Of a stretch of 52,386 bases of DNA, positions 1-52,386 are shown in pieces; within the stretch, counting starts at the first letter, position 1, and every line of letters begins with the position of its first letter. The notes under the pieces were generated by a model. That model did no database searches, had not been told where the DNA came from, and saw only the letters and a program-made list of their open reading frames with translations. The DNA is taken from the NCBI GenBank assembly GCA_001657315.1, contig LYSV01000028.1:34353-86738 (forward strand), read 5' to 3'. The DNA comes from Flammeovirgaceae bacterium BBD 1991-12. GTDB lineage: Bacteria; Bacteroidota; Bacteroidia; Cytophagales; Cyclobacteriaceae. A program made the translations under genes and the position numbers.

Positions 1-297
1 ACCGGTATGGAAGAGCTGAATCACCCTATGATCTGGCAGGGCATGGGCATGGTGATCGGCGTTTATGGGCTGGGCTACTGGTGGGCCAGCTATGCACCAC
101 TCGTGCATTGGCCCATAGTGGCGGTGGGACTGTTGGGTAAGCTGTTTGGACCGATCGGTTATGTGATCAATTTTTCCAGTGGAGCCGCTCCGGCTGAATT
201 TGGCTATACGCTGATCACCAACGATCTCATCTGGTGGGTGCCTTTTGTACTTATACTCAGGACTGTTCATTTGAAGACCCAATGGAAGCTGTCGTGA
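1..297 (+). CDS. Small membrane protein, 5' end cut by window
   Basis: The frame is open to the window edge, so the first visible ATG (base 7) may be internal. The visible 96 residues are rich in Trp, Gly and Tyr and contain at least two hydrophobic stretches (about residues 10-50 and 70-85), so this is probably the C-terminal part of an integral membrane protein. The stop overlaps the start of the following DoxX-like gene by 16 bases, which suggests translational coupling in one operon. I do not recognise the family and assign no function. Confidence 0.5.
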   Translation, partial: TGMEELNHPMIWQGMGMVIGVYGLGYWWASYAPLVHWPIVAVGLLGKLFGPIGYVINFSSGAAPAEFGYTLITNDLIWWVPFVLILRTVHLKTQWKLS

Positions 298-662
298 AAA
301 AGATCAGTTTTTATGGGTTGGTCGTATTCTTTATTCTGGCAGGGCTCAACCATTTTATAGACCCTGAGTTTTATTACCCTCTGATACCCCCTTATTTTCC
401 ATTTCCCATATGGATAAATATAATAAGTGGCCTTCTGGAAATAGTACTTGGGACAGCTCTTTTGCTGAGTGGGTACAGAAGATACGCCTCCTATGGACTG
501 ATCATTTTATTGATCCTTTTTATACCTTCCCATGTCTATTTTATTCAGGTGGGAGGCTGTATAGATGGGGGGCTCTGTGTGCCTGTCTGGGTAGCCTGGG
601 GCAGGCTTATGGTCATTCACCCGTTGCTTTTGTGGTGGATATGGATAAACAGGAGACGTTGA
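282..662 (+). CDS. DoxX-like integral membrane protein
   Basis: The start is the ATG at 282, 16 bases inside the preceding gene; a longer reading from 234 only adds residues that overlap that gene. The 126-residue product has four hydrophobic segments, with the pattern LAGLNHFIDPEFY in the first helix region and a GLLEIVLG helix. This matches the general layout of DoxX/MauE-type quinone-associated membrane proteins. Family membership is inferred from size, helix count and the NHF motif. The substrate is unknown. The gene is probably co-transcribed with the truncated membrane gene before it. Confidence 0.6.
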   Translation: MEAVVKKISFYGLVVFFILAGLNHFIDPEFYYPLIPPYFPFPIWINIISGLLEIVLGTALLLSGYRRYASYGLIILLILFIPSHVYFIQVGGCIDGGLCVPVWVAWGRLMVIHPLLLWWIWINRRR

Positions 663-764
663 ATCCTAAAGAACTAACAAAGGGTAGCTGTGTAAGACTT
701 ATATGACCTGTTTTGCATGAATTCCTGATATAACCAGCTTACCCTTTTATCCTCTGTTGTCGGA

Positions 765-1472
765 TCAATTCAGGTGTACTGTATATTCGAGGATCTCCTG
801 TATAATGGACATGTCTCCGTTGCATGAAGGTACTGTTGCAGATGTTCCTTTGATCTTGTTACCATCCCATGCCAGACGGTCAAGGATGATGACTTTACGG
901 TTTTGCTCGATACGGTCAAATATTTGATCGTATACATCCGCATGGCCATCGACTTTCGCTGCCTTCGTGTGTAGCAGTTCCTCGCATGCGCTCAGGGCCA
1001 TAGTCATCTCATCGTCCAGGTCTTCCACACCTTTTATCTCCTTGTCTGTAGCAAGAATAGCTGCATCGCAGGCATAGAGTGCATTGATCGTCATGAATGA
1101 AAGCGATGCTGTACAGTTCATGATTATGTAATCATACTTCATGTTCAAAAGGTCGAGTGCTGTTTTGAGATAGATCTCGCGGTTGTCTGCCCAGGCCATC
1201 GAGATCTCTATCGCAGCCAGTCTGATGTCTGCAGGTGCAAGATCTACACCATCTGCTTCCACGATCACATCCTCCAGTTTTTCATCCCAGCTGAGTACAT
1301 CAGTCATGGTCTTCTTTAAATATTGCCCTCCCAGTGCATATGTAAGTTTTGCAAGAGGTTCCAGGTCAATCACCAATACTTTGTTGTTTCTTTTAGCCAA
1401 TGTTCTTGCAAAAGCTAAAGAGGTGTTAATTTTACCTGCCTTTTCCTGTGGATTTACTATCGCCAGCCTCAT
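765..1472 (-). CDS. ParA/MinD-like ATPase with degenerate P-loop
   Basis: The 235-residue protein has the ParA/MinD layout: N-terminal beta strand MRLAIVNP, a segment aligned to the deviant Walker A loop, VLVIDLEPLAKLTYALG (switch I-like, D at about residue 37), and YDYIIMNCTASLS in the Walker B/switch II position. The P-loop reads PQEKAGKINTS where the family has KGGVGKTT: the signature lysine and the two glycines are gone, while GK survives. ATP binding may be altered or lost. The gene stands alone with no parB beside it, so a role in chromosome or plasmid partition is not supported by context. Confidence 0.7.
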   Translation of the reverse strand: MRLAIVNPQEKAGKINTSLAFARTLAKRNNKVLVIDLEPLAKLTYALGGQYLKKTMTDVLSWDEKLEDVIVEADGVDLAPADIRLAAIEISMAWADNREIYLKTALDLLNMKYDYIIMNCTASLSFMTINALYACDAAILATDKEIKGVEDLDDEMTMALSACEELLHTKAAKVDGHADVYDQIFDRIEQNRKVIILDRLAWDGNKIKGTSATVPSCNGDMSIIQEILEYTVHLN

Positions 1473-1728
1473 ATCTTCAATATTTAAAAATTATTAACTT
1501 ATGCGAAGAAGCCACTATTTATATTGACTATCAATACAGCAATTGACGTAAATTTAAGCTCGCAAAATATGGTATATCCCCTAAGTTATAATACCGATGA
1601 ATCTTTGATTGTAACCGTTTTAGCCCCTTTTTACCATGTAGAACAGGCAGGCGTAGTTGTGTGCATCGAAAAAAATAAATGAATATTTTATAATAATTTG
1701 ATTACATTTTTGTAAATGATTTCGACTT

Positions 1729-2355
1729 ATGGATAAGACTCAGTACAGGGTAGAACGAGGATTCTCTGATCAGGAGCTTGTGATTGCGATAAAGTCAGGT
1801 AAAGACCTGGACAAAGCGTTGGATTTTATTTACAGAAATTATTTCAGAATGCTACAGACTATCATTCTCAATAACAGCGGCAACGAGGAAGACGCCCAGG
1901 ATATTATTCAGGAGGCACTGGTAGCTTTTCTGGATATGGTGCAGAATGACCGGTACCGTGCTGAGGCGAGCGTAAAATCCATGCTTTACACTGTAACGAG
2001 GAATCTTTGGTTGACTGAGTTGAGAAGAAGGGGAAGCGCTGAAAAACGGGATGTTTACTTTGGCGGCCAGAAGGATAACATTGAGAAGGATGTAACGGAC
2101 CAGATAGCTTACCGGGAAGGGCTGAAGCTGGTGGCCGAGGTTTTTGAGAGCCTCGGAGAAACATGCAAAAAGATATTGACTCTCTTTTATTTTGAGAATT
2201 ATTCTATGAAGGAAATACTGGAGGAGGTAAACTATGAGAATGAACAGGTACTAAGGAACAAAAAGTATAAGTGTCAGAAGGAGCTGATAAGGCAGGTAGA
2301 GGCCTCCCCCGTATTGTATAATAACCTTAAAAGTGCATTGGAACATGGAAGATAA
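1729..2355 (+). CDS. ECF-type RNA polymerase sigma factor (module 1)
   Basis: The 208 residues show sigma-70 region 2 (about residues 28-100: DFIYRNYFRML, EEDAQDIIQEAL, SVKSMLYTVTRNLW) and region 4 (about 140-195: CKKILTLFYFENYSMKEI, a helix-turn-helix). Regions 1 and 3 are missing, as is normal for ECF sigma factors. The 3' end overlaps the start of the TPR membrane protein gene by 11 bases, the usual arrangement of a sigma factor with its membrane regulator. It is a paralogue of the sigma factor at 5057. The stress signal is unknown. Confidence 0.9.
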   Translation: MDKTQYRVERGFSDQELVIAIKSGKDLDKALDFIYRNYFRMLQTIILNNSGNEEDAQDIIQEALVAFLDMVQNDRYRAEASVKSMLYTVTRNLWLTELRRRGSAEKRDVYFGGQKDNIEKDVTDQIAYREGLKLVAEVFESLGETCKKILTLFYFENYSMKEILEEVNYENEQVLRNKKYKCQKELIRQVEASPVLYNNLKSALEHGR

Positions 2356-3112
2356 CAGAGCATTTGAATATTACGGTCGGTTTGATGATTACCTGAAGGG
2401 GGAACTGGATGAAGAGGAAAGACAAAAGCTGGAGGAGGAATTATCTGCTGACAGTGAATTACAGCAGGAATTTGACCTCTTTAAAATGTCTGTTGATATA
2501 GTACACGTCTCTTCCATAAACAGGGCAGTAAAGGAGGCGCACGACAGGTTTTTGGATAGCAATCCGGGCTCAGGGACACAAAACAGCACATCAGTAGTTA
2601 CCTGGTCCCTCAGAATAGCTGCCGGATTGCTTGTGGTTATGGTCAGCTACGGACTGCTGCAATTTTCCTTTGTCAGCTCCACCGGACTGTACGAATCATT
2701 GTACACAGCCTGGCAGTTACCGGTAACCAGAGGAGCGCAGCTCACCTATACCCATCTGGATTCACTCTATCTTCATCACAATTATGACAAGGTGATCATG
2801 CAATATGAAAGCCTGGAAGAGAGGTCGCTGCGGGATTACTTCATAGCCGCCATGGCTGCCATGGAGCTTAATGATTATGAGAGGGCTATCAAGTTGTTCC
2901 AGTTACTTAAGCAGGAAAATGAAAAAACAGATACCCGACTTTTTGAGGATGAGACTGATTACTACATGGCATTGAGCCATTTGAAAAACGGTGATTACCA
3001 GCAGGCGCTCTTCATTTTTCAGAAGATACGGGAGGATCATTCTCATCTGTATAACACTGCTGTATCAGGCAGCACGATATTCAAGCTTCAGATCCTGCAG
3101 TGGAAGGAGTAA
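2345..3112 (+). CDS. TPR membrane protein, probable anti-sigma partner (module 1)
   Basis: The start is the ATG at 2345, inside the end of the sigma gene; the ATG at 2333 is less likely because it deepens the overlap. The 255-residue product has an acidic, helical cytoplasmic N-terminus with the FDDYLKGELDEEERQKLEEEL pattern (about residues 10-30) seen in zinc-less anti-sigma-like proteins, one transmembrane helix (about 85-105), and a C-terminal tail with TPR-like helices (YDKVIMQYESL, YERAIKLFQLL, YQQALFIFQKI). The overlap supports a sigma/anti-sigma pair. Inhibition of the sigma factor is inferred, not shown. Confidence 0.75.
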   Translation: MEDNRAFEYYGRFDDYLKGELDEEERQKLEEELSADSELQQEFDLFKMSVDIVHVSSINRAVKEAHDRFLDSNPGSGTQNSTSVVTWSLRIAAGLLVVMVSYGLLQFSFVSSTGLYESLYTAWQLPVTRGAQLTYTHLDSLYLHHNYDKVIMQYESLEERSLRDYFIAAMAAMELNDYERAIKLFQLLKQENEKTDTRLFEDETDYYMALSHLKNGDYQQALFIFQKIREDHSHLYNTAVSGSTIFKLQILQWKE

Positions 3113-3137
3113 ACTTTTGGATATTGGGTTATTGATC

Positions 3138-3173
3138 AGGCCTGCGATACTTCCCTGGTATTGCAGGCCTTTT
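3138..3173 (+). terminator. Rho-independent terminator after sigma module 1
   Basis: An AGGCCTGC...GCAGGCCT stem, extended by ATAC/GTAT with one G-T mismatch, encloses a short loop and is followed by TTTTC. It lies 25 bases after the TPR membrane protein stop and should end the first sigma operon. Confidence 0.8.
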
Positions 3174-3267
3174 CAATGCCGGAGTTCTCAGTATTATTGA
3201 GATCCTACATCATTCGGAAAATCAGGTTTACGTATATTGCATCCGAATTTCATCCACAGATACAGAA

Positions 3268-3726
3268 ATGATCACGATCTATACCGATGGAGCGGCAAAA
3301 GGAAACCCCGGACCGGGAGGATACGGAGTAGTGTTGAAGGCTATGGTCAATGGAAAACTGTTCAGAAAAGAGCTTTCTGAGGGTTTCAGAACTACTACCA
3401 ATAACAGAATGGAACTGCTGGCAGTGATCAGAGGTCTGGAAGCCCTGAAAAATCATGGCTCTCAGGTAGTGATCTATTCGGATTCCAAATATGTAGTGGA
3501 TGCGGTGGAAAAAGGCTGGATCTGGAATTGGGAGAAGAAGGGATTTAAGAATAAGGCGAATGTAGATCTTTGGCAGCGTTTTATTCCTTTATTCAAACAG
3601 CACAAGGTCAGGTTTCAGTGGGTAAAAGGCCATGCTGGCATCCCTGAAAATGAACGTTGTGATCAACTGGCCGTAGCCGCTGCGGAAGGCCCGGATCTCA
3701 GGCCTGATGAGGGGTATAACGGCTGA
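3268..3726 (+). CDS. rnhA: Ribonuclease HI
   Basis: This enzyme cleaves the RNA strand of RNA-DNA hybrids in the cytoplasm (primer removal, R-loop control). The 152-residue length is standard. The catalytic carboxylates are all present: D7 in IYTDGAAKGNPG, E49 in TTNNRMEL, D72 in IYSDSKYV and D132 in NERCDQLA; the basic protrusion WIWNWEKKGFKNK and VKGHAG loop are also present. It is a single gene between the first sigma module and a long non-coding stretch, so it is probably transcribed alone. Confidence 0.96.
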   Translation: MITIYTDGAAKGNPGPGGYGVVLKAMVNGKLFRKELSEGFRTTTNNRMELLAVIRGLEALKNHGSQVVIYSDSKYVVDAVEKGWIWNWEKKGFKNKANVDLWQRFIPLFKQHKVRFQWVKGHAGIPENERCDQLAVAAAEGPDLRPDEGYNG

Positions 3727-4461
3727 CCTGTTTTCCACACAGTCCTTACCGGGGTTCTCTCTAAACGACACTGTTTGTCATCACTGAACTGATTTCTGGC
3801 TGGAGCGCAGATCTTACTGACCACAAAACCCATTACCTGATCCTACTGCACCTTTTACTCTTCAAATATCTTCACAATGGTCTGACCTGGAATATGGTTC
3901 AGCTCATCCTGATCGGGTATAGATAAGAAACACAAAATCGGGTTATATCATATTTTTTAAAAAATTATTTTTATTTTCTGGGTTACCCCGATCCGGTCGG
4001 GTCACTAATAGGCACGAATCAACAAATATCGGTATGCCAATTCTTTTTTAAAAATAAGAATATACGCGGATCGGAAAGGATGTTTTGACCGGGTGTAGAC
4101 ACCAGGTAGATCACCATCCGTTTCTGAATAATCCCGGAGTAACTTCCTTTGCCAATTATAACAGGGGCAACGGATTAACCGGGCTTCAACGTATGGGTTG
4201 TTGGCTTTACAACGTTATATGCCATCCTGGCCATTGAGGTCAATACCTAATGGTCAGGTATGGCTATTTTAATGACATGGACAGTTAAACCTATGAGGAT
4301 ACTGCCCTTATTACCTGGTTTGTACATTGAGTTCAACCGGATGTATGTATTCACCGCCCGGGTAATGTCCGTAAAGTATTAACGAAGTAGGAGGCGCCTC
4401 TTTTACCATAGTTGCATTCCCGGCTAGTTGATCAATTGTGAAACCTTAAAAACTGTATATC
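3727..4461. other. 735-bp gene-free stretch
   Basis: No convincing reading frame on either strand. It contains an AT-rich tract near 3950-3980, a short CCCGA/TCGGG stem-loop at 3987-4001, and a long imperfect hairpin at 4221-4264 listed separately. It may carry regulatory RNA or decayed sequence; nothing specific can be called. Confidence 0.5.
4221..4264. repeat. Long imperfect inverted repeat
   Basis: The left arm GCCATCCTGGCCATTGAGGT pairs with the right arm ACCTAATGGTCAGGTATGGC around a four-base loop, with only two single-base bulges and a wobble over about 20 bp. It lies about 200 bp before the gene at 4462. There is no strong T tract after it, so it is more likely a structured leader or a palindromic repeat than a simple terminator. 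Confidence 0.55.
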
Positions 4462-4743
4462 ATGAACGAAAACGAAAATTCCAACCGCTATGATGAAGAT
4501 GTCCCGCTAACCTTCATTGAAGGCCGACTTGATAGTGCTTCTCAGGGGCAGGAAGGCAGCTCTTCCAAAAAAAATATGTCTTTTAAATACACGGGCAAGC
4601 GATCTCTGGCTATGAGGGGACTGGTATCCGGAAAAAAATACTACTTTAATAAACCCGGCAAGGTAATAGAAATTGATCACCGGGATCTGGTATTTTTTGA
4701 AGGAGTTCCCAATCTGGAAAAGCTGGACTCGTCTATGAGCTAA
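4462..4743 (+). CDS. Hypothetical 93-residue soluble protein
   Basis: I do not recognise this with confidence. The N-terminal 40 residues are polar and probably disordered (Asn, Ser, Glu, Gln rich). The C-terminal half forms beta-like strands: AMRGLVSGKKYYFNKPGKV, then EIDHRDLVFFEGVPNLEKL. That second half resembles small phage or structural proteins that end in a VPNL motif, but the similarity is weak. The ATG at 4462 is the only good start. It sits between the two sigma modules in the same orientation, more than 300 bp from each. Confidence 0.55.
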   Translation: MNENENSNRYDEDVPLTFIEGRLDSASQGQEGSSSKKNMSFKYTGKRSLAMRGLVSGKKYYFNKPGKVIEIDHRDLVFFEGVPNLEKLDSSMS

Positions 4744-4932
4744 CAGGGTATTCAGGCTTTTATTTTTGGAAATGCGCCCAAAGTAACAAATAGAGGTTGC
4801 ATTTAGGATTTGCAATATATTTTTTTAAATATTGCTTTTCGTAAACTGGTCTATAGTTGTGGCAATACAGGAACTGAGCAATGATCATTTGATGTGTAGC
4901 CATAATTAAAAATTGTATTTCACTACATATTT

Positions 4933-4960
4933 CCCGGAAGGACACAGGTGTCCTTCCGGG
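4933..4960. repeat. 28-bp near-perfect palindrome
   Basis: CCCGGAAGGACAC and its exact reverse complement GTGTCCTTCCGGG are separated by two bases. There is no T tract on either side. It lies about 95 bp before the second ECF sigma gene in a 313-bp non-coding gap (4744-5056). It could be an operator, a processed RNA hairpin or a terminator remnant for the gene at 4462. Confidence 0.6.
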
Positions 4961-5056
4961 CAACTGCTATTCCACACCAAACCGATCATTGGATGAAATA
5001 AATAATCAGAAGCAGGGGTTACAATATTCTGAATAAAACATTAAAGTTATTCTTTG

Positions 5057-5611
5057 ATGAATGAAGACGCAGCGGCTGAGATCTCAGGTGTCAGCATGTA
5101 CGGCAGCATAGAGGCTGTCTACAGGGATTTTAGAGAGGAGTTTATACAATGGATGTACAAGACATACTCTTGTCCAAAGGAAGAGGCAGTTGAAATATAC
5201 CAGGTGGCAATAGTGATTGTGTATGAAAACCTTATTTCAGGTAAGATCAGGGAATTAAAAAGTAGTATAAAAACCTATTTATTCGGAGTGGGGAAAAACA
5301 AATATATGGAACGGAGAAGGGAAAGCCAGAGGTTCATCCATGAGTGGGATTTTAACCTCGAGGAGGATGAGTATGAAAGGAAGGAGCTTTCCGAAGAAAG
5401 AGAGCAGGAGGTGAATAAGGTTATGAGTTGTCTTGGTGAACTGGGAGAAAAATGTAAGGAAATCCTTCAAATGTACTACTACCAGAACTTGTCCATGGAA
5501 GAGATCGCCGTCGCACTGGACTATAAAAACGCAGACACCGTCAAAAATCTGAAATACAAGTGTATGAATCGGCTAAGAAGTATGTTTAAAGCAAAATATG
5601 GAGGGAGATAA
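5057..5611 (+). CDS. ECF-type RNA polymerase sigma factor (module 2)
   Basis: The start is the ATG at 5057; the codon before it is TTG and only adds one residue. The 184-residue protein has sigma region 2 (about residues 20-95, EEFIQWMYKTYSC, EAVEIYQVAIVIVYENL, SIKTYLFGVGKNKYMERRR) and region 4 (about 125-175, LGEKCKEILQMYYYQNLSMEEIAVAL). It is a paralogue of the sigma factor at 1729: region 4 and the following KNLKYKCMNRL stretch match the counterpart. It is followed directly by its own TPR membrane protein. Confidence 0.9.
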   Translation: MNEDAAAEISGVSMYGSIEAVYRDFREEFIQWMYKTYSCPKEEAVEIYQVAIVIVYENLISGKIRELKSSIKTYLFGVGKNKYMERRRESQRFIHEWDFNLEEDEYERKELSEEREQEVNKVMSCLGELGEKCKEILQMYYYQNLSMEEIAVALDYKNADTVKNLKYKCMNRLRSMFKAKYGGR

Positions 5612-5618
5612 ACGAGGA

Positions 5619-6386
5619 ATGGAGCAGGAAGAAAAAGATATGGAATTGGTCAGTGATTATCTGTATCATCGCTTGGGAGATGAAGAAAGACTGGCTTTTG
5701 AGGCCAGAATGGCTGTGGATGAGGAGTTCAGATCGTTTTATGAGGAGATCAGACTGATGATCAGGGGTATAGGAAGTTATGGCCGCAGGGAAAATCTCAG
5801 GAAAGTAGAGCTGCTTGAGTCTGAGCTTTCGGCCGGAGCACCTGCACGGGTACGTTCGTTGAAATCTGCCAAACGATATTACTGGCTGGCGGCGGCAGCT
5901 GTGGCTGTGATAGCTGTCAGCTCCGTTTTACTTACCGGCCCCGGGCAGCCGGATACTCAGTCATTATTCGAAAACTATTACGAACCCTATCCCAACGTAT
6001 TTGAGCCTACCAGGCGTGGCGAACCCACTGAGAGTGAAGTTTCCAGGAGAAAAAAGGCTTTTATTGCCTATGATAATGCAAGGTATGGTGAAGCGGCTCA
6101 ACTTTTTGAGGGCCTGATAGTTGACTCTGACAAAATAAACCAGGATATTGTATCGCTGTACCTGGGCAATTGCTATATAGAGCTCGGAAGAACGGCGGAC
6201 GCCATTGATATTTTTGAAAAAATAGAGAAGGAGAGTGTGATGCGTGATCAGGCTCATTGGTACCTCGCAATGGCATGGATAAAAGAGGGGCAAATAGATA
6301 AGGCCAGGAAGGTGCTGGAAGAGCTGGAGAAGTCAGGAGGTAGTTATTCGGAGAAGTCGGGTGAGATATTGAATAAAATTAACTAG
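5619..6386 (+). CDS. TPR membrane protein, probable anti-sigma partner (module 2)
   Basis: ATG at 5619 is preferred because GGAGG lies upstream at 5600-5604; the ATG at 5598 inside the sigma gene has no such signal. The 255-residue product has an acidic cytoplasmic helix region (VSDYLYHRLGDEERLAFEARM), one transmembrane helix (about residues 85-103, YYWLAAAAVAVIAVSSVLL), then TPR-like helices (ARYGEAAQLFEGLI, GRTADAIDIFEKI, GQIDKARKVLEEL). The architecture and length match the module 1 partner, so the two modules are duplicates. Its proposed role is to hold the sigma factor at the membrane. Confidence 0.75.
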   Translation: MEQEEKDMELVSDYLYHRLGDEERLAFEARMAVDEEFRSFYEEIRLMIRGIGSYGRRENLRKVELLESELSAGAPARVRSLKSAKRYYWLAAAAVAVIAVSSVLLTGPGQPDTQSLFENYYEPYPNVFEPTRRGEPTESEVSRRKKAFIAYDNARYGEAAQLFEGLIVDSDKINQDIVSLYLGNCYIELGRTADAIDIFEKIEKESVMRDQAHWYLAMAWIKEGQIDKARKVLEELEKSGGSYSEKSGEILNKIN

Positions 6387-6409
6387 TATAAATCTAAAAC
6401 ACCAAGAAA

Positions 6410-6619
6410 ATGTCGAGTACGAATTCAGGCGATGGACCTGTCCACAAAGATTTACCCCCACTTCAAAATACAGATGAAAATGATGAATCGTCAGGAATGA
6501 TGGTCAGGTCTGCAGATTGGATAGCAGAAGGCTTTGCGGACACTGTCAGACAAGAATCCGAAGAAATGCAGAAGTCAGAGAGGAGGCATGAACAGAAATC
6601 AAATGAGAATTTCAGCTAA
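6410..6619 (+). CDS. Small polar protein with shared N-terminal tag (paralogue 1)
   Basis: This 69-residue, highly hydrophilic, Glu/Ser-rich protein starts 23 bases after the TPR membrane protein and is probably the third gene of the second sigma operon. Its first 18 residues (MSSTNSGDGPVHKDLPPL) match the first 18 of the next tiny protein (MTNTNSDDGPIHKDIPPL) at 13 positions, with conservative changes among the rest, while the remainders of the two proteins are unrelated. It has no transmembrane segment. I do not recognise a family. The shared tag suggests a common binding partner or a common processing site. Confidence 0.6.
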   Translation: MSSTNSGDGPVHKDLPPLQNTDENDESSGMMVRSADWIAEGFADTVRQESEEMQKSERRHEQKSNENFS

Positions 6620-6646
6620 AAATTTAATAAGTTAAATCCTTGAAAA

Positions 6647-6814
6647 ATGACAAATACGAATTCGGACGATGGGCCTATTCACAAAGATATACCTCCATTA
6701 CTTGCATCCATCAATAAATCGCAAAAGATGATAGCCTATTCTACAGCTACCCTGGCAGTGAGCGGTGCGATATACGTTATATTTCAACTATTCATTTGTG
6801 GTTGTGGCGGCTGA
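6647..6814 (+). CDS. Small membrane protein with shared N-terminal tag (paralogue 2)
   Basis: A 55-residue protein read from the ATG at 6647, 27 bases after the previous small gene. It opens with the NSDDGPIHKDIPPL tag shared with that gene. It then has a linker (LASINKSQKM) and one hydrophobic helix (about residues 29-49, IAYSTATLAVSGAIYVIFQLF), ending in ICGCGG. One soluble and one membrane-anchored protein with the same head, encoded in tandem beside a CHAT protease-like gene, is an unusual arrangement. The coding call rests on the tag match and operon position. Confidence 0.6.
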   Translation: MTNTNSDDGPIHKDIPPLLASINKSQKMIAYSTATLAVSGAIYVIFQLFICGCGG

Positions 6815-6852
6815 AGGGATATGTCTTTAGGGGTACCAGGCGTAAGCGTAAG

Positions 6853-9800
6853 TCATTTTGCACCTGAACGCATTGGTTTAATCCTGAATACCAGGTAAAG
6901 TAAAAACAGACACCCAAGGGATGCTATTGTATAATAGATATAAGCCATCCCTTGAGGTGTCCGTTCAATTGATTCGGGGCTTCCCCATAATTCCATCCCT
7001 GCCCAATTTACGGGGTGTGCGCTGTATTGATCGGCACTGTTCAGGTAATGAATCTGAGCTTCATGAATAGCTGTATTCAAAGGAATGCCCTTGTCTATCT
7101 CTTCGTAGGTTTTGCCCATTATCATTGCGGTGGAATGATCGTTGATTCGCCAGAGTGTAAGTAGTACACTCTTACAACCGGCAAATGAAAAGCCTCTGGC
7201 CATACTGTAAACACCTTCAGAACTAAAGATCTTACCGTAGCCAGTCTCACAGGCACTTAGTACGGTCAGGTCATTGTCAAGATTTAGATTGTACAGTTCG
7301 TAAGCAAACAATTTTTCATCTTTAAATTGTAAAAAATTAGTATACATATCATTTTGGCTGGCCCCACCATGTATAGCCAGGTGGATTATGCCATATTTGG
7401 GAGCTTTGGTCATAAATGTAGCTTTGAGTACATCCTGATCAGCTATGAACTCACCAGCCATTATGTCGGCTATTAAATTTATTTCTTTGATTGTCCCCGG
7501 AAGATTGATTAATTCCTGAGTTTCCTGCTCCTCATTTGACCAACCGAAAGCAAGTAACCCGGTTTTGGAATTTTTCAACCGGGGTGTGAAATGAGCAGCT
7601 GCGTCATGGGCATAAGAAACAATATATTTACGTGCCACGTAGTCCAGGTCTTTATAATTTGGTACTGATGTATCAGCAGGTTTAGAAGTGATCAATGCGT
7701 GAAAAGGCAATAGGTTCAATGGCCCGTCAGGAACTATGAAGAGCTTTGTTGGCTTTTGTTTTGGTTCAAGGTCTTTCAGAACAGGTAGTAGAAGTTTACT
7801 GTACAGATTGTATGCGAGGTCACTGTATTTTTTAAAGTCATCGATCAGACTTTCAGGTCTGGGGCCTTTTGCAATGATCTTTGACAACTCATTGATCTGG
7901 TCAGTTAAGGTTGTATCATTTTGGATCTTGACCAAATTTGTTTTATTCGGAGTAGTTGTAAGCACGTACATGGATGTTTCACCGAAAAAATATTCAACAA
8001 AAAGAGAACCTTCTTCTCTATGGATCTTTTCAAATGGAAATATGCCCAGATCCGGTTCCCTGAATCGATACTCCGGGAACATGGTTATCAAGTCATCCTG
8101 CCATTCTGAGAATTGTTCATTCAGAGATAGTATTTGCATACTCACAGATCGCTCCACAGAATCATTCTTATGATTTTCACCTAATATGTATCTTCGATTT
8201 TGTAACAGGGCTATTTCGCTTCTTAGTTTTCGCTCCTTTTTAAGGATACTATCGGGAATATTGTAGTGTGAATAGTTTTTTACCTGTTCCAATCGTTCAG
8301 ACAGTAGTCTGGACTTACTTCTTTCCATCAAAAAATATGCTGTTTTCAGGTACTGGCTATCACCGGATTCTGTGAAAAGCAGGTAGCTGCATTCAATTGC
8401 GGCCTCATAGATAAAATAGCTTTTCTGCATTAATTGAAGTTTGGACATTTCCACTTCCTGAGAATTCCAGTATGCATTCATTAAACTTTCGGACAGTTGA
8501 AAACATTCCAGTGCCAATTTTAATTGAGTCAATTGATTGGATTGGGTAAATAGTGCCATGAGCGCTTTTCCCTTACTGGCTATAACTTCATACAGATATG
8601 CGCGTTCTTCAAGAATCTGGTAAGATGGATTTGACCAATTCTCCAGATTACCCGCAGATGTGGCCACCTGAATAGAGTTCTGGGAATAATGCAGGGCAGA
8701 ATCAAACCATTGGTTCCCGAGCATTAGATCCGCCAGATATTTATAGGTGTATGATAAAGCAAAGTGACTTGTATTCTCATCTGATTGTTGGATTTTCAGA
8801 GCATATCTGTAATTCTGCAGGGAACCTTCAAACAGACTTAGTTTGTTTAAACCACCCGCTTTGATTATATAGGCATCTGCCAGTCTCCTTGTATCATTTG
8901 GAACGTGATTATTTATTAATACTATCATACTATCAGCACATGCAATGGCACTTTTTGGATCATTTGAGGTGATGAAGGCTACGCCCAGATTGTAGTAGTC
9001 ATGAGCTAATTCCGAGTAAGACGGATGACGCATAGAAGCTCTGAAACTCAAGGATTTTTTATAGTACTCTATTGCTCGTTTTGATTGACTCCTGTTATCA
9101 TAAATATTGGCGATCATACCGAAACATCTTACGAGAGAAATAGTATCCTGAACATTGTCGGATTCCAGTGCTTCAATAGCTTTAAACCCATAAGCCAGTG
9201 CCTGATCAAAGTCTTTTAATGAGCGTTTTGTTGTGGCAAGATTATAATAGGTTCTGTATAGAAGTCTGGTATCAGTTTTATCGAGCCCCTTTAGTGAATT
9301 TAAAGCCAGTTGAAAATATCTCTCCGCTTTCAGGAAATCCCGAATGTAGTAACGGTATATTTCACCAATGCCATTATAGCTTTCGATCACCTTTTCATGG
9401 CGTTGTCCCAGTAGATTAAGTCTGGTTCTCAATGATTGATCATGAGCTTGCAACGCTTTATCCAACTCGTTACTTCTTGTGTAAAAGATTCCAAGAGCAT
9501 AGTGGGCACTTGCCAGAGCAAGGCCGTTTGGTCCTTTGCTTTTTCCGATTAAAACAGCCGAATCTAAACTGGGTTTCGCAAGCTCGAAATTCCTCAACCC
9601 TGAAAAAGCGTACCCTTTTCCTGCCAGCGCATAAATGAGAGTTTCCCAGTCTCCTTCCTTTTTTGCTCCGGCCATAACATCATCATAGACCTTAAGAGCC
9701 TGACCATATTTCCGCTGCCGGGCCAGTTGATCCGCCTGCTCAAGCAATGTTGTGGTTTGTTCATCCCCGGTACGAAACACTTCTGCATTTAACTGAGAAA

Positions 9801-9870
9801 ATGTAGAACTCAACAGTATAAGCAAACCAATTACTATAGATTTCACAGCTAAAAAACGCTTTGATTTCAA
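6853..9870 (-). CDS. TPR-CHAT protease-like protein, exported and membrane anchored
   Basis: CHAT domains are caspase-like cysteine peptidases. The 1005-residue protein has a signal peptide (about residues 1-29), many TPR helices (about 35-420), a helical linker, a C-terminal CHAT domain (about 660-960) and one transmembrane helix near the end (about 972-992). The catalytic pair is visible: H834 in HLAIHGGA and C874 in LSACETG, followed by the typical GFSFAGCKSVLLTLWRIND. Signal peptide plus tail anchor puts the domain outside the cytoplasm, probably periplasmic. It converges on the second sigma operon and its two tagged small proteins, which are candidate partners or substrates; that link is inference. 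Confidence 0.9.
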   Translation of the reverse strand: MKSKRFLAVKSIVIGLLILLSSTFSQLNAEVFRTGDEQTTTLLEQADQLARQRKYGQALKVYDDVMAGAKKEGDWETLIYALAGKGYAFSGLRNFELAKPSLDSAVLIGKSKGPNGLALASAHYALGIFYTRSNELDKALQAHDQSLRTRLNLLGQRHEKVIESYNGIGEIYRYYIRDFLKAERYFQLALNSLKGLDKTDTRLLYRTYYNLATTKRSLKDFDQALAYGFKAIEALESDNVQDTISLVRCFGMIANIYDNRSQSKRAIEYYKKSLSFRASMRHPSYSELAHDYYNLGVAFITSNDPKSAIACADSMIVLINNHVPNDTRRLADAYIIKAGGLNKLSLFEGSLQNYRYALKIQQSDENTSHFALSYTYKYLADLMLGNQWFDSALHYSQNSIQVATSAGNLENWSNPSYQILEERAYLYEVIASKGKALMALFTQSNQLTQLKLALECFQLSESLMNAYWNSQEVEMSKLQLMQKSYFIYEAAIECSYLLFTESGDSQYLKTAYFLMERSKSRLLSERLEQVKNYSHYNIPDSILKKERKLRSEIALLQNRRYILGENHKNDSVERSVSMQILSLNEQFSEWQDDLITMFPEYRFREPDLGIFPFEKIHREEGSLFVEYFFGETSMYVLTTTPNKTNLVKIQNDTTLTDQINELSKIIAKGPRPESLIDDFKKYSDLAYNLYSKLLLPVLKDLEPKQKPTKLFIVPDGPLNLLPFHALITSKPADTSVPNYKDLDYVARKYIVSYAHDAAAHFTPRLKNSKTGLLAFGWSNEEQETQELINLPGTIKEINLIADIMAGEFIADQDVLKATFMTKAPKYGIIHLAIHGGASQNDMYTNFLQFKDEKLFAYELYNLNLDNDLTVLSACETGYGKIFSSEGVYSMARGFSFAGCKSVLLTLWRINDHSTAMIMGKTYEEIDKGIPLNTAIHEAQIHYLNSADQYSAHPVNWAGMELWGSPESIERTPQGMAYIYYTIASLGCLFLLYLVFRIKPMRSGAK

Positions 9871-10188
9871 CTTTTTAAGAGTCGTATTGACGAGTATAAT
9901 ATTATAAAATTAATCATTATTACAGACAATGTTGCATTTGAGATCCGCTCGAAATAAAGGAGGGCATACTATTGCTTTTGAAGTATTGAGTACCTATCTT
10001 TGGCATACCTTTAAATATGAATATTTATCTATTTTTATTAAAAATAAAACTAAAATAGAGATAAATATAAAAATATCGTTTATTTAACTATCCATTCTGT
10101 GGAGGCTACGGCGTCTACATACTTTCTGATTTACCTGTGATAAAGTATTGGATACTTCTTTTATGTTACTTAATTATAATAATGAGCC
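9871..10188. other. 318-bp AT-rich gene-free stretch
   Basis: It separates the divergent CHAT and small-lipoprotein genes and should hold the promoters of both. It is very AT rich at 10010-10085. I see no reliable promoter match, repeat or reading frame. Confidence 0.5.
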
Positions 10189-10344
10189 ATGAGAAAACTT
10201 ATTTTTAGCCTGAGTATAATCACCTGTAGTTTGTTGTTTATGGGATGTACAGAAGAGCAGGTGCAACCCGGTGAAACCTACACGAAATCCGATCATACTG
10301 AAGATCCTACGGACGAATTAAAGGAAGATCCTCCACTTTACTAG
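10189..10344 (+). CDS. Small lipoprotein, 51 residues
   Basis: The ATG at 10189 opens MRKLIFSLSIITCSLLFMG followed by C20, a clear lipoprotein signal with a LFMGC lipobox. The mature part is only 32 residues, acidic and polar (EEQVQPGETYTKSDHTEDP), with no fold I can recognise. It lies between the CHAT gene, which diverges from it, and a converging lipoprotein gene. Such small entericidin-like lipoproteins are common; the function here is unknown. Confidence 0.6.
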   Translation: MRKLIFSLSIITCSLLFMGCTEEQVQPGETYTKSDHTEDPTDELKEDPPLY

Positions 10345-10410
10345 AATTTACAGTTGCTGTAACGGCGTAATTAACAATTCAGATCAACACAGATACATTC
10401 GTTGGAATGT

Positions 10411-10761
10411 TTACCGATCCTGTTTTATGAACCTGGATACCAATGTGTCTTTTTCCGTCATAGCTTGCACGAAAAAGAGGCCTTGCCTGTATGATGAGAC
10501 GTTAAAATAAAAATGATGCCAGCCTGCGGGGACAGGGTCCATTCTCTCAATCATTTCCATAGGTGCACCATGAAGATCGATAATTGAGACTTTTACTGCG
10601 GACGGCTGGAACAATTCAAAAGATACAGTCATATCTGAAATGACCGGATTAGGTTCTACAATGATTGCGGAGGTTGGTGTTTCCATTATATCATTGTCAT
10701 CCGATGAACATGACAGCAGAACCACGAGAAATAATATGAGCAGGGGTCGGGAGGAGGTCAT
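10411..10761 (-). CDS. Lipoprotein with secretion-tail-like beta domain
   Basis: The 116-residue protein has a lipoprotein signal (LLILFLVVLLSC, C18) followed by a short acidic linker. It then has a domain resembling the C-terminal type A sorting domain of the type 9 secretion system (about residues 35-114): VEPNPVISDMTVSFEL, VKVSIIDLHG, GWHHFYFNVSSYRQGLFFVQA, SRFIKQ. That domain normally sits at the end of long secreted proteins. Here it stands alone behind a lipid anchor, so it may be a surface lipoprotein or a remnant of a longer gene. Confidence 0.7.
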   Translation of the reverse strand: MTSSRPLLILFLVVLLSCSSDDNDIMETPTSAIIVEPNPVISDMTVSFELFQPSAVKVSIIDLHGAPMEMIERMDPVPAGWHHFYFNVSSYRQGLFFVQAMTEKDTLVSRFIKQDR

Positions 10762-10971
10762 TTTTTTACGAAGTTATGAATGTCGGAATAAAAGACTGAT
10801 TTGAATTTAATAAAAAACAGGCTCTATACCCAAACAAATATTCATAGTACCGCAGCTTCTTAGTATTGGTCATGGTGCTATTGGAGTTTGATTGCAGGGA
10901 CCGGAACAGCTCTGTTTCCTTCAATTTCAAAACAGGACAAGGACAAATTGGAAGGGGTGCTTTGGTGCTGC

Positions 10972-12510
10972 TTACCCGGCCCAACCCTCGCGGTCCAGGC
11001 TACGGTACTGAATGGCCTCCGCAAGATGTTCGATCCTGATCTCTTCTGTTCCGGCCAGGTCGGCAATGGTACGGGATACTTTTAGTATGCGGTCATAGGC
11101 CCGGGCAGACAGTCCCAGTTTCTCCATGGCTGTTTTCAGCAGGGTCTTACCTGCTTCATTGATCTGACAGATCTCCTTTACCCTTTGTGATGGCATCATA
11201 GCGTTGCAGTGCAATGATGCATCCCCTTCAAACCGTTTGGACTGAACTTCCCGTGCCGTCATCACCCTTTCCCGTATCTCCTCACTGCTTTCGGTTTTGG
11301 TAGTTCCTGTCATTTCATCAAAGGATACCGGAGTTACCTCCACATGCAGGTCGATACGGTCCAGCAATGGGCCACTCACTTTGCTCAAATAGCGCTGTAC
11401 CACTCCGGGTCCGCACACACATTCCTTTTCCGGATGGTTGTAGTAGCCACAGGGGCAGGGATTCATACTGGCGATAAGCATGAAGTTAGCCGGATAATCA
11501 TGTGATACCTTTGCCCGGGATATGGTCACCCTACGCTCCTCCATGGGTTGGCGCATTACCTCCAGTACCGTACGTTTAAACTCCGGCAACTCATCCAGGA
11601 ACAGTACACCATTATGAGCCAATGATATTTCTCCAGGCTGTGGATTACCACCACCACCTACCAGTGCCACATCACTGATGGTGTGGTGTGGACTTCTGAA
11701 AGGACGGGAAGATATCAGCGCTGCATCCGAGCCCAGCCGGCCTGCTACGGAATGGATCTTGGTCGTTTCCAGTGCCTCATGCAGGGAAAGGGGAGGAAGA
11801 ACGGAGGAAAGCCGCTTGGCGAGCATAGTCTTACCCGCTCCGGGAGGGCCTATCATGATCACATTGTGCCCGCCCGCTGCTGCGATCTCCATGGCTCTTT
11901 TAATATTGTCCTGCCCCTGCACATCGGAAAAATCCACTTCGTAATTGTTCAGCTGGGCCATGAAGACATCCCGGGTATCCATCTTCAGAGGAGCAATGGA
12001 GACCTTACCCTCGAAAAAATCCACGGCTTCCTGCATGTTTTCTACCCCTATGACCTCAAGATCGTTGACGATTGCTGCCTCGCGGGCATTTTCCTTAGGA
12101 AGTATGAAGCCCCTGAATTTGTTTTTTCGGGCTTCTATAGCTATTGGTAGTACCCCTTTGATTGGCCGAAGCTCACCATCCAGTGACAATTCACCCATCA
12201 CCACATACTCGTCCATCTTTTCTCCCTTGAATTGCCCTGAGGCCTGCAGCACACTCAGTGCAATAGGAAGGTCATAGGCGCTGCCCTCTTTCCTGATATC
12301 AGCCGGCGCCAGATTGACTACCACCTTTTGTCTGGGCATACGGTAGCCATAGTGTTTCACCGCCGATTCCACACGATGGGCACTTTCCTTGACAGCGCTG
12401 TCCGGCAGGCCGCTCATCCAGAACTTTGTGCCCTGTACTACGGTGACCTCAATAGTGATGATCCGGGCATCGACACCGAATACCGCTGCTCCATAGTTTT
12501 TAGATACCAT
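10972..12510 (-). CDS. YifB/ComM family Mg-chelatase-like AAA+ ATPase
   Basis: The 512 residues match the family length. In order: an N-terminal Lon-protease-like fold domain (about 1-170; the LAPADIRKEGSAYDLPIAL signature), Walker A GPPGAGKTMLAKR (about 222-234), a SPHHTISDVALVGGG loop, Walker B-like NGVLFLDELPEF, and the zinc-type cluster NPCPCGYYNHPEKECVC near residue 350. The family includes ComM, a hexameric helicase that promotes branch migration during natural transformation. The stop abuts the gmhA stop-start junction at 12510, so the two genes are probably co-transcribed. Confidence 0.93.
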   Translation of the reverse strand: MVSKNYGAAVFGVDARIITIEVTVVQGTKFWMSGLPDSAVKESAHRVESAVKHYGYRMPRQKVVVNLAPADIRKEGSAYDLPIALSVLQASGQFKGEKMDEYVVMGELSLDGELRPIKGVLPIAIEARKNKFRGFILPKENAREAAIVNDLEVIGVENMQEAVDFFEGKVSIAPLKMDTRDVFMAQLNNYEVDFSDVQGQDNIKRAMEIAAAGGHNVIMIGPPGAGKTMLAKRLSSVLPPLSLHEALETTKIHSVAGRLGSDAALISSRPFRSPHHTISDVALVGGGGNPQPGEISLAHNGVLFLDELPEFKRTVLEVMRQPMEERRVTISRAKVSHDYPANFMLIASMNPCPCGYYNHPEKECVCGPGVVQRYLSKVSGPLLDRIDLHVEVTPVSFDEMTGTTKTESSEEIRERVMTAREVQSKRFEGDASLHCNAMMPSQRVKEICQINEAGKTLLKTAMEKLGLSARAYDRILKVSRTIADLAGTEEIRIEHLAEAIQYRSLDREGWAG

Positions 12511-13088
12511 TACTCAGTCAGCTTTTCTATGAGCAGGATAAGTATATGTATGATTTTAATATGAATTTCCTGAATACGATCAGCGTACCCATAATATGGA
12601 ACACAGATCTCCACATCAGCCATGCCGGACATCTCGCCACCGCCATTGCCGGTCAGCGTCACTACCCGGGCACCTTTGTTCCGGGCTTCTTTGATGGCCT
12701 GGATAATATTTTTGGAGTTACCACTGGTGCTTATGGCAAGGATCACATCCTTGTCGGTGGCTACAGCTTTTACATATCTTGAATACACATATTCAAAGCC
12801 AAAATCATTACCTACACAGGAGAGGTGGCTGGGGTCAGCAATGGCAATCGCCGGCAGAGGTTCCCGGTCATCGCGGAACCGGCCCGTCAGCTCCTCTGCA
12901 AAATGCATGGCATCACAATGTGAGCCACCGTTACCACATGAAATGGCCTTGCCTCCTTTTTTAAAGCAGTCAGCAAAGAGCTCAGCAGCTTCTTCGATTC
13001 GTGCTATATTCTGGGGGTCCGAAAGAAATTTTTCGAGTACATCGACAGCAAGCAGTAGCTCCTGCCTGATCAGTAGTTGGTTGTCCAT
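12510..13088 (-). CDS. gmhA: Phosphoheptose isomerase (sedoheptulose-7-phosphate isomerase)
   Basis: It converts sedoheptulose 7-phosphate to D-glycero-D-manno-heptose 7-phosphate, the first step of heptose supply for lipopolysaccharide or S-layer glycans. The 192-residue length equals the family norm. SIS-fold signatures are present: [22 protein letters not shown] (zinc and substrate site), [11 protein letters not shown] (phosphate loop) and VTLTGNGGG. Near the C-terminus, [17 protein letters not shown] carries the conserved Gln, Glu and His. It shares one base with the yifB-like gene downstream and lies 8 bp after the small membrane gene. Confidence 0.93.
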
Positions 13089-13096
13089 AAATGAAA

Positions 13097-13441
13097 TTAT
13101 TCGGTAGTAGCGCCGTCGGACGCCGGGGTATTCCTTGTAGAAACATCACCTTTGGTAGCCTCCTGAAGGTCAAACATCTTGGCCTTGAAGGAATTGGCTT
13201 CATGCTCCAGTCGTTCTACTTCCTTTTTGGTTTGCCTCTGGGCCATGGTTACCATTACAATATTGACTATAAAAAGTATAAGGCCCAATACAGCAGCGTA
13301 GATCATCCAGTCCATTCTATCTCTGAGCCACAGCAGAAACTCAAAATCTTCTGATCGGTAATTGGTGTAAATGGCTGTGATCAGGAATGCGAAATGGAAA
13401 AGAAAATAAACGAGGTAGAATATGGATTTAGGTTTCTTCAT
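13097..13441 (-). CDS. Small membrane protein with coiled coil
   Basis: A 114-residue protein with two transmembrane helices (about residues 8-26 and 45-66) separated by a short loop, then a heptad-like helix ([21 protein letters not shown]) and a polar tail rich in Thr, Ser and Asp. I do not recognise a named family; similar small proteins sit near cell-envelope genes in Bacteroidota. It lies just upstream of gmhA, with an 8-bp gap, in the same direction. Confidence 0.65.
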
Positions 13442-13500
13442 ATGTTACTTTCCGCTATATAACCAACGTAGGGTATTGCAATTAAAACTACAAAAATTAA

Positions 13501-15324
13501 TCAAGTATTCTGCATGGCGCTCAATTTTTTGTAAAGACCGCCACCTTTCACCAACTCGTCATGTGTGCCGCGTTCCACGATCTCTCCGCTTTGTATCACC
13601 ACGATCTCATCAGCATGCTGTATAGTGCTCAGGCGGTGAGCTATCACAATGGAGGTGCGGTTTTGCATGAGATTGGCCAGTGCCTGCTGTACCAGCATTT
13701 CCGATTCGGAATCCAGCGCGGAGGTAGCCTCATCCAGCAGCAGGATTGGCGGGTTTTTCATAATAGCCCGGGCTATGCTTATCCTTTGCCGCTGACCACC
13801 GGATAGCTTCATGCCCCGATCACCAATATTGGTTTGGTAACCGCCTTCCAGTTCCATGATAAAATCATGGGCGTTGGCTATTCTGGCAGCATGTATGACC
13901 TCTTCTTCACTGGCATTGTCTATGCCGAATGCAATATTGTTGAATATGGTGTCATTGAAAAGGATGGATTCCTGGGTCACAATGCCCATCAGCTGCCGTA
14001 GCGATTCGATCCTGCACGCCGTCAAAGGATGATCATCGATCTTGATAACTCCGTCAGTGGGGTCGTAAAAACGTGGAATGAGATCCACCAATGTGGACTT
14101 GCCACCTCCTGAAGGACCTACCAGCGCTACAGTGGTTCCTTTTTTGATCTTAAGGTCTATTTTTTTCAGGACCGGCTCCCTGTCATACGAAAACGATACA
14201 CCCTGAAACTCAATATCCTTGTCAAAACCTTGTATTTCCAGAGCGTTGGCATGGTCCTGAATGGCGGGTGTGGCGTCCACTACTGAAAATATCCTTTCGC
14301 CGGAGGCAATACCTTTTTGTACTCCCGAAAGCCCCTGTGAAAAGGCCTTCGCTGGTGAGATGATCTGAGAAAAAATGGCCAGATAAGCGATGAACTGACT
14401 GGCAGAAAGTGCAGTTTCCTCGTCCAGTACCAGTGAGCCTCCGTAATAAAGGATAATCGTGATGATCCCCACCCCCAGAAACTCCGATACAGGAGAACCC
14501 AGCTCTTTCCGGTAGGAATAGGAAAGATTTACCTTACGGTAATAGTCCGTTTCTGCTCCTATCTTTTTGTTGACATATTCACGGGCGTTGAAAGCCTTTA
14601 TAATCCGCATGCCTCCCAGCGTTTCGTCGAGAATGTTTACAATGCGCCCCAGGGACTGCTGACTCTGGATAGCCTTGCGTTTTAGTTTTTTAACAATATA
14701 GCCCAGCGCCCCACCTGCGATGGGAAGTATGAGAATGGTAAAAACAGTGAGCTTGACAGAAATGGTGAAGAGCAAAATAAAATAAATAATGATCTGCACA
14801 GGCTCCCGAAACAAGGCCTTGGGACTGCTAAGCACGGAAACCTCCACCTCCTGAATGTCATTGGTAATACGGGACATCAGATCTCCCTTGCGTTCGTTGG
14901 TAAAAAAGCCAAGATGCATGCGTGATACCTTTTCGTAGATATCCATGCGTAGATATTTAACAGCATCGAGCCGGATCCGGGCGCTGATCACGGCTGCGAG
15001 GTACCTGAACACATTTGTGAGAAAAACGGACACCAGTACCACAATACAGACAAAGACCAGCGCCTGCTTTTGTCCACTGTTCTCTATGATGGTAGTAAAG
15101 TGATAATTAAAATAGTTACTTATGTATTCTGTGCTGATCTCAAATTCAGTGGGTTTTTCAAACACCACATCAGGTGTCAGCTTAAAAAGTACATTGAGCA
15201 GAGGGATGAGCATGGCCAGGTTGAACGCACTGAAGATCACACTCAAAATAATAAACACAATGTACTGTGGTACAAAAATCCTGAGTTTTCTGGCGTACCC
15301 AAAAATTCGAAAAAATGTTTGCAT
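13501..15324 (-). CDS. MsbA-like ABC exporter (fused permease and ATPase)
   Basis: The 607-residue half-transporter has an N-terminal six-helix transmembrane domain (about 1-330) and a C-terminal nucleotide-binding domain (about 360-600). Seen directly are Walker A GPSGGGKST, the Q-loop VTQES, the signature LSGGQRQRISIARAI, Walker B ILLLDEATSALD and the H-loop IAHRLST. Such homodimers flip lipid A or other lipids across the inner membrane. The neighbouring gmhA and an outer-membrane barrel gene fit an envelope role. It could also be a multidrug exporter; the substrate cannot be decided from sequence. Confidence 0.9.
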   Translation of the reverse strand: MQTFFRIFGYARKLRIFVPQYIVFIILSVIFSAFNLAMLIPLLNVLFKLTPDVVFEKPTEFEISTEYISNYFNYHFTTIIENSGQKQALVFVCIVVLVSVFLTNVFRYLAAVISARIRLDAVKYLRMDIYEKVSRMHLGFFTNERKGDLMSRITNDIQEVEVSVLSSPKALFREPVQIIIYFILLFTISVKLTVFTILILPIAGGALGYIVKKLKRKAIQSQQSLGRIVNILDETLGGMRIIKAFNAREYVNKKIGAETDYYRKVNLSYSYRKELGSPVSEFLGVGIITIILYYGGSLVLDEETALSASQFIAYLAIFSQIISPAKAFSQGLSGVQKGIASGERIFSVVDATPAIQDHANALEIQGFDKDIEFQGVSFSYDREPVLKKIDLKIKKGTTVALVGPSGGGKSTLVDLIPRFYDPTDGVIKIDDHPLTACRIESLRQLMGIVTQESILFNDTIFNNIAFGIDNASEEEVIHAARIANAHDFIMELEGGYQTNIGDRGMKLSGGQRQRISIARAIMKNPPILLLDEATSALDSESEMLVQQALANLMQNRTSIVIAHRLSTIQHADEIVVIQSGEIVERGTHDELVKGGGLYKKLSAMQNT

Positions 15325-15356
15325 AAATAATCAGCCTGCAAGTTAGGCCTTTCACC

Positions 15357-17051
15357 CTAAAACTCATGTAAACGCTGTGGAATATTCCAGCGCAGCACCA
15401 GAGAGGTAAAGTTCGTTTCTTCGTCCAGTTCAGGCAGGGCGCTGTCCAGTCTTCTGTAAATATGTTTCAGGTCTATGAAGAAATTATGTTTCCATTGCCA
15501 CGAAATTGTGAAGTCGCCATAGACCAGATCACTATCCACTCCCTGTCCGATCTCATTCCCGAAGTCCATCTCCCGGCTGGTGTTTTGCAACAGGATGTTG
15601 CTTCCCCAGTTGGAATCGGTGGTATCGGTACCGTAGTTGGCATAGATCAGCCGGGCGGTCAGATTCAACCGGTCCAGAGGCTGATATCGGAGTATCCCTA
15701 CCCACTCCCGGAAGTTGGCCCCCAGTGGATGGGCCAGCGGCTGGCGGTAGTTCGAATAGCTGCCAAAGGGAGTGTCGTGTGTATAGGTGTAAGGGCGGGA
15801 GACGTTTAGCTCACCCTGCAGATCGAGATTTTCCAGCCCAAAAGCGTCAACATACTCTCCGCCGATCTGAAAAGCCCACTTGTTGGCCCACCAGCCGTCT
15901 CCTTCACGAAGATTATCCAGTAAAAACTCGTCGAATACGATCTGCCCGTAGATTGAAATTCTTTTTGCAGCCAGCCACTTGAAGTCTGTCCCCAGCAGTA
16001 CATTGTCAGGGCTCCCGTTCTGCTGCTCAATGGCCCGATAAAAAATAACCGGATTCAGGTACTTCAGTTCAAACCGATTGCCGGAAACGCTGTCCTCATT
16101 GCTGAAGATCACAGCCTCAAATACACCGATATTGAGCTTTTTGCCAATGTTGAGACTTAAATGATGCAATGCCATATACTTGTCGGGATATCGGGAGCTT
16201 CCTGTAAGACCACTGGCATTGCCTGAGATATCAGCTGTCATTTCCGTGAAAAGGTTGGTATAGTTAAACTTCCAGACCTTTGTATTGATCTTCAGGAAAA
16301 GATAGGCAGGCGAGAAATCAGAAAGGATCAGTGAACGGTGGCCATTGCCCACAGCAAACCGGTCATGACCGAACTGGAAATTAATATGCCGGGTGGCATT
16401 GAAGCTTATATAACCCCTCGCAGTAAAGAAGTCCACGCCGTTTTCTTCATAGCCCTTCCAGAAACCTTCATGAGGTACAGTAAGATTGGACGCCCGGCGC
16501 TGGCGTACATAAAGGGGATTTACCAGCTGGTTTTCACCCAAAAAAGAATAAAAGCCTACCTTTTTGTCTATCATCCCCCGAAGCTCCACACCCCGGGTAT
16601 TGATAAAGGTGTTTACATCTTCGGCGCTTTCCCTGCCGGCCGAGAGGTGCAGGACAGGGCTGACATGCAGATCAAAGTCTTTGGTGGAAACATGAAAAAG
16701 ATCAGACTGAACCTTGTAAAAACTTTTAAGAATCGGGCGTTTGGAGGCATTTTCCTCACGGTTTGACCATTCCCAGTTATCATTTCTCAAATACCTTAAA
16801 TTGAACCTGTCACGGCCCGACAGTGTGATCCTGGTGTCAATGGAATCTGCAAACTGAGCGATAAACTCTCTGGGGTAGGCCTTCCAGGAGGTGTGGAGAT
16901 GTGGTGTCAGCTGGCCTGATCTGATCTCATACCGGTCTATAAGGTGATAGTAATCGTCATTCAGGGGGGCGTTGGCGCTTTGTGAAAGTGTGGTGAGTGG
17001 CAGGCAGCTCCCTATCATTAGTAGAGCAGACAGTGGCGGAAATAGCTTCAT
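15357..17051 (-). CDS. Outer-membrane beta-barrel protein (capsule assembly Wzi-like)
   Basis: The 564-residue protein has a signal peptide (about residues 1-23, ending TLSQSANA). The rest is rich in alternating aromatic and polar strands (for example NFQFGHDRFAVGNGHRSLILSD, WKFNYTNLFTEM, LTARLIYANYG), typical of a large barrel, and ends in an amphipathic strand SLVLRWNIP. The GHDRFAVGNGHRSL stretch and length resemble the Wzi capsule-attachment family of Bacteroidota. That placement is moderately secure; the ligand is unknown. It precedes the MsbA-like exporter with a 32-bp gap, consistent with an envelope operon. Confidence 0.7.
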   Translation of the reverse strand: MKLFPPLSALLMIGSCLPLTTLSQSANAPLNDDYYHLIDRYEIRSGQLTPHLHTSWKAYPREFIAQFADSIDTRITLSGRDRFNLRYLRNDNWEWSNREENASKRPILKSFYKVQSDLFHVSTKDFDLHVSPVLHLSAGRESAEDVNTFINTRGVELRGMIDKKVGFYSFLGENQLVNPLYVRQRRASNLTVPHEGFWKGYEENGVDFFTARGYISFNATRHINFQFGHDRFAVGNGHRSLILSDFSPAYLFLKINTKVWKFNYTNLFTEMTADISGNASGLTGSSRYPDKYMALHHLSLNIGKKLNIGVFEAVIFSNEDSVSGNRFELKYLNPVIFYRAIEQQNGSPDNVLLGTDFKWLAAKRISIYGQIVFDEFLLDNLREGDGWWANKWAFQIGGEYVDAFGLENLDLQGELNVSRPYTYTHDTPFGSYSNYRQPLAHPLGANFREWVGILRYQPLDRLNLTARLIYANYGTDTTDSNWGSNILLQNTSREMDFGNEIGQGVDSDLVYGDFTISWQWKHNFFIDLKHIYRRLDSALPELDEETNFTSLVLRWNIPQRLHEF

Positions 17052-17087
17052 GGCCGCAAAATAAGCTAAAAAATGTTTAATGAGTGA

Positions 17088-17118
17088 TTTGCAGATAACT
17101 GATTAATCACTACCTTTG
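17088..17118 (+). promoter_or_regulatory. Bacteroidota-type promoter for L31
   Basis: TTTG at 17088-17091 and TACCTTTG at 17111-17118, spaced by 19 bases, fit the Bacteroidota housekeeping consensus (TTTG, TAnnTTTG). A 10-bp palindrome, TGATTAATCA (17100-17109), sits in the spacer and could be an operator. The L31 start codon is 32 bp downstream. Confidence 0.7.
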
Positions 17119-17149
17119 TGCCTCTTTTGGAAATCGAAAAGACAAGACA

Positions 17150-17392
17150 ATGAAAAAAGATATCCATCCAGAATACAGGGAAGTAGTATTTCAGGATAGC
17201 TCCAGTGATTTTACGTTTCTTACGCGGTCCACTATGACTTCCAAAGATACGATCAAGTGGGAAGATGGTAATGAGTATCCTTTGATCAAGATCGAGGTTT
17301 CTTCAGCCTCCCATCCTTTTTACACCGGTAAGAAACTATTTGTGGATACAGCCGGTAGGGTAGAGAAATTCAACAGGAAGTACAAGAAGTAA
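17150..17392 (+). CDS. rpmE2: 50S ribosomal protein L31, type B
   Basis: The 80-residue protein matches type B L31: [51 protein letters not shown], and [15 protein letters not shown]. The CxxC zinc ribbon of type A L31 is absent, which defines the zinc-free type B form. It is a single gene with its own promoter and a strong terminator. The spacer palindrome in the promoter may respond to zinc or another signal; that is a guess. Confidence 0.96.
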
Positions 17393-17414
17393 TTTCCGGT
17401 AACAAGATAAAAGT

Positions 17415-17449
17415 AAGTCTTCCACAGCGCTGTGGAAGACTTTTTTATT
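17415..17449 (+). terminator. Terminator after rpmE2
   Basis: A perfect 28-bp palindrome (AAGTCTTCCACAGC and its exact complement, 17415-17442) runs into a TTTTTTATTT tract. It ends the L31 transcript 22 bp after the stop codon. Confidence 0.9.
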
Positions 17450-17636
17450 TTCACTCATCCGGCGCTTGATGACTATCCCGGTTAGATCATCTGATCACCT
17501 TCATAGTGATGGTATTTTTCCAAATGTAAATGAGCAATCTCAATCAAAAACTGCAAGTCGTTAATTTTTGGATAGTTTGCTTTGTCTTGGCATGTGTCAT
17601 GATGCACATCTGACATACTTTTATATTTTTGCAGGC

Positions 17637-18830
17637 ATGCAAATCATTCTGTTTGACGATCCCGATATCCGCCTGTCACTAATGCCGCTGACCTTTACAC
17701 GGCCTGTGGCTGAGATCAGGGTGGGGATCCTCAGAATTGCCGATAAATGGCAGCGCAGATTTGGCCAGCCGGTCTCTTACCATACCGCGGATTACCTTTC
17801 TAAAAAGTTTCCCTTACAGGCCGCAGATGAGAATTTGTTCATCAACGGTGCTGTGTGCCCCAATGATGAACTGATGGCTGAGATCGAAAAGCTGAAGGAA
17901 GGGGAATCGATAATACAGAATGATACACTGATCGCCGGCAGAATAAAGTCAGGGAATCCGGCGGAACTTGGTAACCTGTCAGCCCGGGAGTTCAGTGGAG
18001 AATTTACCATAATTGATGAATTATGGAGTATCTACAGGCTTAATGCCAGAGAAATAAAAGCTGACTTTGAGCTCGTCACCCGTAACCGGCAAAGCGCTGA
18101 CCCCGATGATCCCCATGTGATTATTTATGGCCGGGATAACCTTTTTGTGGAAGAAGGGGCGAGCCTGAGGGCATGTACCATCAATGCAGAAAAGGGGCCG
18201 GTATACATCGGAAAAAATGCACTCGTACAGGAAGGGGCGATTATTTACGGAGCATTTGCCCTTGGGGAAGAATCCATCGTATCCATAGGGGCGAAGGTAA
18301 GAGGTGATTCCACGGTGGGTCCGTTTTCAAAAATAGGCGGTGAGGTGAGCAATTCCGTGATCTTCGGTTATTCCAACAAGGGGCATGATGGCTTTATAGG
18401 GAATTCTGTAATCGGGGAATGGTGTAACCTTGGCGCAGACTCCAACACGTCGAACCTGAAAAATGACTACGGCAACGTGAAGCTGTGGAATTATCTCAAG
18501 GAAGGTTTTACAGATACAGGACAGATGTTTTGTGGGACGATCATGGGTGATCACTCGAAATGTGGTATCAATACTATGTTCAATACCGGTACGGTCGTGG
18601 GTGTGTTTGCAAATATTTTTGGTGCAGGCTTTCCACGCAATTTTATTCCTTCATTTGCATGGGGAGGTGCCAATGGGTTTAACACCTATCAGTTCAGAAA
18701 GGTGGCTGAGGTTGCCCGTCGGGTAATGGAAAGAAGGGGCATGGAATTCAGTGCGGAGGATCAGGCCATTTTGGAGTATGTATTCAACCTGACGGGTTCT
18801 TATCGTATTTGGGAGGAGGAAAAAGTATGA
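17637..18830 (+). CDS. GlmU-like sugar-nucleotidyltransferase family protein
   Basis: The start is ATG 17637 (MQIILFDDPDIRLSLMPLTFTRP); a longer frame from 17568 adds a non-homologous head. The 397-residue protein has an N-terminal domain related to nucleotidyltransferases, with LTFTRPVAEIRVGILRIADKW replacing the classical GxGTRL loop, and a C-terminal left-handed beta-helix with hexapeptide repeats (about 190-340: IGKNALVQEGAIIYG, VRGDSTVGPFSKIGGEV). This family is annotated GlmU-related in Bacteroidota, but the pyrophosphorylase motif is not canonical, so the substrate is uncertain. It overlaps the start of the delta prime gene by four bases. Confidence 0.85.
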   Translation: MQIILFDDPDIRLSLMPLTFTRPVAEIRVGILRIADKWQRRFGQPVSYHTADYLSKKFPLQAADENLFINGAVCPNDELMAEIEKLKEGESIIQNDTLIAGRIKSGNPAELGNLSAREFSGEFTIIDELWSIYRLNAREIKADFELVTRNRQSADPDDPHVIIYGRDNLFVEEGASLRACTINAEKGPVYIGKNALVQEGAIIYGAFALGEESIVSIGAKVRGDSTVGPFSKIGGEVSNSVIFGYSNKGHDGFIGNSVIGEWCNLGADSNTSNLKNDYGNVKLWNYLKEGFTDTGQMFCGTIMGDHSKCGINTMFNTGTVVGVFANIFGAGFPRNFIPSFAWGGANGFNTYQFRKVAEVARRVMERRGMEFSAEDQAILEYVFNLTGSYRIWEEEKV

Positions 18831-19945
18831 GATTCGTTGATGTAGGAGGTCTTGCAGAGGTTAGGAAAAAGCTGGTGGCATCAGTGAAAAATGATCATGT
18901 GGCCCATGCTCAACTGTTTCTGGGAAGGGCAGGTAGTCCCAATCTGCCTATGGCGCTGGCATTCGCGGCATACCTCAATTGCGAAGATCCGTCGGGAGAT
19001 GACTCCTGTGGCGTATGCTCGTCTTGTGTTAAAAACGCAAAGTTCATTCATCCTGACGTCCATTTTGTTTTTCCTGTGAGTCCTACGAAGACTGTATCGG
19101 GCAAGGATGTGATCTCCACAAGCTTTTTGAAGGAATGGCGTGAGTTCCTGACGACTTCTCCCTTTGCCACCCTTGACCAGTGGGCAGCCTGCTACGGAGG
19201 TGAGAATAAGGAGGCCAATATCTCTAAGGAAGAAAGCCGTCAGATCATTAAAAACCTTTCCCTGAAGGCATTTGAAGGCAAGTATAAGGTGATGATCATC
19301 TGGCTGCCTGAGTATATGCACCCCTCGGCGGCTAATGGTATTCTTAAAATTCTGGAGGAGCCACCGGAGAAGACCATCTTTTTGCTGGTCTCCAATAACG
19401 CTGAAAAGCTGCTTACCACCATACTATCCCGAACACAGATCGTGACCATGCCCAACCTGTCAGATGAGGAACTGGTGACTGTTCTGATTGAAAAACATCA
19501 GATAAGTGAAGATCAGGCCCGTCAGTTTGCGCATCTGGCGGATGGTGATCTGAATGCGGCACTGAGGCTGATCCACAATGTTGAAGACGATGGTCACCAG
19601 CTTTTTGCGGACTGGATGCGTGACTGTTTTAAAAGGGATTTTACAGCACTCGTCAGAAGATCGGATGAATTCCACGGAATGAATAAGGTAGCGCAGAAAA
19701 GCCTGCTACTCTATGGTATGAATATGATGAGGGAATCACTGATGAGCCATGCAGCCCCGGAGCTCCTCCGTGTCAATGGCAGGGAGAGCCAGTTCATTGA
19801 AAACTTCAGTAAGGTCATAGATGAGGATAAAGCGACAAAGATCACTACTTTACTGAATGAAGCTCACTTTCATCTTGAACGTAACGCCGGCGCCAGAATG
19901 GTCTTTCTGGATCTTTCGTTACAAATAGCAGCTATCATTAAATGA
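18827..19945 (+). CDS. holB: DNA polymerase III delta prime subunit-like
   Basis: ATG 18827 overlaps the upstream stop as ATGA and has GGAGGAGG just before it, so it is preferred to the ATG at 18809. The 372-residue clamp-loader subunit has the expected N-terminal AAA+ core with a zinc-binding cluster (CEDPSGDDSCGVCSSC, about residues 46-61), the HPDVHFVFP strand, and the sensor segment ILKILEEPPEKTIFLLVSNN followed by LLTTILSRTQ. The P-loop position reads LGRAGSPN, not a functional Walker A, as usual for delta prime. It overlaps hemC by four bases. Confidence 0.9.
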   Translation: MRFVDVGGLAEVRKKLVASVKNDHVAHAQLFLGRAGSPNLPMALAFAAYLNCEDPSGDDSCGVCSSCVKNAKFIHPDVHFVFPVSPTKTVSGKDVISTSFLKEWREFLTTSPFATLDQWAACYGGENKEANISKEESRQIIKNLSLKAFEGKYKVMIIWLPEYMHPSAANGILKILEEPPEKTIFLLVSNNAEKLLTTILSRTQIVTMPNLSDEELVTVLIEKHQISEDQARQFAHLADGDLNAALRLIHNVEDDGHQLFADWMRDCFKRDFTALVRRSDEFHGMNKVAQKSLLLYGMNMMRESLMSHAAPELLRVNGRESQFIENFSKVIDEDKATKITTLLNEAHFHLERNAGARMVFLDLSLQIAAIIK

Positions 19946-20868
19946 CCGGTACGATCAGAATTGGCACAAGAGGAAGTAAACTTGCCCTTTGGCAGGCCCA
20001 CTATGTAGCGGACAAGCTTCGTAAGGCAGGTATTTCGACAGAGATCGTCACCATTGAAACCCAGGGAGACAAAATACTGGATGTTTCCATAGCAAAAATT
20101 GGCAGCAAGGGTGTATTTACGGAAGAAATTGAAGAACAACTGCGGGTCGGTGCGATTGATATTGCTGTACACAGCGCTAAGGATATGCAGTCTGAGCTGC
20201 CTGAAGGCTTTGAGCTTATCGCCTTCACCGAACGCGAAAAGGTAAACGATGTGCTGGTCAGTGAGCGGAATTCCCTGAGCCTCGATGATCAGGGTATTTG
20301 CATTGGCACTTCCTCAACAAGGCGTGTGGCTATGCTGAAGCACTGGTACCCCCATATTCGTACGGTGGCCGTACGCGGTAATTTACAGACGCGAATCGCT
20401 AAAATGAAAGATGGTGCCTGTGATGCGCTGCTTCTTGCCTATGCAGGTATGTACCGCATGGGATATGGCAATATGATCGTTGAAGAGTTGAGCATAGATC
20501 GGTTTGTGCCGGCAGTGGGGCAGGGGAGTGTGGCTGTGGAATGTGCAATGGATCTGTCTCCTGAAAAAAAGAAGGCCATAAGGAATGCGGTAAATCACAG
20601 CACTACGGAGATAAGACTGAAATGCGAAAGGGCCTTTCTAAGACAGCTACAGGGAGGGTGCAGCATACCTGTGTTTGGCCTGTCCGATATTATCAATGAC
20701 GGTATACAGTTGGTTGGAGGGATCATCAGTCTTGATGGTGGTGAGTTGATACGTAAGCAAATGAATACTCCACTACAGGAGGCTGAAAACCTTGGTAAGG
20801 AGCTGGCCATACAGGTGCTGAATGCAGGAGGAGATAAAATACTGAAAGACATTAAAAATAATCTGTAA
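19942..20868 (+). CDS. hemC: Hydroxymethylbilane synthase (porphobilinogen deaminase)
   Basis: It polymerises four porphobilinogen units in tetrapyrrole (heme) synthesis. The 308 residues start TIRIGTRGSKLALWQA and include the dipyrromethane-pocket segments VHSAKDMQSELPEGF, IGTSSTRRVAML and VRGNLQTRIAKM. The cofactor cysteine is in LQGGCSIPVFG (about residue 239). ATG overlaps the holB-like stop as ATGA, so it is the third gene of a coupled run starting at 17637. Other heme genes are absent here. Confidence 0.96.
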   Translation: MTGTIRIGTRGSKLALWQAHYVADKLRKAGISTEIVTIETQGDKILDVSIAKIGSKGVFTEEIEEQLRVGAIDIAVHSAKDMQSELPEGFELIAFTEREKVNDVLVSERNSLSLDDQGICIGTSSTRRVAMLKHWYPHIRTVAVRGNLQTRIAKMKDGACDALLLAYAGMYRMGYGNMIVEELSIDRFVPAVGQGSVAVECAMDLSPEKKKAIRNAVNHSTTEIRLKCERAFLRQLQGGCSIPVFGLSDIINDGIQLVGGIISLDGGELIRKQMNTPLQEAENLGKELAIQVLNAGGDKILKDIKNNL

Positions 20869-20878
20869 AGACGAAAAA

Positions 20879-21733
20879 ATGAATAAGTTACTTACTTTGA
20901 TTACATTGACCCTACTGGCAGGTGCGTGCGCCACTGACAAGGATTACCTGATCACCATTAAAACGGAATACGGTGATATGAAGGCCATTCTTTATGATGA
21001 AACACCGCAACATAAGGAAAACTTCCTGAAGCTCGCTCAGGAAGGTTTTTATGACAGTACCCTGTTTCACAGGGTGATGAAGGATTTTATGATCCAGGGA
21101 GGTGATCCCAACTCCAAAAACTCTGCTCCGGGGGCGCCATTAGGCATGGGAGGGCCCGGATATACAGTGCCTGCGGAGTTCAAAAAGGAATTTTTTCATG
21201 TAAAGGGGGCGTTGTCCGCGGCACGTCAGCCGGATCGTGCGAATCCCCAAAAAGCGTCCAGTGGCAGTCAATTTTATATTGTACAGGGTAAGAAATGGAC
21301 CAGGGAAGAGCTGCTTACTGATGAGAACAAACTGAACCAGGCTGTGCAGCAGTTGGTAAGTCGCAGTGACCAGGATTCGGTGAGGCAGATGCTGATCAGC
21401 GTTTATCAGAATGAAGGCCCCGAGGCCTATGGAAAAAAGATCATGGAGATCAAGGATTATGTGGCGCAGATCATGCAGGTAGATGTGGCCAAAAATATGG
21501 CGACTGAAAGAGTAGAAGCATATACCACAATAGGCGGATCCCCTCACCTCGATGACAACTACACAGTCTTTGGAAAGCTGGTGGAAGGCCTTGATGTGAT
21601 TGACAAGATCGTGGAACAACCTACAGACGGCAGGAACCGGCCGGAGAAAAATATCCCTATGACTGTGGAGGTAGAAGAGTTGCCCAAAAAACGGATCACT
21701 AAACTATACGGGGTTCAGTATCCTGAGAAATAA
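20879..21733 (+). CDS. Cyclophilin-type peptidyl-prolyl isomerase, lipoprotein
   Basis: It assists proline isomerisation during folding of exported proteins. The 284-residue protein has a probable lipoprotein signal (LLAGAC, C17; the lipobox is not perfect). The cyclophilin fold follows, with IKTEYGDMKAILYDETPQHKENF, FHRVMKDFMIQGGDPN (catalytic Arg), GALSAARQPD and SGSQFYIVQG. An insertion of about 80 residues (about 145-215, acidic and helical) sits before the last strands DDNYTVFGKLVEGLDVIDKI, a known feature of Bacteroidota periplasmic cyclophilins. It is 10 bp downstream of hemC. Confidence 0.9.
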   Translation: MNKLLTLITLTLLAGACATDKDYLITIKTEYGDMKAILYDETPQHKENFLKLAQEGFYDSTLFHRVMKDFMIQGGDPNSKNSAPGAPLGMGGPGYTVPAEFKKEFFHVKGALSAARQPDRANPQKASSGSQFYIVQGKKWTREELLTDENKLNQAVQQLVSRSDQDSVRQMLISVYQNEGPEAYGKKIMEIKDYVAQIMQVDVAKNMATERVEAYTTIGGSPHLDDNYTVFGKLVEGLDVIDKIVEQPTDGRNRPEKNIPMTVEVEELPKKRITKLYGVQYPEK

Positions 21734-21773
21734 TAACGGTGGATAGTTCCTGTCATTTTACCGGCAAACAACT

Positions 21774-22676
21774 ATGAAGATCTTAATCACGGGTTCGAAT
21801 GGACTCTTGGGTCAAAAGCTGGTTGACCTGCTCAGGAAGCAACCTGATATTGAAGTAATCGCTACCGCACGTAATGCCAACCGCCTTCCTGCTCTATGGG
21901 ATGGGTATACTTTTTCCAAAATGGATATCACTATATCCGATCAGGTGAATGAAGTAGTACAGCAGCATCAGCCGGAGGTCATTATCAACACTGCCGCAAT
22001 GACCCAGGTGGATGACTGTGAGTTGAACAAAGAGGAATGCTGGAAGCAGAATGTGACCTCCGTTGAATACCTGATCCATGCAGCCCGGGACGTAAATGCC
22101 CGTTTGGTCCATGTTTCCACTGATTTTATTTTTGACGGTAGTGACGGTCCGCTGGATGAGAGTGCCATTCCCAATCCTGTTAATTATTATGGAGAGTCTA
22201 AGCTGGCAGCCGAAGGGTTGGTACGGCAAAGTGAGCTGAGCTGGGCTATTGTTCGTACGGTACTTGTTTACGGTATCACCAGTGATATGACGCGCTCCAA
22301 TATCGTGCTGTGGGTAAAGAAAAGCCTGGAGGACGGTAAGCTTATTCGTGTGGTGAATGATCAGTGGCGCACGCCTACACTAGCAGAAGATCTGGCCATG
22401 GGATGCTATCTGGTATCAAAGAGTAAGGCTGAAGGCATCTATCACATCAGCGGAGAAGGCATGCTCACCCCTTACGACATTGCTCAGGCCACCGCCGACG
22501 TTTTTGGACTGGACAAGACCCTTATCGAGGAGACGGATGCTTCCCAATTTTCCCAACCGGCGAAAAGACCTCCGAAGACAGGGTTTGTTATAGAAAAGGC
22601 AAGAAAGGAACTGGGGTACACACCACATAGTTTTAAAGGGGGATTGAAAATACTTAAAGATCAAATGGTTGAATAG
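21774..22676 (+). CDS. RmlD-like NAD(P)-dependent sugar reductase
   Basis: The 300-residue protein is an extended short-chain dehydrogenase: the Rossmann motif GSNGLLGQKLVDLL (residues 7-20), AAMTQVDDCE, HVSTDFIFDGSDGP, and the catalytic YYGESK (Tyr and Lys). RmlD reduces dTDP-4-dehydrorhamnose to dTDP-rhamnose. No rmlABC genes are adjacent, so the substrate could be another dTDP- or UDP-linked sugar. It lies 40 bp after the cyclophilin gene. Confidence 0.85.
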   Translation: MKILITGSNGLLGQKLVDLLRKQPDIEVIATARNANRLPALWDGYTFSKMDITISDQVNEVVQQHQPEVIINTAAMTQVDDCELNKEECWKQNVTSVEYLIHAARDVNARLVHVSTDFIFDGSDGPLDESAIPNPVNYYGESKLAAEGLVRQSELSWAIVRTVLVYGITSDMTRSNIVLWVKKSLEDGKLIRVVNDQWRTPTLAEDLAMGCYLVSKSKAEGIYHISGEGMLTPYDIAQATADVFGLDKTLIEETDASQFSQPAKRPPKTGFVIEKARKELGYTPHSFKGGLKILKDQMVE

Positions 22677-22754
22677 GTGTACTGCCGTGATAAAGGAGAG
22701 TATCACTGTAAACTTCCCTATGAAATACTAATGGGAGATATTATTTAAAAAGTT

Positions 22755-22770
22755 TGATTAATTTTAATCA
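22755..22770. promoter_or_regulatory. Palindrome abutting the MntA start codon
   Basis: TGATTA-ATTT-TAATCA is a perfect 6-bp inverted repeat ending at the base before the ATG at 22771. Its position suggests an operator for autoregulation by the toxin-antitoxin complex, but it is short and AT rich and may be chance. Confidence 0.4.
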
Positions 22771-23055
22771 ATGTCTGCCATAGAAAAAAAAATACGTCAG
22801 CTTCTTCCGGTTTTGTCTGAAAAGTACAAAGTATTGCATATAGGCTATTTCGGTTCTTTCGCGAGAGGTGATCAAACCAGTCAGTCGGATGTAGATATCC
22901 TTGTAGATTTTTCCGAGCCTCTTGGCTGGGAATTTTTTGATCTTCAGATGTTCCTTGAGAAGGAGCTTGGCAGGGAAATAGACCTGGTCACAAGGAGTGC
23001 AATCAAGGAAACCGTCAGAGAAGATATATTGAAAAAGGTCAAATATATTGTATGA
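22771..23055 (+). CDS. mntA: MntA-type nucleotidyltransferase antitoxin
   Basis: The 94-residue minimal nucleotidyltransferase has GYFGSFARGDQTSQSDVDILVDF, giving the GSx10DxD motif with D40 and D42 as metal ligands. In the MntA/HepT family the antitoxin adds AMP to a tyrosine on the HepT ribonuclease and silences it. The last bases overlap the hepT ATG by four (ATGA), as expected for a coupled pair. The pair stands alone between the RmlD-like gene and a converging transporter. Confidence 0.9.
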   Translation: MSAIEKKIRQLLPVLSEKYKVLHIGYFGSFARGDQTSQSDVDILVDFSEPLGWEFFDLQMFLEKELGREIDLVTRSAIKETVREDILKKVKYIV

Positions 23056-23396
23056 CCAGGCTTAGAAGCACCGAGTTGTATATCAAGGATATGGTTCTTT
23101 CAATTGAAAGGATTCTGGAATATGTCGGCGATCTGGATTTTGATGTATTTGAAACAAATTACATGGTGGTTGATGCCGTGGTCAGAAACTTTGAGATTTT
23201 AGGTGAAGCAGCTAAAAAGGTTCCTCAAAGTATAAAAGATCAGCACAGTGAGATCCCATGGAAAGAAATGAATATTCTGAGAAATATTGCTACTCACGAG
23301 TACTTTGGCATAGATCACGCCACCCTGTGGAAGATCATAGAGGAGCACTTGCCCCGGAATCTTGAAGACCTCAAAAAAGTCATGGAAAAGCTGTGA
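23052..23396 (+). CDS. hepT: HepT-type HEPN ribonuclease toxin
   Basis: The 114-residue all-helical HEPN protein carries the catalytic RX4HXY motif as R77-NIAT-H82-E-Y84. HepT cleaves RNA and is neutralised by MntA, which AMPylates the Tyr of this motif; all motif residues are intact, so the toxin should be active. ATG overlaps the mntA stop. The stop is at 23396, 38 bp before the end of the converging MetS-like microprotein gene. Confidence 0.9.
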   Translation: MTRLRSTELYIKDMVLSIERILEYVGDLDFDVFETNYMVVDAVVRNFEILGEAAKKVPQSIKDQHSEIPWKEMNILRNIATHEYFGIDHATLWKIIEEHLPRNLEDLKKVMEKL

Positions 23397-23433
23397 AGGA
23401 GGAACATATGATCTGCTCAGACCAATTGATCCT

Positions 23434-23547
23434 TTAATCCTTACCTTTCTTTCTTTCTTTTTTTATAGCCAGTCTTAAAAAAAAGACAAATCCACCCCCT
23501 ACGGTTCCCAGAATGAACAACATGGCTACAAGCGCTGAGATACTCAT
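23434..23547 (-). CDS. MetS-like small subunit of sodium symporter
   Basis: A 37-residue protein whose ATG (23547) overlaps the stop of the upstream transporter gene as ATGA. It has one transmembrane helix (about residues 3-26, SALVAMLFILGTVGGGFVFFL) and a strongly basic tail (KKERKKGKD). Tiny one-helix subunits such as MetS accompany NSS transporters in other bacteria. The assignment rests on position, size and layout rather than strong sequence similarity. Confidence 0.65.
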   Translation of the reverse strand: MSISALVAMLFILGTVGGGFVFFLRLAIKKERKKGKD

Positions 23548-25052
23548 TTTTTCCGCTTTACAAATTTTCTATAGAGATACCGGTTGATCAGTATACCCAC
23601 TACCAATACGATAGCCCATTGGGTAGCAATGGAAGCGTTGCTGTATACATCAAAAACATTCCATTGACCGGCTGCATTAAACCAGGGATATTCCGAATAC
23701 CCCTGGCTCATCCACCAGTAGATGAGGAATGCTCCAAGTCCTACGTTGAATGTAAGGGTCCAGACGAAATATTGTACTGGAATGGTCAGGTCCGAGTCCT
23801 GGTCGATAAACTCTTTCTTGAACTTCGCAGCGCCGTACTTTAGTACTGCAATCATGATCAGCAGGCCTGTAAGTATGAGCCCGATACCCCATACCCAGTC
23901 CTGATTATTGAAAACGTTCAGAGACCATGCTGAAGGGAAGCCGAAAAGAGCGCAGAATATACCGGCTCTGATGCCAGCGGTATGCCGTGTAAGTCCCATA
24001 TCCCTTAAATTACTGATAAAGAGCTCCAGCATGGGTAGCAATGAACTAAAGGCGGCCATGAAAAAGGCCAGAAAGAATATAGTGGAGAGGACAGCCCCTC
24101 CGGTAAATGTGGAAAACAATTTGGGAATAATAGTGAACATCAGCGCCTGATTACCACTTTGCAGGTAAGAAATCGCCTCTGTTTCCGTGGCCGAGAGGGC
24201 AAAAACAGCGGGTAGAACGGCCATACCAGCCATAAGAGATGCCGTGTTGTTCCCAAAACCACCAATGAATGTATTCAGCACAACATCTTCTTTGCGCCTT
24301 GAATACGAAGAAATGGTCATGATGAGTCCCCAACCCGCTCCGGTGGACCATGCCGACTGAGACAGGGCTTCGATCCAGATGGTGGGGTTGGAAAAGTGCT
24401 TTGTATCAATGAAGAACATATACTCCAGGCCTCTGATCCCGTTTTTCATGGTGAGGGCCATAGCAGTAACCAGTATCAGCAGAATAAATAAGCTGGGGAT
24501 CAGGACCTTGTTCGCTTTCTCCAGCCCCTTCTGGATGCCTTTGGTGAGCACGATGATACCAATGAAGATCGCAGCTATGTATAGAAAAACCGTCAGTACA
24601 CTACCGTTGGATACGCTGGCCCAATATTCATTCAGATATTCCGGATCTTTTTCCAGCCGCCGGGCGATGGTTGGCTCACCGGCAATGAATGATGCCAGGT
24701 TTTCCAGTGACAGCCCCAGGTAACGAAGGGCCCATCCGGTAACAACGGAATAATAGAAAGCAATCCCCAGCGTACATATGGTAATAAAGAAGCCGCCCCA
24801 GGTCATCCGTTTTCCTCCCAGGTGACCATAGGACCCAATCACACCGGACTTGTATTTCTTACCAATGGAAAACTCCGCCATCATAAGGGGAATGGACCAT
24901 GCCAGCAGAAAAAATATCCACAATATAAGGAATGCGCCGCCGTACTGCCCGGCCAGTCGGGGAAACCTCCACAGGTTGCCGGCTCCTATAGCCATTCCCA
25001 GGGAGGCCAGCACTATGCCCCAGCGATTACTGAATTCTTCCGCTTTGTTCAA
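23544..25052 (-). CDS. Sodium-dependent neurotransmitter-symporter (NSS) family transporter
   Basis: The 502-residue integral membrane protein has the LeuT fold: GIVLASLGMAIGAGNLWRFP (TM1 with sodium and substrate sites), then about 11 more helices, including the TM6 region AWSTGAGWGLIMTISSYSRRKED. These proteins take up amino acids with sodium; the particular amino acid is not predictable here. The MetS-like small subunit gene follows with an ATGA overlap. Confidence 0.92.
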   Translation of the reverse strand: MNKAEEFSNRWGIVLASLGMAIGAGNLWRFPRLAGQYGGAFLILWIFFLLAWSIPLMMAEFSIGKKYKSGVIGSYGHLGGKRMTWGGFFITICTLGIAFYYSVVTGWALRYLGLSLENLASFIAGEPTIARRLEKDPEYLNEYWASVSNGSVLTVFLYIAAIFIGIIVLTKGIQKGLEKANKVLIPSLFILLILVTAMALTMKNGIRGLEYMFFIDTKHFSNPTIWIEALSQSAWSTGAGWGLIMTISSYSRRKEDVVLNTFIGGFGNNTASLMAGMAVLPAVFALSATETEAISYLQSGNQALMFTIIPKLFSTFTGGAVLSTIFFLAFFMAAFSSLLPMLELFISNLRDMGLTRHTAGIRAGIFCALFGFPSAWSLNVFNNQDWVWGIGLILTGLLIMIAVLKYGAAKFKKEFIDQDSDLTIPVQYFVWTLTFNVGLGAFLIYWWMSQGYSEYPWFNAAGQWNVFDVYSNASIATQWAIVLVVGILINRYLYRKFVKRKK

Positions 25053-25243
25053 ATTGATATTGTCAATGTTAATGACCGATGAGTTGAGGATATGGCGTTA
25101 GGGGCGGGATACACACGACTCGTAATCCCGGGCTCCATGCTCTACGCACCATGCCCTCTGCGCAAGGCCGGTTAATAATAGACAAAAATCATGAACTTAT
25201 GAAACCCGTTTATGAACAGCGGAAGCCCTGTCCTGTTGCCGGG

Positions 25244-26848
25244 TCAGTCAAACAATTCCTCAATGGGCTGTCCGGTAGCCCCGTTGGGCAGCTTGATATC
25301 CAGCATCATGGACAATGTAGGCGCTATATCCGTTACAGGATGGTACCTCACAGAAAAGCCCGGTTTTATTCCAGTCCCATACCAAAGCATAGGCACGTGC
25401 GTATCATAGGTATAGGCAGAGCCATGAGAGGTGCCGGTTTTATTGCCGGTGGGTAGCCATCCCGGCTTCAGGGTGTAAAGCACATCACCCGATCTGCTTT
25501 GGTTGTACCCCCTTACCAGCATGCCCTTTATGCCGGAAGAGTTGTAATCCGATAGTTGTATGGTATTGGCAGAATAGCACTCTGCAACTCCTTCCTGCTG
25601 CATTAGAAGATCAGCCACTTCATCCCTGATCTTCAGGACAGAAAGCTCCCTCGCCCTGATCAGTTTGCGGTTGAGAAAAACCTGCATGTTGCTAACGTTT
25701 TCCACCCATGGGCCTTCACCGTATTTTGAGGTCAGCAGATCCTCAACCTGTTTTTTTACATCCAGGGTAAAATACCCGCTTTGTACCTTGTTATCGATCA
25801 GAAATTGTGGCACGTCCACCACTGCATGGTCAGCAGTGAGAAAAACAAGATAATTGTCACTGCCTACTGTTTTGTCCAGTTCCTTCAGCAAGGTTTCGAT
25901 ATTCCGGTCCAGCCTGAGGTAGGTGTCCTCGATTTCCACGGAATTGGGGCCAAACTTATGGCCTATATAATCTGGTGAAGAGTAGCTTATGGCCAGAAAG
26001 TCTGTGTCGTCACCCTTGCCCAATTGCTCCCCGGTTAGCGCTGCCAGCGCCAGGTCAGTCAGTATATCATTGCCAAATGGTGTGGCTGGCAAGAGACCAT
26101 ATTTCGGATCTTCCACCTTTGAAAGATCATAGGGAAATACGGGATCTTTGTCTGCCATTTTTCCTTCGTAGGGTGAGCTGTCCGGTCCGCTCTGCCGGTA
26201 AGTGTCGATATCGTAAAGCGTATTCCACGTCTGACCCAGGTATTTGTCCGCCTGCTTGTTTTTATTGAATTTCCGAACCCAATTGGGCAGGTCATCATAA
26301 TACCATGTGCTGGTAATAAAGCCTCCCGTTTCACTGTCATACCAGTAAGCATTACCGGTATGGCCTGCCGGGAAGATAGCGCCCCGGTCCTTGATAGAGA
26401 TTCCGATCACTTTCGATCTCATCTGGTTGGAAAAACGAAGCTCGTCCGTTATAGCAGTGACCAGCATATTTTTGGGAGACATTTTTCCTTTGTCTGAAGT
26501 GCTCCCCACGGTGCGTACCTCATCATCCTGGGCACAGTAAACGCCCTTCTTGCTAACATGGTCATACCATGAATTGGAAATGATACCATGTACGGCCGGA
26601 GTGGACCCCGTGTAAACAGAAGCATGGCCCGGTCCGGTATAGGTAGGCACATAATTGAAATGTGCATTTTTAAACATAAACCCCTGATCCATTAATCTCC
26701 TGAAGCCTCCGTCACCATACCGGTTTTCGAAGCGTAAAAGATACTCCTGACGCATCTGATCCACGATAATACCTACTACCAGTTTTGGTTTTTGAGCGGA
26801 TGCTGAAATGGTGACGAAAAGGACTAACGTCACAAATATATTTTTCAT
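25244..26848 (-). CDS. PafA-like alkaline phosphatase superfamily protein
   Basis: The 534-residue enzyme has a signal peptide (about 1-19, ISASA|QKP). It is then highly like the Bacteroidota PafA phosphate monoesterase: metal ligand D30 in VGIIVDQMRQEYL, nucleophile T71 in PTYTGPGHASVYTG, a GNAYWYDSETGGFITSTWY segment, FLAISYSSPDYIGHKFGP, and FLTADHAVVDVP with the second metal's ligands. Exported phosphate scavenging from organic phosphates is the likely role. It appears to be a single gene. Confidence 0.88.
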   Translation of the reverse strand: MKNIFVTLVLFVTISASAQKPKLVVGIIVDQMRQEYLLRFENRYGDGGFRRLMDQGFMFKNAHFNYVPTYTGPGHASVYTGSTPAVHGIISNSWYDHVSKKGVYCAQDDEVRTVGSTSDKGKMSPKNMLVTAITDELRFSNQMRSKVIGISIKDRGAIFPAGHTGNAYWYDSETGGFITSTWYYDDLPNWVRKFNKNKQADKYLGQTWNTLYDIDTYRQSGPDSSPYEGKMADKDPVFPYDLSKVEDPKYGLLPATPFGNDILTDLALAALTGEQLGKGDDTDFLAISYSSPDYIGHKFGPNSVEIEDTYLRLDRNIETLLKELDKTVGSDNYLVFLTADHAVVDVPQFLIDNKVQSGYFTLDVKKQVEDLLTSKYGEGPWVENVSNMQVFLNRKLIRARELSVLKIRDEVADLLMQQEGVAECYSANTIQLSDYNSSGIKGMLVRGYNQSRSGDVLYTLKPGWLPTGNKTGTSHGSAYTYDTHVPMLWYGTGIKPGFSVRYHPVTDIAPTLSMMLDIKLPNGATGQPIEELFD

Positions 26849-27071
26849 GGGGCTATTGTTTTTCGACGATGCAAGTATAACAATTAGTTAGTGATTTGTT
26901 GATTGTTGATCATGGTTGTATGCTATTTTTTGCCGACTGTCCGCAGGATTCTGTGAATGTGAGTAATTTGCCAATTGCCAACCTGAGAAGACAGCAAGAC
27001 CAAACCAAAACAAGAAACAAGAAACAAAAAATAAGAAACAAGAAACCAACAACCATCAACCAATACCCGCA
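26849..27071. repeat. Low-complexity A/C-rich spacer
   Basis: The stretch 26995-27065 repeats the pattern ACAAGAAACA / AACCAA with no open frame. Such AAC-rich tracts occur in Bacteroidota intergenic DNA. It lies between the phosphatase and the WG-repeat gene, whose 3' end it borders. Confidence 0.6.
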
Positions 27072-29666
27072 TCATTTATCACAATAGATCATATCATAAT
27101 CTGCCGATTCAAAAGCCTGCTTGCGAATCACCTGTCCGTCCTGATCATAGTAGATCACTACGTAAAACTCTGCCTCGGAAATATGCTTTTCAGTGAAGTA
27201 AACGGGCCGGCCTTTTTTGCCAATGTTTACAATATCGTTGAAGCTTTGTGGTATGATCTCTCCCCTTATGTTGCTAAGCACACCGTACCCGTTTTCTCCC
27301 AGGGTTATGATCACGATCTCCTGCTCCGATTTCTCTACATAGGTAAACGACCGGATACCTTCACCTGGCAGTCGCTTTTCCTTAATGTTGTAAAAGTCCC
27401 ATTGTCCATCGAGATTGACCAGAGCTACCGAATCCGTCCAGTAGGCGATCTCCTGATATGCGAATTCAGAAAGCGCTTTACCTTCCCCATCGATCAGCCC
27501 CCATTGGCCATCCTTTTGACCTGTAAATACCCCGGGGCCGTAGGGTTCAACCCTCCTGTCATATTCCGTGGGGATAAACACTTCTTTTTTTTCGGAGAAC
27601 AAGCCAAACTTCTTTCCTTTCAGCAGCGAAACACAGCCGTCTTCATAATTACCAATGGCATCATACCTTGCATTAAGAAGTTTACCCTTCTTCGAGTAGA
27701 GCCCTTTTTTATTCTTTTGTGTGAAAATGATGTATTCACCAAGAGCACTCAGCTTTTCTGATCCTGCCGGCATAATTTTATTACCTTCATGGTCAATGAT
27801 CATTGTCCCTTCGGCTGACTTCACCTGTACGAATTCACCGGAGTGACCATTGAATGAAAGAAGCAAAACCTCGTCTTCCTGACCTATCACCAGGGTGTCG
27901 CTATTACTGGTAAACAAAAGCGTAGTGTCTTTTTTGACAGCCAATGCGAAGTAGCTCCCCAGTAACCGGATATCATCCAGTTCGTCAGCCACTTTTACAT
28001 AGTTCACGGTTTTTAGCAGATCCCATGTAGAATCATTCCTCACACTCAGCCAGGTAGCATTATAGTCCAGTTCATCAAAGGGCTTCTGATTGACCGGTTG
28101 AAATGAATCATTGATCACGCTGAAACCTTCCTCATCACTGATCACATAGCCATAAGGTAAAAAACTGATCTCCTGTTGTTTGAAGGGTATAAGCTCATTC
28201 AATTGCTCATCATACACCACCTCTCCATCGTTAGACTGTAGCCAGAGCTTTCCGTTTTCCAGTAACTCATATTCGCTGAACAGCATTTGAAACTTAAGGG
28301 GATCTTTGTCCGCAGCCGCCACCAGCTTGCGGCCGATCTTCACGTCCAGTAATCCGTCTTTTTCAAAGATCAGAAAATTATCTACCGCCTGAATGTTATC
28401 AAACTGAGGTTTGGCCAGCAGTATCCCTGAAATGGTCCTCAGGCCCCATCTACCGCCCTTTTTAAAAATTACAAATTTTCCCTTCAGCAAAGCAGCGTCT
28501 TCATACGTTGCCTTTAATATGATGGTTCCGGACTTGTGGGTCAGTCCATAGCCCTGTTTGCTTTTTACTTTCAGGACACCGCTGCCCAGATCCTCAGCCT
28601 GTGTGACCTTTGAGGTGATTTTGACCCCGTCCAGGCCTACCACGTGGTTATCCAGCAAAGCAAAATCCTGGTCTGAAACAGTGCACAGGTACTCGTCGCT
28701 TATAGTCTTATAGTCAGGGTCCAGTATGACATTGCCATCCGTATCCATCAGGCCATACCTACGGTTTTCGAGAAATGGCAGGAAGGGCCGGTGGGCTGTC
28801 TTCACCCGTTCCAGGGAGTCGGACGAAAGCTTTTCAGGGTATGCTGAAAGCCTTTCTTGCTCCTTCATAAGGTGGTATAGAAAATCACGGGCCTTTTTGG
28901 TCAGATGGCTTTGCGGATACTCTCTGATGAACTTCAGGTATCCTTCTTCGGTATGTTTAGCCGTCATGACCTGGTATATTCTGGCTTCGGCTTCCCGGCG
29001 GTACGGTGTAGTAGGGTGCTCCTTTAAAAACCGTTGGTAGCTTTTCATTTTGCCATCGGCAGTACTTTTGTCAAAAAAGAGTTTTTCATAGCGTTTTTTG
29101 GCTTCGGAAAACTGATCCGCCTGTGGATATTTATCCATGAAATCAAGATAGGCCTGGTAGCTGTTCACTTTCAGCGCTGTTTCAAAGGCACGGGCATTGC
29201 GTTGCTGAATGGCGCTGCTTTCAAATCTGGACCCATCGAAGTGTTCGAGGTAAAAAAGATATGCCCTTTCGGAATTCTCCTTTTGCGCACGACCCCAGGC
29301 CAGGCTGTCCAGATCATTTTTTAACTGATCCATCTCTACCCTGCCTGCGTAGATCCTTGCCAGGCTTTCCTTTTCTTTGAGTTCGAGGCTGTCAAAACCA
29401 TCCCTGGCCAGGTTCACATACCTGTACGATGAGTCAATGCTCTGGAGGGGGTAGGAGGTTTTGAACCAAAGCTCCGCCTTAAGATACCATGCACCAGGAT
29501 ATACGCTGTCCTTGTCAAAGGCCTTATTGATCAGCTCCTCGACCTTATCGAATTCTTCCTTTTCCAACATTTTAAACCCGCGTTTGATCAGACTTACCTG
29601 CGCAGAAGTGGAAAAAGTGATAAATAGCCACGTAATAGTAAAAATAATGCGTATCATACCCAACAT
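27072..29666 (-). CDS. WG-repeat (beta-propeller-like) exported protein
   Basis: ATG 29666 opens MLGMIRIIFTITWLFITFSTSAQ, a signal peptide; ATG 29696 is a longer alternative. Reading further upstream only translates the tRNA antisense. The about 864-residue protein has an N-terminal region with helical, TPR-like repeats (about 30-280), then many WG-type repeats (for example RYGLMDTDGNVILDPDYKTIS, GYGLTHKSGTIILKATYEDA, RWGLRTISGILLAKPQFDNI) to about residue 820. It is predicted to be periplasmic or surface located. Ligands are unknown. Confidence 0.8.
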   Translation of the reverse strand: MLGMIRIIFTITWLFITFSTSAQVSLIKRGFKMLEKEEFDKVEELINKAFDKDSVYPGAWYLKAELWFKTSYPLQSIDSSYRYVNLARDGFDSLELKEKESLARIYAGRVEMDQLKNDLDSLAWGRAQKENSERAYLFYLEHFDGSRFESSAIQQRNARAFETALKVNSYQAYLDFMDKYPQADQFSEAKKRYEKLFFDKSTADGKMKSYQRFLKEHPTTPYRREAEARIYQVMTAKHTEEGYLKFIREYPQSHLTKKARDFLYHLMKEQERLSAYPEKLSSDSLERVKTAHRPFLPFLENRRYGLMDTDGNVILDPDYKTISDEYLCTVSDQDFALLDNHVVGLDGVKITSKVTQAEDLGSGVLKVKSKQGYGLTHKSGTIILKATYEDAALLKGKFVIFKKGGRWGLRTISGILLAKPQFDNIQAVDNFLIFEKDGLLDVKIGRKLVAAADKDPLKFQMLFSEYELLENGKLWLQSNDGEVVYDEQLNELIPFKQQEISFLPYGYVISDEEGFSVINDSFQPVNQKPFDELDYNATWLSVRNDSTWDLLKTVNYVKVADELDDIRLLGSYFALAVKKDTTLLFTSNSDTLVIGQEDEVLLLSFNGHSGEFVQVKSAEGTMIIDHEGNKIMPAGSEKLSALGEYIIFTQKNKKGLYSKKGKLLNARYDAIGNYEDGCVSLLKGKKFGLFSEKKEVFIPTEYDRRVEPYGPGVFTGQKDGQWGLIDGEGKALSEFAYQEIAYWTDSVALVNLDGQWDFYNIKEKRLPGEGIRSFTYVEKSEQEIVIITLGENGYGVLSNIRGEIIPQSFNDIVNIGKKGRPVYFTEKHISEAEFYVVIYYDQDGQVIRKQAFESADYDMIYCDK

Positions 29667-29788
29667 GGATCTGCCCGACAATGATATGGAATTCATACCA
29701 ATGGAGTAAACGAAATTTAATGAGATTACAGTTGGTCGTCTTTTCCAATTATTGATTAATATTGCAGTCCGGTTTAAAATACCTGTTT

Positions 29789-29863
29789 CGGGATGTAGCG
29801 CAGCCCGGTTAGCGCACCACTTTAGGGTAGTGGGGGCCGCTGGTTCGAATCCAGTCATCCCGA
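29789..29863 (+). tRNA. tRNA-Pro, anticodon AGG
   Basis: Complete cloverleaf: acceptor CGGGATG/CATCCCG with A73; D-stem GCGC/GCGC; anticodon stem CCACT/AGTGG with loop TTAGGGT, so positions 34-36 read AGG and G37 follows; variable loop GGGCC; T-stem GCTGG/CCAGT with loop TTCGAAT. CCA is not encoded. C1-G72 with A73 and G37 is characteristic of proline tRNA. An A34 proline anticodon is uncommon in bacteria, which usually use TGG, GGG or CGG. The 3' end is duplicated at 30018-30034. Confidence 0.9.
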
Positions 29864-29867
29864 CAAG

Positions 29868-29897
29868 AGCAGAGACTATGAAGGTTTCTGCTTTTTA
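29868..29897 (+). terminator. Terminator after the tRNA
   Basis: AGCAGAGAC pairs with GTTTCTGCT (one G-T wobble) around a seven-base loop and is followed by TTTTTAT. It begins five bases after the tRNA 3' end. Confidence 0.75.
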
Positions 29898-30017
29898 TAT
29901 TTTAAGGGTCTGCACTTTCGGTTCAGACTGGATGAGAACCGGCCGGGGCAGGCGGTTCGAAATCGAAGCGTAGCGGAGATTCACGAGGGGTAGTGCGGCA
30001 TGGTTTTGGGTATGAGT

Positions 30018-30034
30018 AATCCAGTCATCCCGAC
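30018..30034 (+). repeat. Duplicate of the tRNA-Pro 3' end
   Basis: AATCCAGTCATCCCGAC is identical to 29848-29864, the last bases of the tRNA plus one. Exact 3'-end copies near tRNA genes are classical marks of integrase-mediated insertion (attachment-site duplication). Only 153 bp without a gene lie between the copies, so any element is gone. A second hairpin terminator follows directly. Confidence 0.7.
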
Positions 30035-30037
30035 CGT

Positions 30038-30075
30038 GCCCGCTGTAGCCTGTAAGGCGAAGGCGGGCTTTTTTA
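30038..30075 (+). terminator. Second terminator behind the tRNA fragment
   Basis: GCCCGC pairs with GCGGGC, with an inner GCCT-GTA-AGGC stem, followed by TTTTTTATT. It follows the duplicated tRNA end four bases later, in the same arrangement as the real tRNA and its terminator. Confidence 0.75.
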
Positions 30076-30246
30076 TTGATATCTCTAACAATTTCAACGT
30101 CGTCAGAAACCAGAACCGCAAATTCATCTCCACCGTGTTTTCTTTTAACCCCAAATAACTTATTGGTGCCATTTTGCGCTGGCGTTAACATCCTTTACTG
30201 CTATGATTGGGTCTATTTTAAACCTTGCGTCTTTCTTTGTTGTTAA
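30075..30246 (-). pseudogene. Fragment of a VOC (glyoxalase/bleomycin-resistance) family gene
   Basis: Two adjacent frames join into one VOC-like sequence: DARFKIDPIIAVKDVNASAKWHQ ends at a stop. One frame over it resumes with NKLFGVKRKHGGDEFAVLVSDDVEIV. Together they give the VOC signature of a VKDVxASxxWYQxxFG helix followed by a GGDEFAVLVS strand. The start codon is missing, an in-frame stop lies upstream, and the 3' part is cut at the terminator next to the duplicated tRNA end. It is a decayed remnant. Confidence 0.6.
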
Positions 30247-30260
30247 TTCGGGTGCTTAAG

Positions 30261-30695
30261 TCATTCCAGAACTCTTCTAAGATAATTTACCTGCCCCAGA
30301 TGGTAATTCAAGTGCAATGCGAGCTGGGTTAGCACGTAACAATTGGAACGCCTCGCGCCATCAAAAATCAATGGATATTCAGATTTCATTTCCACATTTT
30401 TCAGAACTTCCAAAATCATTGAGATGAGTTTTTCCAATTCTGCCACTAACTCACCTCTTTTTACATCTTTTTGTAGAAAATCTTGCCCACAATCCCAGAC
30501 ATAGCCTGTTTGACCTAGCTGGGTACCGATGAGATAATTGCAACCTCCGATGATGTGTAAAGCAAGATTGCCAGATGAGTTTTTAATCGAACCATGAGTT
30601 TTCCAAAGGTTCCCTTCATCTTGAAATAGATTGATCTCTTCGATAAATTTCCGAAGATCACGTTCGTAGAATTGAGCTAATAAATGGGTCATCAC
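30261..30695 (-). CDS. DinB/YfiT-like four-helix protein (DUF1572-type)
   Basis: The 144-residue helical protein has the DinB-superfamily metal-binding pattern: a His in SGNLALHIIGGCNYLIG and, in the last helix, TQLALHLNYHLGQVNYLRR with two His residues. It resembles DUF1572 members, putative metal-dependent enzymes related to thiol-transferases. The substrate is unknown. It neighbours a second, broken DinB-like gene, suggesting old duplication or a cluster in decay. Confidence 0.75.
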   Translation of the reverse strand: MMTHLLAQFYERDLRKFIEEINLFQDEGNLWKTHGSIKNSSGNLALHIIGGCNYLIGTQLGQTGYVWDCGQDFLQKDVKRGELVAELEKLISMILEVLKNVEMKSEYPLIFDGARRSNCYVLTQLALHLNYHLGQVNYLRRVLE

Positions 30696-30763
30696 TACTT
30701 CTGTATGGCTAAGATGTAAACTAAAAATTTGAATTTATACAAATTATAACTAACCATAAATCT

Positions 30764-31279
30764 TTATTGGGCTTTATTAATTAATGCCTTTTCAATCCTT
30801 TTCTGTTGCCTGAAGTGGTGCCTGCAATGCATTTCAGCATATTGTAACCATTCTATCTGCTGTAAAAAAGCCGTGACCTGGATGTTCCGACTTGCCTTTT
30901 GAGGAGCTGTTTAAAATTTTACAGACTAATCTGGCCATCTCTACCTAAGATCGTCTGTTTTTTGAAGCAATTCTTCAGGAGGTGTAGGTTGTGTAGGTTC
31001 GTCCATTTCCTTAGGGCCTTTGAAGCGTTGATCGGGAAAGCTGTTTTGCCTGAACCACCGGCTTATCATCTCGTTTTTTGATTTATCATCATTTTCTGAA
31101 ACATTCAAGGCCTTCTCTGCCTGAGAAAAATACCATTTTGACTCAATGATCACATGATTGATTACCTGGCCAACAGAGCAGCTTGTTGGATCCGGTTGCA
31201 CACGCAGGTAGTTGATGTCAAACTGTTGAACAATGGATTTCCAGTGTTGAAAGTCGGTTCTGAAGTTTTTGGATAGCAC
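30764..31279 (-). pseudogene. Broken DinB-family gene with two frameshifts
   Basis: The first 112 residues read from a GTG (31279): FRTDFQHWKSIVQQFDINYL and SVGQVINHVIIESKWYFSQAEK fit a DinB N-terminal half, ending KTDDLR and a stop. The expected middle, MARLVCKILNSSSKGKSEHPGHGFF, appears one frame over. The C-terminal helix, QQIEWLQYAEMHCRHHFRQQKRIEKALI, is back in another frame and ends at 30764. At least two indels therefore break a DinB-like protein. A sequencing error is possible but two in one gene is less likely. Confidence 0.65.
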
Positions 31280-31607
31280 GGATAGTCATCACTCACCCTA
31301 TTCCTCGATCAAACCCAGAGTCGCCTGTAAGGGACTCTGAGCTTCATGACTGCCACCAATCAATGTGCTGAATTCCTGGTTCCGGTTTTTAAGATCCGGC
31401 TCGTCCTTTTTTATGCCATTTCCGTACCCCTGTCCATTGAGGTGGGACCTATTAAAGCAGTTTCGGACAGGTGTTATTGTTTAGGGCAGATTACCGGAGC
31501 ACAAGGTATGTTGCAATAACCATATGACATTCGGATGATGGGATCTGAAATGCTCATGACGAAACATGATAAGCCATTAATGTAAGACATACCAACAGGC
31601 CCATTCA
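31280..31607. other. 328-bp gene-free stretch with a duplicated segment
   Basis: No open gene. A stem CAGAGTC/GACTCTG lies near 31316-31339, and bases 31321-31381 closely match 37061-37120 (listed separately). The SMR transporter gene ends at 31608. Confidence 0.5.
31321..31381. repeat. Dispersed direct repeat A (partner at 37061)
   Basis: CCTGTAAGGGACTCTGAGC, then CACCAATCAATGTGCTGAATT, closely match 37061-37120 over about 60 bp with a handful of substitutions. It marks the left border of the SMR-to-AraC cluster. Confidence 0.75.
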
Positions 31608-31937
31608 TCAACTGGAAAGTGTTTTTGAAAATGCCTGCACGATCACCACGCCGAAAATGATGAGAAGCATACCAATAATGGCAGGGGTATCTAATTTTTG
31701 ATGGAAGCGAAAGTAGCCCACCAAAGCAACCAGTAATATCCCCACCCCGGCCCATACAGCGTAGGCAATACCCATAGGAATTTGCTTCAAAGCCAGTGAC
31801 AGAAAATAAAAGGTGATGCCATAGCCAATAACCGTAATCACAGAAGGTACAAGCCTGGTAAAGCCTGAACTCTCTTTAAGAGATGAGGTGGCAATAATTT
31901 CACCGACTATCGCGATGATCAGGTAGATCCATTTCAT
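31608..31937 (-). CDS. Small multidrug resistance (SMR) family transporter
   Basis: The 109-residue protein has four transmembrane helices and the SMR glutamate E13 in IAIVGEIIATSSLKES, plus the YAVWAGVGIL signature of the third helix. Members exchange protons for quaternary ammonium compounds, or guanidinium in the SugE branch; the loop features here fit the QacE/EmrE branch. ATG (31937) overlaps the azoreductase stop by four bases, so these genes form an operon. Confidence 0.9.
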   Translation of the reverse strand: MKWIYLIIAIVGEIIATSSLKESSGFTRLVPSVITVIGYGITFYFLSLALKQIPMGIAYAVWAGVGILLVALVGYFRFHQKLDTPAIIGMLLIIFGVVIVQAFSKTLSS

Positions 31938-32572
31938 GAGGCTGCAGATTTAAATCTCAGATGGGCTACCGTATGGATGATCTCCTTTTTTGCTTTCTCA
32001 ACAGCCATCTCCTTCGCTTCAGGACCGTAATATTGGGTGGGCTCTGCTTTAATGCAGGTAAGGACTGTGATCCCGATGTATTCGAGGATGGATGTGAGGT
32101 AGGGGACAACAAAATCAAAATGCGCTGTACCTTCTTCTTTGGTGTATTTGCCTCCCCGGGAATTGATCACTATGGCCTTTACTCCTGAAAGCAAACCACT
32201 GTCTCCGTTTTCATCAGAGGTGAAAGTTTGACCGAAGATCACGATGTGATCAATGAAAGTTTTTAGCGCAGATGGAATAGAGAAGTTGTACATCGGCACT
32301 CCAATGACCATCAGCTCGCAGTTCTTTATCCGTTTGATCAGACTGCTCGACTCAGCCAGCAACTCAATTTGCTCCGCAGTGCGGTCACTTTCTTTGGTAC
32401 GCAAGGCATTTTGGAAGCCCTGAGTGATATGTGGCGGAGGGTTTTCCGTCAAATCCAGTCTGTCTATAGTAATTTCATGTGCCCCCGATACCCGATCGAC
32501 AAGGAACTGTGAAAGCATTCTGGAAACGGAACGCTCCTTTCTCATACTGGAATCAATGTGAAGGACTCTCAT
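31934..32572 (-). CDS. azoR: FMN-dependent NADH-azoreductase
   Basis: The 212-residue flavodoxin-fold enzyme shows MRVLHIDSSMRKERSVSRM (FMN phosphate loop), VIGVPMYNFSIPSALKTFIDHIV (flavin site) and SRGGKYTKE. It reduces azo dyes and quinones with NADH. ATG overlaps the DoxX-like gene's stop and its own stop overlaps the SMR gene start, giving a coupled run of three genes downstream of an outer-membrane protein gene. Confidence 0.93.
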   Translation of the reverse strand: MRVLHIDSSMRKERSVSRMLSQFLVDRVSGAHEITIDRLDLTENPPPHITQGFQNALRTKESDRTAEQIELLAESSSLIKRIKNCELMVIGVPMYNFSIPSALKTFIDHIVIFGQTFTSDENGDSGLLSGVKAIVINSRGGKYTKEEGTAHFDFVVPYLTSILEYIGITVLTCIKAEPTQYYGPEAKEMAVEKAKKEIIHTVAHLRFKSAAS

Positions 32573-33000
32573 TTCACGATCATTTTATCTACCGAAAACC
32601 TTCCTCCGCCAAGCGCTACCAAAGCACCGCACATGGCTAGTACAAGGAGGTGATACTCATAACCTTCCTGTCCCGCCTGCATCCGCCCAAACCAGTTCAT
32701 CATGAAGCCAAACTGTGCATGCACGGTTACGATCATACCAATGAACAAACCGAACATGATCCCGGCATTGATCCTTGTCGCCACACCAAAAATGAGTAAA
32801 AGGCTACCCAAAGTCTCAATGAGCACGGTGAGATAGGCAAGAATGGCCGGCAGATTCAAATAGCCTGTGAGGTAATCCAGGAATGTCCCGAAGCCCCCTC
32901 CGAGTTTTCCTATGCCATGAAGAAAGATCACCAGCCCCAATGTGATCCTAAGCACCGTAGAGGCGAGGTTGTCATTTGTTTTGAAAATCAGGTTTTTCAT
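32569..33000 (-). CDS. DoxX family membrane protein
   Basis: The 143-residue protein has four transmembrane helices and DoxX signatures: VLRITLGLVIFLHGIGKLGGG in the first helix and ETLGSLLLIFGVATRINAG in the second. DoxX proteins are linked to redox stress and thiol or quinone metabolism. Its stop overlaps azoR by four bases, supporting a shared function in handling electrophile or quinone stress. Confidence 0.9.
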   Translation of the reverse strand: MKNLIFKTNDNLASTVLRITLGLVIFLHGIGKLGGGFGTFLDYLTGYLNLPAILAYLTVLIETLGSLLLIFGVATRINAGIMFGLFIGMIVTVHAQFGFMMNWFGRMQAGQEGYEYHLLVLAMCGALVALGGGRFSVDKMIVK

Positions 33001-33026
33001 TTCTATTGTTATATGGTTTGTGAATG

Positions 33027-33653
33027 TTATTTGAATTCCAGCCGTAAGAAGACGCCGGGCTGCAGATCGTATTCCCAGCTATCACCAAATTGAAATTGGT
33101 TAAAGGCGACGCCTGTTTGGACCATACCCAGATCTGCTCCTATACGCACATATTGAAAACTTAGCAAGTGTTGATCTGAATTGAAGTTGAATGAGAACTG
33201 CCCCTGAAGAAAGCCTTCAAGCTTTTGAGTAATTTTAGGTCTGCCCTGGACTATAGAGAAGAATTCAAAATCCGGATTGGATCTGAACTCTGAGGTGAAG
33301 TTGGCCGTGACAAAGAACCTTTCCCGGTAGTAAGTGTATTGCGGACCACCCAGAGCCACAAACCGATCGCTTAATAACCGTGTACCCACGGTGGGCCCAA
33401 AGCCTTTCCACCAGTTGTAGCTCAATATAGTGTAGGACATAAATAATGTCTGGTCCGGTTCACGATTATGCTCCGCCGTGTTAAGGCTGAAAATGGTATA
33501 CCTGTAATCCTTGTCAAGCGGTTTGGTAATCCATGTTTCCACATTAAAAAACTCATCTCCAGCTGACAGCTCTATCACGTCCTGAGCCCTGGATTTCCGG
33601 GCGAATGTCAGGAGGAAAAAAACAATGAAGAGCGGATATATTTTTCTGTGCAT
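33027..33653 (-). CDS. Exported beta-rich protein, likely small outer-membrane protein
   Basis: The 208-residue protein has a signal peptide (about 1-23, ending KSRAQ). The rest alternates aromatic and polar residues (QYTYYRERFFVTANFTSEFR, GFLQGQFSFNFNSD, LLSFQYVRIGADLGM), consistent with a small barrel, and ends FLRLEFK. I do not recognise a family. It leads the DoxX-azoR-SMR run with a 26-bp gap and is probably in the same transcript. Confidence 0.7.
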   Translation of the reverse strand: MHRKIYPLFIVFFLLTFARKSRAQDVIELSAGDEFFNVETWITKPLDKDYRYTIFSLNTAEHNREPDQTLFMSYTILSYNWWKGFGPTVGTRLLSDRFVALGGPQYTYYRERFFVTANFTSEFRSNPDFEFFSIVQGRPKITQKLEGFLQGQFSFNFNSDQHLLSFQYVRIGADLGMVQTGVAFNQFQFGDSWEYDLQPGVFLRLEFK

Positions 33654-33784
33654 ATGACCTGCTGGTGAGTGTTGAAATGTTATGCAACAAAGCTAGAGGC
33701 CACCAATGCGGTATTTTTTATCCGTTTTTAGGGAAAAAGGGTAAGTTTTTAGGTAATCAGAGATATGGTCAGTTCAATCCTGAC

Positions 33785-34657
33785 CTATAGATCAGTACCA
33801 GGAAGCTCTTTTCGATACCCATTAGGGGTTGTGCCTGTATGTTTTTTGAAATACCGGGCAAAATTGGATACTTCACCAAAACCCAGTTCATAAGATATTT
33901 GTGAGATAGTCCTGGTACTTTGCTGCAGAAGGCCTTTGGCCTGGAGGATCAGATATTCCTGTATGAGATGTAAGGGAGCCCTTCCGGTCACTTCCTTGAT
34001 CGCTTCGGAAAGGTAGACCGGGCTGATGCTGAGCTCTGAGGCATAGTCGGACACTTTCATGGTATAGGTTCCGTTTTCCTTAAGGAGGTTCTCAAACTGG
34101 AACGTGATCTCCTCAGCCCGGTTGGTGAAACCCTGAGATCCGTTTTTGTTAGTGTAGAACCTTTTGACCTTTTCAAGTAACAAAGCCAGGTAGGCAGCCA
34201 GCACTCCCGTATCCTCACCGGCACGATAGTTTTGGTGCTCGGCAAGCATTTGGCCCATTAGCTCGATGATCGTCCGTCTCTGAGCAGCATTCAGGGTGAT
34301 CATGGGGGTAGTATGAAGGTTGAAGAAGGGGTATTTTTTATACAGGTCCACCTTGTGAACCAGGTTGTGCAGGAGCTGTGGTTTGAATAAGATCATGTAT
34401 CCGACCGCATCTTCAGTGAAGGAATTCACTTTCCAGGACGACATTTGATAAGGTGTGGCAAACGACAGGGAATCTTTTAGCGGTTTAAAAGACGATGCAC
34501 CGATTTTGCAGTCTACATCATGACCAGAGCCGTAGGTTAATTCAAAGAAGCTGTGCTTATAGGGACCAATTTGAAACTGCTCCTGTCCAAAATGATCTTC
34601 AATCCTGTAAATGTAAAAGTCAGCATTCCTGACAGGCTCTGAAATGCCTAAATCCAT
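33785..34657 (-). CDS. AraC family transcriptional regulator
   Basis: ATG 34657 is preferred because CGGAG lies just before it; a TTG at 34741 would add 28 residues. The 290-residue protein has an N-terminal cupin-like sensor domain (about 1-150: GQEQFQIGPYKHSFFELTYG) and a C-terminal double helix-turn-helix (about 190-285: VSDYASELSISPVYLSEAIKEVTG, ISQISYELGFGEVSNFARYFKKHTG). It sits upstream of the outer-membrane/DoxX/azoR/SMR run, in the same direction, and is its likely regulator. Its 5' flank is duplicated near 37.2 kb. Confidence 0.85.
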   Translation of the reverse strand: MDLGISEPVRNADFYIYRIEDHFGQEQFQIGPYKHSFFELTYGSGHDVDCKIGASSFKPLKDSLSFATPYQMSSWKVNSFTEDAVGYMILFKPQLLHNLVHKVDLYKKYPFFNLHTTPMITLNAAQRRTIIELMGQMLAEHQNYRAGEDTGVLAAYLALLLEKVKRFYTNKNGSQGFTNRAEEITFQFENLLKENGTYTMKVSDYASELSISPVYLSEAIKEVTGRAPLHLIQEYLILQAKGLLQQSTRTISQISYELGFGEVSNFARYFKKHTGTTPNGYRKELPGTDL

Positions 34658-34713
34658 AAGTAGCTCCGATATTTCGTTGTATATGGTCAAGAACCTGATT
34701 GACGTGTACCTGT

Positions 34714-34793
34714 AAAAATAAAAGTTATTTGATTCAGACAAGGAGTTCTGGTGGTGATAGAAACGCGGATAGAGCGATCCTAAGGCCGGAGGA
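34714..34793. repeat. Direct repeat R1 (partner at 37173)
   Basis: AAATAAAAGTTATTTGATTC and the following 55 bases (ending TCCTAAGGCC) match 37173-37249 with about six substitutions. It covers the region just upstream of the araC-like start. With its partner it brackets the AbiE pair. Confidence 0.85.
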
Positions 34794-34797
34794 GAGG

Positions 34798-34863
34798 TGA
34801 TTGTAGTAAAGGGTAAGTGGTTTGTACGTCGTTTGTGAGTATAATGGTTTATATTCGGATGTT
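34798..34863 (+). repeat. Dispersed repeat copy (a) upstream of the AbiE pair
   Basis: GATTGTAGTAAAGGGTAAGT, followed by TTTGTGAGTATAATGGTTTATATTCGGATGTT in short, resembles copies at 40647-40738 and 45757-45848; all three share GTTT..AAGT(at)AAT and ATATTCGGATnTT. Similarity stops just after TT and the next bases are gene-specific. It is 218 bp before the AbiEi-like start. Confidence 0.6.
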
Positions 34864-35080
34864 AGGTTTTATGCTGTGACGCAAACCCACCGTGCATTTT
34901 AGCACATTTGGCTTTTGCCGTCTCAGCACCAGCTTAGAAAAAACCAAAAGAGCTAAAACCTTCCTCACTAAATACTCTTAGCAGATCGGACCCAAAAATT
35001 ACTAGTATTATGTTTTACTGGCGTTTTTTTGATTTCTAAAAATTGCCGGTATTTATTAATTTTGGTAAAAATTGGATTAG

Positions 35081-35845
35081 ATGCCAAAGATCATAGAGAA
35101 CAGACTTATTGAAGAATTTAGGAATAGAGAGTATTTCACTCGTGAAGACCTCTTTGAATTCTATCGTCATTTCGAACCAGATTTAAAGGAAGGAACTTTC
35201 GGTTGGAGGATTTATGATTTAAAGGATAGGAATATCATTAGATCTCTAAAAAGAGGGCTTTATGTTATCTCTTACAAACCGGGATATAAACCGGATATCT
35301 CAAAGATTCTACTCAAGATCGCAAAACAATTAACGGATAGATTTGAGGACATAAAACATTGTTTATGGGAATCTGCCTGGTTGAATGAATTTGGACAACA
35401 CCAGACCAGTAGGTCTACCCTTTTCATAGAAATAGAAAAAGGATTTGAAGAGTCCCTTTTTTATGAACTTAAAGATTCTATCCGAAGTGAGGTGTACCTG
35501 AGTCCAGATGAAAAAGCAATCGACTTCTACATCTCTGAAAGCCATCAGCCTGTAATTGTAAAAAAACTTATAACCAGGGCTCCAATCTCAAAGCGAACAG
35601 AAAGAAAGCTCAAATTCTACACGCCTGCATTGGAAAAGATCCTTGTCGACTTATACTCAGAAGAAAAGCTTTTCTATTTTCTACAAGGCTCTGAACTAAT
35701 ACACATCTATGAGAACGCTATTTCAAACTACACGATCAACTTTACTAAGTTATTCAGTTATGCGAAAAGAAGAGAGAGAGAGCAGGACATAAAGCAGTTT
35801 ATGACAAATCATATGTATCACCTTGTAAAAGACATCATAGAATGA
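35081..35845 (+). CDS. AbiEi-like antitoxin (DUF6577-type)
   Basis: The 254-residue protein has an N-terminal winged-helix region (about residues 1-65: EEFRNREYFTREDLFEF, LKDRNIIRSLKRGLYVI) and a longer mixed domain (ISKRTERKLKFYTPALEKILVDL). This is the layout of AbiEi antitoxins, which bind their promoter and silence the AbiEii nucleotidyltransferase. It overlaps the toxin gene as ATGA, consistent with a type IV toxin-antitoxin operon. The sequence is more A/T rich than the araC neighbour. Confidence 0.8.
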   Translation: MPKIIENRLIEEFRNREYFTREDLFEFYRHFEPDLKEGTFGWRIYDLKDRNIIRSLKRGLYVISYKPGYKPDISKILLKIAKQLTDRFEDIKHCLWESAWLNEFGQHQTSRSTLFIEIEKGFEESLFYELKDSIRSEVYLSPDEKAIDFYISESHQPVIVKKLITRAPISKRTERKLKFYTPALEKILVDLYSEEKLFYFLQGSELIHIYENAISNYTINFTKLFSYAKRREREQDIKQFMTNHMYHLVKDIIE

Positions 35846-36942
35846 TCAAAGAACATTGTTTTACAGATGAATGGCTAAATGCTTTTAAAAAGCAAAAGGA
35901 TCATAAGAGAATCGATACGATCATACTTGAAAAGATGATCTACGCGCTACACTTGCTGGAAAGGATAAAAGCAAGTGGACTTGATTTTGTCTTCAAGGGT
36001 GGAACCAGTTTAGTTCTCCTGCTTAAAGAGGGAAACCGTTTTTCAATTGATATTGACATAATCAGCAATACACAAAGAGAAGACCTTGAAATCATTCTGA
36101 ACAAGGTCATTGATACATCACACTTTACTGAATGGAAACTAGACGAACATCGGAGTTATCAGGATGGTATCCCAAAAGCGCACTACAAATTTTCCTTTAA
36201 AACGACCCAAACTGGTTCAGGTACTATTTTATTGGATGTTCTCATTGAAGATTCGATCTACCCGGAACAAATTGAAACCGAGATTATTACGAAATGGATA
36301 GATTCTGATGACCAGACCATGGTTACAGTCCCTTCAATAGATGCGATCACAGGTGATAAACTTACAGCTTTTGCCCCCAATACCGTCGGAATTCCCTATT
36401 TCAAAGGAAAAGACAATCAGCCTTTCTCCATGGAAATCTGTAAACAGCTTTTCGATTTAAGCAGGCTCTTTGAGCACATCGAGAGTTTAGATACAGTCGC
36501 TGCAAGTTTTGAGGTATTTGCCAAAAAGGAAATTGCATATAGAAAAGGTGATAATTCTACCCTCACACCCGAAGATGTTCTTCAAGATACGATTGATACT
36601 TGTGTCATCCTTGTAAAAAGAGAACGAGGAAATGCAGAGGAAAAATCCAAATTTAAAGCACTTCAACAAGGAATCAGAGCCTTTGGCACAGGTTTCCTCA
36701 TGTCAGGTAATTTCCGAATTGATGATGCAGTACCAGCTTCAGCAAGAATCGCTTATCTGGCAGCCAAACTATTGAAAAATGATCTTACTCCTCTTGCAAA
36801 ATATAAGGGTCAGGACATTAAAGAATGGAACATTGAGGATCAGGACTGGAATTTCTTCAATCGTCTGAAAAGGCAACCTGACAAATCTTCTTTCTTTTAC
36901 TGGTTCAAAACGGTTGAACTATTGACAACCAAACAACAATAA
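35842..36942 (+). CDS. AbiEii/AbiGii-family nucleotidyltransferase toxin
   Basis: The 366-residue protein has the family's motif pair: FKGGTSLVLLL (residues 51-61) and RFSIDIDII with D70 and D72 as metal ligands. It has also the TGDKLTAFAPNT segment (about 172-183), where the Lys is conserved. AbiEii transfers nucleotides to tRNA acceptor ends and stops growth during phage infection. The start overlaps the antitoxin stop as ATGA. A cut-off type I restriction gene follows, so this was part of a larger defence block. Confidence 0.9.
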   Translation: MIKEHCFTDEWLNAFKKQKDHKRIDTIILEKMIYALHLLERIKASGLDFVFKGGTSLVLLLKEGNRFSIDIDIISNTQREDLEIILNKVIDTSHFTEWKLDEHRSYQDGIPKAHYKFSFKTTQTGSGTILLDVLIEDSIYPEQIETEIITKWIDSDDQTMVTVPSIDAITGDKLTAFAPNTVGIPYFKGKDNQPFSMEICKQLFDLSRLFEHIESLDTVAASFEVFAKKEIAYRKGDNSTLTPEDVLQDTIDTCVILVKRERGNAEEKSKFKALQQGIRAFGTGFLMSGNFRIDDAVPASARIAYLAAKLLKNDLTPLAKYKGQDIKEWNIEDQDWNFFNRLKRQPDKSSFFYWFKTVELLTTKQQ

Positions 36943-36944
36943 CC

Positions 36945-37028
36945 ATGGGAATAAACGAACAAGAAACCCGCTATCATCTAGTCGATCCCATTCTTAAAAA
37001 AAGGGGTATGACGATCTTAAATGCTTGA
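36945..37028 (+). pseudogene. 5' fragment of a type I restriction R subunit gene
   Basis: Twenty-seven residues, MGINEQETRYHLVDPILKKR then GMTILNA and a stop, start two bases after the AbiEii stop. NEQxTRYHLVDPIL is the usual N-terminus of HsdR-type restriction helicases, which exceed 700 residues. The rest is missing, and similarity is lost shortly before repeat B (37061). A deletion or recombination junction therefore lies between about 37000 and 37060. Confidence 0.6.
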
Positions 37029-37060
37029 AATGTGAAACGCCCTCTACCTCCACAGATGGT

Positions 37061-37120
37061 ATCCTGTAAGGAACTCTGAGCCTGATGACTACTACCAATC
37101 AATGTGATGAATTACTGATT
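37061..37120. repeat. Dispersed direct repeat B (partner at 31321)
   Basis: ATCCTGTAAGGAACTCTGAG, then ACCAATCAATGTGATGAATT, match 31321-31381. It sits 32 bp after the truncated restriction gene and about 50 bp before repeat R2, so the two ends of the SMR-AraC cluster are adjacent here. Confidence 0.75.
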
Positions 37121-37172
37121 CATCTTTTAAAATTCTCGGAGTCCTTTGCGAGAGACTCAGAGGAGGAGAAGA

Positions 37173-37249
37173 AAATAAAAGTTATTTGATTCAGACAAGG
37201 AGTTCCGGTAGTGATCGAAATGCGGGTAGAGCGATCCTAAGGCCAGAGA
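37173..37249. repeat. Direct repeat R2 (partner at 34714)
   Basis: AAATAAAAGTTATTTGATTC, then GATCCTAAGGCC at the end, match the araC-upstream segment 34717-34793 at all but about six positions. Similarity does not clearly continue beyond 37250. Confidence 0.85.
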
Positions 37250-37381
37250 AGCCTAGCCATAGTTGGACAATGAATTTTCGCAAAGAAACTGCCGGAGTAG
37301 ACACTTCCTGAACGCAGGTGTTACAGTAAGAGCCCACTGTTCTGAACAGAAGGGCTCTCTTTCTTGCTTTACCAACGGAAT

Positions 37382-37729
37382 TCAGATACTTTTTGCCGGA
37401 TTCAGGTCAGCTTCAGCCTTTTTGGGCTCAAAGGGACGGCTATGATCCTTTTTCATCACCTCGTCCGCCTCCTGCAGAAAATTGATAAGAAAATACATAC
37501 TCTCGGCGATCTCCGTAAAGTCATAGCGGTAGCCGCTTTGCTCCAGGTACATGAGGTATATGCCCCATACTTCGTGCAGGTGCCTGCGGTAGGTTTCAGG
37601 GCTGTTGAAATCGAACAGTTCCTTAAGGCAGGATAAACACTTTTTTGCGGGACGTGCTTCTTCTGTAGTCATCATTGGTTCTGTTTTTGGTTCAGGTTTG
37701 GGCGTCTCCCCACCGTGGGTCGCTGCCAT
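37382..37729 (-). CDS. Hypothetical CxxC-containing helical protein
   Basis: ATG 37729 (MAATHGGETPKPEPK) is a plausible start; longer (37822) and shorter (37675) starts are possible. The 115-residue product has a Pro/Glu/Thr-rich head, then KKCLSCLKELFDFNSPETYRRHLHEVWGIYLMYLEQSGYRYDF, largely helical, with one CxxC, and a basic tail. I do not recognise a family. It diverges from the XRE regulator at 37952. A strong hairpin lies in its upstream region. Confidence 0.5.
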   Translation of the reverse strand: MAATHGGETPKPEPKTEPMMTTEEARPAKKCLSCLKELFDFNSPETYRRHLHEVWGIYLMYLEQSGYRYDFTEIAESMYFLINFLQEADEVMKKDHSRPFEPKKAEADLNPAKSI

Positions 37730-37804
37730 GTGGTAAAGAACTACAAAAGCACTTCTGTAACCTACCAGGCCTGTTGGGTAAAATACCGGAGCCGGCCGGG
37801 GGCT

Positions 37805-37835
37805 GGGGTCAGACGGTTCCAAACCGTCAGACCCC
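37805..37835. repeat. Strong palindrome between divergent genes
   Basis: GGGGTCAGACGGTT and AACCGTCAGACCCC form a hairpin with a four-base or shorter loop and a single A-A mismatch. It lies upstream of the XRE regulator in a GC-rich stretch unlike the AT-rich surroundings. It could be the operator of the regulator or a dispersed palindromic repeat. Confidence 0.6.
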
Positions 37836-37951
37836 TTACCAGCGCGCCAAACCCCTGCCCGGGCCAGCTACCAGTTGGTACCCTGCTGCACACCCTCCGG
37901 TATAATACCCAAGCGGTTGGCACACTATAAAAAACTTACTATATTTCACCC

Positions 37952-38365
37952 ATGGAAAACCACACAAAACCCCCTAAAAAGCACCTCGGAAGAAAGATCG
38001 GCCGCATGCGTGAAATACTGGGTATCAAGCAGGACGTAGTAGCCGACAAGCTGGGCATCAGCCAGCAGAAGGTATCCCATATCGAGCAAAGCGAAGAAGT
38101 AGACGATGCCACACTGGAGGAAATAGCCGGCGCGCTGGGCGTAAAACCGGAAGCTATTAAGAACTTCAGTGAAGAAGCCGTCTTCAACCAGATCAACAAC
38201 ACCTTACATGACAATAGTTCTTTGAACCAAAATTACCAATGCACCTTCAACCCCATTGAAAAATGGGTAGAAGCAGTTGAGAAAAACGAAAAGCTCTACG
38301 AGGAGATGCTGAAAAGCGAACGGGAAAAGGTGGCGCTGCTGGAGAGGCTTTTGGGTGAGAAGTAG
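37952..38365 (+). CDS. XRE-family helix-turn-helix regulator
   Basis: The 137-residue protein has a lambda-repressor-like HTH (about residues 12-70: LGRKIGRMREILGIKQDVVADKLGISQQKVSHIEQ, DDATLEEIAGALGVKPEAI) and a C-terminal helical/coiled-coil tail ending in EREKVALLERLLGE. Such short regulators are common beside mobile or accessory DNA in Bacteroidota. The palindrome at 37805 is a possible binding site. Confidence 0.85.
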   Translation: MENHTKPPKKHLGRKIGRMREILGIKQDVVADKLGISQQKVSHIEQSEEVDDATLEEIAGALGVKPEAIKNFSEEAVFNQINNTLHDNSSLNQNYQCTFNPIEKWVEAVEKNEKLYEEMLKSEREKVALLERLLGEK

Positions 38366-38624
38366 GGATGTCCGACAGGTTGATCGGCTGGTAGGTTAAA
38401 ATTATTCATTAATTACATATCCACGCGCTAAAGTAAAGGGCCTGAATAGCCCTGTTCCGGGAGGCTCAACAGAAAACCGGGGAGCCCGGAACACGTATAC
38501 ATAATTTGTATGAAAGACATAAAAATTGTACTTTCGTATGTATATAATGCTCTTGGCCAAGTATTCTCAATTCTCTATATCATAGCGAGAATGCCGAACC
38601 TGGAGCTTTTTTATTTTAGGGAAT
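38366..38624. other. Spacer with GC-rich hairpin
   Basis: GTTCCGGGAGGCTC (from 38449) pairs with GAGCCCGGAAC (about 38479) with a three-base bulge. The remainder is AT rich. No gene is visible. The stretch should hold the promoter of the NYN gene. Confidence 0.4.
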
Positions 38625-39299
38625 GTGAAAAAAAGAACAGCAATTTTAGTTGATGGTGGGTTCTTTTTAAAGAGATACCGATCTATCCACAAAATAAAAA
38701 AACCAGATCCGGTTCGTACAGCAAACGACCTTTGGGAGATGTGCTTAAAACATCTGACCCAAGCCAAAGGCGAATCCTATGACTTATATCGGATTTTCTA
38801 TTACGACTGCCTACCTTATGATAAAAAGCAACATAATCCTGTTACTGGCAGGTCTATCGATTTTTCTAAAACAGACCAATACCACTTCCAACTGGAATTC
38901 TTTGAGGAATTAAAAAAGAAAAGAAAAATAGCTTTGCGTCTGGGTGTTCTTGAAGACAGAAAACGATGGATAATAAAGCCAGCCAGGACGAAGGAACTCT
39001 TAACCAAGAGCATCAGTATTGATGACTTAACGGAAGATGACGTTCAGTTCGATTTTAACCAGAAAAGAGTAGATATTAAGATTGGTTTGGATATTGCCTC
39101 CATGACGTTGAAAAATCAAGTGGAGCAGATTGTTTTGGTCTCTGGTGATAGTGATTTTGTTCCGGCAGCAAAACTGGCAAGAAGAGAAGGGGTTGACTTT
39201 TTACTGGATCCCATGTGGAATCCTATCAAACCACACTTGTTTGAACACATAGATGGATTGTCTTCAAAGATCAAACGGCCACAAAATCACAATAGCTGA
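38625..39299 (+). CDS. NYN-domain (PIN-like) ribonuclease, LabA/DUF88-type
   Basis: Start is GTG 38625 (an overlapping ATG would stop at once). The 224-residue protein has the NYN/PIN acidic set: D10 in AILVDGGFF, D150 in KRVDIKIGLDIASM, and D175 and D177 in VSGDSDFVPAAKLARREG, giving a metal-dependent RNase active site. NYN proteins act in RNA processing and some serve as defence effectors. It is isolated, followed by a CATTCTCGT/ACGAGAATG hairpin at 39311-39333. Confidence 0.88.
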   Translation: MKKRTAILVDGGFFLKRYRSIHKIKKPDPVRTANDLWEMCLKHLTQAKGESYDLYRIFYYDCLPYDKKQHNPVTGRSIDFSKTDQYHFQLEFFEELKKKRKIALRLGVLEDRKRWIIKPARTKELLTKSISIDDLTEDDVQFDFNQKRVDIKIGLDIASMTLKNQVEQIVLVSGDSDFVPAAKLARREGVDFLLDPMWNPIKPHLFEHIDGLSSKIKRPQNHNS

Positions 39300-39566
39300 C
39301 GTTAACTACCCATTCTCGTCGTAAACGAGAATGAACTTACCTTGCCTTGAATAACGAAGACTCAGCTAAGGTTGCCCTGTGGATTTTCAATGATACTCCC
39401 CAAAAACACTCCCTCAATCCCGTAAAAACCTTTTCCATATTGGCATAACATCAAAAACTTAATATATTTATAGCAAATAGTTAATATTCTTTTAACCTAA
39501 ACAAATCTACCCCCTGCCGTAAGGTATTGCTCCTTACCTTTTGTTTAACCCGAATACCCGGAACCA

Positions 39567-39722
39567 ATGAAAAAATATCACTTAGCCCATCATATTTTTA
39601 CACCTGCCAGGATTGCACTGCTGAAACGTGGTATAGAATCACTAAACCGCGGTACAGAATCGTTGCGAACCGTGAAAGAATCATTCCACCGCATTAAAAA
39701 ACCACTAAAACGCATCGGGTAA
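39567..39722 (+). CDS. Short ORF containing the first 21-bp repeats
   Basis: The 51-residue frame (MKKYHLAHHIFTPARIALLK...) reads the first units of the 21-bp array as a heptad peptide of the form (S)-L/F-x-R-x-x-E: RGIESLNRGTE, SLRTVKE, SFHRIKK, PLKRIG, then a stop. The array continues past the stop in the same phase but with more stops. It may be a real small protein with a basic amphipathic helix, or the intact head of a decayed longer repeat gene. Confidence 0.4.
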   Translation: MKKYHLAHHIFTPARIALLKRGIESLNRGTESLRTVKESFHRIKKPLKRIG

Positions 39723-39868
39723 TCACTCCACCGCTCGCCTCAATGACAAAAACGCATCCCCTAACCCTTCCACCGCATGTGGGAATCATAAAAACGCACG
39801 TTGGAATTACCCAACCGCGCCGGAGAGCCGTGGAAACGCTCGTGGAGATCATTCAACCGCAGGGAAAG
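39617..39868 (+). repeat. Degenerate 21-bp tandem array, 12 units
   Basis: Twelve consecutive 21-base units, without length change, share a core AATCAxTxxACCGC; for example ATCACTAAACCGCGGTACAG, ATCATTCCACCGCATTAAAA, ATCACTCCACCGCTCGCCTC. Units tend to alternate between AAAACGC and CCACCGC, giving a 42-bp higher-order period. Spacer positions differ freely, so it is not CRISPR. The unit length is seven codons; the first units are read by the short ORF. Confidence 0.85.
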
Positions 39869-39949
39869 GAGTTGGCAGTCGGCAGTGGGCAGAGGCAGTC
39901 GGCAAAAATGGCCCAATAACCTAATAACCCAGTAACCAATAACTAAATC
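39869..39949. repeat. Low-complexity GGCAGTC / AATAACC tract
   Basis: GGCAGTCGGCA occurs twice and partly a third time, then CCTAATAACCCAGTAACC-like repeats run to the next start codon. Such tracts are frequent between Bacteroidota genes. No regulatory site is evident. Confidence 0.55.
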
Positions 39950-40600
39950 ATGAATAAGAACACAATCGAAGGAAAGCTGCTTTTTGCACAAAATGCCATT
40001 ACCAACGCGCTCGGCTACGAGGAGATAAAGAATCTGCTGGCCGGCTTTGGCTATACGGAAAAACGCCTGCGGGAAGGCCTGCAACTGTACGAGCGGGCCA
40101 GTGAGCTACAGGCAAAACAGCAGAAGGAGTACGGCGAGCAGTTCGCCGCCACGGATGCACTCAACGCAGCCAAAGCAACAGCTAACCGTGAGTATATGAA
40201 CCATGTAAAGATAGCCCGTATCGCCTTTCGCGATGACCGCGGTGCGGCCGAAAGCCTGCAACTGACCGGCGACCGCCGGCAGTCGCTCTCCGGCTGGCTG
40301 AAGCAGGCCAAGGTATTTTATGCCAACAGCCTGGGCAACAGTGAGGTGCTCACGGCCATGGGCCGGTACGGCATCACCACGGAAAAGCTCACTGCTGCAC
40401 AGGGGCAGATCACCGGTGTGGAGCAGGCACTCAACAGCCAGCTCAGGGAAAAGGGTGAGGCTCAGGTAGCCACCCAGCAGCGTGACGAGGCGTTCGACGC
40501 CCTGCAGGAGTGGATGAGCGATTTCATCGCCATCGCCCGCATAGCGCTGGAGAGCGAGCCACAGTACCTGGAGGTGCTGGGCGTGGTGCAGCCGGGGTAG
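39950..40600 (+). CDS. Hypothetical all-helical protein, 216 residues
   Basis: I do not recognise it. The sequence is almost wholly helical and alanine, glutamine and glutamate rich (for example YERASELQAKQQKEYGEQFAATDALNAAKATANREYMNHVKIARIAFRD), without signal peptide or transmembrane helix. Base composition is clearly more GC rich than the flanking AT-rich cassettes. It ends 20 bp before a good terminator. A structural or phage-derived role is possible; nothing is demonstrated. Confidence 0.65.
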   Translation: MNKNTIEGKLLFAQNAITNALGYEEIKNLLAGFGYTEKRLREGLQLYERASELQAKQQKEYGEQFAATDALNAAKATANREYMNHVKIARIAFRDDRGAAESLQLTGDRRQSLSGWLKQAKVFYANSLGNSEVLTAMGRYGITTEKLTAAQGQITGVEQALNSQLREKGEAQVATQQRDEAFDALQEWMSDFIAIARIALESEPQYLEVLGVVQPG

Positions 40601-40620
40601 GATGAGGGTTGAAGAATCCG

Positions 40621-40646
40621 GCCCCGTGGTGGGGCTGGGTTTTTTT
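40621..40646 (+). terminator. Terminator after the helical protein gene
   Basis: GCCCC-GTGGT-GGGGC followed by TGGG and seven T residues, 20 bp after the stop codon. Confidence 0.85.
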
Positions 40647-40738
40647 GATGTTTTGTTTGGGATTGGGGTAATTTTAAAGGATGGGTGTTTAAGCATTTGC
40701 AGCGTTTGAAAGTATAATGATGTATATTCGGATATTTT
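40647..40738 (+). repeat. Dispersed repeat copy (b)
   Basis: GATGTTTTGTTTGGGATTGG to ATGTATATTCGGATATTTT aligns with 45757-45848 across the whole length and with the right part of 34798-34863. It lies directly before the gene at 40752, 14 bp from the ATG. Confidence 0.6.
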
Positions 40739-40751
40739 AGGACATAGGAAA

Positions 40752-41393
40752 ATGGGAGAAAGTAAATTAACAGTTAGAGATAATATTGAAAATATAGTTG
40801 AAGCTGGTATTAATGCGATTCCTGTGGTCGGTGGCTCTCTTGGCACCTTGTATTTTGGAAGAAAGCAGGAAAAAAGATTCAAAAGAATTGAAAAATTCTA
40901 CAAGTTATTAAAGAATGATTTTGAATCTATTCAGAGTAAGGTGCCTGAAACTCTTGAAAAGTTAGATCATAACTCACTGATAGGAATAATTGAAGAAATA
41001 AATGAAAATGTTGAAAAGGATTATCTGGAATCAAAACTTGATTATTTTAAAAATTGCTTCTACAACTCATTAATTAATCAAGATTCGGACTCTTATGGCA
41101 AAAGAAAATATTTCGTAGAAACTCTTGGGAAGTTGACAGGTGTGGATATACAGATTATTCATAATCTGTATCAAGCCGCAAAAGATCATGGATACACTCC
41201 TGAATTAGAAAGTGAACATGAAAATAATTCAGAATTCATAGGGGCTTTGGAAAAACTAAAATCTTACGGACTTGTAAATTCAAAACTAAATGGAACTTTA
41301 GAGCCCGGGATTAATTGGGCTGAAATTACACTCTATACAATTTCAGATTTTGGAAGAGAGTTCGTTGAATATTGTCTTAAGCTTGATGAATAA
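40752..41393 (+). CDS. Hypothetical protein of the accessory cluster
   Basis: The 213-residue protein has a short hydrophobic Gly-rich segment (about 14-38, VEAGINAIPVVGGSLGTLYFG), a basic KQEKRFKRI patch, then a mostly helical acidic middle. A winged-helix-like C-terminus follows (FIGALEKLKSYGLVNSKL... ITLYTISDFGREFVEYCL). No family is recognised; the layout of an N-terminal Gly-rich segment plus helical body recalls uncharacterised defence-island proteins, but that is only an impression. Confidence 0.6.
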   Translation: MGESKLTVRDNIENIVEAGINAIPVVGGSLGTLYFGRKQEKRFKRIEKFYKLLKNDFESIQSKVPETLEKLDHNSLIGIIEEINENVEKDYLESKLDYFKNCFYNSLINQDSDSYGKRKYFVETLGKLTGVDIQIIHNLYQAAKDHGYTPELESEHENNSEFIGALEKLKSYGLVNSKLNGTLEPGINWAEITLYTISDFGREFVEYCLKLDE

Positions 41394-41481
41394 AAACATA
41401 CAGCAATAATTTTTAAAAATGCATTGAAACGTATTTTACGCTAAACGTTATCAGCTTAGGCTAAATATTACTAATATCCCA

Positions 41482-42708
41482 ATGACTAAAAAGACACTTA
41501 GAAAACCAGAATACTGGGAAGCATTTGAAGACCTTTGCAAGAAACTCTGGGGAGAAATATGGGATTGTCCTGAAATAAAAAAGAATGGTCGAAAAGGACA
41601 AAGTCAACATGGTGTTGATGTATACGGAACAGAAAGAAGGTCAGGTGACCTGATAGGGGTTCAGTGTAAAGGCAAAGATGAATATACTACACATGATCAA
41701 TTGACGAAAAAAGAGATAGAGGATGAACTAGAAAAGGCACAGTTATTTAAACCCTTTCTCTGTAAATTTTATTTTGCAACCACGGCAAACAAGGATGTTC
41801 AAATTGAAGAATACATTAGAATAAAGAATAGAGAATTCAAAGAGAAAGGGCTTTTTGAAGTTCATTTATATTGTTGGGAGGATATTGTTGAACTTATCGA
41901 TGAAAATAAAAGAACTCATGACTGGTATGTCAATAATCAACAATATCAGAGCTCTCACAGTGCATTAGTCACCTTTCAGAATGATTTATCATTAATTACG
42001 CTTAGACCAACGTTTATTAGGCATACAACGAGGTATGAAAATATAAGCAAGTTCGATAATGTGGATCTCTCTCCGGTAATTGACCAATTTAATAGGGATA
42101 ACAGGTTATATGGATTCGGATTTGATGAGATCATTTCTAAAGAAGATTTGATAAGTTTTTTTAATAAAAAAATACAATGTGAGGATGACCAAAAAAGACT
42201 CGATCCTCAACCTGTCCACTTTCATTTTGACTCAATAACCAGTAATCAAGTCAAAACGACTAATCTTAGTGTGTGTTGTTTTCATTTGAAAGTCCTTAAC
42301 ACAGGATCTGAAGTATTAGAAGATTTAAAACTCTATTTTGAAATTGAGAATGTCACAGCCGTTGATTCAGTAGATAAGCGACAAGAAATGCTGGATATGA
42401 ACAAATACACTTACAATGTAATTTTTGATAAAAGCAATGCATTTAAAGCTGTTTGTGAGCCTAAATCTAATGTTCTAGTCAAGGAAGATCATTTCAATTC
42501 AGACCAATTATGTATAAAAACTAAAACTGAGTCTTGTCGTTGTGAAATAAAATATAAACTGGTTTCAAGGAACTATAGTAACGAAGGAAGTCTAACCATT
42601 GAAGTAGACCCGGTAATTGAAAAGGAAGAGTCAGTGAAATTCATAGAAAATCTGCTTGGAATGAAGGAAGAATCTTATTTTCGAAACAAGTACATTCAAG
42701 AAAATTAA
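41482..42708 (+). CDS. Mrr-like restriction endonuclease-fold protein
   Basis: The N-terminal 150 residues show a PD-(D/E)XK/Mrr-type nuclease: EAFEDLCKKLWG, D46 in SQHGVDVYG and the Q61-x-K63 pair in LIGVQCKGKDEY. The C-terminal 250 residues carry a beta-rich domain (FHFDSITSNQVKT, CCFHLKVLNTGSEVLEDLKLYFEIEN) of unknown role, possibly target sensing. Such fusions occur as defence effectors. The gene is bounded by complementary TTATCAGC (41448) and GCTGATAA (42711) ends. It is 137 bp ahead of the metallo-beta-lactamase-fold gene. Confidence 0.8.
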   Translation: MTKKTLRKPEYWEAFEDLCKKLWGEIWDCPEIKKNGRKGQSQHGVDVYGTERRSGDLIGVQCKGKDEYTTHDQLTKKEIEDELEKAQLFKPFLCKFYFATTANKDVQIEEYIRIKNREFKEKGLFEVHLYCWEDIVELIDENKRTHDWYVNNQQYQSSHSALVTFQNDLSLITLRPTFIRHTTRYENISKFDNVDLSPVIDQFNRDNRLYGFGFDEIISKEDLISFFNKKIQCEDDQKRLDPQPVHFHFDSITSNQVKTTNLSVCCFHLKVLNTGSEVLEDLKLYFEIENVTAVDSVDKRQEMLDMNKYTYNVIFDKSNAFKAVCEPKSNVLVKEDHFNSDQLCIKTKTESCRCEIKYKLVSRNYSNEGSLTIEVDPVIEKEESVKFIENLLGMKEESYFRNKYIQEN

Positions 42709-42845
42709 AGGCTGATAATCAGGTAAAAAGTAATGTTCTGTTGGAGAATTACTCTTTGATAGGTTTAAACGAGCCATTGCTAGTGTTTGAGATTGAACAA
42801 GGTGTTTTCTGGTCTTTCGTAGCAAAAAGTGGAGCATTTAAATGA
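42709..42845 (+). pseudogene. Possible small coupled ORF or remnant before the MBL gene
   Basis: An open frame reads KADNQVKSNVLLENYSLIGL and later FEIEQGVFWSFVAKSGAFK, ending in TGA that overlaps the MBL start as ATGA. The composition looks protein-like, and the overlap suggests coupling, but no ATG opens it; the frame runs back into the Mrr-like gene in another phase. It could be the 3' end of a displaced gene, or a small gene using a rare start. Confidence 0.4.
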
Positions 42846-43903
42846 GATTCAGAGCATTGGAAATTGGTTCTGGAGATGCTTTCGTAATTGAAGCAAATGG
42901 AAAACAAATTCTGTTTGATTCGGGGGGAAGCAAGTCTCTTATTAAGAAATTGCTAAAGAGTAATAGGAAAATTGATTTAGCTATTTGTTCCCATAATGAC
43001 AGTGACCACGCAAATGGATTTTTAGGCTTGTTGGAAGACCCAGAATTTGAAATTGATGAGATTTGGTTACCCGGCCTGTGGGTTCCTGTTTTAGACTTTG
43101 TAATTGAGGCAGCTATAAATAAAAAGTCAGTTCATTTAATATTTAAAAGTTTTGAAGAGTACAATGAAATCAAGGAAACTAATCATGAGTTAGCTTATGA
43201 TTCATTGGTAGAACAATCAGATATATCTATTGGAGATTTTGACAGCAAATTACAGGTGATATCTGAACTTTCAGAAAATGATTATTTCCTTTCTGCCGGG
43301 TACAATAATTTAGATTGGTACCTTAATGAATCCATCAAACTCGACAGAATAATAAAAATAGCCGGGCTTGCCTATGAAAAAGGCAGCTTTATCAGATGGT
43401 TTAAACCTGACGAGAACGAACCACCCAAAGATACATTAGACCATGGCCATGGCCTCAGACCACTTAACTCAAGAGAGATTCTTAAAATCGACCGATTAAA
43501 ACCAAATAACTTTGCAAAACTCCTCTTCCTGACCAATGAAAATAAGTATTCTTTAGTGTTTGAATTTCACCACGATGACAAGCCCATTGTCGTTTTTTCG
43601 GCTGATTCTGATTATTCTTTTTTGAGTGGTAAAACGTACAGCAACAATGTAATAGTAACCGCCCCACATCATGGCTCTGAAAGCAACGCTTCAGTCTATG
43701 GAAAAATAACAGGGGATAAAATAATCTGGGTAAGGAGTGATAGAAGAAGCAGACAAAGGCCCGGCAGTAGCTTCAAGAAATTAACCCATAAGTATTGTCT
43801 GGCATGTGGAATAAAAAAACATAAGGAAGAGATATGTTTTAAGTTCAACACTAAAGACCATAAGTGGATTCTGAAAAAAGCGTTAAAATGTAATTGTAAG
43901 TAG
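42842..43903 (+). CDS. Metallo-beta-lactamase-fold hydrolase
   Basis: The 353-residue protein has the MBL metal motif variant SHNDSDHANG (H51, D53, D55, H56; Asp replaces the usual second His), an LFDSGG strand before it, SADSD (about 258-262) and APHHGSESN downstream. It resembles the ComEC/Rec2-type MBL group. The C-terminus adds a Cys-rich end (CLACGIKKHKEEIC, KCNCK) that could bind zinc. Its start overlaps a short upstream frame. It may act with the Mrr-like gene, but this rests on adjacency alone. Confidence 0.85.
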   Translation: MRFRALEIGSGDAFVIEANGKQILFDSGGSKSLIKKLLKSNRKIDLAICSHNDSDHANGFLGLLEDPEFEIDEIWLPGLWVPVLDFVIEAAINKKSVHLIFKSFEEYNEIKETNHELAYDSLVEQSDISIGDFDSKLQVISELSENDYFLSAGYNNLDWYLNESIKLDRIIKIAGLAYEKGSFIRWFKPDENEPPKDTLDHGHGLRPLNSREILKIDRLKPNNFAKLLFLTNENKYSLVFEFHHDDKPIVVFSADSDYSFLSGKTYSNNVIVTAPHHGSESNASVYGKITGDKIIWVRSDRRSRQRPGSSFKKLTHKYCLACGIKKHKEEICFKFNTKDHKWILKKALKCNCK

Positions 43904-43957
43904 TGAGTCCATACTAGTGCAATTTTACTCAGTATATCTATTTTTCAAGCATATAAC

Positions 43958-44072
43958 CTACAAAGCGAATTTATTCACAAAGCGTTTGTAATGCTTCTCA
44001 ACATCCTTAAATTGAGGGCCAAATGATACGGATAAAAGCTTAATCAAAAGCTTTGAATCCCTATCGAAAATT
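43958..44072 (-). pseudogene. Orphan 3' gene fragment
   Basis: The minus strand reads FDRDSKLLIKLLSVSFGP and QFKDVEKHYKRFVNKFAL before a stop at 43958, with an in-frame stop upstream. It looks like the last 35 or so residues of a protein I cannot name. It suggests that a gene was cut here when neighbouring accessory DNA was rearranged. Confidence 0.35.
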
Positions 44073-44109
44073 CATCCAAAAATCAATTAAACAACTGTAA
44101 AATCCCCCT

Positions 44110-44706
44110 ATGAATTTCCAAAACCTTACCCTCGAACGGATCACCCGAGACGCCCGTAACGTAAACTTTGGTCCTAACGATTCCTATCTTTTATCTTACC
44201 CTGAGTTCATAAGCTACTTTCGCAATACCGATCCGATAGAAGAGCACCATTTTATTATCTCCAGCCACTTCGTGTACGGCTGGATGCCGAAAATATTGAA
44301 GTTGGACCGGAATAAAATAAAAGAAGCAGTCAGCATATTGAACAAGGCCAGGAAAGCCGATTTGCTTGATAAGGATGAAATAGAACACCTGAAATCCTGT
44401 GTGAACAATTCCCTGGTAGGGGTTTCAAAACTGCTGCATTTTATCCGGCCAGAGGCATACCCTATCTGGGACAGCAATACGTTCACCTATGCCACTGGCC
44501 AGAAACCACATCATTACAGGATGGAAAAAACAGACAGCTACCTGGCGTACCGGGAAAGATTATTTGAAATTACGGAAATGAGCGGCTTTAGTGAGGTGCA
44601 GTCCGTAGTGGAAGGCAAATTTACGCCTATGTATAAATACACCATGACCCGGCTCAGGGTCATTGAACTCGTTATGTTTTCCTCCCGGAACAAAGAAAAT
44701 CAATGA
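44110..44706 (+). CDS. Hypothetical protein with PExYPIWDS motif
   Basis: The 198-residue soluble protein has a helical body and the segment LVGVSKLLHFIRPEAYPIWDSNTFTY (about residues 100-125). The HFxxPExYPIWDS pattern resembles a motif seen in helical DNA-repair-like or defence-associated proteins of unknown function. No catalytic motif is otherwise clear. It lies 206 bp after the MBL gene, same strand, within the accessory run. Confidence 0.6.
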   Translation: MNFQNLTLERITRDARNVNFGPNDSYLLSYPEFISYFRNTDPIEEHHFIISSHFVYGWMPKILKLDRNKIKEAVSILNKARKADLLDKDEIEHLKSCVNNSLVGVSKLLHFIRPEAYPIWDSNTFTYATGQKPHHYRMEKTDSYLAYRERLFEITEMSGFSEVQSVVEGKFTPMYKYTMTRLRVIELVMFSSRNKENQ

Positions 44707-44782
44707 AGGAATATAAGAGGTAAGGCAAAATAAAATGCCCCGTCTATTATTCCACTGTACATCCTTTTTAAACTATATAACT

Positions 44783-44904
44783 ATGACACAAGACAAACAA
44801 TCTTCCTTGAACAAGCCGTGGTCCGGGGGCTGATATACAACCAGTGTGGATATTAGGAGAGGTCAAAACCTGCTCATGAAATCTCCACTTTTAACCTGTG
44901 TATA
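44783..44904 (+). pseudogene. Short broken reading frame
   Basis: ATG 44783 gives MTQDKQSSLNKPWSGG and a stop; one frame over follows TTSVDIRRGQNLLMKSPLLTCV and a stop. The two pieces could be remnants of one small gene split by a frameshift. Evidence is thin. Confidence 0.25.
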
Positions 44905-44934
44905 AGAATATATCGAATTTATTAAGTTTAAGAC

Positions 44935-45636
44935 ATGGACAATAAGAATTTACATTTAAACAAACTATTTGAAGAGTGGAAGACAACTTCCAGTCACCAG
45001 AATTTTTTTGAGGATGGTATAATCGACGAAGGTGAGTTCGGGAAATCATCCCCTAAGATCCTTTTTCTAACAAAAGAACCTAATTATCCCCCTGAAGAAG
45101 TCAAAACTGAGGAGAAACATGATTACCGAAGTTGGTGGTCTGATGAAGATGGACTTTATGACCGGTTCACCTACAGGGTAGCGGAATGGGCGCATGGAAT
45201 ACTCAATGGTTTTCCTGAATATGACGTGATCTGGCCTGTTATGGGTAATGGAAAATATGATTCCTCTGTTGCACTAAAAGCATTGGCTTCAATAGCTTTT
45301 ATGAATATTAAAAAGTCAGGAGGAGCAGGCAGTTCTGAGGAAACAGGCTTAAATGAGTATTTGGAAGTTCACAAGAATTTGATCTTAAAACAAATTGAGA
45401 TCATACAACCGGATATTATTGTCCAGGGCCTGACATGGGGCAGTACGGTAAAAAGTCTTTATGGTGAACTTGATTGGCGTCCAACAGGCTATACTATAGA
45501 AGTAGCAAGGTTTCAGTACCGGGGAATAAATGCTAAAGTCATTGACTTTTATCATCCATCTGCACGAAGTTCAGCGGCTGCATTATACTGCTTACTGGAA
45601 AAAGTATGTGCATCAAATGCTTTTAAAGAGTTGTAG
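44935..45636 (+). CDS. Uracil-DNA-glycosylase-like fold protein
   Basis: The 233-residue protein shows the strand pattern of the UDG superfamily: KILFLTKEPNYPP (substitute for the GQDPY-type loop), IQPDIIVQGLTWGS (central strand) and VIDFYHPSARSS (the HPS motif near the C-terminus). The water-activating loop is atypical, so glycosylase activity is uncertain. Related proteins act in repair or in phage defence. It stands alone on the plus strand in the accessory run, 229 bp after the previous gene. Confidence 0.65.
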   Translation: MDNKNLHLNKLFEEWKTTSSHQNFFEDGIIDEGEFGKSSPKILFLTKEPNYPPEEVKTEEKHDYRSWWSDEDGLYDRFTYRVAEWAHGILNGFPEYDVIWPVMGNGKYDSSVALKALASIAFMNIKKSGGAGSSEETGLNEYLEVHKNLILKQIEIIQPDIIVQGLTWGSTVKSLYGELDWRPTGYTIEVARFQYRGINAKVIDFYHPSARSSAAALYCLLEKVCASNAFKEL

Positions 45637-45756
45637 ATACCTGACTCAATGAAAACTTGTGTTGAATATAACCTCACGCGGTCGTAGCACAGCCGGGATA
45701 GGTCGAGATTTGAAAAACCCGGTACTGGGGATGAGGTTGGGCTTTTTATTAGTTCT

Positions 45757-45848
45757 GAATGTTCTGTTGGGGATGATTGTAGTGAGGAAGGGTGTTTGTA
45801 TGTAGTTTGTAAGGGTTTAAAAGTGAAATAGTTCATATTCGGATTGTT
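45757..45848 (+). repeat. Dispersed repeat copy (c)
   Basis: GAATGTTCTGTTGGGGATGA to CATATTCGGATTGTT aligns with copy (b) at 40647-40738 and the end of copy (a). It ends 54 bp before the gene at 45902, and GTTGGCGG follows at the boundary. Confidence 0.6.
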
Positions 45849-45853
45849 GGCGG
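45845..45853. repeat. Left complementary end of the YoeB cassette
   Basis: TGTTGGCGG is the exact reverse complement of CCGCCAACA at 46942-46950. The two sites bracket the two-gene YoeB cassette, in the arrangement seen at the ends of integron gene cassettes. Confidence 0.55.
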
Positions 45854-45901
45854 TAAGTTGTAAGAGAACGATCCTACCAAAAAACTCGTTATCTTTAAGC
45901 T

Positions 45902-46663
45902 ATGATTACAACAAAGGCTCCCATTGGTGAAATAATTAATTATGTTTATAAGAATCCTCATTCTTACAAAGACAGGGATTTGCTCAAAAAAATCGAGTCT
46001 TTAATAGACTTAATTATTATTCGTACTAATAAAAATGGAATTAATAGTGCATTGGAATCTTTGCTGGATGACATTTTCAAACTAAGATTTGATATTATAA
46101 ATGATTCAGAATTAGTAACTAGCATTTTTGAGGACTTAAATAGCGCTATTGAGGATCGAATTAAACAACAATTCAATAAATCAACGAAACACAAAGAACT
46201 GGAGCAGGCATTTGTAAATGCAATTAACATCTATGGTCAAATTGCGAGTTCAATTATTGCCAAAATTTCAAACAAGCCATTTGTTGCCATTAATAATTTG
46301 TCTTCATACCAATATGATGATATTGTAGTATTACTTAATAGCCTTCCAGGCAGAGAATCTCAATTTATCTTATCATATATCCAATCATCAATAACGCTTG
46401 ATTATTCGTTTGTTACTTCTGAATTAGTATTTGACAATGAGTTAAAATTGAAAAATTCTGAGATTGAATATCTGCGTTCATTGTTGAAAAACTCAATTGA
46501 AGAATTCGCAGTATATTCAAACCTATTCGATTTATGGACGCCTGATGAATGTGATGAATCTCAATGGATGAGAAACATCAAAATCAGAATCAGTACTTTC
46601 GAATCATTGTTTCTTCGAGATAAACTCTCCTCTGACGACATTAATAAAATTCTGGCAGCTTAA
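45902..46663 (+). CDS. Hypothetical partner of YoeB toxin (candidate antitoxin)
   Basis: The 253-residue helical protein (FEDLNSAIEDRIKQQFNKSTKHKELEQAFVNAIN, FVTSELVFDNELKLKNSEIEYLRSLLKNS) has no YefM/Phd-like or ribbon-helix-helix N-terminus I can find. Its TAA shares one base with the ATG of the YoeB gene (TAATG), so translation of the two is coupled. Size is three times that of ordinary YefM antitoxins. Binding to YoeB is predicted from position only. Confidence 0.65.
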   Translation: MITTKAPIGEIINYVYKNPHSYKDRDLLKKIESLIDLIIIRTNKNGINSALESLLDDIFKLRFDIINDSELVTSIFEDLNSAIEDRIKQQFNKSTKHKELEQAFVNAINIYGQIASSIIAKISNKPFVAINNLSSYQYDDIVVLLNSLPGRESQFILSYIQSSITLDYSFVTSELVFDNELKLKNSEIEYLRSLLKNSIEEFAVYSNLFDLWTPDECDESQWMRNIKIRISTFESLFLRDKLSSDDINKILAA

Positions 46664-46938
46664 TGGATTTTGGACTGACTGTTCAGTTTACAAAAGACGT
46701 TGGCAAACTGAAAACGGAGAATTCCAAACTTCTTTCAAAAGTAATGGATTTAATTATTGCAATTGAAAATTCCACTGATAATCCATTAAATGGAATAGGG
46801 CAACCTGAATTGTTGAAGGGTAATCTATCAGGCTGTTATTCAAGAAGAGTTAGTCAGAAGCATAGGTTAATTTACAGATACTCTTCAAAAACAAGAGTTG
46901 AATTAATTTCGTGTTATGGGCACTACAGTGATAAATGA
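46663..46938 (+). CDS. yoeB: YoeB/Txe-family mRNA interferase toxin
   Basis: The 91-residue protein matches YoeB: GQPELLKGNLSGCYSRRVSQKHRLIYRY, then LISCYGHYSDK. The catalytic set is preserved: E49 and R68 (equivalents of E46 and R65 in E. coli YoeB), and H87 and Y88. YoeB cleaves mRNA at the ribosome. Its ATG overlaps the upstream stop as TAATG. No YefM-type gene is next to it. Confidence 0.88.
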   Translation: MDFGLTVQFTKDVGKLKTENSKLLSKVMDLIIAIENSTDNPLNGIGQPELLKGNLSGCYSRRVSQKHRLIYRYSSKTRVELISCYGHYSDK

Positions 46939-47301
46939 CTGCCGCCAACATCATGTATGAAGTCAATCCCCGCCCCTTCCTCATTTCAATCCACCTTTTT
47001 CAGCACCCTCGCAGATGACCTGAAACGGGCCTTATGATCCATTTACCGGGTGGATTCGTGTAGCACGAGACTGGTGCAGAGACTCGCAGAAAAACACCAT
47101 CTGGTGCACTTTTGCCAAGCGAATCCGTTTTTCAACATATACGATTAAAAAATAGATATTTTTACTCCCTAAGCATTTGTAATGCGCTGCGACACATTTA
47201 CTTTGGAAGTCAATCCAAAAGGAGAATTGAGTCGCATTGTAATGCTGGAATAAGATGGTGGCGATAACCCGATTTAACCACGAAGTATAACTCAGGAAAT
47301 T
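46939..47301. other. 363-bp gene-free stretch
   Basis: It starts with CCGCCAACA (46942-46950), the complement of the left cassette end. The rest shows no open frame or strong hairpin. The acetyltransferase follows at 47302. Confidence 0.5.
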
Positions 47302-47796
47302 ATGATTGGATTGGAAACGGAAAGACTGGTATTCAGACAATGGCAGGATTCAGATCATGAACAGTTTTCAGGGTTCTTTTCCAAACAGCAGAATGCAAGG
47401 TTTGTAGGAGGTATAAAACCCCCGGAAGAGTCCTGGAGGTTAATGGCAACCTACATTGGACATTTTGTTTTACATGGCTATTCATACCTGGCGATCGATG
47501 AAAAGAAAACAAAAAAGCTGATTGGAACGGTTGGGCTTTGGAATTCACAACCCTGGCCGGAACCGGAATTAGGCTACTGGCTGTTACCTCAGTTTCAGGG
47601 CCAGGGATTTGGAATAGAAGCCGGCCTTGCCGTTAAGCAATTTGCTATTGAAACCCTAAACCTAAAATCATTGGTTAGTTATATTGACCCTAAAAATGAA
47701 CCCTCTAAGCAATTGGCTTTGCGTTTAGGGGGTAAGTACGATACGACAATTGAATTACTTGATTTTGGGCCTCACGAGGTTTACAGATACAGGTAG
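47302..47796 (+). CDS. GNAT-family N-acetyltransferase (RimJ/RimL-like)
   Basis: The 164-residue protein begins LETERLVFRQWQDSDHEQF and contains ELGYWLLPQFQGQGFGIEAGLAV, the acetyl-CoA loop (Q-x-x-G-x-G/A region), and SYIDPKNEPSKQLALRLGG, typical of the RimJ/RimL-like group that acetylates N-termini or small amines. The substrate is unknown. It is part of the same-strand accessory run, followed by an imperfect palindrome at 47817. Confidence 0.88.
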   Translation: MIGLETERLVFRQWQDSDHEQFSGFFSKQQNARFVGGIKPPEESWRLMATYIGHFVLHGYSYLAIDEKKTKKLIGTVGLWNSQPWPEPELGYWLLPQFQGQGFGIEAGLAVKQFAIETLNLKSLVSYIDPKNEPSKQLALRLGGKYDTTIELLDFGPHEVYRYR

Positions 47797-47816
47797 GTGG
47801 AGGCCTGATGACCCAC

Positions 47817-47939
47817 TAACGTCCATAAGCTAACAGAGGTATTGCAAAAACTGGTAGGATCAAATACTTTTATAGTTACGATAATTATCGGAATGAAAAG
47901 TTCGGCTTGCGGATGATAGCTGGACGTTATGCTCAAAAA
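47817..47939. repeat. 123-bp nested palindrome between accessory genes
   Basis: TAACGTCC (47817-47824) pairs with GGACGTTA (47932-47939); the arms continue as AGCTA/TAGCT after a three-base bulge; CGATAATTATCG (47879-47890) is a perfect central palindrome. AAC...GTT outer ends with a folded core resemble integron attC sites, but no integrase is in the window. Confidence 0.5.
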
Positions 47940-47942
47940 CAC

Positions 47943-48773
47943 ATGAAATACATTCTTCTTTTGCCGGGGCTGTTGGCTGGTACATTGGTTAATGCTCAAA
48001 ACCCGGATTGGTTCTGTGATCCGGAAAAGGATGGAATTGCAAAAAGATGGTATGACTCTGAAATTGGAAATCAAAAAGTACTGATCATTTACCCTCAGGA
48101 AAAGACTAACCGGAATTTAGTGGTATTCATTCATGGCGACTCACCTTTTGGAGATCCCGTTTATCAATACAATATTTCAAAAAGTATTTCAGAAATTACA
48201 AACGCCATAACAGTGGCTATACTGAGGCCCGGCTACAGAGATGGTTGTGGAGATCTGTCCGGGGGAATCAGAGGACTAACAATGGGGGATAACTATACCG
48301 AAGAAGTAGTAAAGGCAATTGCTTCGGTCATTTCAACGATCAGGGAAGAAGAAAGTACCACACAGACCATTGTTATGGGACATTCAGGTGGGGCCGCATT
48401 AACCGCTCTTTTAGCTGCATCAAACCCTGGGCTTGTAGATCAGTCCATCCTGGTAGCCTGTCCCTGTAATTTAGAGGCATGGAGAAAATCAATGGAAAAG
48501 CTGACCAACAATCCTAATTGGTCAAACCCGATGGGAGGTCTGTCTCCAATGGATAATATATCAAAACTGGATCTGAATAAGAAAATTCATCTCTATGTGG
48601 GCGAGCATGACTTATCCACTCCTCCGTTTCTAACCACGGAATTTTATAACGCAACAAACAGGTTAGGGGCTGATGTCACGATGAAAATAGTTCCGGGAGA
48701 AGATCATGAGTCCATTTTGAAACCTACTCTCCTGGTAATGATGATGAAGGATGTAAACTTATTGCAGAATTAG
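47943..48773 (+). CDS. Exported alpha/beta hydrolase
   Basis: ATG 47943 opens MKYILLLPGLLAGTLVNAQ, a signal peptide. The 276-residue protein has the nucleophile elbow GHSGGAALTALL, the acid in VGEHDLSTPP and the His in PGEDHESIL, forming a Ser-Asp-His triad; VFIHGDSPFGDP supplies the oxyanion-hole loop. The substrate is unknown (ester, peptide or lipid). It is followed by a lipoprotein gene in the same direction. Confidence 0.82.
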   Translation: MKYILLLPGLLAGTLVNAQNPDWFCDPEKDGIAKRWYDSEIGNQKVLIIYPQEKTNRNLVVFIHGDSPFGDPVYQYNISKSISEITNAITVAILRPGYRDGCGDLSGGIRGLTMGDNYTEEVVKAIASVISTIREEESTTQTIVMGHSGGAALTALLAASNPGLVDQSILVACPCNLEAWRKSMEKLTNNPNWSNPMGGLSPMDNISKLDLNKKIHLYVGEHDLSTPPFLTTEFYNATNRLGADVTMKIVPGEDHESILKPTLLVMMMKDVNLLQN

Positions 48774-48839
48774 ATGAGCATGACAAACGATACAGCACAT
48801 GCCATATCTGAACGTCACAGGGTATTGGTGAACCGATTC

Positions 48840-49406
48840 ATGAAAAAGTACTTTATCCTGTTCTCTCTTTTATCTTTCCTGGCAGGATGCAGCGACAAAA
48901 AATTGTCTCCTTCTGAGACAGTGACCAGGTATTATGATGCCTTTAATAGATCTGACTACAACCTGATAAAAACACTAATAAGTGATAGTATTACAGTCGT
49001 TGAAGGAGATTATATCACCTCATATTCACATGACAGCTTTCATGAACAATTTAAGTGGGATTCGGTTTTTCAACCAGCCTATAAATTGGTTGAAATAGGT
49101 GAGCAGGATGACCAGATAATTGCGACTGTAGCTTCAAATTCCTTACGCTACGAATTTCTGAAAAATAACCCATTGACCTGCAGATACAAAATCTCTTTTA
49201 ACTCCAGCAAAATAACGAAGCTTGAAGTAATGGAATGTGTAGATGCGGATTGGAATATTTGGCAGATGGAGCGTGATTCATTGGTTAAATGGGTCAGCAT
49301 TAATCATCCTGAACTTGATGGGTTCATCCACGATTTGACAATGAACGGTGCAATAAATTATCTGAAGGCAATCGAATTGTATGAAAATAGCAAAGACACC
49401 CTGTAA
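48840..49406 (+). CDS. Lipoprotein with NTF2/SnoaL-like domain
   Basis: ATG 48840 gives MKKYFILFSLLSFLAGC, a lipoprotein signal (lipobox FLAGC, C17); an ATG at 48774 adds a head that would bury the signal. The 188-residue product then shows TVTRYYDAFNRSDYNLIKTLISDSITVVEG, the opening helix and strands of the NTF2-like fold, followed by beta strands (DQIIATVASNSLRYEFL, CRYKISFNSSKITKLEV). The function is unknown. It lies 66 bp after the hydrolase. Confidence 0.7.
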   Translation: MKKYFILFSLLSFLAGCSDKKLSPSETVTRYYDAFNRSDYNLIKTLISDSITVVEGDYITSYSHDSFHEQFKWDSVFQPAYKLVEIGEQDDQIIATVASNSLRYEFLKNNPLTCRYKISFNSSKITKLEVMECVDADWNIWQMERDSLVKWVSINHPELDGFIHDLTMNGAINYLKAIELYENSKDTL

Positions 49407-49607
49407 CAATATGTATTAGGCATGTGCCTGGGCGTTTTCTACAAACTGGAATCGGGAGTAGTGATCTCACAATTATGTCTGCAACATATGTGATCTCCCA
49501 GAAACTCAGGTATCACAATACAGGTGGTAATAACATTTATGATCTTTAATGACCTTAGGAACATACAGCGACCGGGTCATCTACCTTAACGACAAATAAA
49601 AGAAGCC

Positions 49608-50189
49608 ATGAAAAAAAGTTTATATGATCTTACCAGAGATGACTGGAATACTCTCTTTCCTGTTCAACTGGTTGAGCATGATGCCAGATGGAAGACCCTT
49701 TACAGGGAAGAGGAGCAAAGGATTGCAGAAAAGATCGGAAGAGATATCATAATAAGGATCGAACATTTCGGCAGTACCTCCATCCCGGGCATCATGGCCA
49801 AGCCCTACATCGATATAATTATCGAGATCCCGGAAAACTTACTCTTTGATGAAGAACTGATAGGGAATTTTGAGGAGCTGGGCTATACGCATTTTAAAGT
49901 TCCCGAACGGAACGGTATTGATGCTTACATGTCATTCGGTAAGGGATACAACCTCAACGGTAAAAAGGAACAGATCTATCATATCCATATGTGTCCGGGT
50001 GAAAATGCAATGTGGAAACAAGTCGATTTCAGGGACTACCTGATTGCCAATCCGGACAGGGCCAGGGCCTATGAGCGTCTGAAAACAGAGCTGGCTTCAA
50101 AATTCAGCAATGACCGGGGCGGGTATGTATTGGCCAAAACGGATTTTGTGAATGAAACCCTGGAGATGATGGAAAAATACGGCCAGTGA
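49608..50189 (+). CDS. GrpB family (UPF0157) nucleotidyltransferase-like protein
   Basis: The 193-residue protein has the GrpB signature RIEHFGSTSIPGIMAKPYIDIIIEI, which holds the GS...DxD-like metal site (D about residue 69), and YHIHMCPGENAMW later. The fold resembles minimal nucleotidyltransferases and some members are linked to dephospho-CoA kinase. The role here is unknown. It is a single gene preceding the permease. Confidence 0.85.
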   Translation: MKKSLYDLTRDDWNTLFPVQLVEHDARWKTLYREEEQRIAEKIGRDIIIRIEHFGSTSIPGIMAKPYIDIIIEIPENLLFDEELIGNFEELGYTHFKVPERNGIDAYMSFGKGYNLNGKKEQIYHIHMCPGENAMWKQVDFRDYLIANPDRARAYERLKTELASKFSNDRGGYVLAKTDFVNETLEMMEKYGQ

Positions 50190-50354
50190 TATCGTATGAC
50201 GGGTCGTGGTACCCGATGTCGGACCCTCTGGATTGAGCGCAACAATAGTGGACCCGGACTACATTGTAACCATTTTCATTTTTTCCGGTCTAATCCTATG
50301 CAACCCGCCACGTATCGGCTGGTCTTTGTTAAACAAACGCAAACCTAAGTCACC

Positions 50355-52386
50355 ATGCTCAAAAACTACATTAAACTCGCACTGCGAAACATCCTTAGGG
50401 AAAGGACCTATGCCTTTATCAACATTTTTGGCCTTGCTACGGGTATGGCCGCTACCATACTGATCGTGCTGTTTGTGCAGGACGAGCTCAGCTATGATAA
50501 ATACCATGTCAATCATGAGCGTATCTACCGCGTTTCCCGTGAATGGCTGAACGATGACCTTAAAACAAACCTGCACCTCGGGCATTGTGCGCCACCCTTT
50601 GGGCCGCTGCTGAAGAATGATTTTGACGGGATCGTGGAAGAATCCGTAAGAATAGGCTCGGGCTACGGCCCGCTTATCAGCTATGGGGACAAGAAAATTG
50701 AAGAACCCGGTTTTTACATAGCTGATGCCAACGTGTTTGATGTATTTTCATGGCCACTTACGGAAGGCAACCCGGAAACGGCCCTTGTGGAGCCCGCCAC
50801 GGTAGTGATCACGGAGGCAGCGGCAGTGAGGTATTTTGAGGGCGAAGATCCCATGGGCAAAACATTGGTGTTCAACAATTTCGGTCAGGAGTTTCCACTA
50901 AAGGTGACCGGTATAGCCAGGGATGTGCCGGCCAATTCCCATATTCACTGGGACTTCCTTGCCTCGTTTGCCACGCTTGAAATGGCGTTTGGGGTGGACA
51001 ACCTCATGAAGAACTGGGGCAGTAACAACTATGCTACTTATGTGCTGCTGGCACGTGGTAAGGACATCAGTGAGCTGGCAGCGGGAATACCCGGTTTTTT
51101 TGACAAGCACCTTGGAGAAAGCAACGGCCGGAAAGCTTCCGACAGGAACCGGCTGAACTTTATGCCTGTGGCCGACATCCACCTGCACTCCCATCTCGAC
51201 TCTGAAATAGAGCCGAACGGAGACATTGCCTATGTATATATCTACTCCATCATAGCACTGTTTACCTTGCTGATCGCCTGCGTCAACTTTATGAATCTTG
51301 CCACGGCCAGATCCGCGAAAAGGGCCAAAGAGGTAGGCCTGAGGAAGGTGATGGGCGCCTTCAGGGCTACGCTTATACGGCAGTTCATCACCGAGTCGGT
51401 ACTTTTTGCGGTGGTCTCATTGCTGGCTGCCAGCCTGATCGTGTGGCTGGCGCTGCCGTACTTCAATGATTTTGTTCAGAAGCAATTGACCATTAATATA
51501 TTCGAAAATCAGTTTGTGCTGATCCTGCTGGTGGCTATTACCTTCTTCACAGGCCTGGTGGCAGGGAGCTATCCTGCCTTCTTTCTCTCGGCTTTTCAGC
51601 CGGCCACCATTCTGAAGGGGGGGCATAAAACCACTGGCCGAAGATTGAATTTAAGATCGCTGCTGGTTGTTTTTCAGTTCTTCATTTCCCTGGTGCTGAT
51701 CATAGGAGTAGGTGTGGTACATGATCAGCTGGACTATGTACGGAACAAGGATCTGGGTTTTAACAAGGATAACGTGCTGGTACTGCCTTCCAGTGATGAG
51801 GTGTACGCACGGTTTGAAGACCTCAAAAACCAGTTCAGGTCACAGCCGGGAATAGGGGAGGTGACCCTCGCCAGCCGGGTACCTTCCGGAAGGCTACTGG
51901 ACTCTCAGGGAGCTACAGCCGAGGTGGATGGAGATATGGTTCGGCTGGATTTTCGTATTGCCGATGTACATGTGGATCATGAATACCTGACATCGCTGGA
52001 GATAGACCTGGTAGCGGGAAGGAACTTTGACGTAAACCGTGCAAGCGATTCCACCAGCGCTTTTATTCTGAATGAGGCGGCTGTTCAGCGGATCGGATGG
52101 GAGAGTCCTTCAGATGCCATAGGCAAGTCGTTCAAGTACGGCAACCGGAAGGGTGAGATCATAGGTGTAACGAAAGACTTTCACTTCGAGTCCCTGCATC
52201 AGACTATAGCGCCCATTGCATTTCTGGTGACCAATGGCCGTGCCAACAGCGTGATCGTGCGTTATGATCCACAGCGAAAGGAAGAGGTACTGGCCTACCT
52301 TCAGGAGCAATGGACCTACCTGAGGCCCGGTTTTCCCTTCGATTATTATGAAATTGATGAAAGCTTCAGCGATCAGTACGAAAGTG
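50355..52386 (+). CDS. FtsX/MacB-type ABC permease, 3' end cut by window
   Basis: ATG 50355 (MLKNYIKLALRNILRERTYAFINIFGLATGMAATILI, first transmembrane helix) opens a frame that stays in phase to the window end, 677 residues, with no stop. A MacB-like periplasmic domain follows (about 45-285: YRVSREWLN, DIHLHSHLDSEIEPNGDI), then an FtsX core with helices at about 300-430 (NFMNLATARSAKRAKEVGLRKVMGA). The second half, after a further domain from about 510, resembles the same periplasmic type. This is the two-FtsX Bacteroidota form of about 800 residues, used with an ATPase for lipoprotein or peptide export. Confidence 0.92.
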   Translation, partial: MLKNYIKLALRNILRERTYAFINIFGLATGMAATILIVLFVQDELSYDKYHVNHERIYRVSREWLNDDLKTNLHLGHCAPPFGPLLKNDFDGIVEESVRIGSGYGPLISYGDKKIEEPGFYIADANVFDVFSWPLTEGNPETALVEPATVVITEAAAVRYFEGEDPMGKTLVFNNFGQEFPLKVTGIARDVPANSHIHWDFLASFATLEMAFGVDNLMKNWGSNNYATYVLLARGKDISELAAGIPGFFDKHLGESNGRKASDRNRLNFMPVADIHLHSHLDSEIEPNGDIAYVYIYSIIALFTLLIACVNFMNLATARSAKRAKEVGLRKVMGAFRATLIRQFITESVLFAVVSLLAASLIVWLALPYFNDFVQKQLTINIFENQFVLILLVAITFFTGLVAGSYPAFFLSAFQPATILKGGHKTTGRRLNLRSLLVVFQFFISLVLIIGVGVVHDQLDYVRNKDLGFNKDNVLVLPSSDEVYARFEDLKNQFRSQPGIGEVTLASRVPSGRLLDSQGATAEVDGDMVRLDFRIADVHVDHEYLTSLEIDLVAGRNFDVNRASDSTSAFILNEAAVQRIGWESPSDAIGKSFKYGNRKGEIIGVTKDFHFESLHQTIAPIAFLVTNGRANSVIVRYDPQRKEEVLAYLQEQWTYLRPGFPFDYYEIDESFSDQYES

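Follow-up and report, generated by a model that had tools for sequence, protein, structure and literature searches.

A peptide tag shared by small proteins beside an ECF sigma factor and a TPR-CHAT protease in Fulvivirga: a possible envelope signalling pathway run by proteolysis

In the Craspase/CASP system of type III-E CRISPR (Csx29, Csx30 and CASP-sigma), a single locus combines partner genes and an ECF-like sigma factor with a TPR-CHAT protein that has a His-Cys dyad (PMC10028731, PMC9729208). The RseA/DegS and RsiW pathways combine an ECF sigma factor with a membrane anti-sigma factor and a protease (PMC10028731). The FimS-type histidine kinases of Bacteroidota use a periplasmic TPR array as the sensor. 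The receptors of the RRNPPA family are TPR proteins with the gene for a small peptide adjoining. The latter are presented as cytoplasmic quorum-sensing receptors of Firmicutes for peptide signals (PMC9765709), and the signal of FimS is stated to be unknown (PMC11053733). A literature search of titles and abstract openings, mostly of papers outside subscription journals, returned no ECF-TPR-CHAT locus from Bacteroidota and no tiny lipoproteins beside TPR kinases.

The window analysed here is a stretch of 52,386 nucleotides from a bacterium of the genus Fulvivirga. It holds genes for an ECF sigma factor, a membrane TPR protein and two tagged mini-proteins, and a TPR-CHAT gene that converges on them. 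This gene set and order had been proposed in an earlier reading of the letters alone (the sequence-only reading), and every part was found in its place. The first gene (5057–5611, + strand) encodes an ECF-type sigma factor of 184 aa that matched TIGR02937 of NCBIfam at 51.8 bits (cut-off 42.9) and Pfam Sigma70_r4 above its cut-off; sigma region 2 was not detected by Pfam in this protein. The second gene (5598–6386, + strand) encodes a membrane TPR protein (Pfam TPR_19) with one hydrophobic segment, at residues 96–114, and a charge of +5 ahead of the segment and −3 behind it, from which the N-terminal helices are predicted to lie inside and the TPR part outside. The position of the segment and the charge bias fit an anti-sigma domain placed before a single transmembrane helix, and the protein is a probable anti-sigma factor. 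A structure model built from two sequences (mean pLDDT 64.4) had a helical N-terminal part and a TPR C-terminal part. Against the anti-sigma model NF052375 the protein scored 21.2 bits, far under the cut-off of 100, and a Foldseek search for an anti-sigma fold gave no match at E ≤ 0.001, the list being headed by TPR proteins. A scan for promoters and terminators gave 14 promoter-like sites against 11.7 expected and five terminator-like sites against 2.7 expected.

The two mini-genes follow on the same strand, separated by 23 bp from the TPR gene and by 27 bp from each other. Mini-protein 1 (6410–6619, + strand, 69 aa) lacks a hydrophobic segment and carries the tag NSGDGPVHKDLPPL at 6422–6463, while mini-protein 2 (6647–6814, + strand, 55 aa) has one hydrophobic segment, a C-terminal CGCGG and the tag NSDDGPIHKDIPPL at 6659–6700. 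The heads described as near-identical in the sequence-only reading agree at 13 of their first 18 positions, and the tags follow a common pattern of an acidic stretch and then K-[DE]-x-P-P-L. In mini-protein 2, the charges of K24 and K27 point to an inside location of the head; with mini-protein 1 having no hydrophobic segment, two of the three tags in the window may therefore be cytoplasmic.

The TPR-CHAT gene (6853–9870, − strand) encodes a putative protease of 1005 aa, whose CHAT domain matched PF12770 at E 7.2e-46 (157.4 bits, cut-off 24); Pfam TPR_12 was also matched. The His-Cys dyad that had been reported as intact, H834 (codon 7369–7371) and C874 (codon 7249–7251), counted from the TTG start, is retained throughout an alignment of 21 CHAT proteins from Fulvivirga, the window protein included. 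Both ends of the protein are hydrophobic with a charge bias, in the form of an N-terminal signal peptide and a C-terminal helix by hydropathy; the prediction is of an exported envelope protein with a C-terminal anchor. The structure model, again from two sequences (mean pLDDT 51.8), showed helical repeats at fair confidence and was usable in its TPR part only. A sequence search found kinesin light chains among the solved relatives of this TPR array, and kinesin light chains bind peptide motifs. PADLOC gave a weak match of the CHAT protein to BovA (E 5.6e-4). Sigma, TPR and CHAT genes recur together in Fulvivirga. Of the other 20 CHAT loci of the genus, the sister locus described below included, eight are accompanied within 3 kb by an ECF-like gene as well as a TPR-like one; at least one of the two is present at 12, and neither at eight.

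A second Fulvivirga genome has a syntenic locus with the same order of sigma, TPR, mini-protein and CHAT genes, and with a single membrane mini-protein of 48 aa that is the counterpart of mini-protein 2 (42% identical). Between the two loci the sigma factors are 82% identical, the TPR proteins 53% and the CHAT proteins 47%, and a conserved block of DNA lies upstream of the sigma gene, with none clear upstream of the CHAT gene. That the sigma factor is conserved far above the CHAT protein would suit a different arrangement, in which the tag serves for docking in the cytoplasm, the mini-proteins act as co-regulators by binding to the sigma factor or to the anti-sigma factor's inner part, and the CHAT gene is merely a convergent neighbour. 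The close spacing of the mini-genes on the strand of the TPR gene also speaks for such docking, as does the inside location that the charges indicate for the mini-protein 2 head. Against it, an ECF-like and a TPR-like gene accompany eight of the 20 other CHAT genes, and a predicted lipoprotein encoded on the far side of the CHAT gene ends in the same tag; we consider it quite unlikely.

This lipoprotein gene (10189–10344, + strand) is a third tagged gene in the window, absent from the sequence-only reading and divergent from the CHAT gene. It encodes a protein of 51 aa that ends in the tag EDPTDELKEDPPL-Y (tag at 10300–10338), which is predicted to be exported. The head of the sister mini-protein, EDPTDELKEDPPL, equals this C-terminal tail at 13 of 13 residues. 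Within the 13-residue core, nine of the 13 codons differ between the two genes and all nine changes are silent, so that the tag looks selected at the protein level; over 19 codons, four are identical, ten synonymous and five nonsynonymous. The silent changes argue against the shared heads being functionless relics of tandem duplication and local recombination, which we regard as very unlikely. The observations that would fit relics are that the mini-genes are tandem neighbours with diverged tails, that mini-proteins are found in two genomes only, and that the head codons of mini-proteins 1 and 2 (nine identical, four synonymous, five nonsynonymous) are without clear selection.

The setting of the tag also bears on whether it is a processing site. 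In the sister protein it ends in PPLF directly ahead of the membrane helix; its end in the lipoprotein is PPLY, at the very C-terminus. A single cut in the former would leave an end similar to that of the latter. The CHAT protease might then cut all the carriers, lipoprotein and mini-proteins alike, at PPL or behind it, as Csx29 cuts Csx30, and the freed peptide or membrane piece would be the effector. The retained dyad agrees with this, as does the reported cleavage of a sigma inhibitor by Csx29 (PMC10028731). However, a cut at the lipoprotein tag, which is already C-terminal, would release almost nothing, and mini-proteins 1 and 2 continue after the tag with Q and L, respectively. Processing at the tag is an unlikely explanation in our judgement.

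A role as precursors of a modified peptide (RiPP), with a conserved leader and a variable core, would account for mini-proteins with conserved heads and diverged tails, and two further CHAT genes in Fulvivirga adjoin genes of lanthipeptide type. The mini-proteins, however, matched no family in Pfam or NCBIfam, no modifying enzyme was found among the scanned neighbours (768–1472, 3268–3723 and 10975–17051), and the lipoprotein carries the tag at its C-terminus. A RiPP origin is extremely improbable.

The tag was expected to keep company with CHAT genes, and it does so, in the two genomes from which it is known: all four tagged genes lie within 320 bp of one. A regular expression for the tag found these four genes and one unrelated ORF among the 8013 small ORFs of the loci examined, duplicates counted. 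At the DNA level, the degenerate pattern for DGPxHKDxPP, with one mismatch allowed, occurs twice in the window genome, while the 389 further family genomes searched lack it, and its backward control matched in three of the 390; the DGPxHKDxPP tag exceeds chance. A search with the 69-aa protein in 98 genomes gave nothing convincing beyond the two tag genomes, four others at E 0.25–0.71 being taken as chance. A two-sequence mini-protein profile likewise found no convincing relative beyond them in 291 genomes of the order; seven further genomes at E 0.003–0.05, with matches in long frames, frames containing stops or (two) open short frames, were also taken as chance. A search of the genome collection with the sigma factor returned one locus and no tag genome beyond the two. 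Only the two-sequence profile and the lipoprotein search (15 genomes of the genus) covered the tag in its DELKEDPP form.

The lipoprotein belongs to a class that we define here by a signal peptide, a lipobox Cys, the pattern C-[ST]-E-E-[EQ]-[IV]-x-P and a length below 100 aa. It matched the lipobox pattern and scored E 7.4e-10 against a tiny-lipoprotein HMM built without it, and it was the sole match to that HMM (E ≤ 0.5) among 2188 small ORFs from 21 regions. Elsewhere, tiny lipoproteins of this class are flanked by a TPR sensor, mostly a histidine kinase, at 36 of 38 loci, the two misses being at contig ends, compared with seven of 188 other genes; outside the genus the figure is 18 of 19. 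In the window the flanking TPR sensor is the TPR-CHAT protein, divergently encoded across a gap of 318 bp. The pairing of lipoprotein and CHAT is not general, since none of the other 20 CHAT loci of the genus has a tiny lipoprotein. All four kinases tested beside other tiny lipoproteins matched the NCBIfam FimS model (E 1e-23 to 2e-43), each under the cut-off, and for one of them three general kinase models outscored FimS. The window lipoprotein itself matched NCBIfam EexN weakly (16.6 bits, cut-off 33). A motif common to the tags and other tiny-lipoprotein tails (e.g., GDGGHVEPPIE in one of them) was seen by eye only, and at a best shuffle fraction of 0.02 with 15 comparisons per tag it was not significant.

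We tentatively favour the possibility that the locus encodes a signalling pathway of the envelope that is run by proteolysis and in which an extracytoplasmic TPR domain reads the tag and the CHAT protease cuts the anti-sigma factor. The TPR anti-sigma protein would hold the sigma factor at the inner membrane. The CHAT protein would be exported and anchored through its C-terminal helix, with its TPR array and catalytic domain facing the periplasm and thus on the same side as the TPR domain of the anti-sigma protein. Whether as peptide ligand or as docking motif, the tag would be bound by a TPR domain outside the cytoplasm, most probably the one in the CHAT protein. The lipoprotein would display the tag outside the inner membrane, with the mini-proteins as further carriers. 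We infer that tag binding would turn the CHAT protein on, or keep it off, and that cleavage of the anti-sigma factor would release the sigma factor. The sequence-only reading had noted the difficulty that the CHAT protein is exported while the tag appears cytoplasmic. The presence of this kind of tag at the end of a predicted lipoprotein eases the difficulty, although the tags of the mini-proteins may still be inside.

A wider and more doubtful proposal is that the extracytoplasmic TPR sensors of the family read peptide ligands on adjoining tiny lipoproteins, as a Gram-negative counterpart of peptide pheromones outside the inner membrane. In the present case the output would be a caspase-like protease controlling a sigma factor, and the ligand would have switched carriers, being a lipoprotein tail in one species and a membrane mini-protein's head in its sister, with two further variants on mini-proteins. 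With 36 of 38 loci flanked by a TPR sensor, the class offers candidate ligands for FimS-like sensors, and these ligands are open to synthesis and testing. The tag, held as a protein sequence despite codon drift, makes a protease-run sigma switch outside CRISPR directly testable, and the window adds a case in which the output beside the sigma factor is a caspase-like protease predicted to act outside the cytoplasm.

How far, then, does the locus resemble the known systems? The kinship to type III-E CRISPR suggested by the sequence-only reading stands as an analogy of domain layout, dyad and sigma neighbour. As a relationship it did not stand: a search of the genome for PF03787 (RAMP) gave no hit at E ≤ 0.001 (a control search matched four of 14 named genomes), so that the locus is not a type III-E CRISPR system. 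The CHAT domain matched Craspase chains at E 0.26–0.38 and three unrelated proteins better, at 0.17–0.19, and the Craspase match is therefore not significant. Considered as possible counterparts of the substrate Csx30, the mini-proteins gave no hit in PADLOC, Pfam or NCBIfam, libraries that may or may not include a Csx30 model. In contrast to Craspase, export and anchoring are predicted for the CHAT protein of the window, a membrane TPR protein is the probable anti-sigma factor, and there are tagged mini-proteins with homologues found at the two loci only. Compared with RseA/DegS and RsiW, the protease would be a caspase-like TPR-CHAT protein that presumably cleaves the anti-sigma factor. Where FimS-type sensors have a HisKA/HATPase output, the window protein has a CHAT domain, and no kinase domain was detected in it by Pfam at E ≤ 1. 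Unlike the cytoplasmic RRNPPA receptors, it has a predicted signal peptide and C-terminal helix, and its encounter with the peptide, carried on a predicted lipoprotein, would take place outside the inner membrane.

The genes described in the sequence-only reading were all found in the window, and as it had described them: an ECF sigma factor (5057-5611), a TPR membrane protein that is probably an anti-sigma factor (5598-6386), mini-protein 1 (69 residues, 6410-6619), mini-protein 2 (55 residues, 6647-6814) and, converging on them from the minus strand, a TPR-CHAT protein with catalytic residues H834 and C874 (6853-9870). The shared head of the two mini-proteins was also confirmed, with 13 of the first 18 positions in agreement and the remainder differing between the two. 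These observations were extended by a syntenic locus in a second Fulvivirga genome and by a third carrier of the tag, the short peptide with an acidic part followed by K-[DE]-x-P-P-L. This carrier is a 51-residue lipoprotein (10189-10344), divergent from the CHAT gene across a 318-bp gap, which bears the tag on its tail.

A search with the CHAT protein in 15 genomes of the genus, the window's own included, yielded one genome (G012) with a nearly full-length relative, 48% identical; the next-best relatives by score had 24-30% identity, with short ones reaching 37%. The gene order in this sister genome (locus L041) is that of the window, consisting of a small ORF, the sigma factor, the TPR protein, one mini-protein and the converging CHAT gene, and the locus is flanked by the window's neighbours, as judged from their protein starts. 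In pairwise alignment, the sigma factors were 82% identical, the TPR proteins 53% and the CHAT proteins 47%. The single sister mini-protein has 48 residues and is of the membrane type; in both membrane mini-proteins the helix is followed by a short terminal CGC motif (CGCGG, window 6797-6805; CGCP, L041:10923-10934). Ahead of the sigma gene lies a 93-aa ORF (4462-4743) with 66% identity in the sister genome and no family in Pfam or NCBIfam, and a second ECF sigma/TPR membrane protein pair is found directly upstream (1729-3112; 81% and 62% kept in the sister). The interval between CHAT and an Mg-chelatase-like gene (PF01078), which is <200 bp in the sister, is filled in the window by the tagged lipoprotein and a lipoprotein-like ORF (10411-10761) whose match to a type IX secretion tail is weak (E 1.9e-5) and under the cut-off.

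The sister mini-protein starts with MTDRNEDPTDELKEDPPLF, part of which, EDPTDELKEDPPL, equals residues 38-50 of the window's lipoprotein. Of 19 aligned codons between this head and the lipoprotein tail, 4 were identical, 10 differed silently and 5 changed the residue, and a manual count on that output gave 4 identical codons and 9 silent differences for the 13-residue core. Since the silent sites have drifted and the protein sequence has not, selection appears, from this codon comparison, to have maintained the tag in a different gene in each of the two species. The heads of mini-proteins 1 and 2 say little in this respect (18 codons: 9 identical, 4 synonymous, 5 nonsynonymous). No second carrier of the lipoprotein tail was found by lipoprotein search in G012.

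A degenerate DNA pattern for DGPxHKDxPP, with at most one mismatch, occurred twice in the window's genome and was absent from 389 further genomes of the family; its backward control matched in 3 of 390. The 69-aa protein had matches at E <= 1 in 5 of 98 genomes, convincing only at the window's own locus (E 0.25-0.71 in the other four). The general form of the tag, [DE]x(2-10)K[DE]xPP[LIVMF], retrieved the four tagged genes and one unrelated ORF among 8013 small ORFs from all loci gathered by that stage, overlapping loci being counted more than once. Within the examined loci, the tag does keep company with CHAT genes, all four tagged genes lying at most 320 bp from one, and the tagged mini-proteins were confined to the two syntenic loci.

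To examine the neighbourhoods of CHAT genes in the genus, 20 of 64 CHAT matches were sampled, mostly the best-scoring, with the window's own excluded and the sister's included. The 3 kb around each was searched for matches (E < 1e-4) to the sigma and TPR proteins of the window, two of each kind. Both an ECF-like and a TPR-like match were present at 8 of the 20 loci, at least one at 12 and neither at 8; thus, the combination of sigma, TPR and CHAT genes is a recurrent one in the genus, and the tagged mini-proteins do not recur beyond the two syntenic loci. The interpretation as a proteolytic signalling locus is partly supported. The catalytic His and Cys, noted as intact in the window, are kept in all 21 CHAT proteins (the sample plus the window's). 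Two TPR-CHAT genes stand beside lanthipeptide-type genes, at L043:4961-8477 a gene for a pinensin-leader peptide (above cut-off), and at L051:5154-13049 a lantibiotic dehydratase gene together with a precursor-like ORF that stays below the cut-off of the class I leader models.

The tagged lipoprotein belongs to a class of tiny lipoproteins, mostly of 41-77 aa, that start with C-[ST]-E-E-[EQ]-[IV]-x-P or near it and have a variable tail; a class model built without the window sequence matched it at E 7.4e-10. When the small ORFs of the window and of the 20 sampled CHAT loci (2188 in total) were searched, it was the sole match at E <= 0.5, so that none of the 20 sampled loci has a tiny lipoprotein of this class. 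A lipobox DNA pattern gave 17 matches in the 15 genus genomes (backward control, 0), 15 in tiny lipoproteins, two of them cut by contig ends, and 2 by chance. None of seven tiny lipoproteins tested had a Pfam family at E <= 0.1. Across the family search, the profile matched in 212 of 245 genomes at E <= 0.02, many weaker matches being starts of long frames; in a sample of 295 genomes spanning the taxonomic class, 3 matched at E <= 1e-6, all from the window's family.

We examined 42 regions, 22 from the genus, picked for lipoprotein or lipobox matches, and 20 from top-ranked places of the family search, 19 of these outside the genus. In all, 38 regions had a callable tiny lipoprotein, the other four being cut at contig ends (two) or chance pattern matches (two). 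TPR sensors were defined by a blastp match (E <= 1e-10, at least 250 residues) to references from L092, L093, L101, L043 or the window CHAT. Such a sensor was one of the two flanking genes (at least 110 aa) for 36 of 38 tiny lipoproteins, L092, L093 and L101 counting by construction as sources of the references; both misses were at contig ends. The frequency was 18/19 outside the genus and 7/188 for the remaining genes in these regions. Judged by the reference matched, 27 of the 36 were of histidine-kinase and 9 of TPR membrane type. The loci are not independent: most kinase cases represent one orthologous locus, in which the kinase is divergent and its neighbours, named by eye from their protein starts, are metG-like and typA-like, and three of the membrane-type cases come from G014. 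A hydrophobic stretch lay within the first 70 residues of 47 of 48 sensor genes. Tiny lipoproteins often stand in tandem, and copies with identical last four residues were found at L097 (four), L134, L176, L179 and L191 (three) and L095, L185 and L187 (two). All four kinases tested matched NCBIfam FimS, below cut-off; the signal of FimS is stated to be unknown (PMC11053733). This pairing of tiny lipoprotein and TPR sensor (L091-L105, L134-L140, L172-L191; in the window's own genome, G000:C271:4736-5055) is the more general lead.

Hydropathy and charge were used to predict topology. The CHAT protein has a basic-hydrophobic N-terminal signal and, at its C-terminus, a hydrophobic helix with basic residues after it (N-out, C-in), and the TPR protein has a single hydrophobic segment (96-114) preceded by basic residues; hence, a periplasmic location is predicted for the CHAT domain and for the TPR domains of both proteins. 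Export of the lipoprotein is predicted from its signal and lipobox, and an inside position of the mini-protein 2 head from the lysines ahead of its helix. Mini-protein 1 has no hydrophobic segment, and charge does not decide the side of the sister head. The earlier caveat, that CHAT is exported and the tag appears cytoplasmic, is eased by the predicted export of the tagged lipoprotein.

In the simplest joint reading, peptides on tiny proteins would be read by extracytoplasmic TPR domains encoded beside them; in the window the receptor would carry a CHAT protease, whose natural target would be the membrane anti-sigma protein. Among the solved proteins related to the TPR array by sequence are kinesin light chains, which recognise acidic peptide motifs. 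Three points speak against peptide reading: the heads of mini-proteins 1 and 2 may be cytoplasmic, the 20 other CHAT loci have no tiny lipoprotein of this class, and the tags show no significant similarity to the other tails of the class. Alternatively, the tag may be a processing site cut by CHAT, by analogy with Csx29 and Csx30 (PMC10028731). Type III-E CRISPR identity itself was ruled out, no RAMP gene being found in the genome, and the window CHAT domain reached Craspase CHAT chains at a non-significant E of 0.26-0.38, with three unrelated proteins scoring better (0.17-0.19). Work-alikes are DegS/RseA proteolysis of an anti-sigma factor and, for the peptide part, the RRNPPA receptors, which are described as cytoplasmic (PMC9765709).
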